A stretch of 40,460 nucleotides of DNA from Candidatus Shapirobacteria bacterium CG_4_10_14_0_8_um_filter_39_15 (GTDB taxonomy: Bacteria > Patescibacteriota > Microgenomatia > UM-FILTER-39-15), in the NCBI GenBank assembly GCA_002784465.1, contig PFLE01000003.1, forward strand, positions 1 to 40,460, read 5' to 3'. A program made the position numbers and the translations under genes. The notes below the pieces were generated by a model. It was not told the origin of the DNA. It did not search any database and saw nothing but the letters and a program-made list of their open reading frames with translations. Numbering within the stretch: position 1 is the first letter of the stretch; the number at the start of each line of letters is the position of its first letter. Below are positions 1 through 40,460 of this stretch, one piece after another.

Positions 1-458
1 GATTTTTCCAAATTAAAAGTCTACCAAGACGGTTTACCGAATGTTCCACCAGAATTAGTAACCTACGTTATTGATAGAGCTAAACCAGTTAATTACGACA
101 TTCTTCGTTGGCTTAGAAAGCAGGGGCGGATATTATCGGTACAGAAGATCCAGAATTATTAGGTAAAGAATACAACCTTTATCAAGCCACTTTAATTACC
201 CATTCAACCGAAGAGGAGTACGTAGACGCGCGATTAAACTATAATCGAATGAAACCAATCCTTTGCAAGATGCGTTCAGAGTATATTGCCCAAAGAATAA
301 AAGCTACTCTTCCTGAAGACGGTATGGGAATTTTATTAATTAGTTTGGCTCACGAAGTGAAAAGATTACTGGAACAAGAGATAGAAGTTAGCGAACCGGA
401 AACACTGGATTTAGCTGGTTATTTACCTTTTAAAACAATTGCTATCTTCTCGAGGTAA
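1..458 (+). pseudogene. Hypothetical protein, 5'-truncated by the window, with a frameshift
   Basis: Frame 1 reads DFSKLKVYQDGLPNVPPELVTYVIDRAKPVNYDILRWLRK; after a 1-nt shift near 118-125 it continues AGADIIGTEDPELLGKEYNLYQATLI...FKTIAIFSR, ending at 458. Family not recognised. Confidence 0.55.
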
Positions 459-1579
459 TTTTGGGATGTAATTATTTCAGGAATGTTAGGAAAGGGAAAG
501 ATTTTTTTGGCAACACCATTTTTTGATTTAATTTCGATGGTTGTATATTTCTTTTTATAGTCTTCAATAACTATATCAACTTCTTTCCCCCCGTATTCCC
601 TGTAAAAATACGTATTTATTTTTGCGTTTTGAATTTTACGCGTTTTTTCAAGCTCGGAGATAATAAAGTTCTCAAATACTCCGCCTTTATCCTGACGAAG
701 CTCTAAATCCCTAAAGTCCTGAATCAAAATATTTCGAATACCAAGATCGTAAAAATATAATTTACGATTTTCAGAAACAGCCTTTCTTATATTGGTTTTA
801 AACGAAGGGAGTGAGATCAAAATGTAGTTTTTAATAAAGATTTCAATATAATTTGAAACCGTAGAAGGAGATGCTCCCAATGAATCGGCAATCTCACGAA
901 CAGAAACCTCTGAACCTAATTGTAGAGCGATTTTCGTCAAAATATCCTTAGCCAGTTTGGTATTTTTCAAATCATAGATATCAATTACATCTTTCAGCAC
1001 GTATGCATCCAGCATATGTTGGAGGAGGTCAATGCGTTCTTTCTCGCTCAAATTATCTTTTGAATAAACCTCAGGATACGCACCGTAAATCTGCAGTTTT
1101 TTTGCCAGTTTAATTTTAAATTCTCCCATCTCAGAAGCTTTTGGCTTTTCGTTTTCTAAAACCTCAAATACCGAAAGGGGTAAACAATAGATCTCGTTAA
1201 ATCTTCCGGCCAAGGTGTCAAACTCTTTGGAAGACTTTCGACGAAGCTCTGAACTTCCTGTAGCAATGATCTTTATTTTAAATTCGTCAAAAAGTATTTT
1301 AAGCATTACTGTTGCTTCCGGGTAGTTTTGGACTTCATCGATCAAAATTACCTTATTCTCTTTTACAATTGTCTCAAGAATTTCTCTGCGGGGAGCAAAC
1401 TTTTCTCTATCTGATTGCAGATCAAAATTGAATTTTGTAACCTTCAACTCTTGCGCAAGCTTGTTAATTAAAGTCGTTTTACCGGAACGTCTCGGACCCC
1501 AAACAAACAATATTTTATTTTCATTACCCTTTAGATATTTACTTATCGTGTTTTCAATTTTACGTTCGATCATATCCAT
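419..1579 (-). CDS. ATP-binding protein, AAA_14 / DUF4143 family
   Basis: Walker A WGPRRSGKTTL, Walker B KVILIDEVQNY, sensor IIATGSSELRR, C-terminal DUF4143-like REYGGKEVDIVIED. Its 3' end overlaps the convergent upstream ORF by 40 bp. Confidence 0.9.
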   Translation of the reverse strand: MDMIERKIENTISKYLKGNENKILFVWGPRRSGKTTLINKLAQELKVTKFNFDLQSDREKFAPRREILETIVKENKVILIDEVQNYPEATVMLKILFDEFKIKIIATGSSELRRKSSKEFDTLAGRFNEIYCLPLSVFEVLENEKPKASEMGEFKIKLAKKLQIYGAYPEVYSKDNLSEKERIDLLQHMLDAYVLKDVIDIYDLKNTKLAKDILTKIALQLGSEVSVREIADSLGASPSTVSNYIEIFIKNYILISLPSFKTNIRKAVSENRKLYFYDLGIRNILIQDFRDLELRQDKGGVFENFIISELEKTRKIQNAKINTYFYREYGGKEVDIVIEDYKKKYTTIEIKSKNGVAKKIFPFPNIPEIITSQNYLEKIAIVLKGK

Positions 1580-1587
1580 ATATAATC

Positions 1588-1636
1588 ATATTACTACTAT
1601 TTTGTAGTTTGTCAATACTCAAATTACTACTATTTT
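1588..1636 (-). promoter_or_regulatory. Promoter and direct-repeat operator candidate for the AAA/DUF4143 gene
   Basis: Minus strand TTGACA (1610-1615), 16-bp spacer, TAATAT (1588-1593). Exact 14-bp direct repeat ATTACTACTATTTT at 1590-1603 and 1623-1636. Confidence 0.6.
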
Positions 1637-1720
1637 AAAGATCGACTAGGCTCAAATATTATAAAAGACGACTCATTAATTTTTAAAATAGGTTCGAATT
1701 TTTTCAAAAACGTTCACTTA

Positions 1721-2331
1721 ATGTTTTTTGTTTTTACTATTTTAACTTTTATTTCCACCCTTTTGGGCGGCTTGGTGGGAATTAAATACCGCGACCGTCT
1801 TCATTTAATCTTGGGTTTTACGGCCGGAGTATTGTTGGCGGTAGTTGCCTTTGATATCTTTCCGGAAATTATTAATCTTACCTCAAAATTGGAAATTGAT
1901 CCCCAGTTGCCAATGGTTGCTTTGGTTTTAGGATTTCTAATTTTCCACATTTTTGAAAAATTGCTATTAATTCATCAATTGTGTGTGTCATATCATTAAT
2001 AAATCCAAAATAAGTAAATCAGTTGATCGGAATATCGGGACAAGTAAAACAGAGATTGGTTTATCGGTAATATTACAGCCACAAGAAGTTACTCGATCTC
2101 AAGAATCGTATAGATAATTTTTCCCGCCGGGGCGTCGCTTCCACCTTATTTTTTACGCTTCCCGATCGATTCCTTGTTTTGTATTTAGGCTTTTTTGCCG
2201 GGTTTTTACTTTATATTGGTGCTGCCGAGATTTTACCGGAAGCTCATAGTCAACGTTCTTCTGTAAAAACCATTTTAATGACCATTCTTGGGGTGGTTCT
2301 TATATTTATTATTTCGCGATTCATGGTTTAA
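1721..2331 (+). pseudogene. ZIP-family metal transporter, disrupted
   Basis: 5' part MFFVFTILTFISTLLGGLVGIKYRDRLHLILGFTAGVLLAVVAFDIFPE to 1999; 3' part GVASTLFFTLPDRFLVLYLGFFAGFLLYIGAAEILPEAHS...ISRFMV* at 2131-2331. The central metal-binding helices are absent. Confidence 0.75.
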
Positions 2332-2353
2332 TTGTTTAGCCTCGGATACAACC

Positions 2354-2382
2354 TTGACAATTAGCCGATTTAGCGCTATTAT
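2354..2382 (+). promoter_or_regulatory. greA promoter
   Basis: TTGACA (2354-2359), 17 bp, TATTAT (2377-2382). Confidence 0.6.
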
Positions 2383-2410
2383 TTATCTTGTTTGGAAAGC
2401 CCCTCTTTCA

Positions 2411-2436
2411 AAATCCACCCATAAGTGGTTTTTTTA
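2411..2436 (+). terminator. Terminator-like hairpin in the greA leader (candidate attenuator)
   Basis: AAATCCAC-ccataa-GTGG followed by a T run, between the greA promoter and the greA start. Confidence 0.4.
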
Positions 2437-2460
2437 TTTTAGGGAGTTAATGGAGTTAAT

Positions 2461-2928
2461 ATGGATACAAACAAAGTTTTTTTAACCAAAGAAGGCATCG
2501 AAAATCTTAAGAAGGAACTTCAAAATTTTAATGAAGTTCGGCGTCCCTATACGGTTGAAAGATTAGCCAATGCCAGAAATGCGGGTGACTTGTCCGAAAA
2601 CAGTGATTACACCGAGGCAAAACAAGACCTCGCTTTTATTGATGGCCGAATTGCCGAGCTAGAAGAAGTTTTAGGTCGCGTAGAAGCGATTAAAGAAGAT
2701 AATTGCAAACACGACAAAGTTGATTTGGGTTGTAAAGTTAAGGTAGAAGTTAACGGCGAGGAAAACATTTTCCATATTGTTGGCGAATGGGAAGCGGATC
2801 CGAATTCCAAAAAAATTTCTCACGAATCACCCTTAGGCAAGGTTCTTTTAGGCCGATCAAAGGGTGAAAAAGTGGAAGTTGACGCCCCGGCGGGAAAAAT
2901 TATCTATACGATTCTTGAGATCGAGTAA
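2461..2928 (+). CDS. greA: Transcription elongation factor GreA
   Basis: LTKEGIENLKKEL...ARNAGDLSENSDYTEAKQDLAFIDGRIAELE...SPLGKVLLGRSKGEKVEVDAPAGKIIYTILEIE. Confidence 0.95.
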   Translation: MDTNKVFLTKEGIENLKKELQNFNEVRRPYTVERLANARNAGDLSENSDYTEAKQDLAFIDGRIAELEEVLGRVEAIKEDNCKHDKVDLGCKVKVEVNGEENIFHIVGEWEADPNSKKISHESPLGKVLLGRSKGEKVEVDAPAGKIIYTILEIE

Positions 2929-2967
2929 CTTCTTGTGGCCTCGTTTATTTTGTGTTACACTCCAGAT

Positions 2968-4422
2968 ATGCCTTCAACTTTGGATGATTTGATAAAAGTC
3001 AGGTTGGGAAAACTGGAACAGATAAAAAAACTTGGTATTGACCCCTATCCCGCTCGTTGTGTACGCAAGCAGACTTGCGCGGAAGCTTTGGAATTGATAG
3101 GAAAGGAAGTGGCGGTTGCCGGTCGGATTATGGCGATTCGCGGCCATGGAGGAATTCAGTTTTTTGATCTTCGTGACGAATCCGGCAAAATCCAAGTGGT
3201 TTTTAAGGCTGATAAGCTAAAGACCAATGACCAAAGACTAATCACACTACTGGACCTTGGTGATTTTATTGACGTTCAGGGCGAAGTTTTCAAAACTCAA
3301 GCCGGAGAAATCTCGGTTCTAGCCTCCGATTTCCATCTTTTGACAAAATCAATCAGGCCCTTACCGTCCCAATGGTATGGTTTAAAAGATGTGGAAGAAA
3401 GATACCGGAAAAGATATTTGGATTTGTTGATGAATCCTCAAGCTTTGGAGGTTTTGGTAAATCGTTCAAAAATTACTTATACGATTAGGAAATTTTTGGT
3501 AGAAAAGAAAGGTTATTTGGAAGTGGAAGATCCGGTTTTGCAGACCTTATATGGCGGCGGCCGGGCGCGGCCTTTTATTACTCATCACAATACGTTAGAC
3601 ATGGATCTTTACTTAAGAATTTCAAACGAGCTGTATCTTAAGAGACTAATTGTCGGCGGACTTGAGAAGGTTTTTGAAATGGGCCACACCTTTAGAAATG
3701 AAGGTATGGATAAAAATCACAACCCCGAATTTACCATGTTGGAAACAATGGAGGCTTATATTGACTATAAAGAAAATATGAGTTTAATTGAAGAAATGTT
3801 TGAATATGTTGCTAAAGAAGTTTTTGGAACAACCCAATTGCTTTATCAAGGGAAAACGATCGACTATAAAAAACCTTGGAAAAGAATTCGCGTCGAAGAT
3901 TTGTTTAAAGAAAATATAGAAGCAAATTTAAATCAGTTTGATACCCTGGAAAAAGCCCGCGATTTAGCCAAGAAAACAGGCGTTGAAATTAAGAATTTTA
4001 TGACCAAGGGAGAGATTTTATTGGAAATTTTTGAAAAAAAATGCACAAGTAAAATTATTCAGCCGACTTTTGTTTACGATTATCCGGCCGATTTTTATCC
4101 ATTAGCAAAAAAATTGGAAAATAATCCTGAATTGGTAGAAAGTTTTGATATTTATGTTGCCGGAATGGAAATGGGGACCAATTGGAGCGAACAAAATAAT
4201 CCCCAGGAATTAAGAAGAGAGTGGGAAAAAGAATCGAAAAAAGAGGCAGCGGGTAACGAAGAAACTCAAAAATTGGACGAAGAATTTTTAGAGGCTTTAG
4301 AATATGGTATGCCCCCGACTTCAGGAATCGGACCGGGAATTGATCGCTGGGTAATGGTGATGACTGATTCACCGGCAATCGCCGACGTGATTTTATTTCC
4401 GACTTTAAGACCAGAAAAGTAG
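2968..4422 (+). CDS. lysS: Lysyl-tRNA synthetase, class II
   Basis: GHGGIQFFDLRDESGKIQVV, FRNEGMDKNHNPEFTMLETMEAY, GMPPTSGIGPGIDRWVMVMTDSPAIADVILFPTLRPE. The ATG at 2968 follows TTGTGG-17-TACACT; the longer GTG start at 2935 is less likely. Confidence 0.95.
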   Translation: MPSTLDDLIKVRLGKLEQIKKLGIDPYPARCVRKQTCAEALELIGKEVAVAGRIMAIRGHGGIQFFDLRDESGKIQVVFKADKLKTNDQRLITLLDLGDFIDVQGEVFKTQAGEISVLASDFHLLTKSIRPLPSQWYGLKDVEERYRKRYLDLLMNPQALEVLVNRSKITYTIRKFLVEKKGYLEVEDPVLQTLYGGGRARPFITHHNTLDMDLYLRISNELYLKRLIVGGLEKVFEMGHTFRNEGMDKNHNPEFTMLETMEAYIDYKENMSLIEEMFEYVAKEVFGTTQLLYQGKTIDYKKPWKRIRVEDLFKENIEANLNQFDTLEKARDLAKKTGVEIKNFMTKGEILLEIFEKKCTSKIIQPTFVYDYPADFYPLAKKLENNPELVESFDIYVAGMEMGTNWSEQNNPQELRREWEKESKKEAAGNEETQKLDEEFLEALEYGMPPTSGIGPGIDRWVMVMTDSPAIADVILFPTLRPEK

Positions 4423-4434
4423 TATTATTAATTT

Positions 4435-4976
4435 GTGACTGAAATTGGGTATAAATACTTAAAGACTTACCAATTATCGATTATTATCTTCGATTCAACC
4501 TATATCTTTTGTGAGCGTTTTTACCTGAATATAAATTCAGGCGTACCGTTGAACAAATGACCCAAGCGGCTCGAAGTATGAAACAAAATATTCCCGAGGG
4601 TTATTCGGAAACGAGCCTGAAATCTTATATAAAATTATTAGGAGTATCTCGGGGTTCAGTTGTCGAGTTAATCGAAGATTATCAGGATTTTTTAAGGTTA
4701 AGGGGTTTAAAAATTTGGGATAAAAACGACCCTCGGGTTTTAAAAATCAGGGATATCCGGGTTATCCGGGATATCAATGATAATCCGAATTCCCTGAATA
4801 CCCTGAAACTCCCTGATGACCCCGAATCTGCCGCGAACTTTCTCCTCACTCTTTGTTTTCAGGAAAGTTTTCTTTTAAATCAACAGATTAAATCCCTCGA
4901 GGAAAAATTCGTTAATGAGGGAGGTTATACTGAAAATTTGTATAAAAAAAGAATTGAGGTAAAATACAAGAGATGA
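4435..4976 (+). pseudogene. Four-helix bundle (23S rRNA IVP/S23-like) protein, frameshifted
   Basis: VTEIGYKYLKTYQLSIIIFDSTYIFCERF in one frame joins LPEYKFRRTVEQMTQAARSMKQNIPEGYSE... in another at the T run 4518-4522. ORF intact from 4557. Confidence 0.7.
4746..4817. repeat. Imperfect palindrome inside the four-helix-bundle gene
   Basis: atcagggatatccgggttatccggg ... ccctgaataccctgaaactccctgat; 72 nt, translated as IRDIRVIRDINDNPNSLNTLKLPD. Confidence 0.6.
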
Positions 4977-5569
4977 TAACAAGAGATCAGGCTTTACAAT
5001 TTCTAAATGAAAATGTCGAGAATAAAAATATTATTAAACACATGATCGCCGCGGAGGTCATGATGAAAGCTATCGCAGCTAAACTCAAAAGTCAAAATTC
5101 AAAAGTCAAAATTGACGAAGAGATTAACGAAGACGAGTGGGCGATGGCGGGACTTTTACACGATGGAGATTATAATCCCGGTGTACCAGTGGAAAAACAA
5201 GGAATTAAGGTAACAGAAATGTTGCGCGAAAAAGGTTACGAAATTCCCGATACGGTCGCTCATGCGATGGCCGCGCATAATTGGCATAACACTGGAGTTG
5301 AGCCAAAAAGTCTAATGGATTGGTCTTTGTTTTGTGGCGATAGTTTGACTGGTTTAATAGTAGCCGGTTGTCTGGTTTTACCTAGTAAGAAATTGTCTGA
5401 CCTAACAGTAGAAAGTGTCCTGAAGCGCTATAAAGAACCAAGTTTTGCCAAAGGTACTCGTCGAGGCGAAATCGCTATGTGTGAAGAAAAATTGGGAATT
5501 CCGCTCCAAGAATTTGTGGAGAGAACCTTAAAGGCGATGCAAGGGATTAGTAATGAATTGGGATTGTAA
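4973..5569 (+). CDS. HD-domain protein (putative phosphohydrolase)
   Basis: NKNIIKHMIAAEVMMKA ... WAMAGLLHDGDYN ... AMAAHNWHNTG ... SLFCGDSLTGLIVA. Includes the tandem 14-mer TCAAAAGTCAAAAT x2 (5085-5112). Confidence 0.85.
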   Translation: MITRDQALQFLNENVENKNIIKHMIAAEVMMKAIAAKLKSQNSKVKIDEEINEDEWAMAGLLHDGDYNPGVPVEKQGIKVTEMLREKGYEIPDTVAHAMAAHNWHNTGVEPKSLMDWSLFCGDSLTGLIVAGCLVLPSKKLSDLTVESVLKRYKEPSFAKGTRRGEIAMCEEKLGIPLQEFVERTLKAMQGISNELGL

Positions 5570-5581
5570 TATAATAAAAAC

Positions 5582-6817
5582 ATGATCGATATTAAGAAAT
5601 TGAGAGAGGATCCTGATTATTTCAAAAAATCCACCGCTGATAAACAGCGGGATCCGGTCTTGATTGATAAAGTTTTGAAAATAGATAAAGAAAAAAGAGA
5701 ACGATTGGGGAAGATAGAGACCCTTAGAGCCGAACGAAACAAACTTGGGAAAGAAGGGATCAAAAGGGGAAGACAGATCAAGGCAGAGCTGGAGAATTTA
5801 GAGAAAAAGCTGGAAGAGTGGGATGAAAATTTGATTGAGCTACTTTGGCAAGTTCCCAATCCGGCGTTGACAATGGTACCGGTAGGCAAAAATGAAAGTG
5901 AAAATATCGAAGTCCGGAAATGGGGCGAACCAAGAAAGTCAGATTTCCCCATAAAAGACCATCTCGAGTTGGGTAAAGCTTTGGATATTTTAGACTTTGA
6001 GGCAGGAGCGAAAACGACTGGATCACAATTTTATTTTCTTTATAACGAAGGGGCTTTGTTAGAATTATCCTTGGTTCATTTTGCTATGGATTTGTTGTGC
6101 AAAGAGGGATTTACCCCAGTGATTACCCCGGACTTGGCCAAGTCAAGATGTTATTTAGGAACGGGTTATTTACCAAAAGGCAATGAAGCTCAGACTTATG
6201 AAATTAAAGATGAAGATCTGGGATTAATCGCGACGGCAGAAGTTACTCTGGCAGGTAAACATTCGGATGAAGTAATACCGGAAGAAAAACTCCCTTTGAA
6301 ATACATTGGTTATTCTCATTGTTTTCGTAAAGAAGCCGGAGCTTATGGAAAATATTCTAAAGGTTTGTATCGAGTTCATCAGTTCACTAAAGTGGAGATG
6401 TTTATTTATTGCCTTCCCGAGGAATCCGATAAATGGCATCAACATATTTTGGCGATGGAAGAAAAAATTTATCAAGCCCTGGAATTACCTTACAGGGTAG
6501 TAGAAATATGTACTGGGGATTTGGGGGCCATGGCGGCTAGAAAATTTGATATTGAAGTTTGGATGCCAGGGAGAAATGAGTATGGCGAGGTGACCTCAAC
6601 TTCGAACTGCACAGATTATCAGGCGAGAAATTTGAACATCCGTTTTAAACGGAAGAATGGTGAACTTGATTTTGTTCACATGCTTAACGGAACGGCGATT
6701 GCCACTTCAAGAACCCCATTGGCAATTTTGGAAAATTATCAGCAAAAAGATGGATCTGTTTTAATCCCTAAAGTTCTTCAACCCTATACCGGCTTTGAAA
6801 AAATCATTCCGAAATAA
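5582..6817 (+). CDS. serS: Seryl-tRNA synthetase
   Basis: MIDIKKLREDPDYFKKS, coiled-coil arm, GYLPKGNEAQTYEI, FRKEAGAYGKYSKGLYRVHQFTKVEMF, TSTSNCTDYQARNLNIRF. Confidence 0.97.
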   Translation: MIDIKKLREDPDYFKKSTADKQRDPVLIDKVLKIDKEKRERLGKIETLRAERNKLGKEGIKRGRQIKAELENLEKKLEEWDENLIELLWQVPNPALTMVPVGKNESENIEVRKWGEPRKSDFPIKDHLELGKALDILDFEAGAKTTGSQFYFLYNEGALLELSLVHFAMDLLCKEGFTPVITPDLAKSRCYLGTGYLPKGNEAQTYEIKDEDLGLIATAEVTLAGKHSDEVIPEEKLPLKYIGYSHCFRKEAGAYGKYSKGLYRVHQFTKVEMFIYCLPEESDKWHQHILAMEEKIYQALELPYRVVEICTGDLGAMAARKFDIEVWMPGRNEYGEVTSTSNCTDYQARNLNIRFKRKNGELDFVHMLNGTAIATSRTPLAILENYQQKDGSVLIPKVLQPYTGFEKIIPK

Positions 6818-6844
6818 GATATCAACCTCTGGTATAATATCTTA

Positions 6845-8137
6845 ATGAATGTTAAAGTTCGCGGTGGTCAAATTTTATCCGGAGAAATAACTCCTTCGGG
6901 CAGTAAGAATTCTATCGTTTGTTTGATTTCTGCCTCACTTCTTTTTGATAAGCCCGTAACTTTGAAAAACATTCCTGAAGTGACCGATGTTCAGAAATTG
7001 ATAACGATTTTGGAAAGTTTAGGAAGCAAGATTTCTTGGGAAAAAGATAAAGGGGTTTTATCAATTGACAATTCTCGAATTTCCTTAAATGATTTGTTGA
7101 AAACTAATTTTGCCGATATTCGGGGAACTTTATTATTGTGGGGGCCGTTGCTGGGAAGATTTGGACACGTTTGTTTCGATACTCTGCCTGGAGGATGTAC
7201 CCTGGGAAGACGTCCTCTTGATGCCCATTATAAAGCTTTTTCCGATTTGGGAGTGGTGATTAACAAGAATTCGGAAACGGAGATAAAAATGACAGCGGAA
7301 AAATGCCGTCCGGCGACTATTTGGCTTTCGGAAATGAGTCCGACGGTTACCGAAAACGCGATTATGCTGGCGGTTTCTATTAAAGGAAAAACCGTTATTG
7401 TCGGCGCGGCGAGTGAACCTCAAGTTCAGGATCTGTGTAATTTTCTTAACCAATCCAGAGCTGATATTTCTGGCTGCGGATCAAGCGTCTTAACCGTTAA
7501 CGGAGGGAAAACACTAAAAGCGATTGAATATGAAATCCTGCTGGATCATTATGAAATTGCGACCTTCTTGGCCTTGGGAGCGGCAACCGGTGGAGAAGTC
7601 AGGGTAAAAAATTCAATTCCGGATTTTTTTCCGGCGATTAATAACGAATTCTATAAATTAGGAGTAGAAATAGAATATGAAAAAAATACCGCGATCGTTA
7701 GAGCTGGTCAATTCAAAAATGATAGAGTTCTTCCTCAACAATATCCTATTACCGTTCGATCTCAGCCTTGGCCGGCTTTACCGGTAGATCTGCTTCCGGT
7801 TTTTATTGCCCTTTCTTTAGCAACACCAAACCAGCATCAGTTTCTTTTTCATAATTGGATGTATGAAAGCGGTTTATTTTGGACGAGTGAATTAATCAAA
7901 TTTGGGGCAAATATCACCATGTGTGATCCTCACCGAGTACTTGTTACCTCTGGAAATCACTTAAGAGGAACAACTATCGAGGCCCCTTATATTATCAGAG
8001 CCACCGTTGCTTTAGTGACCGCGGCAATGGTCGCCGAAGGGGAATCAACAATTCTAAACGCCGATACTTTATACCGGGGACATGCTCACTTTTCCGATAA
8101 CCTTTGTCGACTCGGGGCAGTGATTGAAGAAATCTAA
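6845..8137 (+). CDS. murA: UDP-N-acetylglucosamine 1-carboxyvinyltransferase-like protein (divergent MurA)
   Basis: MNVKVRGGQILSGEITPSGSKNSIV, GPLLGRFGHVCFDTLPGGCTLGRRPLDAH (catalytic Cys loop), EPSP-synthase-like repeats; the C-terminus is divergent. Confidence 0.85.
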   Translation: MNVKVRGGQILSGEITPSGSKNSIVCLISASLLFDKPVTLKNIPEVTDVQKLITILESLGSKISWEKDKGVLSIDNSRISLNDLLKTNFADIRGTLLLWGPLLGRFGHVCFDTLPGGCTLGRRPLDAHYKAFSDLGVVINKNSETEIKMTAEKCRPATIWLSEMSPTVTENAIMLAVSIKGKTVIVGAASEPQVQDLCNFLNQSRADISGCGSSVLTVNGGKTLKAIEYEILLDHYEIATFLALGAATGGEVRVKNSIPDFFPAINNEFYKLGVEIEYEKNTAIVRAGQFKNDRVLPQQYPITVRSQPWPALPVDLLPVFIALSLATPNQHQFLFHNWMYESGLFWTSELIKFGANITMCDPHRVLVTSGNHLRGTTIEAPYIIRATVALVTAAMVAEGESTILNADTLYRGHAHFSDNLCRLGAVIEEI

Positions 8138-8143
8138 TCGGTA

Positions 8144-8848
8144 ATGAAAAACCTTCTTGATAAAATCCTTAAAGGGTATGTTGTTTTAGAAATTACCGAA
8201 TCACCTATCAACGAAAAAATTGAGGTAAGAGAAGATATTTTAGGACGAAGGACTTTGGTTGCCGGCGGTTTGGCCCAGTCGGGGAAAGAGGTCAAAAGAA
8301 TTTGGCAAAAAGCAATTAAACAAGTACAAACAATAAACCTGCCTCGTGGCAAGGCGGGCAACAAAGTTCAAAGATGTCTGATATTAGGGTTAGGGGCAGG
8401 AACTGTTGCTAAACTTATTTCCAGGAGATTCCCAGACGCAAAAATCACCGGTATCGAAATTGATCCAGAAATAATTAAATTGGGTAAGAAATATTTTGGA
8501 TTGGATAGTATTAAGAATCTAGAAATAAAAATTGGGGATGCGATTTCGGTTGTTAGCAATGGAACAATGAAACAATGTAATAATTATGACTTGATTTTAG
8601 TAGATCTTTATTTGGGAGACGAATATCCGCCTAAAGCAGAAGACCAAAGTTTTTTTAAGTCAATAAAATGTCAATTATCAAAAGACGGCTTAATTGTTGT
8701 TAACAGACTTTATTATCACATGAGTGACAAACAGCAAACCGATGAATTTGGAAAAAAATTAAAAGGTATTTTTAATCGGATAGAAGAAGCGGAAATTTCT
8801 TGGAACAAATTCTTCTTTTGCTTCGATTCCACCTGGGGGGTGGAATAG
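8144..8848 (+). CDS. Spermidine synthase-like SAM-dependent methyltransferase
   Basis: LILGLGAGTVAKLISRRFPDAKITGIEIDPEIIKLGKKYF ... NYDLILVDLYLGDEYP. The C-terminus STWGVE* is encoded by the flanking REP-like hairpin. Confidence 0.8.
   Translation: MKNLLDKILKGYVVLEITESPINEKIEVREDILGRRTLVAGGLAQSGKEVKRIWQKAIKQVQTINLPRGKAGNKVQRCLILGLGAGTVAKLISRRFPDAKITGIEIDPEIIKLGKKYFGLDSIKNLEIKIGDAISVVSNGTMKQCNNYDLILVDLYLGDEYPPKAEDQSFFKSIKCQLSKDGLIVVNRLYYHMSDKQQTDEFGKKLKGIFNRIEEAEISWNKFFFCFDSTWGVE
8338..8359. repeat. Short palindromic insert in CDS (LPRGKAG-type)
   Basis: cctgcctcgtggcaaggcgggc; encodes NLPRGKAGN between helix and strand of the methyltransferase. Confidence 0.6.
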
Positions 8849-9601
8849 CTTGACACCTAGGGATTATTGATGAATAATTAAACAAATATGCCAGGAAGAC
8901 CGACTCCTTTAGTTAATGGTGAAATTTACCATGTTTTTAACAGAGGTATTGATTTACGTCCAATCTTCACCGATAAAAACGAACATTCTCGCGCAATTAG
9001 AACTATCAATTATTATCGTTTTGCCGAATTACCGGTAAAATATTCGCGATTTCTAACGATCTCAATTGATTTAAGAAACCAGATTATGAGTTATCTCCTA
9101 AAGGAAAATCAATTATTAGTAGAGATTATTGCCTATTGTTTAATGCCCAATCATCTTCATTTATTGTTGAGACAAATCCGAGAAAATGGCATCTCCAAAT
9201 TCATGGGTAATCTTCAAAATAGTTATACCAAATATTTTAATACAAAACACGAGAGAATCGGTTCTCTATTGCTAGATCAATTTAAAGCAGTAAGAATCCT
9301 AACCGAGGAACAATTATTACATGTTGGTAGATATATAATGATAAATCCCTTAACTTCGTTTGTGATAAAAGAGCCAAAAGACTTGGAGCTATATCCCTGG
9401 TCATCTTTCGGCGAATATACAGGAAAATCTAGTGAGCATATCTGTAATAAAGATATTCTACTTTCTTCATTTAAAAATAAGGAAAAATTTAATCAATTTA
9501 TTTTTGACCAGGTTGCTTACCAAAGAGAATTGGACAAGATTAAGCATCTGGTATTTGAATAATTCCCTAGGTGGCGTATCTGTTCCACCCCCCAGGTGGA
9601 A
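8827..9601. mobile_element. RAYT/IS200-like element bounded by inverted REP-like hairpins
   Basis: TTCCACCTGGGGGGTGGAA (8827-8845) and its exact reverse complement (9583-9601); CACCTAGGGA-TTATT (8854-8868) mirrored by AATAATTCCCTAGGTGG (9559-9575). Confidence 0.85.
8888..9562 (+). CDS. REP-associated tyrosine (Y1) transposase
   Basis: GEIYHVFNRGIDLRPIF, CLMPNHLHLLLRQ (HUH motif), FKAVRILTEEQLLHVGRYIMINPL, LYPWSSFGEY. Confidence 0.92.
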   Translation: MPGRPTPLVNGEIYHVFNRGIDLRPIFTDKNEHSRAIRTINYYRFAELPVKYSRFLTISIDLRNQIMSYLLKENQLLVEIIAYCLMPNHLHLLLRQIRENGISKFMGNLQNSYTKYFNTKHERIGSLLLDQFKAVRILTEEQLLHVGRYIMINPLTSFVIKEPKDLELYPWSSFGEYTGKSSEHICNKDILLSSFKNKEKFNQFIFDQVAYQRELDKIKHLVFE

Positions 9602-9649
9602 AGAAATGTACTTATCTGAAGAACGTAACTTCGTGATATAATTGTCTCT

Positions 9650-12313
9650 ATGTTTAAACTTTTAACCAAGTATCTTGATACTAATGAAAAGGAGCTTTCA
9701 AGATACAAAACGATTGTTGAAAAAATTAATTCTCTGGAATCGGAAACGAAGAAATTGAAAGATGAAGATTTTCCGGCGAGAACGGCCGCTTTTAAAGACA
9801 GAATAGAAAAAGGCGAGACCTTGGAAAATATTTTGCCTGAAGCTTTTGCTCTCGCCCGGGAAGCATCGGTTAGGGGTTTAGGTTTACGGCCTTTTGATGT
9901 TCAATTAATGGCGGCGATTGCTTTGTTTGAAGGTAAGATTGCCGAACAAAAAACCGGAGAAGGTAAAACCCTGACTGCTGCCTTAGCTTTGTATCTTCGG
10001 GCGCTGACCGGAAAAGGAACGCATTTGGTAACCGTCAACGATTACTTGGCCCGTTTGGGAACCGGTTGGAACGGCCGAATTTTTAATCTGTTTGGTTTAA
10101 AAGTCGGCTGTATTATTCACGAACAAGCCTTTTTGTTTGATCCGGAATATGAAGATAAATCGGCTCAAGATTGGCGGTTGTCCCATTTAAAAGAAGTCAA
10201 TCGGCAGCAGGCCTATTTGGCTGATATTACCTATGGAACCAATAACGAGTTTGGATTTGATTATCTGCGTGATAATATGGTTAACCGTTTGGAAGATATG
10301 GTTCAGCGGGGTCATTATTATGCAATTATAGATGAAGTTGATTCAATTTTAATTGATGAAGCCAGAACTCCGCTTATTATTTCTGCTCCGGATACAGAAC
10401 CGACTCAAAAATATTACGAATTTGCGAAATTAATTGATCGTCTTTCTTCTGATACTGATTATGTTATCGATGAAAAGGTCAAAACCGCGAATCTTACTGA
10501 ACACGGAGTTAAAAAGGTGGAAAAAATATTAGGGGTTGATAACCTATACGAAAAAGATTTTGAATCAATTCATCATATTGAAAATGCCTTAAGAGCTAGA
10601 ACATTATTTCTGCGCGATAAAGATTATGTGGTTAAAGAAGGAGAAGTGATTATCGTTGACGAATTTACCGGCCGGTTAATGTATGGGCGGCGTTGGTCTG
10701 AAGGTCTCCATCAGGCGGTTGAAGCGAAAGAAAATGTCAAAATCCAGCAGGAATCAAGAACTCTGGCGACCATTTCGTTTCAGAATTATTTTCGGATGTA
10801 TGAAAAATTAGCCGGCATGACCGGAACTGCCGCGACCGAATCGGAAGAATTTCATAAAATCTATAATTTGGAAGTAATTGTCGTGCCGACTAATAAACAG
10901 ATGATAAGAATCGACAATGCGGATGTGGTATATAAAACCGGTCGGGCAAAATATGCGGCCATTGCTCGGGAAGTTGAAGAATGTTATAAAAAAGGTCAAC
11001 CGGTTTTGGTGGGAACGACTTCCATTGAGAAAAACGAAATCGTTTCCGATTTTTTGACTCATAAAAAAATTTCCCATCAGGTTTTGAATGCCAAACAGCA
11101 CGAAAAAGAAGCCGAAATTATTGCTCAAGCGGGGAAAAAGGGAACAGTGACCGTCGCCACGAACATGGCCGGAAGAGGAGTTGATATTATTCTTGGAGGT
11201 AAGCGGATGGAGAAGTGGGAAGTTGGAAGTGAGAAAGAATGGAAAGATTTTGAGGAAAAATGGCAGAAAGAACATGATGAAGTGGTTGGTCTGGGTGGTT
11301 TACATGTGATTGGGACGGAAAGACATGAATCGCGAAGAATTGATAATCAGCTTCGGGGTCGATCCGGCCGGCAGGGCGACCCGGGCTCTTCGAGATTTTT
11401 TGTCGCTTTGGATGACGATTTAATGAGAATTTTTGGCGGGGATCAAGTCTCTAAAATGATGACCCTTTTTAAATTACCCGAAGATCAACCGTTGGAACAT
11501 GGAATGGTTAGTAAGGCAATTGAACAATCTCAAGTTAAAGTAGAGGGCTTTAATTTCGATCAAAGAAAACATTTAGTTGAATACGACGACATTGCAAACA
11601 AACAAAGAGAAGTAATCTATCGTTTACGGAGAAAGGTTCTAGAAGGTCAAAACTGGAAAGAGGAAATTTTAACAATAATTAAAGGAGAAATTGATAACCT
11701 AATTAGGATGTATTTTCCGGAAGGAATTAGTGAGCCAGAAAAAGAAAAAATCATTCACGGATTTTGCGAGATCGTTCCTTTCGATGACCAATCACAATTA
11801 AGATTGGCAGATCAAATCGGCCAAGTTAAAGATCCGGAAAAAATATCCGAATTTTTATTAAAAATTGTTACGGATTTATACGACTCAAGAGAAAAACAGT
11901 TGGGTCCGGAATTATCGCGGGAAATTGAAAAATTTGCTTATCTTTCTTCAATAGATAAGCTTTGGATGGATCATCTGGATGCGATGGATGATCTGCGCGA
12001 CGGGGTTGGTTTGCGGGGTAATAATGATCAGGAAAGAATTGCCATTTACAAAAAAGACGCTTTTGAAATGTTTGAAACATTGGTCCGGCAAATTGATTAT
12101 GAAGTGGTGCGAAAAATCTTCAGAATCCAAGTAGGCGCTGCACCCCCGCCAATGCCCATGCCGCAAAATATCAGCACCAATCTTGATTCTTCCGATTCCA
12201 CTGGTCTTAAACAAAAACCGGTTGTTGTTGAGAAAAAACTTGGCCGCAATGATCCGTGCTGGTGCGGGTCTGGCAAAAAATTTAAGCATTGTCACTACCC
12301 GCAATTAGGGTAA
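9650..12313 (+). CDS. secA: Preprotein translocase subunit SecA
   Basis: KTGEGKTLTAALALYL, DYLRDNM, IIDEVDSILIDEARTPLIIS, TNMAGRGVDIILGG, LRGRSGRQGDPGSS, C-terminal SEC-C motif RNDPCWCGSGKKFKHCH. Confidence 0.98.
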   Translation: MFKLLTKYLDTNEKELSRYKTIVEKINSLESETKKLKDEDFPARTAAFKDRIEKGETLENILPEAFALAREASVRGLGLRPFDVQLMAAIALFEGKIAEQKTGEGKTLTAALALYLRALTGKGTHLVTVNDYLARLGTGWNGRIFNLFGLKVGCIIHEQAFLFDPEYEDKSAQDWRLSHLKEVNRQQAYLADITYGTNNEFGFDYLRDNMVNRLEDMVQRGHYYAIIDEVDSILIDEARTPLIISAPDTEPTQKYYEFAKLIDRLSSDTDYVIDEKVKTANLTEHGVKKVEKILGVDNLYEKDFESIHHIENALRARTLFLRDKDYVVKEGEVIIVDEFTGRLMYGRRWSEGLHQAVEAKENVKIQQESRTLATISFQNYFRMYEKLAGMTGTAATESEEFHKIYNLEVIVVPTNKQMIRIDNADVVYKTGRAKYAAIAREVEECYKKGQPVLVGTTSIEKNEIVSDFLTHKKISHQVLNAKQHEKEAEIIAQAGKKGTVTVATNMAGRGVDIILGGKRMEKWEVGSEKEWKDFEEKWQKEHDEVVGLGGLHVIGTERHESRRIDNQLRGRSGRQGDPGSSRFFVALDDDLMRIFGGDQVSKMMTLFKLPEDQPLEHGMVSKAIEQSQVKVEGFNFDQRKHLVEYDDIANKQREVIYRLRRKVLEGQNWKEEILTIIKGEIDNLIRMYFPEGISEPEKEKIIHGFCEIVPFDDQSQLRLADQIGQVKDPEKISEFLLKIVTDLYDSREKQLGPELSREIEKFAYLSSIDKLWMDHLDAMDDLRDGVGLRGNNDQERIAIYKKDAFEMFETLVRQIDYEVVRKIFRIQVGAAPPPMPMPQNISTNLDSSDSTGLKQKPVVVEKKLGRNDPCWCGSGKKFKHCHYPQLG

Positions 12314-12318
12314 ATTTA

Positions 12319-12778
12319 ATGGAAAAAATTAGAAAAGCAACTTTAAAAGACATTGAAGGACTAAAAAAAAGTTAAACCTTCTTTGACTGATGAGCAAATT
12401 GTTGAAAGGTTAAAAAGACAGGGAGAAAAACTGCTTGAGTATTTGGTCTTCGAAATCGACGGAGAAGTTGTCAGTTTTGTGCTTTTGAAATGGCACGGAA
12501 AAGAAACTCACCCGGAATATCCTGATTTGGAAGATTTATTTACCCGCGAAGATAAAAGAGGAAAGGGGTACGCAAGCGCTTTAATAAAAGAATGCGAAAA
12601 TTTAGTAAAAGAAAAAGGACATAAAAAAATTGGTTTGGCGGCAAATCCCGATTTAAATGAAAACGCACGTAGACTTTATGAACATCTATGTTATAAACAT
12701 GATGGTAAAAAATCATATATAGACGGTATCTATAATGGAGTTGAAGATTGGGTAGTAGATTTAGAAAAAGAAATATAA
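12319..12778 (+). pseudogene. GNAT-family N-acetyltransferase with a frameshift in A8
   Basis: MEKIRKATLKDIEGLKK reads into a stop; removing one A from 12363-12370 gives LKKVKPSLTDEQIVERLKRQ...EDKRGKGYASALIKECENLVKEKGHKKIGLAANPDLNENARRLYEHLCYK. Confidence 0.75.
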
Positions 12779-12798
12779 AGTTTTAACTTAAATACTTC

Positions 12799-12835
12799 TT
12801 GACACAAGTATATACTTATTATATACTTTGTATAT
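12799..12835 (+). promoter_or_regulatory. TA promoter with palindromic operator
   Basis: TTGACA (12799-12804), 17 bp, TATACT (12822-12827). Perfect palindrome AAGTATATACTT (12806-12817) in the spacer; ATG at 12836. Confidence 0.75.
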
Positions 12836-13138
12836 ATGAACGACGCGGTAATAAATATTAAGATAAATAAGACTTTGAAACTTGAAGCCCAGCAATTAGC
12901 CGAGGAGTTGGGTTTCAGTTTAAGCTCTCTAATTAATGCTTGCTTAAAACAAATAGTGAGAACCAGATCCGTGAGTTTTGATGCCTCTGAAGAACCTTCG
13001 GATTATATGATTAAGATGCTGGAAAAATCCAAAGAAGACATAAAAAAGGGTTATGTTTCCCCTGCTTTTGATAATGTAGACGATGCGATTGAATGGTTAA
13101 ATAGTTCCAAAAAGAAATATGCTGGTAAGATTCAGTAA
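12836..13138 (+). CDS. RelB/DinJ-type antitoxin
   Basis: INIKINKTLKLEAQQLAEELGFSLSSLINACLKQIVRTRSVSF; overlaps the downstream toxin. Confidence 0.85.
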   Translation: MNDAVINIKINKTLKLEAQQLAEELGFSLSSLINACLKQIVRTRSVSFDASEEPSDYMIKMLEKSKEDIKKGYVSPAFDNVDDAIEWLNSSKKKYAGKIQ

Positions 13139-13391
13139 AGATTTTGGGAAAAGTTATCAAAAAGCAGATCTAAAAACTAGAATCAACTTCGACAAGAGAT
13201 TGAAACTTTTTTCAGAAAAACCTTTTAATTCTCAACTTCACAATCATCTCTTAATTGGTAAATATTCTGGATTCCGAAGCATTAATATTACGGGGGACTG
13301 GCGGGCGATTTTTTCTGTTCAAATTGACAGCAAAGGAAATCAAACTGTAGTATTTGAATTATTGGGAACGCATAGCCAATTATATAAATAA
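13119..13391 (+). CDS. RelE/YafQ-type mRNA interferase toxin
   Basis: RFSKDFGKSYQKADLKTRINFDKRLKLFSEKPFNSQLHNHLLIGKYSGFRSINITGDWRAIFSV...ELLGTHSQLYK. Confidence 0.88.
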   Translation: MLVRFSKDFGKSYQKADLKTRINFDKRLKLFSEKPFNSQLHNHLLIGKYSGFRSINITGDWRAIFSVQIDSKGNQTVVFELLGTHSQLYK

Positions 13392-13422
13392 GACTAAATA
13401 AAATTTGGTATAATATAAACGA

Positions 13423-13893
13423 ATGAAAAAAAATTACTTGGTTATTGCTGTTTTGATAATTGTCATTGCTAGTTTAGTATTTGCCTTGAGTTCCAACAAG
13501 CAAGGTGAAAGTATCGAAATTCCGATAGACTTGCCGACAGCAACGCCAGCTGTTATGATTACTCCTGTGACTGAATTAATATCTGAAGATTTGGTTATGG
13601 GAACTGGAACAGAAGCGGTTAACGGAAAAACCGTAACGGTTAATTATTTGGGAACTTTAGAAAATGGGACCAAATTTGACAGTTCTTATGATCGGGGAAC
13701 GCCATTTGCTTTTCAATTGGGAGCGGGTGAGGTAATTAAAGGTTGGGATCAAGGGGTTGCGGGGATGAAAGTCGGCGGAAAAAGAAGATTAACCATTCCT
13801 TCTGAATTGGGATATGGATCGGCTGGAGCTGGTGGTGTTATTCCTCCAAACGCCACTTTAATTTTTGAAGTCGAGCTTCTAAAAGTAGAATAA
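13423..13893 (+). CDS. FKBP-type peptidyl-prolyl isomerase with N-terminal membrane anchor
   Basis: Signal/TM helix, then [62 protein letters not shown]...[14 protein letters not shown]. Confidence 0.95.
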
Positions 13894-13898
13894 TATTA

Positions 13899-14681
13899 AT
13901 GTATATAGGAATTGATATTGGCGGAACAAATATTAGAGTCGCTTCTTTCAAATCTCTATCTTCACCGTTAGACAAGATTATTAAGTTTGATACCTTAAAT
14001 AATTATAAAGAAGATCTTGAAAATATCAGAAAGAACATTTTAGAATTGCTTGACAATGATATTGAAGGTATTGGGGTGGGAGTTGCAGCATTTTTAAGCA
14101 AAGATAAAAGCAAGATTGTGAACGCGAATAATATTAATACTTGGAACGGAAAAAATCTCAGAAGTGATTTAGAGAATATCTTTCAATGTAAGGTCTTGGT
14201 TGAAAATGACGCTACCGTAGCAGCTTTAGGCGAAGCGCAATTTGGAAAAGGGATTGGTTTGGAAGAATTTTTATACTTTACTTGGGGAACGGGGATTGGG
14301 GGAACTTTTATTCGTCGTTATGGTGAGAATTTATTATCTATTCCTTCGCAACTTGGTCATCAAATAATTGAAAAAGATGGCCTACTTTGTACCTGCGGTC
14401 AGCATGGATGTTTGGAAGCTTATTGCGGCGGTTGGGTGATTAATAAAAACCCTCGGGAAAAAATCGAAGAGTATTTTGCCTTGGGATTAGTAAATATTTT
14501 GAATATTCATCCGGTCGATCAAATTGTCTTCGGTGGCAGCAAGGCACTGAATCAAAAAGAAATTGTTGACCAGATTATGGAGAAAGTTTCAAACAATTTA
14601 AAAATGGTTGTTGCTCCCGAATTTCAATTTTCCGATTTGGGCGAAAAGACCGGTTTATTAGGAACAACAGTGTTATTTTAA
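13899..14681 (+). CDS. ROK-family sugar kinase/regulator
   Basis: MYIGIDIGGTNIRVA, VENDATVAALGEAQFG, GTGIGGTFI, CTCGQHGCLEAYCGG (zinc motif). Confidence 0.92.
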   Translation: MYIGIDIGGTNIRVASFKSLSSPLDKIIKFDTLNNYKEDLENIRKNILELLDNDIEGIGVGVAAFLSKDKSKIVNANNINTWNGKNLRSDLENIFQCKVLVENDATVAALGEAQFGKGIGLEEFLYFTWGTGIGGTFIRRYGENLLSIPSQLGHQIIEKDGLLCTCGQHGCLEAYCGGWVINKNPREKIEEYFALGLVNILNIHPVDQIVFGGSKALNQKEIVDQIMEKVSNNLKMVVAPEFQFSDLGEKTGLLGTTVLF

Positions 14682-14710
14682 TTCAAATAATGATATAATT
14701 ACTTCTGATT

Positions 14711-14736
14711 TCTGCGGCAGAACCGCAGATTTTTTA
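14711..14736 (+). terminator. Intrinsic-terminator hairpin upstream of typA (possible attenuator)
   Basis: TCTGCGG-cagaa-CCGCAGA followed by a T run; lies downstream of TATAAT (14694-14699). Confidence 0.7.
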
Positions 14737-14772
14737 ATCCCAAAATATATGACAAAAAATATAAGGAGGAAT

Positions 14773-16602
14773 ATGTTTAATTTACGCAATGTCGCGATTA
14801 TTGCCCATGTTGATCATGGAAAAACCACGTTGGTGGATTCTTTATTGCGGCAATCAAAAACTCAACTAGGTAAAGAAACCATCGATGAAACTTGTATTAT
14901 GGACAGTAACGACTTGGAAAAAGAGAGAGGAATTACCATTTTTTCTAAGAACGCTTCAGTTGTTTGGAAAAATACAAAAATTAATATTATTGATACGCCC
15001 GGGCACGCGGATTTCGGCGGCGAGGTTGAAAGGGTTTTAAGAATGGCCGATGGTTGTTTGCTTTTGGTTGATGCTAAAGAAGGACCAATGCCGCAGACAA
15101 GATTTGTTTTGAGGAAAGCATTGGATTTAAAATTAAAAATAATTGTGGTAATAAACAAAATTGACAAGCCGGATTCCCGAATTAAAGAAGTTCTCAATAA
15201 AACCTTTGATTTGTTTATTGATTTGGGAGCCGATGAAGAAACCTGTAATTTTCCGGTAATCTATTGTTCTTCTAAATTTGGTAAGGCCGGTTTGGAACCT
15301 GATTTAACAACAATGGCAGATATTTCTCCGATTTTTGATGCGATTGTAAAATATATTCCGCTGCCGTCGGGTGATCCGGATAAACCTCTTCAAATGTTGG
15401 TCACGACAATTTCCGGCGATAATTATAAAGGAAGAATCGCGACCGGAAGAATTTCTAATGGTATTCTAAATGATAATCAGCCGATAATACACATAAATCG
15501 TTTAGGACAAATGACTGCTTGTCAACTTACTTCTCTAACAGTATTCGAAGGTTTAGGTAGGGTTCCGGTTAAGCAAGCCGAAGCCGGAGAAATTGTTGCC
15601 ATTTCGGGAATTCCCAATATTACGATTGGAGAGACGATTGCCGATATTAACAACCCTAAAGCTTTACCGTTATTATCAATCGAAGAACCGACAATCAGAA
15701 TGAATTTTAATGTTAATACTTCACCGGTAGCCGGAAGTGAAGGGCAATTCAGCACTGCCCGTCAACTTGGAGAAAGATTAATTAAAGAATTGGAAACCGA
15801 TGTAGCATTAAAAATTGAAGACGATCCGAATGGCGGCTGGAAAGTATCCGGAAGAGGAGAACTCCACATTGCGATTTTTATTGAAAGACTTCGAAGGGAA
15901 GGTTTTGAGTTAGAAGTCGGCAGACCGCAAGTCATTACTAAAATTGTTGATGGTAAAACTTTAGTTCCTTATGAGCAGATTTATCTCGAAGTGCCCGAGG
16001 CGTTTAACGGAATTATAATTCAAAAATTAAACAGCCGGTATGGCGAAATGCAAAAAATGGATATTATTGACAGTACGGTTTATTTGGAATTTATTATTCC
16101 AACAAGAGGTCTTTTTGGATTTAGAAGTCAATTTTTAACCGACACCAAGGGCTTGGGAATTATTAATATCGGTTTTTATGAATTTGCTGCTGATCGTGGA
16201 AATTGGACTGATCGCGGCAGAGGTTCTTTAGTAGCAACCGAAACCGGAAACACTTTGCTTTATGGATTATTGGGAATTCAAGACCGGGGTGAACTTTTTA
16301 TTGGTCCGTCAGTTTTTGTTTATAAAGGTGAAGTGGTGGGCCAGAATTCGCGGTCAGACGATATCTTTGTTAATGTTTGTAAAGAAAAAAAAGCTTCTAA
16401 TCAACGTTCTGTTGGTCATGGAGTAGCCGAACATTTCGATACTCCGCGGGTAATGGATTTAGAGGCGGCGATTGATTATATCAGCGACGATGAATTAGTC
16501 GAAATAACTCCGAAAAATATCAGAATCAGAAAAAAAATTCTTGATGAATTGGAAGCCAAAAGAAAAGCCCGCGGTCTTAATATTTTTCAAACTGATCATT
16601 AG
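14773..16602 (+). CDS. typA: GTP-binding protein TypA/BipA
   Basis: NVAIIAHVDHGKTTLVDSLLRQS, ERGITIFSKNASV, DTPGHADFGGEVERVLRMADG, NKIDKPDSR. Start chosen after AAGGAGGAAT at 14763-14772; the track ORF begins at 14749. Confidence 0.95.
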   Translation: MFNLRNVAIIAHVDHGKTTLVDSLLRQSKTQLGKETIDETCIMDSNDLEKERGITIFSKNASVVWKNTKINIIDTPGHADFGGEVERVLRMADGCLLLVDAKEGPMPQTRFVLRKALDLKLKIIVVINKIDKPDSRIKEVLNKTFDLFIDLGADEETCNFPVIYCSSKFGKAGLEPDLTTMADISPIFDAIVKYIPLPSGDPDKPLQMLVTTISGDNYKGRIATGRISNGILNDNQPIIHINRLGQMTACQLTSLTVFEGLGRVPVKQAEAGEIVAISGIPNITIGETIADINNPKALPLLSIEEPTIRMNFNVNTSPVAGSEGQFSTARQLGERLIKELETDVALKIEDDPNGGWKVSGRGELHIAIFIERLRREGFELEVGRPQVITKIVDGKTLVPYEQIYLEVPEAFNGIIIQKLNSRYGEMQKMDIIDSTVYLEFIIPTRGLFGFRSQFLTDTKGLGIINIGFYEFAADRGNWTDRGRGSLVATETGNTLLYGLLGIQDRGELFIGPSVFVYKGEVVGQNSRSDDIFVNVCKEKKASNQRSVGHGVAEHFDTPRVMDLEAAIDYISDDELVEITPKNIRIRKKILDELEAKRKARGLNIFQTDH

Positions 16603-16643
16603 TTTTTCAGCTGCTTTTCAGTCTTGGTGTATAATATCAAGCC

Positions 16644-17315
16644 ATGAGAGTCCTAGTGATTGAAGATGAACATAAAATTGCCAACTCTATCAAAAAGGGT
16701 TTGGAGCAGGAAGCTTTTGCGGTTGATGTGGCCTATGATGGAACCGAAGGTTATGATTTAGCTTCCACTGAAAGCTATGATGTGATTATTTTAGACCTGA
16801 TGCTTCCGGGAATTGACGGGATGGAAATTTGCAAAAAACTCCGGGCAGAAAAAATCCACACTCCGATTTTAATTTTAACGGCAAAGGGACAACTTGAAGA
16901 TAAAGTTAAGGGTTTAAATTCCGGCGCCGATGATTATTTAACTAAACCCTTTACATTTGAGGAATTATTAGCCAGAGTGAAAGCCATGACCAGGAGACCG
17001 GCAAATTTGACCGGTGTGGTTTTGAAAGTTGACGATTTAAGTTTGGATACAATTTCCTATGAAGTTAAAAGAGAACCCCGGTTGATTAAACTCTCTGCAA
17101 AAGAATATGCTTTATTGGAATACTTGATGCGTCACGCGAATCAAACATTATCAAAAGATCAAATTATCAGCCATGTTTGGAATTACGATGCCGATATTTT
17201 ACCCAATACGGTTGAGGTATACATTGGTTATTTAAGAAATAAAATCGATCGGCCGTTCAAGAATAAACCTGCTCTCATTCAAACGATCAGAGGATTTGGA
17301 TATAAAATAGGATAA
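16644..17315 (+). CDS. OmpR-family response regulator
   Basis: MRVLVIEDEHKIANSIKKGL, VIILDLMLPGIDGMEICKKLR, LTAKG, GADDYLTKPFTFEELLARV, C-terminal winged helix. Confidence 0.95.
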   Translation: MRVLVIEDEHKIANSIKKGLEQEAFAVDVAYDGTEGYDLASTESYDVIILDLMLPGIDGMEICKKLRAEKIHTPILILTAKGQLEDKVKGLNSGADDYLTKPFTFEELLARVKAMTRRPANLTGVVLKVDDLSLDTISYEVKREPRLIKLSAKEYALLEYLMRHANQTLSKDQIISHVWNYDADILPNTVEVYIGYLRNKIDRPFKNKPALIQTIRGFGYKIG

Positions 17316-17374
17316 TAAATCCGAAGTACACATATAAATTTTTCCGAATTTACAGTGCAAGCGAAATCCGAAAA

Positions 17375-17490
17375 TAATAGTAAATCAGAAAAATCAGGTT
17401 AAGTAGAACAGAGAACAGTAAACAGTGATTATTTCTGATATTCTGGTTTCAGATTTCTTACCCTGATATCCTGATTAACCGATAATCTAT
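17375..17490. repeat. Dispersed imperfect palindrome, copy E2
   Basis: agtaaatcagaaaaatcaggttaagtagaacagagaacag ... ctgatattctggtttcagatttcttaccctgatatcctgattaaccgataatct. Confidence 0.75.
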
Positions 17491-17520
17491 CAAATTCTAA
17501 TTTCGAATTTTGATTAAAGT

Positions 17521-18570
17521 ATGTTTCATTCCGCCAGAATCAAATTAACTGCTTGGTATTTATTGATTATCATGCTGATAAGCATTTCCTTTAGCGTGGC
17601 CATGTATGAAATTCTAACTTCTGAACTCAATCGAGTTGAGAGGAGGCAAAGATCTAGAATTGAACGTGGTATTTTTAGGATTCCGATTGGTTATGATGAT
17701 GCACCTTTCCCTTACATAGATCCGGTTTTAATTACCGAAACTAAAAATCGCCTTAGGGATATTCTCATTGTCATTGATTTTGGAATTCTTGGTTCATCGG
17801 CCGTGGCGGGATATGTTTTAGCAGGAAGAACCTTAAAACCAATTCGGGAAATGGTGGACGAACAGAATCGTTTTATCAGCGATGCCTCCCATGAATTGCG
17901 AACCCCTTTAACATCTTTGAAATCGGAAATTGAAGTTAATTTAAGAGATCCAAAATTATCTTTAGCCGATTCAAAAGCATTATTGAAAAGCAATCTAGAA
18001 GAAGTTAATAATCTCGAGGGACTTTCTGATAATCTTATCAAAATAACTCAATTCGGAAAAGGAAACGATCAGCTAATTTTTACCTCGGTTTCTTTAGTTC
18101 AAATAATTAAAGAAGCATTTATAAAGATAAATGGTTTAGCAAAGAATAAAAATATTACCATCGAAAATAATATAAAGGAATATTCCGTTTATGGAAATAA
18201 ATCCCCTTTGGTTGAATTATTTGTAATTTTTTTAGATAACGCGATCAAATATAGCCCGGAAAAAACAAAAATTAATTTATCGGATAAGAAAACCGATGGT
18301 TATATTTCAATCCAAATTGCCGATCAGGGAGCTGGTATTAGTAAGGAAGATCTTCCGCATCTTTTTGACCGGTTTTATCGGACTGATAAATCGAGAACGA
18401 AAACCGATGTTTCTGGTTATGGTTTAGGTTTATCGATTGCTAAACAAATCGTTGAACAGCATCACGGTTCAATAAAAGTCGAAAGTAAAATTAATCTTGG
18501 GACGACGTTTGTAATTCAATTACCAATAAAACCATCAGGTTTTTCTCAGCTAACCCCAATACACTTATAA
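17521..18570 (+). CDS. Sensor histidine kinase
   Basis: Two TM segments, FISDASHELRTPLTSLKSEIEV (H box), LFVIFLDNAIKYSPE (N box), GAGISKEDLPHLFDRFYRTDKS, GYGLGLSIAK. Confidence 0.95.
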   Translation: MFHSARIKLTAWYLLIIMLISISFSVAMYEILTSELNRVERRQRSRIERGIFRIPIGYDDAPFPYIDPVLITETKNRLRDILIVIDFGILGSSAVAGYVLAGRTLKPIREMVDEQNRFISDASHELRTPLTSLKSEIEVNLRDPKLSLADSKALLKSNLEEVNNLEGLSDNLIKITQFGKGNDQLIFTSVSLVQIIKEAFIKINGLAKNKNITIENNIKEYSVYGNKSPLVELFVIFLDNAIKYSPEKTKINLSDKKTDGYISIQIADQGAGISKEDLPHLFDRFYRTDKSRTKTDVSGYGLGLSIAKQIVEQHHGSIKVESKINLGTTFVIQLPIKPSGFSQLTPIHL

Positions 18571-18573
18571 AAA

Positions 18574-19833
18574 ATGAAGCGATTTATCCAATTATTTAAT
18601 AGAACGATTAATAGTCGGAAAAAGAAAACCGTGATGTTGTTTTCTGTTTTGGTCATAATTTTAGTTGGTTGGAAAGTCTTTGGTTCTAAATCAGCAAAAA
18701 TTCAATACCAAACAAGCCAGGTCGAAAGAGGAACATTGATTAATACCGTTTCCGCATCCGGTAATATTTCTACCGTTGGCAATATTAGTATTTTGACTCA
18801 AGCGACCGGGACGATAAAAAATGTTTATGTTAAAAATGGCGACTCGGTTGTTCAAGGACAAAAAATTGCCGAAATTACTCTTGATCAAAACTCGTCACAA
18901 AAAAGCACCTCTGCTTATGCTTCTTATTTATCAGCCAAAAATTCTTTATCTTCGGTCCAAAGTTCTCTTTATTCTTTAGATTCGTCTATGTGGGCGGCCC
19001 AAAGAGTGTTTATGAACGATGCGGTTGCTCGGGGTTTGTTAAAAGACGATCCTACTTATATTCAGGAAAATGATAATTGGCAAGCAGCCCAAGCAAAATA
19101 CATCAGTCAGCAAAACGTTATCGCGCAAGCTCAAGCTTCCTTAAGTAATGCCTGGATTACTTATCAACAACTTTCGTCAAATATTACCGCCCCGGCGTCC
19201 GGAAAGATCAATAATTTGAATATTGCCCCCGGATTGGTGATTGCCAGTCAGACAACTTCTTCAACCACGAGTACCTCTTTGCAAAGTTTGGGAACAATTA
19301 CAACCGCGAATATTTTTCCTCAAGCCTCCGCTAATCTTTCGGAAGTTGACGTGACCAAAGTAAAACAAGGACAGAAAGTGATGATTACCTTGGATGCCTT
19401 ACCCGATTTGACTTTCACCGGAAAAGTCTTGGTGATTAATACTAATGGTCAAACAAGTTCAAACGTGACCACTTACCCGGTAACGATTGAGTTTGATTCC
19501 TCCAATGAAAAAATCTATCCGAATATGGGAGTAAATGCCGAAATCATTATCGATATCAAGACTGATGTTCTTTTAGTCCCGTCAGCGGTGATACAGACGA
19601 GCAGCGGCCAATCAACGGTTCAAATCCTTAAGAATGGTAAATTATCCCAAGTTTCAGTTGAAATTGGAAATTCGAACGATACCCAAACCGAGATAGTTTC
19701 CGGATTAAATGAAGGCGATACGGTTGTTACCAATATCATCACTTCGGCAACCACCACTTCAAGGACCGGAACTAGTATCTCTCCTTTCAGCAGTTTTGGT
19801 GGCGGGGGCGGACAAATGAGAATTAATCGTTAA
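18574..19833 (+). CDS. HlyD/MacA-type periplasmic adaptor
   Basis: N-terminal TM, VERGTLINTVSASGNISTVGNISILTQATGTIKNVYVKNGDSVVQGQKIAEI (lipoyl half-motif), coiled-coil, GLNEGDTVVTNII. Confidence 0.9.
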   Translation: MKRFIQLFNRTINSRKKKTVMLFSVLVIILVGWKVFGSKSAKIQYQTSQVERGTLINTVSASGNISTVGNISILTQATGTIKNVYVKNGDSVVQGQKIAEITLDQNSSQKSTSAYASYLSAKNSLSSVQSSLYSLDSSMWAAQRVFMNDAVARGLLKDDPTYIQENDNWQAAQAKYISQQNVIAQAQASLSNAWITYQQLSSNITAPASGKINNLNIAPGLVIASQTTSSTTSTSLQSLGTITTANIFPQASANLSEVDVTKVKQGQKVMITLDALPDLTFTGKVLVINTNGQTSSNVTTYPVTIEFDSSNEKIYPNMGVNAEIIIDIKTDVLLVPSAVIQTSSGQSTVQILKNGKLSQVSVEIGNSNDTQTEIVSGLNEGDTVVTNIITSATTTSRTGTSISPFSSFGGGGGQMRINR

Positions 19834-19835
19834 AA

Positions 19836-20558
19836 ATGAAGGAACATCCGATTATTCAGGCTAACCACTTATCTAAGATCTATAAAACTGATTTGGTCGA
19901 GACGGTTGCTTTGGCCGATGTTTCCTTTGAAATAAAAAAGGGAGAATTTGTGGCAATTATGGGACCGTCTGGTTCCGGTAAGTCAACCCTAATGCATCTT
20001 TTGGGAGCTTTAGACAAACCGACGAGTGGAATATATATTTTAGATGGAGAAAATGTGGAAAATCTGACAGATGACGAATTAGCGGACATTAGAAATCGGA
20101 AAATCGGATTTGTTTTCCAAGCATACAATCTTCTTCCGCGGACTTCGGCCTTGAAAAACGTGATGTTGCCGATGGCGTATGGCGGAATTCCAAAAGAAAA
20201 TCGGGAAGAAATCGCCAAGAAGTTTTTAAAAATGGTGGGTTTGGAAGACCGGATGTCTCACAATTCTAACCAATTATCAGGCGGACAACAGCAAAGAGTA
20301 GCGATTGCCAGATCCCTGGTTATGAATCCAGCTATTTTATTAGCCGATGAACCAACCGGTAATATTGCTTCTGCCCAAGCGGAAGAAATTATGGCGATTT
20401 TTCAAAGATTAAACGAAGAAGGGCATACGATTATTATGATTACTCACGAACCGGATATTGCGCAGCACGCAAAAAGAATTATTTTATTGAGAGATGGAAA
20501 GATTGTGGAGGATGGGAATGGATACAGGCAGAAAATAATTGGCAAGGGTGAGGGTTAA
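19836..20558 (+). CDS. MacB-type ABC transporter ATPase
   Basis: GPSGSGKSTLMHLLGALDKPTSG, LSGGQQQRVAIARSLVMNPAILLADEPTGNI, ITHEPDIAQHAKRII. Confidence 0.95.
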   Translation: MKEHPIIQANHLSKIYKTDLVETVALADVSFEIKKGEFVAIMGPSGSGKSTLMHLLGALDKPTSGIYILDGENVENLTDDELADIRNRKIGFVFQAYNLLPRTSALKNVMLPMAYGGIPKENREEIAKKFLKMVGLEDRMSHNSNQLSGGQQQRVAIARSLVMNPAILLADEPTGNIASAQAEEIMAIFQRLNEEGHTIIMITHEPDIAQHAKRIILLRDGKIVEDGNGYRQKIIGKGEG

Positions 20559-20660
20559 GGTAAAGCAGTTGGTTTAGTAAGGAGGTGATGGTTAGGAGGA
20601 AATCACTTAACCTCCCGACCTTACCCTAACTAACTGCTTAACCCTAACCTCTTTACCTAA
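20545..20660. repeat. GGTTAAG-type imperfect palindrome
   Basis: agggttaaggtaaagcagttggtttagtaagg ... ccttaccctaactaactgcttaaccct; the left arm encodes the tail and stop of the ATPase. Confidence 0.65.
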
Positions 20661-20672
20661 CCCAGCAACAAT

Positions 20673-21893
20673 ATGGATTACACCGAAATAATTAAAGAAT
20701 CATTAGGAACCCTGACAATCAATAAAATGAGAACGGGGTTGGCAATATTGGGAATTATTATCGGTATTGGCAGCGTTATTGCTTTAGTTTCTTTAGGTCA
20801 AGGTACCCAGCAATCAATTCAGAACCAAATTCAATCGCTGGGGGCAAATTTATTGACTGTCAGTCCGGGGGCAGAAAGATCCGGGGCGGTTCGAGGAGCT
20901 TTTGGCGGGGGGACAACTTTAACTTCGGAAGATGCTAATGCCCTTGCCAGTTCAGCGGAAATTACCACCATAAAAAACGTTTCCCCGGAATTTTCGCGTC
21001 GAACACAAGTAACTACCGGCGGGAAGAATACCAATACCCAAATTGTAGGCGTTACTCCGATTTATGCCGAAGTTCACAAAATTGCTGTTTCTTCTGGTAA
21101 TTTTATTAGCCAAAGAGATGTCGAGGGTATGACCAAGGTCGCGGTTTTAGGCCCGCAGGTAGTCACCGATTTATTTAGTGAAGCCAATCCCATCGGCCAA
21201 ACAATTAGAATTAATAACCAAACATTTAGAATTATTGGTATTACCGCTTCAAAGGGAGGCTCGGGTTTTATGAATCAGGATGATATCATTTTTGCGCCCT
21301 TAAGTACGGTTCAAAAACAGCTGTTTGGGGCTAGTTACTTATCCTCGATTGCTTTGGAAGCAAAAAGTTCGCAGATAATGACCCAAGCGCAAAATGAAGT
21401 GGGTTACTTCCTGCTAAATCGTCATAAATTAAGTGACCCGACTCTTGCCGATTTCTCGATTATGTCCCAGCAGGACATTATTAACACTGTTTCCAGCACC
21501 ACCGGCACTTTTACGGCTTTACTGGCAGGAATCGCGGCAATTTCTTTGTTGGTTGGCGGCATTGGGATTATGAATATTATGTTGGTGACGGTAACCGAAA
21601 GAACAAGAGAAATTGGTTTGAGAAAAGCCCTGGGAGCAAAAAAGAAAACAATTATTACTCAATTTCTAACCGAAGCAATTCTTTTGACTTTTACCGGTGG
21701 GGTGATTGGTATCTTTATAGGACTAATTATCTCTTTTTTGTTGACAAAAATTACCCAATTTCCAATGGCCCTATCTTTGAATTCAATTATTCTTGCTTTT
21801 GTTGTTTCAGTAGCCATCGGTGTTTTATTTGGTTGGTATCCGGCCAACAAAGCATCCAATATGGAACCGATTGAAGCTTTAAGATATGAATAG
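20673..21893 (+). CDS. MacB/FtsX-like ABC transporter permease
   Basis: KMRTGLAILGIIIGIGSVIALVSLGQGTQQSIQNQIQSLGANLL ... GGIGIMNIMLVTVTERTREIGLRKALGAKKKTIITQFLTEAILL ... GWYPANKASNMEPIEALRYE. Confidence 0.95.
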   Translation: MDYTEIIKESLGTLTINKMRTGLAILGIIIGIGSVIALVSLGQGTQQSIQNQIQSLGANLLTVSPGAERSGAVRGAFGGGTTLTSEDANALASSAEITTIKNVSPEFSRRTQVTTGGKNTNTQIVGVTPIYAEVHKIAVSSGNFISQRDVEGMTKVAVLGPQVVTDLFSEANPIGQTIRINNQTFRIIGITASKGGSGFMNQDDIIFAPLSTVQKQLFGASYLSSIALEAKSSQIMTQAQNEVGYFLLNRHKLSDPTLADFSIMSQQDIINTVSSTTGTFTALLAGIAAISLLVGGIGIMNIMLVTVTERTREIGLRKALGAKKKTIITQFLTEAILLTFTGGVIGIFIGLIISFLLTKITQFPMALSLNSIILAFVVSVAIGVLFGWYPANKASNMEPIEALRYE

Positions 21894-21969
21894 TTAAATT
21901 TTCTCACCTATTTTTCAGCTGGCGATGAGAAGATCAATAAGCTTTTTAACAAATATCTAAAGAATTAAA

Positions 21970-22090
21970 AAGTATATCAGTTGATCAGATAATCGGGTAA
22001 GGTAAAACAGAGATCGGCATATCGGTAATCCTTACTGATCTCTAATCTCTGATTTCTTATCCTGATATTCTGGTTTTACTGATTTACTAA
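21970..22090. repeat. Dispersed imperfect palindrome, copy E3 (both arms)
   Basis: agtatatcagttgatcagataatcgggtaaggtaaaacagagatcggcatatcggtaatcc / ttactgatctctaatctctgatttcttatcctgatattctggttttactgatttacta. Confidence 0.8.
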
Positions 22091-22097
22091 AAAAGAG

Positions 22098-22535
22098 GTG
22101 ATTAAAATAAAAAACACAATTATTATTACAATTTTGGTAGCGATTATTACTACTGCCGGCGGATTTTTTGCTGGAACAAAATATCAACAAAGTAAGCAAA
22201 CAACCAGACAATTTGGAAACATTGGAAATGGAAATTTGGGGGGAATGAGAAACGGAATCGGTGGTAACAGAGCGGGATTTACACCCGTTAACGGAGAGAT
22301 TATCAGCAGTGATGCCAATTCCATTACGGTCAAATTGCAGGACGGCAGCAGCAAAATCGTTTTATACTCTGATAAAATACCCATTAATAAGTCGTCTCAA
22401 GGGGCAGCGGCTGATTTGAAAATAGGAGAAAGGGTGGCAGTTTTTGGTCAAACCAATACTGATGGCAGCGTAACCGCTCAAAGTATCCAATTAAACCCGA
22501 TTGAAAGAAACATTCCTACTCCAACATCTCAATAA
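22098..22535 (+). CDS. Membrane-anchored DUF5666-like protein
   Basis: N-terminal TM, Gly/Asn-rich segment, GEIISSDANSITVKLQDGSSKIVLYSDKIPINKSSQGAAADLKIGERVAVFGQTNTDGSVTAQSIQL. Confidence 0.75.
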   Translation: MIKIKNTIIITILVAIITTAGGFFAGTKYQQSKQTTRQFGNIGNGNLGGMRNGIGGNRAGFTPVNGEIISSDANSITVKLQDGSSKIVLYSDKIPINKSSQGAAADLKIGERVAVFGQTNTDGSVTAQSIQLNPIERNIPTPTSQ

Positions 22536-22564
22536 AAACCATTACAATATTGGTAGCCAAAAGA

Positions 22565-22597
22565 AGGGCTTGCCCTAAGGAACGTAGTGACGAAGGG
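22565..22597. repeat. Short palindromic element in the cupin 5' UTR
   Basis: AGGGCTTGCCCT (22565-22576) followed by CCCTAAGGAACGTAGTGACGAAGGG (22573-22597), directly before GGAGGTGATATAAATG. Confidence 0.55.
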
Positions 22598-22608
22598 AGG
22601 TGATATAA

Positions 22609-22992
22609 ATGACAGGATATGTAGATAATATAGAACAAAAAACAGAAGCAAATACTTTCTTCCGGGAAGTGGTTTTTACTGGACAGCATACTCAATTGGT
22701 GGTGATGTGCTTACAAGTTGGTGAAGAAATCGGGATGGAAGTTCATCCGTCGGTTGATCAATTTTTCCGGATTGAAAGCGGGGAAGGAAAAGTAGTAATG
22801 AATGGCGAAGAAACGGTTTTCAGTTCCGGTTTTGGTATTGTGGTTCCGGCTGGCACAAATCACAATGTGATTAATACCGGTGCTGGTTTGTTAAAACTTT
22901 ATACTTTATACAGTCCGCCGAACCATCCGGAAGGAACAATTCATCAAACCAAGGCCGATGCCATGGCAGCGGAAGCGGCACATACAGAGTAA
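22609..22992 (+). CDS. Cupin-domain protein
   Basis: QLVVMCLQVGEEIGMEVHPSVDQFFRIESGEGKVVMNGEE...GFGIVVPAGTNHNVINTG. Confidence 0.92.
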   Translation: MTGYVDNIEQKTEANTFFREVVFTGQHTQLVVMCLQVGEEIGMEVHPSVDQFFRIESGEGKVVMNGEETVFSSGFGIVVPAGTNHNVINTGAGLLKLYTLYSPPNHPEGTIHQTKADAMAAEAAHTE

Positions 22993-23055
22993 GGAAGGTG
23001 GAAGATAGAAATTAGAAGGTAGAGAATGAAGATGGATGTTTGATATGAATCTACG

Positions 23056-23076
23056 TTCCCACTTGTCAAGTGGGAA
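23056..23076. repeat. REP-like perfect hairpin
   Basis: TTCCCACTTG-T-CAAGTGGGAA, 10-bp arms; layout similar to the RAYT termini. Confidence 0.6.
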
Positions 23077-23153
23077 GCTGAATGTCTTTATTTCTAGAAA
23101 CAGTAGAAGTTAATGGTGAATCAAAACCAAGATTTAGGTTTATTGGTTAATAC

Positions 23154-23191
23154 TTGATAAAAAATAAGAAATATTGTTAAATATTAACAAT
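23154..23191 (+). promoter_or_regulatory. Promoter/operator of the CopG-type antitoxin
   Basis: TTGATA (23154-23159), 17 bp, TTAAAT (23177-23182); inverted repeat ATTGTTAA-ATA-TTAACAAT (23173-23191) directly abuts ATG 23192. Confidence 0.65.
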
Positions 23192-23470
23192 ATGACCACC
23201 ATGACTATTTCCCTACCAGACCAAGTTGCCCAAAAAATAAATATTGAAGCCAGGAAAAAAGGTTTTGCTACAAGATCAGAATTTATCCGGAATCTTTTAC
23301 GTGATTATTTTTCAAAAGTTGAGGAATTTGAGTTGGAGGAATTTAAACCAATTCCCTTGGCGCAATTAAGACTAGAGTTAACCAAAACTGGTAAATATTC
23401 CCAGAAATTTATTGACAGCGTGATTGATGGTTTTAAGGAATCTTCCGTATATGGTCATAAAACCGCTTAA
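23192..23470 (+). CDS. CopG/RHH-type antitoxin
   Basis: MTTMTISLPDQVAQKINIEARKKGFATRSEFIRNLLRDYFSKVEEFE. Confidence 0.85.
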   Translation: MTTMTISLPDQVAQKINIEARKKGFATRSEFIRNLLRDYFSKVEEFELEEFKPIPLAQLRLELTKTGKYSQKFIDSVIDGFKESSVYGHKTA

Positions 23471-23696
23471 TAATCGACCCTGTCAATATCTTAAAGACCA
23501 TCACCTCGTAAATAAATTTCAAAAGCAAGCAATTATTTTCCAAAGTAATCCCAAACATCCATCATTACATACCGAGATTCTTGAACCGAAAATCCGTAAA
23601 ATTTATTCATTCCGAATTGACTGAAAATATAGAGTCATTTTTATTGTAAGAAATTCTGAAGCTGAAATTACGGACATTAATGATCATTATCGATAA
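23451..23696 (+). pseudogene. RelE/ParE-like toxin with an in-frame UGA
   Basis: MVIKPLNNRPCQYLKDHHLVNKFQKQAIIFQSNPKHPSLHTEILEPKIRKIYSFRID-[TGA 23622]-KYRVIFIVRNSEAEITDINDHYR*, all in the same frame. Confidence 0.75.
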
Positions 23697-23699
23697 CAA

Positions 23700-24302
23700 T
23701 TAGAACTTTGTTGACAACTGGATAAAATGGTTAGGCATTTCAAACCAGAATGAAGGTCCGGAACTTTGGACAATTAATAAAGTATCTGAAGCCCAACCAG
23801 TGACATTTTTTAAGGTTAAATCAGGATATTTTGCTTCAAAAAGAGGAGTGATGTCTAAAAATAATTCTCCGTTGGTAAAAGGTTTTGCTGAAGAATTAAA
23901 AACCAAGTAATGATTTTTTCCGTTTTCCGTTTGCTTGATGAATAAATATTTATTGTTTGGCGAAAAAGTATTAAAGGGGATTAAAAAAGATGTTTCAGTA
24001 GAGACGGTTTGATTAAAGATTGATTGTGATATGTTGTCAGACTTCGAAATAACAGTAAAAAGATAAGTTATCATTTTATCTTTATTCTCTGCTTGCCCTG
24101 CAAGGGTTTTTTTCATTGTCAATTCCACTTTTCCATCAGAAGAGGGTTGGGAGGTAGTTTGAAATTCCGGTTCCGATGCAGTAGCTTTAACAAAATCAGG
24201 AATTGTCGGAGAAGACGAGTTTTGATAAACAAGATATATTCCAATTATGCCAGTAAAAATAATTGTTAATAATATTGCTAGATTATGTTTGAGTGTATAC
24301 AT
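23700..24302 (-). CDS. Hypothetical membrane-anchored protein
   Basis: Single N-terminal TM (LAILLTIIFTGIIGIYLVY) and a 170-aa extracytoplasmic region; overlaps the ldt gene by 20 nt. Confidence 0.7.
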   Translation of the reverse strand: MYTLKHNLAILLTIIFTGIIGIYLVYQNSSSPTIPDFVKATASEPEFQTTSQPSSDGKVELTMKKTLAGQAENKDKMITYLFTVISKSDNISQSIFNQTVSTETSFLIPFNTFSPNNKYLFIKQTENGKNHYLVFNSSAKPFTNGELFLDITPLFEAKYPDLTLKNVTGWASDTLLIVQSSGPSFWFEMPNHFIQLSTKF

Positions 24303-25047
24303 AATTTAGATTATCAGTTGATCGGTTTATCAGGATAAGTAATCTGAGATCAGAAGCCGGTAATTTACTGATATACGGTTCTCCGTAAATTGTGACAGTC
24401 GTTCCCGGATTATCCTTGGTTGCGTGAGTTGTATTAGAGGTAGTAACCGGATCAGCCCAATTATATAAAGCCTCTGCATCAATAATCCGCATGTTGACGC
24501 AGCCATGGCTCATGGTATAGCCAAAATTGTTATGCCAATAAGCTCCGTGTAGACTAAAGCCTTTTGAAGCTGGAACCTCATTATTAGAGAAGAACATTAC
24601 ATAGGGAACATTGGGCAGATTATAATAATCCGCTCCTTGTCCGCCGGCCATCCTGGTCGCGCGCAGTTTGACCCAAATCGCAAATTCGCCGGTTGGAGTC
24701 TTGCCCCACCTGCCGGTAGAAACAAAAGTTTTCATTACTAGATTTTCTCCCTGATATGCCGATAAAGTTTGAGTAGTTAAATCAACATAAATATGTTTTG
24801 GTCCGGCTGGTATCTCGGCACCAAGAACCTTTGGTTTTACATTATCTTGGGCTAAATCAATTTTTGGCGGGATAATTTTCTGGCCTTCAAAAATACCATC
24901 CGTATCGTTATCTATTTGCACAGATAGGTTATTGATACAGGTGATGGAATTAGCGCAAATGTTATTTTCGGAAATCGATTTTGAAACCCAATAAATACTC
25001 CCCGAAAGGAGCAAAACCATTATTAATCGACTACCAAACTTTTTCAT
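24283..25047 (-). CDS. L,D-transpeptidase (YkuD)
   Basis: IYVDLTTQTLSAYQGENLVMKTFVSTGRWGKTPTGEFAIW ... FSLHGAYWHNNFGYTMSHGCVNMRIIDAEALYNW. The C-terminal ~25 aa are encoded by a dispersed-palindrome arm. Confidence 0.95.
   Translation of the reverse strand: MKKFGSRLIMVLLLSGSIYWVSKSISENNICANSITCINNLSVQIDNDTDGIFEGQKIIPPKIDLAQDNVKPKVLGAEIPAGPKHIYVDLTTQTLSAYQGENLVMKTFVSTGRWGKTPTGEFAIWVKLRATRMAGGQGADYYNLPNVPYVMFFSNNEVPASKGFSLHGAYWHNNFGYTMSHGCVNMRIIDAEALYNWADPVTTSNTTHATKDNPGTTVTIYGEPYISKLPASDLRLLILINRSTDNLNYVYTQT
24308..24377. repeat. Dispersed imperfect palindrome, copy E4 (mostly one arm)
   Basis: agattatcagttgatcggtttatcaggataagtaatctgagatcagaagccggtaatttactgatatacgg. Confidence 0.7.
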
Positions 25048-25100
25048 CCTTTTTAAGCGTAATATATATAAAACAAAATGTAAAGTCTGCTAGATGTTGA

Positions 25101-25763
25101 TTATCTTGTTCTATGCCATTTACTTAACTTTCTCTGTTGGTTTTTGAGTCTTTTTTCAGCACCTATTACTAAGTTTTTCTTATTCTCTGGAACTTCGTTA
25201 AAAAAAGTCTCGAACAAGATTAACCATTGATCAATTTTCAAACCTCTTGGTTTTACCTTGCGAATACCAATTTTTTCTATGATTGATATTTGTTTTTGAT
25301 TAAACACTTTTTTAAAGGCTTCGACCACGGTTGGTTTCCACTGATTATATCCATAGACCACAAAATCTCTGAAAAGTTGGCAATCTTGAATTTCTACTAA
25401 AGGTTCCATTCTTTTTTTAAACCTAACCAAAACGGCGTTTATTTTAGGAATAGGAATAAAATTACTTCTATCTATGTTAGCAACGATATTCATCTCGTAT
25501 GATGTTTTTAATAAAATAGACATTTGAGTGTCTTTAACAAGAGGATCTCCCACAAATCTTTCAGCGGCTTTATCCTGGAGAATTAAGTAAGCAGTTTCCG
25601 GTGGATTTTTACTGTTTAGGAGTTTTGTGATAATGTCAGCAGTTTTATTAATAAGGCTTTTTACAAACTCGGGACTTTTCAAAAAGTTTTGAGAGTAAGA
25701 GGGTTTTCGATTGTCATAAAGATTATTTTTCGTCTTTTCTATTAATTCTCTCGATACAAACAA
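25101..25763 (-). pseudogene. Erm/KsgA-type rRNA adenine methyltransferase lacking its SAM-binding region
   Basis: SYSQNFLKSPEFVKSLINK joins directly to TADIITKLLNSKNPPETAYLILQDKAAERFVGDP...QMSILLKTSYEMNIVANIDRSNFIPIPKINAVLVRFKKR...KLSKWHRTR. No EIGPGxG or NIPY-type motifs. Start codon uncertain. Confidence 0.75.
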
Positions 25764-26132
25764 TTGTTTTTCTATCGAAGAGGCAAGAGGGAAAATCCTT
25801 ATGATTGAGTGTTAATAATAAATTATCGGGATATTCTTTTAATCGCGAGGTGATTAAAATATCGGCCAAATCAACATCGGGTAACCTTTATGGGCGTAAA
25901 TATGGGCGATGTGTATGGAATTATCTATGACTTTTTCATAAATTTCAGCGTGGTCTGGCATCGAATAAAATTCGTTAAACATCAAAAAATCATTTTTTTC
26001 TTTATATAATGATGTTGTGAAAGCACCTCGAAGAAACTCTAGACGAACATTCGTATCTATAACTAAATACTTTTCGGCTAAATCCCTTATAATTGTGGAG
26101 TCATAAAACGCAGCCACTCTCTTTAAGTTCAA
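25723..26132 (-). pseudogene. PIN-domain protein (VapC-like), frameshifted
   Basis: YLVIDTNVRLEFLRGAF...HIAHIYAHKG, then one nt added at the CCC run (25879-25881, minus strand) gives YPDVDLADILITSRLKEYPDNLLLTLNHKDFPSCLFDRKTIVCIERINRKDEK*. Confidence 0.65.
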
Positions 26133-26277
26133 AAATTGTTTCTCTTCTTTTGTATTCCGATTTTTCTAAATACGCTTGAACTTTCCTCACAATTTCCAAT
26201 ACTTCTTTGTATGTTTTTTTGTTTTTTTCACCAGTTTCCCTTGCTTGTTTTATTGATGTTGACTTGATCGTTTTCAT
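26101..26277 (-). CDS. Small VapB-like partner of the PIN protein
   Basis: MKTIKSTSIKQARETGEKNKKTYKEVLEIVRKVQAYLEKSEYKRRETIFELKESGCVL* (58 aa), overlapping the 5' end of the PIN gene. Not in the supplied ORF track. Confidence 0.5.
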   Translation of the reverse strand: MKTIKSTSIKQARETGEKNKKTYKEVLEIVRKVQAYLEKSEYKRRETIFELKESGCVL

Positions 26278-26353
26278 ACTTTTAGTATTTTACAGAAAAG
26301 GAAATAAGTCAAGATGGATAAATTACATTTTCTGATATACTATTCTTATCCTA

Positions 26354-26877
26354 TGGAAAAAACTGCCCAGCTGGTTTTAACTTTACCAAAATCAATTAGA
26401 ATTCTTCTTTATTCTGCTTTGGCTTTTGGATCATTTGCAATACCTTTTACAATTAGTCAGCACCAACTCGTTACTGGAACTCTGGTAAACGCAGTTATAA
26501 TTGGATCAGTTTTGCTTTTTCCCAATCGGCTAATTCTACCGATTATTATTTTCCCCAGTTTGGGAGTTTTATCCCGTGGAATAATTTTTGGACCGCTTAC
26601 TCCATTTTTAACTTATTTTTTACCAATTATCTGGGCGGGGAATTTGGTTTTAGTATTTCTCTTCAAGAATATGCAACAGAAGTTTGGTTTTTGGAGTAGC
26701 TTAGGAATATCAGCAGTCGCAAAATATTTACTTCTTTATTCTTTTACAAATATTTTTTTCCACCTTCAACTAGTTCCTAAATTATTCGTTCAAACAATGG
26801 GAACGCTTCAGTTGATTACTGCTATTGCGGGCGGGACAATTGCTTATTTTGTTTTGAAAGGCTTTCGTGGAAAATAA
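26354..26877 (+). CDS. Multi-pass membrane protein
   Basis: Several hydrophobic helices; TATACT ends 11 nt before ATG 26354 (MEKTAQLVLTLPK). Coupled to the next gene. Confidence 0.65.
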
Positions 26878-27492
26878 AGTGGCCATGCTGGCACCTTCTT
26901 TTCCGGTTATGTTTTCCTACTCGGAAATTATCGGAAAACTTAAACGCTTGGGTTTCGAATATGTCGTTGAAGTTTCCCGGGGAGCAATTGAAACCAATAA
27001 GCAGCTTTTGGAATTATTAAAAGCCGATCCAACCGCCAGATTCATTACCAGTCCCTGTCCGACAATTGTTCGGCTGATCAGGAACAAATATCCTCATCTG
27101 GTTAAATATCTTTCTCCAATCAAATCACCAATGGTTAATACCGCTGAATTAATTAAAAAAGAATACCCGGGTTATACGCCGGTCTTCATCGGCCCCTGCG
27201 TTAATAAAAAATTAGAGGCTTCCGAGGATCATCCCGAGTTGGGGATCATTGTTTTAACCTATAAAGAACTAAACGAAATTTTTAAAACAGAAAAAATTAA
27301 AGACGACAAAAATGATTACAAACAAAGCTTTGATATGATTGGTTCCAACACGCGGATGTACGCCATCTCTGGAGGTTTAACCCAGTCAATTGTGACGGCG
27401 GTTGCATTTCCGGTCCGGGTATCGAAAGTTCTTTATCTTTAGAGGAGCGTAGGGCTAAAGTTATCAGTCATTGGACAAAAATTCTCCGTTAA
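26867..27492 (+). pseudogene. [Fe] hydrogenase large-subunit C-terminal-domain-like protein, deletion and frameshift
   Basis: MLAPSFPVMFSYSEIIGKLKRLGFEYVVEVSRGAIETNKQL...FITSPCPTIVRLIRNKYP...SPIKSPMVNTAELIKKEYPGYTPVFIGPC...ISGGLTQS. Another frame from 27397 gives GGCISGPGIESSLSLEERRAKVISHWTKILR*. Confidence 0.7.
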
Positions 27493-27508
27493 CTGGTATA
27501 ATTAAAAG

Positions 27509-27655
27509 ATCAGTCAATATAAACCGATTCATTTTAACAAAAAAGAAACGATTGTTAACGCGCAAGAGGAACCGCGGGGTGTTTACTTTATTAAAAGCGG
27601 TAATATCCGGCTTTATTCCATTTCTTCGAAAGAAGAATTACCATCCTCCGTATAA
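27509..27655 (+). pseudogene. Crp/Fnr-type cyclic-nucleotide-binding domain fragment
   Basis: ISQYKPIHFNKKETIVNAQEEPRGVYFIKSGNIRLYSISSKEELPSSV*; no start codon and no DNA-binding domain. Confidence 0.6.
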
Positions 27656-27719
27656 TATCTTATAAGGCAATATCTTATAGTTATAAAACTGCAATATTCG
27701 TGATAGAATCATAACCATA

Positions 27720-27867
27720 GATTTTTCGTACCTTAATAATTGAAAATGTATTTCTTGCGGCAGAATTTTGCTCAGATTACCACTGAGTAGAACTCTGCCG
27801 CAAAGTCAGAATTATTGACGGTAGAGGTAATGAGTTCACCAAGAATTCTAACTGGAGGAAGTAAGCA
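27720..27867 (+). promoter_or_regulatory. Structured 5' leader A
   Basis: GTACCTTAA (27728-27736); hairpin TTGCGGCAGA (27755-27764)/TCTGCCGCAA (27794-27803) with inner CTCAG/CTGAG; SD tggagga. Confidence 0.6.
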
Positions 27868-28845
27868 ATGAAACGCTATGCCGGGTTGCTTGTTAGCTTG
27901 CTGCTGGTTATGTTGTTTGCTGTTTTGTTCGTAAACCGAGTGATGGCTTCGTCAGATCTTGCGTTGTCTAGCGTTTATGTAAACGCTGGTGCACAATGTT
28001 TCTCTAACCAGCTTGCTCGGCAAGCAATCGTTAATGTATCGGTTCAGAACCGGTTAGCCTATTCCGTCTCGGTGGTAGGTGTTGTCGAGGAGACAGGATC
28101 GTCAATCACCTTCGATAGTGTTGGTTCGGGTGAAACCTGGGGCTTCGCTATCTACACTGGCGTTTTGGTGCTGAATGGAGGGAATGTCCGGTTTGATATT
28201 TCTGTTGCTGGGCAATTTTCCGAATCAGTTTTCGCGTCTTACCCGGCAATTGATTGCCAGCCATCAACGCCGACTCCAACTTTTACCCCAATCTCGACAG
28301 TGACCAGTTTGCCCACGCGTACGCCTGTAAGAGGGACGCCGACAAATACCGCCACGCCCACGACTGCACCTGTTTGTCAGTTTAACGAGGAACCATCGGT
28401 CTCGTCGGGACAGTACACCTCGATCGGGCAATATAGATTGAGTCTGCTGGAGCCGACGATGGAAGATGGAATTCCCAACGACGGTGAGTGGACCGCAATC
28501 TTTACTTTCGCAAGTCTGGCACCCGCGCCAATTATTGGCGAAATGGGAGGTTGGCTGTTCAGATGCAACGCAGATGAGGTAGGATCTCAATGCGCGTTTG
28601 CGGAAGAAGACCGTTGGTACAATCACCAGCCACCGGTTTGGATCACGAAAACAGTCACGATTCTACCCGGGGCTTCCTCTTTCAGAGTCAACCTTACCTT
28701 GCCCAACAACAACAGTTTTGTTCAGTTGGACTGGAAGACATTGACGCTTCTTGATACTGGTCAGATTTTGCCGGCCTCCCACGACTGGAAAGTCGGGGTC
28801 CATGTCAAGAAATCACCTAGTCCGGTTGGATGTCGTATGCCTTAA
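27868..28845 (+). CDS. Secreted protein with Thr/Pro linker (surface paralog A)
   Basis: Signal peptide MKRYAGLLVSLLLVMLFAVLFVNRVMAS, TPTPTFTPISTVTSLPTRTPV linker, C-terminal domain GGWLFRCNADEVGSQC...FVQLDWKTL. Confidence 0.85.
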   Translation: MKRYAGLLVSLLLVMLFAVLFVNRVMASSDLALSSVYVNAGAQCFSNQLARQAIVNVSVQNRLAYSVSVVGVVEETGSSITFDSVGSGETWGFAIYTGVLVLNGGNVRFDISVAGQFSESVFASYPAIDCQPSTPTPTFTPISTVTSLPTRTPVRGTPTNTATPTTAPVCQFNEEPSVSSGQYTSIGQYRLSLLEPTMEDGIPNDGEWTAIFTFASLAPAPIIGEMGGWLFRCNADEVGSQCAFAEEDRWYNHQPPVWITKTVTILPGASSFRVNLTLPNNNSFVQLDWKTLTLLDTGQILPASHDWKVGVHVKKSPSPVGCRMP

Positions 28846-28860
28846 CAAGTTCGTAACACA

Positions 28861-28914
28861 AGCCCCGTTGGGTCAATTGAAGTATTAATTGATTCCGGCG
28901 GGGTGTTTTTTTGG
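28861..28914 (+). terminator. Terminator after paralog A
   Basis: ccccgttgggtcaattgaagtattaattgattccggcggggtgttttttt. Confidence 0.8.
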
Positions 28915-28979
28915 GAAAAATTGCAGAAAAGAGGAATCTTCAATATCCTCGTCCGATGACGAAAAAACACCGATTATGG

Positions 28980-29102
28980 TATAATGTCTCATAATATTTT
29001 TTGTACCTTAACTTTTAGAGGATAGATAAAATTTTGCAGCAGAAACAATCTTTGGTGTTTTACCAAAGATTTAACTGCTGCAAAAAACAGGAGGAAGTTG
29101 TT
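28980..29102 (+). promoter_or_regulatory. Promoter and structured 5' leader B
   Basis: TATAAT (28980-28985); GTACCTTAA (29003-29011); hairpin TTTTGCAGCAG (29032-29042)/CTGCTGCAAAA (29075-29085) and AATCTTTGG (29047-29055)/CCAAAGATT (29063-29071); SD aggagga. Confidence 0.65.
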
Positions 29103-30815
29103 ATGAAGAGGCTACAAGTCGTTGTAGCAACATTTGTTGTCATACTGCTACTGCTTTCGGGCGTAGCCGTGTCGGCAACTGGTATCGCATCGCCGCCTTC
29201 GGGAACGCACTACGAAGAAGCGAAGGCGCTGAACGACCACGGTTGTGATTCAACAAAATGGCACTTCATCATCAACCAGATTGATGGAGCATTCGCTCCG
29301 CCAACGATCTGGGTTTCTTGGCAAGGAGGGTCAACAGATGTTCCGGTTAATTTGACCAAGATTGTTCCCGGAGGTGTTGCTCATTACGATTACATTGGGA
29401 ATCTGGGTAAACCAGTTGTAAAAGCTTGGACTAATATCTACAATGGTTGGTCCGGGCAGTTTAACTTGTCAAGCGGGCCATGTTTCCCGAATACCAAAAC
29501 AGCAACACCAACAAATACGGTAGTCAAGACGGCGACTTCGACAAAAACACTGACGCCGACAAAGACACCCGTATCTTGTACTGGTTCTATTGATGGTTAT
29601 AAGAAGGACACTTCAGGTAACCATCTTTCGGGTTGGGTTATTCGTTTACTGGATAACAACAGAAACGTTCTGCAAACCACGACGACCAACGCCAGCGGAT
29701 ACTACGAGTTTACCAACATTCCGGCCGGGTCGAATTCCTCAAACCCCATTTGGTACTGGGTTCAAGAGCAAATGCAGCCGGGTTGGACGTACGTCGGATA
29801 CTTTGAAAAGCATATCGACATCGCCTGCAACGGCGCATCACAAAGCTCGATATCCAGTCAGCTTGACAACGTTGGTCTCGATTGCTATCAGAACTGGAAT
29901 GTGGATTTCACCAACAAGCCTCCGTCAACGCCGACACGCACTCGGACTCCGACAAAGACAAGTACCCCGGTGAACTCGGCAACGGTTACGTCGACACAGA
30001 CGAATACAAAAACATCCACGGTTACGAAGACACCGACCGCATCGTGCAATACGCCAACGTGGACGCCGACAAAGACACGAACATCGACAAATACGTCGAC
30101 TGCGACCGCTACCAGTACACCGATGAAAACGGTCACAAACACACCGACCAGTACGAATACGGCAACGGTAACAAGTACGGCAACCAGAACCAACACGCCA
30201 ATTAATTCATGGACGAGTACGTCAACGAGAACAAAGACGTCTACGTCAACAGTAACTAAGACCAATACGCCAACATGGACTCCGGTTGTTGAGATGCCGA
30301 CACCGACGGGTACAGTAACGGCAACCGTCACACCAACTGAAGTAACTACCCCGGGTTGCGATACTGAGGATGTTGTGTATCATTCGTATTCTCAGGATTC
30401 CGGATTCGGACCTGGGCCGTGGAAAATCTACGTCCAACCATTTTCCTCAGTGGTGCTTGGGACAAACTGGTTAATGAAGTTCCTTGTCACGAGTACAAAT
30501 CCCTGGCGGGAAATGTCACCCGGAAGCACTATATCAGGGGTGCTGTTTCAGTGTGACAGCTCGCTTAATTATGAGCAATGCGGTTGGGGCCAGCGGCCAT
30601 ACTGGATTGCCGATCCAATAACAATTACTGTTCCTGTTTGGGTCGGAACCGGCATCAACTCCTCATCAGTCGTAACTTTTACTGCCCCACTTGTTAAAGA
30701 GTGTGGAGTGTTCGTACAGTTTGACGTTACGAGAATTGCGGAACCAAGAAACGGCTACATCGTCCTGTACCCGCAATTCAAAGACTGGTCCGTTTGGTAC
30801 ACTTTGCGACGCTAG
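29103..30815 (+). CDS. Secreted protein: SdrD/CnaB-like domain, mucin-like Thr-rich region, paralog-B C-terminal domain
   Basis: MKRLQVVVATFVVILLLLSGVAVSA; GSIDGYKKDTSGNHLSGWVIRLLDNNRNVLQTTTTNASGYYEFTNIPAG; long T/P/S repeats; GVLFQCDSSLNYEQC...VFVQFDVTRI. The track start at 29034 reads through the leader. Confidence 0.85.
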   Translation: MKRLQVVVATFVVILLLLSGVAVSATGIASPPSGTHYEEAKALNDHGCDSTKWHFIINQIDGAFAPPTIWVSWQGGSTDVPVNLTKIVPGGVAHYDYIGNLGKPVVKAWTNIYNGWSGQFNLSSGPCFPNTKTATPTNTVVKTATSTKTLTPTKTPVSCTGSIDGYKKDTSGNHLSGWVIRLLDNNRNVLQTTTTNASGYYEFTNIPAGSNSSNPIWYWVQEQMQPGWTYVGYFEKHIDIACNGASQSSISSQLDNVGLDCYQNWNVDFTNKPPSTPTRTRTPTKTSTPVNSATVTSTQTNTKTSTVTKTPTASCNTPTWTPTKTRTSTNTSTATATSTPMKTVTNTPTSTNTATVTSTATRTNTPINSWTSTSTRTKTSTSTVTKTNTPTWTPVVEMPTPTGTVTATVTPTEVTTPGCDTEDVVYHSYSQDSGFGPGPWKIYVQPFSSVVLGTNWLMKFLVTSTNPWREMSPGSTISGVLFQCDSSLNYEQCGWGQRPYWIADPITITVPVWVGTGINSSSVVTFTAPLVKECGVFVQFDVTRIAEPRNGYIVLYPQFKDWSVWYTLRR

Positions 30816-30828
30816 TAGTAAGATATAA

Positions 30829-30879
30829 ACCCCGCTTGGGTCAATTGAAGTTTTGATTGATTCCGGCGGGGTGTTTTTT
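30829..30879 (+). terminator. Terminator after paralog B, near-copy of the paralog A terminator
   Basis: ccccgcttgggtcaattgaagttttgattgattccggcggggtgttttttt. Confidence 0.8.
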
Positions 30880-30891
30880 TGGCTTTTAGCT

Positions 30892-30912
30892 TCGCAAGGG
30901 GACGCCTTGCGA
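30892..30912. repeat. Short perfect hairpin
   Basis: TCGCAAGG-ggacg-CCTTGCGA, 8-bp arms. Confidence 0.5.
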
Positions 30913-30914
30913 GA

Positions 30915-31046
30915 TCAAGAGGTATAAACTAGTCTTCCTTCAATCTTCCGGCTGATATTTTGGTTATTCCTTAAAAATTCTTCCAAAACTTCTTGAGCCG
31001 AAGTGGTAACGACTTTGGAGTCCCTGCTTTTAATAATTTATCCTTG
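30915..31046 (-). pseudogene. Gene remnant, possibly the C-terminus of a glutamate racemase-like protein
   Basis: Minus-strand reading IIKSRDSKVVTTSAQEVLEEFLRNNQNISRKIEGRLVYTS*; no N-terminus nearby. Confidence 0.3.
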
Positions 31047-31216
31047 ACTTTCAGCCTCAAACATGCTATACTATTGGACAGTTCGCTCTTGAAGACGAAT
31101 AGCACCTTAAAATGCTAGGTTTCAAAAAATATGGGCTGGTGATTTCCACCCTAAAGATAAATGTTGTCTTTAGCGCGGGAATCATAAGCACCATATTAAA
31201 ACAGAGGAGGACGCGG
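31044..31216 (+). promoter_or_regulatory. Promoter and structured 5' leader C
   Basis: TTGACT (31044-31049), 17 bp, TATACT (31067-31072); GCACCTTAA (31102-31110); hairpin core CTAAAGA/TCTTTAG inside GGTGATTtCC/GGgAATCA...CACC; SD gaggagg. Confidence 0.6.
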
Positions 31217-32191
31217 ATGCGTCGCATTGGTAGTTTGGTGTTTGGGATCGCGTTGTTCTTGCTCGGATACGTGTTCGGGCAAGATGTTCGGATTCAGCCG
31301 GCTCAAGCCGGTGCAGCCGTCACCTGGCAGAAATCTGGTTACTGCCAGTTCTTTGGTCCCGATGGACAGGTTACAATCTGTCCGGAAGGATCCGGAGTTT
31401 TTAAGGTAACTTCGAACGTCACCCAGACGGTGACATTTTCGGGAGTTACCTATCGGTGTCTTGGTCGTACCGCCCAGCCGGGGACTCAGTGTTTTGAGAA
31501 TCCACAGGGTTGGGGCGTTACGGTTCTAGCGACAAAGGCCGGCGGTTACTTTACTCCGCCCGGTCCAAATGGTGAGTGCCAGTTTGGCCAGATAGACACC
31601 AAAAATGTCTGGCAGACATGGCAGGTCGAGTGTCCAATTGCGACACCCACCCAAACTGCAACGGCCACAGTTACGAATACCCCGATCAATACCGTAACAA
31701 AAACCGCAACACCAACCTCTACCACCGCTCCGGCAACGGAAACTCCTACGGAGATTCCGTCAGCCACGCCGACCCCCACCAGTTCGGCAACGATTACGGC
31801 GATCCCGACCGAGACAGTTACCGGCACACCGCCAGCAACTGAAACCCGGACAGCGACCGCCACCCCAACGCAGATCACGATCGCAACCGCGACCCAAACC
31901 TTCACAAAAACCCCAACCCCCTTGGTTACGGAGTCCCCAACTCCAAAGCCGACCAATAGTCCGACGCCGGAATTGCCAACGGCAACTTCGACGATAGTAC
32001 CGCCAACGGAAACACCGCCGCCAACTGCGACGGTTATTCCGCCCACACCGGCAATCGAATTGCCAAAAGAATTACCCGCTAGCGGAACTGGCACTCCTTT
32101 AGGAGGAATCAGTTTTCCGCTCGGTATAGCAGGACTTTTTCTCACCAGCCTTGGACTGGGATTGAGAAAATGGATGCATTTTGAAACTTAG
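31217..32191 (+). CDS. Sortase-type-anchored, Thr/Pro-rich surface protein
   Basis: MRRIGSLVFGIALFLLGYVFG; VTYRCLGRTAQPGTQC; long T/P/A linker; LPASGTGTPLGG + SFPLGIAGLFLTSLGLGL + RKWMHFET (LPXTG-like anchor layout). The track start at 31112 lies in the leader. Confidence 0.8.
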   Translation: MRRIGSLVFGIALFLLGYVFGQDVRIQPAQAGAAVTWQKSGYCQFFGPDGQVTICPEGSGVFKVTSNVTQTVTFSGVTYRCLGRTAQPGTQCFENPQGWGVTVLATKAGGYFTPPGPNGECQFGQIDTKNVWQTWQVECPIATPTQTATATVTNTPINTVTKTATPTSTTAPATETPTEIPSATPTPTSSATITAIPTETVTGTPPATETRTATATPTQITIATATQTFTKTPTPLVTESPTPKPTNSPTPELPTATSTIVPPTETPPPTATVIPPTPAIELPKELPASGTGTPLGGISFPLGIAGLFLTSLGLGLRKWMHFET

Positions 32192-32298
32192 CATGAGTTG
32201 ATTTTCAACTCACTTTTATCGGACTTCGAATACTTGAAGGAAATCGTTTGCAAAGGCGCAAACACATTTTCTTATGAGTATTTTGGAGTATCCGCGAC

Positions 32299-32338
32299 GG
32301 GAAGATTTTTCTTTGACGATATTGTCAAAAATCTTCCC
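32299..32338. terminator. Strong hairpin downstream of the surface island
   Basis: GGGAAGATTTTT (32299-32310) / AAAAATCTTCCC (32327-32338). Confidence 0.55.
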
Positions 32339-32409
32339 TTGTTCTTTGTTTTCATGCTGATCAAGGTTGAAGTATGATGCCAGAGATCAAGGTGTGATAA
32401 AATAAGAGA

Positions 32410-32865
32410 ATGAAATTCGATCCGAACTCCTTAATTTTATCTGCTTCCGAAATCATCGTTTCCATTACAAAATTTCCCTATACAAAATATATTATTCTTG
32501 TACTGGCAGCTTTTCTGCTGCTTTTTGTTTTTGGCAAGGAAAGACATTTGATTTTTCATTCTCATAAAAAAGGGGCGATTTTCGGCTTTATTTTTGGGGT
32601 GGCGCTAATGTTATTTTTAGATGCGGTGATGGTTTTAGGGGTAGCCGATCGAAACAAATTAAAAGAATTAGTTTTTGGTAAAGAACAAAAACAGGCGTTA
32701 GTGAGTGAAGTAATTTATTCCGGATTGAATAATTTGAATAATGTTTTGGGAGTATCAACTATAATTGCTCCAAAGAAGGCCAAAAATGCCGAAGAAGTAA
32801 TTCATTATTTTTTAAGTTTGCCGGACGAGGAAGCGCTAAAAGTGAAAAAAACTCTCTGTCAGTAA
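32410..32865 (+). CDS. Hypothetical two-TM membrane protein
   Basis: Two hydrophobic segments (YIILVLAAFLLLFVFG; GFIFGVALMLFLDAVMVLG) plus a cytoplasmic tail; TAAAAT 6 nt before ATG. Confidence 0.65.
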   Translation: MKFDPNSLILSASEIIVSITKFPYTKYIILVLAAFLLLFVFGKERHLIFHSHKKGAIFGFIFGVALMLFLDAVMVLGVADRNKLKELVFGKEQKQALVSEVIYSGLNNLNNVLGVSTIIAPKKAKNAEEVIHYFLSLPDEEALKVKKTLCQ

Positions 32866-32873
32866 AAAATGAA

Positions 32874-32996
32874 GAATATCAGTAGAACAGAATAACGGGA
32901 AAAGTAAAATCCGAGAACGGAATATCTAGTAAGTAAAGAACTGATTTCTGGTCTCTGATCTCTTGACCGGATATACTGTTTAACTGATATCCTTAA
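32874..32996. repeat. Dispersed imperfect palindrome, copy E5 (both arms)
   Basis: gaagaatatcagtagaacagaataacgggaaaagtaaaatccgagaacggaatatctagtaag / ctgatttctggtctctgatctcttgaccggatatactgtttaactgatatcctt. Confidence 0.75.
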
Positions 32997-33000
32997 TATA

Positions 33001-33407
33001 TGGGACAAAATACCTTACCAGTTAAACCGGGATTCGAAAACCTTCGTATCTGGAAAAAGGCTTATGAATTGATGTTAATTGTTCATCAAATTTGTAAATC
33101 TCTACCCCGTGATGAAAAGTATATAACTGGAGATTAAATAGAAAGATCGTCTTCTGCAGTGATTGATGCTATAGCAGAAGCGTATTCAAGCTACTATTTT
33201 AATGATAAAATAAAAATCCTTTATTCTGGTCGGAGAGAAGCAGGAGAAACCCAAAGTCACATCCGAAAGCTGGAAGGGAAAGGATATATTAATAATGAAA
33301 AGGCAAACGAAGTCATTTTGGAATACGAGGGTCTGATTAGGGGAATTAACGCGTTTATTAATGATCTTAAGAAACAACGGGAGAGTAAAAAAGATAAAGG
33401 AGTATAA
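33001..33407 (+). pseudogene. Second four-helix bundle protein, in-frame TAA
   Basis: MGQNTLPVKPGFENLRIWKKAYELMLIVHQICKSLPRDEKYITGD-[TAA 33135]-IERSSSAVIDAIAEAYSSYYFNDKIKILYSGRREAGETQSHIRKLEGKGYI..., same frame. Confidence 0.75.
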
Positions 33408-33408
33408 C

Positions 33409-33466
33409 TGTTTTCTGATCTCTGATTTCTTAACCTGATTTTACTGCTCAACCGATATACTTATAT
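33409..33466. repeat. Dispersed imperfect palindrome, copy E6 (one arm)
   Basis: ctgttttctgatctctgatttcttaacctgattttactgctcaaccgatatact. Confidence 0.7.
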
Positions 33467-33468
33467 AT

Positions 33469-34539
33469 ATGGATACTCCAACCACCATTGAAGATCTTGA
33501 TTCACGATTCCAAAATTGTTTGGAAAAATTAAACGTTGGAGAAAGGAATAGTCGAATCACGGAATTGGAGCAACAATCCAACCAACCTGATTTTTGGGAT
33601 GATAATCAAACCGCCTCTAAAGTGATGGAAGAATTGGGTGCCCTGCGCGGAGAAATTGAGAAAACGGAAAAACTTAAAAAGAGAATTGAGGATGCGAAAG
33701 TGATGGGAGAGTTGGGAATGTTGGGGGAGTTGGAAAAGGAAGAGAAAGAGATAGAGCAAGAGATAGAAAAATTTGAACTACAGACATTTCTCTCCGGACA
33801 ATATGACAAGTCTAACGTTATTTTGACAATCCGCGCCGGTCAGGGGGGAACCGAAGCCATGGATTGGGCGGAAATGCTTTTGCGGATGTATTTGCGATAT
33901 TGCGAGCGAAAAAATTGGAAAACGGACGTGGTTGATCAGACAAAAGGCGACGAGGCCGGTCTAAAAAGCGTGACGATCCAGATTATCGGGACTTATGCTT
34001 ATGGATATTTAAAGGGTGAAGCGGGAGTTCACCGTTTAGTCCGTCAGTCGCCCTTTAACGCTGATAAACTAAGACAAACTTCATTCGCGGAGGTGGAAGT
34101 TCTGCCGGAAATTGAGGAAACAACCGAAATTGAAATAAAGGATGATGATTTAGTCTGGGAATTTTTTAGAGCTTCGTCTCATGGCGGTCAAAATGTCCAA
34201 AAGGTTTCTACCGCCGTTCGTTTAACCCATAAACCAACCGGGATTATTGTCAACGCCCAATCGGAACGGTTTCAGGAGCAAAACCGGAAGATTGCTTTGA
34301 ATTTATTACGGGCAAAGTTATGGGTGCTTGATAAAGCCCGGGCACAAGAAGAAAAAGGATTAATCAAAGGTGAACATAAAACCACCGGTTGGGGGAATCA
34401 AATCCGTTCTTATGTTCTGCATCCTTATAAAATGGTAAAAGATTTAAGAACGGAGGTAGAAACATCTGATCCGGACAAAGTGCTTGATGGTGATATAGAT
34501 TTATTCATTGAATCAGAACTGAAAAGTATGGTATATTAA
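33469..34539 (+). CDS. prfB: Peptide chain release factor 2
   Basis: GQGGTEAMDWAEMLLRMYLRYCERK, VHRLVRQSPFNADKLRQTSFAEVEV (SPF), SSHGGQNVQKVSTAVRLTH (GGQ). Single ORF. Confidence 0.95.
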   Translation: MDTPTTIEDLDSRFQNCLEKLNVGERNSRITELEQQSNQPDFWDDNQTASKVMEELGALRGEIEKTEKLKKRIEDAKVMGELGMLGELEKEEKEIEQEIEKFELQTFLSGQYDKSNVILTIRAGQGGTEAMDWAEMLLRMYLRYCERKNWKTDVVDQTKGDEAGLKSVTIQIIGTYAYGYLKGEAGVHRLVRQSPFNADKLRQTSFAEVEVLPEIEETTEIEIKDDDLVWEFFRASSHGGQNVQKVSTAVRLTHKPTGIIVNAQSERFQEQNRKIALNLLRAKLWVLDKARAQEEKGLIKGEHKTTGWGNQIRSYVLHPYKMVKDLRTEVETSDPDKVLDGDIDLFIESELKSMVY

Positions 34540-34577
34540 GCAACAGGGGAGGTGAAAGCAAGTTTGACTTGCTGAAT

Positions 34578-35003
34578 ATGGAAGAAGAAATAAAAATTGT
34601 TCAAAACATGCCCGAAGCGACCAAAAATAAAAATTTAATGATTCCTTTGGCGGCCGCGATAATTATTATTCTGTTGGGTGTGGCTACCGGTTATGGTTTG
34701 GTGGCCAAAAGCGGTTCCGCTGATACTTCTGGTACGGCGCAAAAAGGCCAGGAAGTTGGTTCCACAAATGAAAAAGTTTTTAAAGATACAGCCACCGGTA
34801 CTTTGGAAAAGGGCGGGATTGATGGGGAAGGAACGCATAAATTAATTCGTGAAGGCGGTCCATCGCAAACCGCATATTTAAATTCTTCGGTGATTGATCT
34901 TGATCAATACGTTGGGAAAAAAGTTCAGGTTTGGGGTGAGACCAATAAAGGTCAAAAAGCTTCCTGGTTAATGGATGTTGGTAAACTTAAGATTTTAGAA
35001 TAA
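34578..35003 (+). CDS. Hypothetical single-TM protein
   Basis: MEEEIKIVQNMPEATKNKNLMIPLAAAIIIILLGVATGYGLVAKSG...; hairpin AGCAAGT-ttg-ACTTGCT between GGAGGTGA and the ATG. Confidence 0.7.
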   Translation: MEEEIKIVQNMPEATKNKNLMIPLAAAIIIILLGVATGYGLVAKSGSADTSGTAQKGQEVGSTNEKVFKDTATGTLEKGGIDGEGTHKLIREGGPSQTAYLNSSVIDLDQYVGKKVQVWGETNKGQKASWLMDVGKLKILE

Positions 35004-35012
35004 TTATCCTGT

Positions 35013-35669
35013 TTGATGATTAAGTTTGAAAAAGTGACCAAGAAATTTGGGGAAATTACTGCCTTGGAAGAGGTTTCTTTTGCGGTTGCTCCCGGGGATT
35101 TTGTTTTTCTGACCGGTCCGTCCGGCGCCGGTAAATCCACGATTATAAAATTAATTCTTCATGAATATCTGCCTACTTCCGGAACGATTCAGGTTGACGG
35201 AATTAATGTTGAGAAAATGAAATCAAAAGAAATTATGGATTTGAGAAGAAAGGTCGGCGTGGTCTTTCAGGATTTTAAGTTACTAACCGACCGGACTTTA
35301 TTGGAAAATGTGATTCTGCCTTTAGAAGTTTTTGGCAATAATTCCAAAACGATTGGTGATAAAGTTAAAGAAGTTTTGGAGTTGGTCGGTTTAAGCGATC
35401 GGGGAAGTTTGTTCCCCGCCCAGCTGGCGGGCGGCGAACTCCAACGGGTCTGTATTGCCCGGGCAATGATCGGTAATCCGAAAATATTGCTTGCCGATGA
35501 ACCAACCGGAAATTTGGATATGGGCACGGCCTGGCAGATTATTAAAACCCTGAAAAAAATTAATAAATTAGGAACAACCGTTTTAATGGCAACACACAAT
35601 GTGGAAATTGTTAAATCTTTAAAAGAAAGAGTGATCGCTTTAGATAAAGGAAAATATGAGCCATCTTAA
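35013..35669 (+). CDS. ftsE: Cell division ATP-binding protein FtsE
   Basis: MIKFEKVTKKFGEITALEEVSFAVAPGDFVFLTGPSGAGKSTIIKLI, RRKVGVVFQDFKLL, LAGGELQRVCIARAMIGNPKILLADEPTGNLD. Confidence 0.95.
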   Translation: MMIKFEKVTKKFGEITALEEVSFAVAPGDFVFLTGPSGAGKSTIIKLILHEYLPTSGTIQVDGINVEKMKSKEIMDLRRKVGVVFQDFKLLTDRTLLENVILPLEVFGNNSKTIGDKVKEVLELVGLSDRGSLFPAQLAGGELQRVCIARAMIGNPKILLADEPTGNLDMGTAWQIIKTLKKINKLGTTVLMATHNVEIVKSLKERVIALDKGKYEPS

Positions 35670-36522
35670 TACCGCCTTACAACATATCCGCCGGTCGCCT
35701 TACCAGGCTATTTATGCCATTCTTGTTATGACTTTGACCTTCTTTATTACTACCGTTTTTGTGATTGTTGCTTATGGTTCCGGAATCGTTCTTAATTGGT
35801 TCGAAACCCGGCCGCAAATCACCACTTTTTTCAAGGATGGCGTGGCGATGGATAAAATAACCGCATTAGAGGATCAACTGAAACAAACCGGGAAGATTCA
35901 GCAGATAAAATATATTTCCAAAGAAGAAGCTTTATCAATTTATAAAGATTGGACTAAAGGCGAACCGCTGCTCCAGGAAATGGTGACGGCTAATTTGCTG
36001 CCAGCCTCTTTGGAAATTTCTACTAATAATATTAACATGCTTCAGGAGGTGTCCGAGGTGTTAAAAAAAGATCCATCGGTTGACGAGGTAATTTTTCCGG
36101 CGGATATTGTTTCGTCTTTAACTTCTTTTACCTCGGCTTTAAGAAAAGTTGGTTTGGTTCTGATTTCCTTTGTCGGCTTGGTTTCCCTGCTGGAAATTCT
36201 CATTATAATTGGTATGAAAATTGCTTTTAAAAAAGAAGAAATTGAAATCTTGCGTTTGATCGGGGCGTCTTCCTGGTATGTTCGGCTGCCGTTTATTATT
36301 GAAGGAATAATTTATGCTGTCGGCGGGGCGGTTTTTGGTTGGCTACTAAGCTACATTTTAGTTTTATATTCGACGCCGTTTTTTGTCACCTATTTGACTG
36401 ATATTCCGCTTTTTCCGATTTCACCCGTAGTGATGTTTTCCATTTTGGGAATCATGATGTTAATTGGTTTGGTGATTGGCATCTTTGGCAGTCTGCTGGC
36501 GGTTAAAAGATACTTGCGCTGA
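35656..36522 (+). CDS. ftsX: Cell division permease FtsX
   Basis: Overlaps ftsE; FFKDGVAMDKITALEDQLKQTGKIQQIKYISKEEALSIYKDW...NLLPASLEI; four TM helices. Confidence 0.93.
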   Translation: MSHLNTALQHIRRSPYQAIYAILVMTLTFFITTVFVIVAYGSGIVLNWFETRPQITTFFKDGVAMDKITALEDQLKQTGKIQQIKYISKEEALSIYKDWTKGEPLLQEMVTANLLPASLEISTNNINMLQEVSEVLKKDPSVDEVIFPADIVSSLTSFTSALRKVGLVLISFVGLVSLLEILIIIGMKIAFKKEEIEILRLIGASSWYVRLPFIIEGIIYAVGGAVFGWLLSYILVLYSTPFFVTYLTDIPLFPISPVVMFSILGIMMLIGLVIGIFGSLLAVKRYLR

Positions 36523-36529
36523 TTAATCA

Positions 36530-37648
36530 ATGAAAAAAATTCTTCTTTTCCTTGTCTTGCTGGTTTTATTCTTAATTCCTTGCCGCGTATATTCACAAAG
36601 CGTCGGGGAATTACAGCAACAGATTGATGATTTGACCCAAAAGGTAACTGACTTGCAAAATCAAGGAAAAACTCTCGCTAGTCAAATTACCTATATGGAT
36701 AGCCAAATTAAACTAACCACTTTAAAAATTACCCAAACCCAAAGCCAAATTGACGATTTGACTTTAAAAATCGGCCGTTTGGAGGTTTCTTTGGACCAGA
36801 TGTCCGTAATTTTAAAAAGCCGGATTGCCGCAGCTTATGAGCAAGGTCAGCCAAATGTTTTGTCATTGTTCTTTTCTTCAAGTAAATTTGCCGATTTTTA
36901 TAACCGCTATAAATATTTGCGGGTGATTCAGATTAATGATAAAAAAATTCTCTATTCGATGGAGACGACCAGAACTAATTATGATGATCAAAAACAAGCG
37001 GTGGTGGCTTTAGAAACTAAATTACAATTGCAAAAAACGCAATTGGCGCAACAACAAACAGACAAAAAGAATTTATTAATTGTAACCAAAAATGACGAAA
37101 AGAAGTTTCAGGAATTATTAAAGAAAGCTTTAGCGGAGCTTGCAAGTTTAAAACGATTTAGTCAGGATAATCCCGGTGGTATTTTACCTCCTCAACAAAG
37201 TCCTGACGGTTGGTTTTATAGCCAAAGAGATGAAAGGTGGGCGAAGCAAATGATTGGCGGATCTACAGAAACAATCTACGACGTTGGCTGTTTAATTAGT
37301 GATATCGCCATGATTTCAACTTTTTATGGGGACAGGAGAACTCCTTCGGATATTGCGGCGGACTCATCGAATTTTTTCTCCAATACGGCCTATATGGTTA
37401 GTCCTTGGCCTTCACAAGCGGGAAAAACATACACCGAATTATTAAATATGGACGCGGTTGATCAGGAACTTTCCGCCGGTCATCCGGTAATTGTTCATTT
37501 GAACTTAGGCGGGGACGGTCATTTTATTGTTCTCAAACAAAAAGACGGCGATGATTATTTAATTCACGATCCTTGGTTCGGGTATGATAAAAAATTAAAA
37601 GATTTTTATAGTGTGGCCGTGATTGATAAACGGGTAGTTTATAAATAG
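36530..37648 (+). CDS. PcsB/EnvC-like coiled-coil protein with C-terminal C39-like peptidase domain
   Basis: Signal peptide; coiled-coil LQQQIDDLTQKVTDLQNQ...FFSSSKFADFYNRYKYLRVIQINDKKIL; C39-like FYSQRDERWAKQMIGGSTETIYDVGCLISDIAMISTFYG...GHPVIVHLNLGGDGHFIVLK...LIHDPWFGY. Confidence 0.85.
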   Translation: MKKILLFLVLLVLFLIPCRVYSQSVGELQQQIDDLTQKVTDLQNQGKTLASQITYMDSQIKLTTLKITQTQSQIDDLTLKIGRLEVSLDQMSVILKSRIAAAYEQGQPNVLSLFFSSSKFADFYNRYKYLRVIQINDKKILYSMETTRTNYDDQKQAVVALETKLQLQKTQLAQQQTDKKNLLIVTKNDEKKFQELLKKALAELASLKRFSQDNPGGILPPQQSPDGWFYSQRDERWAKQMIGGSTETIYDVGCLISDIAMISTFYGDRRTPSDIAADSSNFFSNTAYMVSPWPSQAGKTYTELLNMDAVDQELSAGHPVIVHLNLGGDGHFIVLKQKDGDDYLIHDPWFGYDKKLKDFYSVAVIDKRVVYK

Positions 37649-37653
37649 TTAGG

Positions 37654-37684
37654 TTGTTATCATGATTTAAATCATCAGAACAAA
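37654..37684 (+). promoter_or_regulatory. Candidate operator, copy 1 (upstream of the TrpR-like gene)
   Basis: TTGTTATCATGATTTAAATCATCAGAACAAA; contains the perfect 14-bp palindrome ATGATTTAAATCAT (37662-37675). Confidence 0.7.
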
Positions 37685-38130
37685 TGACACAAGTTTCTAA
37701 ATATCCAATATCCGATAAAGTTTACCAGAGAATCGTAGAAATTTTCTTTAAATCTCTGGCCCAAATGGGAACAGGAACGGAAGCTAAAGAATTTATTCGC
37801 GATTTTCTTAGTCCAACTGAGCGGGTAATGCTTGCCAAGCGTCTAACGGTGGCTTTTCTTCTGGAAAAAAATTACGATTTTAGAACAATTAGTCACGTTC
37901 TGCGAGTAAGTTTATCTACCGTGGCGAGAGTAAATTTGGCAAGGAAATACGGTACTTCGGGTTACAAAAGAGTGATCGAAAAGATATTACGAGAAGAAAA
38001 AGTTAAAGATTTCTTTTTAGAGATGACCGAGGGGTTAAGCGACGTTGCGGGTCAAGGAAGAATGGGGAGTGGTGGTTGGAGATATTTGAGTCAAGAAATA
38101 AAGAAAAAACGTAAAGAAAAACCATTTTAA
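37684..38130 (+). CDS. TrpR/YerC/YecD-family transcriptional regulator
   Basis: IVEIFFKSLAQMGTGTEAKEFIRDFLSPTERVMLAKRLTVAFLLEKNYDFRTISHVLRVSLSTVARVNLARKYGTSGYKRVIEKI. Confidence 0.9.
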   Translation: MTQVSKYPISDKVYQRIVEIFFKSLAQMGTGTEAKEFIRDFLSPTERVMLAKRLTVAFLLEKNYDFRTISHVLRVSLSTVARVNLARKYGTSGYKRVIEKILREEKVKDFFLEMTEGLSDVAGQGRMGSGGWRYLSQEIKKKRKEKPF

Positions 38131-38131
38131 T

Positions 38132-38162
38132 TTGTTATCATGATTTAAATCATCAGAACAAA
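38132..38162 (+). promoter_or_regulatory. Candidate operator, copy 2 (upstream of the LTD-domain gene)
   Basis: Identical 31-mer TTGTTATCATGATTTAAATCATCAGAACAAA; palindrome at 38140-38153. Confidence 0.7.
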
Positions 38163-38969
38163 ATGCTTAGTTACCAAAAGGTTATTTGTTCTTTTTTATT
38201 TGCCTTAATCTGGATTTTGTTTTTATCGGGAAAAGTTTTTGGTCAAGTGGTCATAAATGAATTTTCTTCAAATTCAGATCCTGAGTGGGTCGAATTGTAT
38301 AATACTTTGGATTCCCCCATAGACCTGACAGGATGGTTTATTAAGGATGAAGTTCAAAACCCCAAAGTTCTTAGTGGAACCATTACTGGACATGGATATT
38401 TTGTTTTTGAAAACCGAGAGGGTTGGTTAAATAACAGTGGGGGAGATACGATCACTCTTTTGGATAATTCTTTACCTTCTGGACAAATTAACCAGATTAT
38501 CTACGGTAAATCAAACTCAATTGTGGGAACGCCCGCTTTTGATAAGAGTGCTGGTCGTAGTCCCGATGGTTCGTCAAATTGGGTAAATCAACTTGATTGG
38601 ACAAAGCTTAGCGCAAATCCTATTCCCCAAACTCCAACCCCGACGCCAACTGATATTCCCGAACCAGAAGATACGCCTACTCCGACTGCGACTCCAACTT
38701 CTGCTCCAACGCCAATACCAAAGCCAACGGTTACACCCACGCCTAAAAATACCCCAACCCCTTCGACTTCGCTCAGGGCAAGCCCGACGCGAGCCATAAA
38801 GGCAGAGGAGTCAGAGATCGTTTTGGCTGCTGTTACTTCTTTAACGCCGACAGACTTACCCGTTATCACCGAAAAGAATTCATACAATAACCTTTTTCCC
38901 TTTTTGGCAATTGGAACGGGAACCCTTCTTTTAGCAGTTTCCGCTGTTTTTGGCATACTTAAAAAATGA
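38163..38969 (+). CDS. Lamin-tail-domain (LTD) surface protein with Pro/Thr linker and C-terminal TM
   Basis: QVVINEFSSNSDPEWVELYNTLDSPIDLTGWFIKDEVQN...FDKSAGRSPDGSSNW; PTPTPTDIPEPEDTPTPTATPT; C-terminal TM. Confidence 0.88.
   Translation: MLSYQKVICSFLFALIWILFLSGKVFGQVVINEFSSNSDPEWVELYNTLDSPIDLTGWFIKDEVQNPKVLSGTITGHGYFVFENREGWLNNSGGDTITLLDNSLPSGQINQIIYGKSNSIVGTPAFDKSAGRSPDGSSNWVNQLDWTKLSANPIPQTPTPTPTDIPEPEDTPTPTATPTSAPTPIPKPTVTPTPKNTPTPSTSLRASPTRAIKAEESEIVLAAVTSLTPTDLPVITEKNSYNNLFPFLAIGTGTLLLAVSAVFGILKK
38758..38778. repeat. Short palindromic insert in CDS (ALSEVEG/LRSGQA-type)
   Basis: CCCTTCGACTTCGCTCAGGG within the LTD protein; antisense reads ALSEVEG. Confidence 0.6.
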
Positions 38970-39349
38970 AAAAGCTTATTTATTGGCTGCCGGTAATAAT
39001 TTGGGTCAGCGTAATATTCTTTCTGTCCTCCAATCCGGTTGCTTCGGCTTCGGCAATTGATTGGCAGGATTTCCTTGTTAAAAAAACGGCCCACGTAATT
39101 GAATATGCTATCCTTTTTATTCTGCTTTATCGGGCAACAAAAAACGTTCTAATTTCTTTGTTGTTTGTTGTTATATACGCGGCTACCGATGAATATCACC
39201 AGACTTTTGTTTTCGGCCGGACCGGAAAATTACGCGATGTTTTAATTGACGCGGGAGGAGGTGTGATTGGTTGGCTGATAATCAGGAAGTTATTACCCAA
39301 AGCGCCTTTGAAACTCAAAAACTGGGCGAAAAAATTGGAGCTGATTTAA
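38966..39349 (+). CDS. VanZ-like membrane protein
   Basis: WLPVIIWVSVIFFLSSNP...KTAHVIEYAILFILLYRATK...AATDEYHQTFVFGRTGKLRDVLIDAGGGVIG. Confidence 0.92.
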   Translation: MKKLIYWLPVIIWVSVIFFLSSNPVASASAIDWQDFLVKKTAHVIEYAILFILLYRATKNVLISLLFVVIYAATDEYHQTFVFGRTGKLRDVLIDAGGGVIGWLIIRKLLPKAPLKLKNWAKKLELI

Positions 39350-39768
39350 GAACAGGAACCGTAATTGCTCTGTATGGAAATCTTGGTTCAGGAAAAACAA
39401 CCTTTATACAAGGTTTGGCAGTTGGTTTGGGTATCAAGGAAAGAATTCTTTCCCCAACTTTCGTCTTGATGCGAGAATATGAAATTTCACCTTCGAGGAG
39501 TCCATTCGGCCACCTCGGAGGTGGCGAGGCAACGACCTCGACTCCTGCGAGGTGTAGCACTTTATATCATGTCGATTTATATAGAATTAGAGACGAGAAG
39601 GATACTGAATCATTAGGTTTGCAGGAACTTTTGTCTGACCCAACCAACATAATTGTCATTGAATGGCCGGAGAAGATATCCAATATGCTATCTAAAAACC
39701 ATATAGATATTTATTTTAATTATTTGGAAGAAAATGAAAGAAAGATAACTATCAAAGTAAATCAGTAA
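39271..39768 (+). CDS. tsaE: tRNA threonylcarbamoyladenosine biosynthesis ATPase TsaE
   Basis: LRTGTVIALYGNLGSGKTTFIQGLAVGLGI...SPTFVLMREYE-[insert]-LYHVDLYRIRD...LLSDPTNIIVIEWPEKI. Confidence 0.93.
   Translation: MADNQEVITQSAFETQKLGEKIGADLRTGTVIALYGNLGSGKTTFIQGLAVGLGIKERILSPTFVLMREYEISPSRSPFGHLGGGEATTSTPARCSTLYHVDLYRIRDEKDTESLGLQELLSDPTNIIVIEWPEKISNMLSKNHIDIYFNYLEENERKITIKVNQ
39488..39554. repeat. Nested palindromic insert inside tsaE
   Basis: CACCTTCGAGGAGT (39488-39501) / ACTCCTGCGAGGTG (39541-39554), enclosing CCACCTC-G-GAGGTGG (39510-39524); encodes SPSRSPFGHLGGGEATTSTPARC. Confidence 0.65.
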
Positions 39769-39884
39769 ATCAGATAATCAGGACAAGAAAGCAGTAATTT
39801 GAGAACAGAAACGATAAAATTATATTACTGATATCCTGTTCTCTGTTTTACTTAACCCGATATACCGATCAACTGATATTCTAA
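39755..39884. repeat. Dispersed imperfect palindrome, copy E7 (both arms)
   Basis: aagtaaatcagtaaatcagataatcaggacaagaaagcagtaatttgagaacagaaacg / attactgatatcctgttctctgttttacttaacccgatataccgatcaactgatattct. Confidence 0.8.
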
Positions 39885-39888
39885 AACT

Positions 39889-40230
39889 ATGAAACTCTAC
39901 ATTAATACCAGTGATAATAAAAAAACCGTTGTTGGGTTGGATGACGTTCGGTTAAAAAAAATAACCGGCCCGGACAAATCCCAGCAGGTTCTACGATTGA
40001 TAGAAAATATCCTTGAGGACAAGAAAAAAACTCTACAAGACATTACTGAAATTGAAGTTGAAACCGGAGCCGGCCTACCTGCCGGTAGGCAGGGTTCTTT
40101 TACCGGCTTGCGGGTGGGGATTGCGGTTGCCAATGCTTTAGCCTGGGCTTTGAACATTCCGGTTAACAATCAAAAAATGGTAGAGCCGAAATACGAAGAG
40201 GAAAAATCATCTGCAGGATGTAAAAGTTGA
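39889..40230 (+). CDS. tsaB: TsaB-like protein (tRNA t6A biosynthesis), short form
   Basis: MKLYINTSDNKKTVVGL...VETGA-[GLPAGRQ]-GSFTGLRVGIAVANALAWALNIPV. Confidence 0.85.
   Translation: MKLYINTSDNKKTVVGLDDVRLKKITGPDKSQQVLRLIENILEDKKKTLQDITEIEVETGAGLPAGRQGSFTGLRVGIAVANALAWALNIPVNNQKMVEPKYEEEKSSAGCKS
40072..40092. repeat. 21-bp palindromic insert inside the tsaB core motif
   Basis: ggcctacctgccggtaggcag; GCCTACC-tgcc-GGTAGGC (40073-40090) and CCTGCC-ggta-GGCAGG (40078-40093). Confidence 0.75.
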
Positions 40231-40343
40231 GTATCGCGTGAAAAATTGCCACTTGACAAAAAAAGCATATGTAGTATTTTGATAACTATGGGCAGAATTT
40301 TTTCGAGGATTTTTTATAGAAAAAAATTAGTCAATCAATTTAA

Positions 40344-40366
40344 ACCAGCCGTCCGGCTGGTTTTTT
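40344..40366 (+). terminator. Rho-independent terminator / leader hairpin
   Basis: ACCAGCCG-tc-CGGCTGGT followed by a T run. Confidence 0.75.
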
Positions 40367-40426
40367 GTGATTTAACAATCAATCTAATAATTTGATTAAA
40401 TTTACAATGGAAGGAGGTGAAAAATA

Positions 40427-40460
40427 ATGAAGAAAAATATTTTGGTAAAACTGGCAAGCA
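40427..40460 (+). CDS. 5' end of a CDS cut by the window edge
   Basis: Strong SD aaggaggtg, then ATG AAG AAA AAT ATT TTG GTA AAA CTG GCA AGC. Confidence 0.55.
   Translation, partial: MKKNILVKLAS

Follow-up and report, generated by a model that had tools for sequence, protein, structure and literature searches.

A TrpR-fold regulator gene bracketed by matched palindromes in Patescibacteria looks like a self-contained, possibly mobile unit

Introduction

On a contig (PFLE01000003.1, assembly GCA_002784465.1) of Candidatus Shapirobacteria bacterium CG_4_10_14_0_8_um_filter_39_15, two exact copies of a 31-bp sequence stand on either side of a small gene for a TrpR-family protein. The original prediction, made from this 40,460-nucleotide stretch of DNA (the window), read them as sites of an autoregulated circuit that also controls the next gene, which encodes a surface protein. 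The question is whether the two copies serve two genes or one, which protein reads them, and whether they belong to the place or to the gene that they enclose.

The repeat in the window and its genome

A scan of the window allowing up to three mismatches found TTGTTATCATGATTTAAATCATCAGAACAAA as exact copies at 37654–37684 and 38132–38162 only, confirming both predicted positions; 100 shuffles of the window gave an expectation of zero occurrences of the repeated 31-mer. The 5′ copy ends on the A of the start codon of a gene (trpR below) for a 148-aa TrpR-fold helix-turn-helix (HTH) protein (37684–38130, forward strand; Pfam PF01371), the presumed binder of the palindrome. The 3′ copy begins 1 nt past the trpR stop codon and ends directly before the ATG of the downstream neighbour, which encodes an LTD-domain surface protein (38163–38969, forward strand; Pfam PF00932), so the copies do abut both genes as first described. 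The upstream neighbour encodes a secreted PcsB-like coiled-coil protein with a C39-like peptidase (36530–37648, forward strand; Pfam). Nearly the whole of the pcsB-like/trpR and trpR/LTD spacers is taken up by the repeat, and with the preceding TTA.. included, the block common to both copies is 36 nt long with 94% identity. Beyond these neighbours are FtsX on the upstream side and VanZ and TsaE on the downstream side. The 14-bp core is perfectly symmetric, as had been noted, but the symmetric unit is about 28 bp rather than 14, the whole 28–30 bp forming an imperfect palindrome.

Across the window genome (815 kb, 21 contigs) the exact 14-mer core occurs four times, and its reversed control pattern has zero matches. 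Besides the two sites at trpR there are two further exact cores, both intragenic: one in an FAD-type oxidoreductase ORF (C16:18088) and one in a glycosyltransferase ORF (C19:7277), where the copy is a near-perfect 30-bp palindrome.

The window also holds other repeats. A CCTGCCGGTAGGCAGG palindrome lies at 40078–40093 in a tsaB-like ORF (peptide PAGRQG), with related CCTGCCGGCAGGCAGG copies elsewhere in the genome. Inside the LTD gene, TTCGACTTCGCTCAGGGCAAGC (38764–38790) resembles another short dispersed repeat that is found in frame in other ORFs of the genome, and a GC-rich inverted-repeat stretch at 39490–39560, apparently an extra segment, is in frame within tsaE. Two 55-nt repeats (28860–28914 and 30828–30882; 91% identical, with a GC-rich stem followed by a T run) are near two Thr/Pro-rich surface-protein genes, and imperfect 55-nt intergenic repeats occur at 22034, 32940, and 33407.

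A TrpR-family protein with a C-terminal extension

The encoded protein belongs to the Trp_repressor family (PF01371; 50.4 bits, cut-off 27). It scores below the equivalog cut-offs of both YerC/YecD, now HisR (NCBIfam TIGR02531; 35.4 vs 42.2 bits), and the trp operon repressor (TIGR01321; 21.3 vs 67.25 bits). YerC/YecD-type homologs, described earlier as poorly characterised, are also no longer entirely so: YerC is HisR, the histidine repressor, in Firmicutes (PMC9413887). An AlphaFold2 model (mean pLDDT 69) resembles the TrpR-like structures 3g1c, 3kor, 3frw, and 1trr, with TM-scores by target of 0.72–0.79, and the top matches in a Foldseek search with this model were all TrpR-like. The window protein has a C-terminal extension of about 40 aa that TrpR and HisR do not have. 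A Pfam search of the protein returned PF01371 only, with no nuclease or transposase domain.

HisR and TrpR control his and trp genes from sites of about 20 bp (PMC9413887). They share with the window protein the Pfam family and the fold, equivalent DNA-contacting positions, and palindromic sites with a lineage-specific consensus. Here, in contrast, the sites are about 28 bp long and surround the regulator's own gene; those of the window genome lie at trpR/LTD and in two ORFs, not as 20-bp operators upstream of his genes.

Matched palindromes across the family

The exact 31-mer has no match in GTDB contigs because its outer arms differ between lineages. A search among 59 relatives for CATGATTTAAATCATG (the core plus the next flanking bases, with at most one mismatch) found only two other genomes, and in both the palindrome lies on both sides of the orthologous trpR-like gene. 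The spacing between copies in the three genomes is 478, 479, and 487 bp, and the order pcsB-trpR-LTD-VanZ is kept. The expected conservation among relatives is thus borne out, with the palindrome retained at the orthologous locus in other families while the flanks vary. Taken alone, without the data from the wider family, this result would have confirmed that the copies are operators.

When 374 genomes of the class were searched with a profile (E ≤ 1e-15), 165 proved to have the TrpR-like family (up to 44% of the sampled class), a count that takes in unbracketed paralogs. For the bracketing analysis we collected about 120 distinct genes, mostly from the same class, and scored 114. Nearly all genes of the roughly 145–150-aa type carry a long palindrome just 5′ of the start and just 3′ of the stop. 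By our scoring a palindrome lies within 70 nt upstream of 69/114 genes, downstream of 68/114, and on at least one side of 92/114, about a fifth of members having none on either side; chance expectation is 1.1–1.6% from shuffles and 0.4% from windows 230–300 nt away. The median distance of the palindrome centre is 18 nt from the start codon on the 5′ side and 17 nt from the stop on the 3′ side. The members that carry a name belong to Levybacteria, Woesebacteria, Gottesmanbacteria, Daviesbacteria, and Shapirobacteria, all of them Microgenomates, and the phylum's other classes also contain a few bracketed members.

The two ends of a locus match each other far better than they match other loci, with core identities of 16.0/18 within a locus (5′ vs 3′ end) and 10.2/18 between loci. 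The general half-site up to the dyad is T-R-Y-T-W-Y-n-A-T-G-W-W-T-Y, or 28 bp in all, and the centre varies by locus (TTTAAA, TTCGAA, TCTAGA, TACGTA, ATCGAT, AATATT, and others). Several paralogs may occur in one genome, each with its own matched palindromes. The 118–120-aa YerC-like paralogs, including the window genome's own copy beside metG, lack matching brackets and are an internal negative control.

The palindrome follows the HTH

Distances between HTH sequences correlate with distances between palindromes (Mantel r 0.40, 0/999), and they still do so when the remainder of the protein is controlled for (partial Mantel 0.28, 0/999). The protein positions most informative on the half-site include 3 and 4 in the N-terminal arm, 64, 67, and 76–84, with 3, 64, 67, 77, 78, 80, and 81 among the strongest by mutual-information z-scores, which ignore phylogeny. 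Positions 67, 77, 78, and 81 align with R69, I79, A80, and T83 of E. coli TrpR. The TrpR-like family is present in 21/23 genomes that carry a strong ATGATTTAAATCAT palindrome, compared to 44% overall (p = 2e-6). Since the palindrome covaries with the HTH beyond general relatedness, and given this co-occurrence, we infer that the adjacent TrpR-family protein very likely binds it. To this extent the proposed autoregulated circuit is upheld: the palindrome is the likely binding site of the protein, and the position of the 5′ copy, at the start codon, suits autoregulation.

The positions of the copies, at the ribosome-binding region and directly past the stop codon, together with a possible 12-bp stem, could also suggest RNA hairpins at both gene ends acting as a terminator, translational switch, or processing signal. 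Mismatches of the G-U type are not enriched on the mRNA strand of the palindromes (48 vs 68 on the other strand); the symmetry is therefore a feature selected in DNA and not in RNA, and we rejected hairpins on this type of mismatch, leaving them a very small probability. The palindromes are AT-rich without a T tail and were not called as terminators, an Rfam search returned no family for the palindrome, and hairpins would leave the matching of the two ends and of the HTH unexplained.

The 3′ copy and the lone palindromes

An ordinary autoregulated transcription factor with a small regulon, the two copies being promoter operators of trpR and the LTD gene, would account for the covariation of palindrome and HTH and for the overlap of the 5′ copy with the start codon region. 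The 3′ palindrome is present at 39/65 loci with a co-directional neighbour and at 25/43 with a convergent one (p = 1). As its frequency does not depend on the direction of the neighbour, this palindrome is part of the trpR unit; the neighbours have no function in common. Most lone copies, moreover, lie at gene 3′ ends. The second copy thus appears not to be an operator of the LTD gene, contrary to the original prediction; in the window lineage that gene is a conserved neighbour outside the unit.

Lone copies show the same preference for gene ends. Of 54 strong ATGATTTAAATCAT sites, 8 are beside a trpR-like gene, 10 inside ORFs, and 36 alone between genes; of the last, 17/36 have a stop codon at most 40 nt away and 6/36 a start codon at most that far. 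For seven lone sites the surrounding 400 nt contain the 3′ end of a gene and no gene start, and at three loci (L193, Sua5-like; L033; L115) the palindrome itself provides the stop codon. All nine exact core sites in genome G053 are intergenic (P = 2e-7), which would suit promoter operators, and some of them precede genes whose products are secreted or in the membrane, but most are nearer gene 3′ ends than starts. With the bias of lone sites towards stops and the sites inside ORFs, we consider it rather unlikely that the copies are simply operators.

The same bracketing is seen around a few genes of other kinds: two ORFs in G010, a gene for an Exo_endo_phos protein in G309, and one ORF at L115. 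The G010 case is locus L034 (G010:C4), where, a short way past parB, three palindromes at 828, 1503, and 1991 surround two ORFs of 155 and 141 aa with no Pfam domain.

The three G010 copies near parB, together with one beside ftsZ and the sites inside ORFs, would suit chromosome-organising sites of the parS/Noc kind read by the TrpR-like protein. G053, G013, and the window genome do not show this pattern, and the gene is missing from half of the genomes of the class, so that we see only the slimmest chance of such a role. DNA uptake sequences were dismissed because the copies are far too few.

Change of place

About 105 loci yield about 140 clusters of neighbouring genes, in nearly random orientation. 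The window neighbours recur at few of these loci, the PcsB-like cluster (cluster 0) at seven, the window locus among them, and the LTD cluster (cluster 2) at four. We found 35 pairs of loci in which the gene can be aligned and the neighbours cannot; most alignments end near the palindromes and a few extend further. In the cleanest pair (L103/L104, from G129 and G167) DNA identity is 83.5% from −34 to +32 and ends at these limits. In G129 the unit adjoins a galU-secE-nusG block, which G167 retains (73%) without the unit; there the unit is elsewhere in the genome. We dropped the identity of the TrpR-like proteins in this pair (85%) as evidence of horizontal transfer because it is close to that of NusG (82%); the argument therefore rests on DNA identity (83.5 vs 73%) and on the different position.

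Genus mates were too diverged for empty sites to be recognised at the nucleotide level, so synteny was used instead. The folD-SIMPL spacer holds the unit in G132 and is only 46–79 bp long, without the unit, in four congeners. Between G254 and G312 the unit is 87% identical and the flanking cca and secF are 72–76% identical. Such filled and empty pairs are strongly diverged at the DNA level, which limits the view of any target-site duplication. At L117 (1980–2090) the 3′ end of cca is duplicated downstream of the unit, a possible integration footprint. A lone palindrome at L284 (1428–1450; G342) lies 50 nt upstream of a YciI-like gene and may be a relic; in two congeners this gene has a complete unit upstream.

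The bracketed gene thus seems to change its genomic position as a unit, though gene order in Patescibacteria is generally fluid and some of the shifts in context could reflect rearrangement of the surroundings of a gene that stayed put. In the window lineage the position is stable in at least four families (f1, f11, f14, f17), which is vertical inheritance. We saw no near-identical copies within one genome and no recent multi-copy burst, and the unit is therefore not a currently proliferating element.

Comparison with known systems

The closest parallel is REP/RAYT, in which palindromes lie on both sides of every rayt gene and change with the protein, while lone copies are mostly extragenic and often at gene ends (PMC2817692). 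Here, too, one small gene is bracketed by palindromes that covary with its protein, and lone palindromes are dispersed, mostly extragenic, and often at gene ends. The protein, however, has a TrpR fold and is not a Y1 HUH tyrosine transposase (PF01797). The palindrome is AT-rich, fully symmetric, and about 28 bp long, with no GT(A/G)G head in the half-site profile, and there are four copies in the window genome and nine in G053 against more than 100 per genome in REP/RAYT. The organisation parallels REP/RAYT with a pure DNA-binding fold in the transposase's place, and so we do not file it under REP/RAYT. The window genome has a RAYT-like Y1 transposase ORF of its own at L017 (G000:C19, about 76 kb), which scores 22.8 bits against a Pfam cut-off of 23.

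A mobile element of the REP/RAYT kind, its palindromes mobilised by the TrpR-fold protein itself together with a host nuclease, would fit the gene's place between two palindromes, as for every rayt gene (PMC2817692), the unit boundaries at palindromes, the copies at gene 3′ ends and inside ORFs, and the bracketed genes other than trpR in G010, G309, and L115. We think it unlikely, because the protein consists of a TrpR fold and a 40-aa extension without a nuclease or transposase domain, copy number is only about 4–11 per genome, and the intragenic copies are not clear insertions, adding just a few residues when aligned to solved glycosyltransferases and methyltransferases. A related and tentative reading, which we would not yet favour, is that Patescibacteria carry a new minimal class of mobile element whose TrpR-fold product recognises palindromic ends and causes or targets the movement of the unit and of bracketed passenger genes. 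An Xer/dif module was rejected, as different palindromes coexist in a genome and follow the trpR paralog; such coexistence also argues against the single recombinase of integron-like cassettes.

LacI, GalR, and lambda CI are autoregulators with two operators and a DNA loop. They resemble the present case in having two matched sites around the controlled gene; the difference is that here the second site comes after the end of the coding sequence and accompanies the gene when it changes position. Rickettsia palindromic elements are found within reading frames, and the occasional in-ORF palindromes described here, in one stop-free frame (xDLNH), are similar. As candidate insertions, though, ours are shorter, far fewer, and tied to a cognate DNA-binding gene.

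Discussion

We consider it probable that the window gene encodes a TrpR-fold autoregulator and lies between two matched sites for its own product, gene and sites together making up a unit that is stable in some lineages and moves in others. This unit would be self-contained, with a single trpR-like gene between the two repeats as its ends and a total length of about 510 bp, and a dimer of the encoded protein would bind the 28-bp palindrome. The computations show the bracketing, the match between both ends of a locus, the covariation with the HTH, where the unit ends, and its change of place; binding, self-silencing, and looping are predictions. With one site over its own translation start and the other just past its stop codon, the protein most likely silences its own gene, and it may bridge both sites into a loop. 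The unit would have been placed at many intergenic positions in Patescibacteria, giving multiple paralogs per genome; in the window lineage it has stayed downstream of the pcsB-like gene. Lone copies, mostly at gene 3′ ends, may be extra binding sites or relics of the unit.

Among open-licence papers we found no description of a palindrome-bracketed TrpR-like unit, and it seems to represent a type of regulator gene, self-contained and possibly mobile, that had not been described before. A family annotated merely as Trp repressor carries matched, co-evolving DNA sites at both gene ends, and so offers many natural protein–site pairs for decoding how TrpR helices read DNA. It may also represent a new route to gene mobility in reduced genomes with few known regulators, and would make it possible to ask directly if a protein that only binds DNA can act as specificity factor for a mobile unit.
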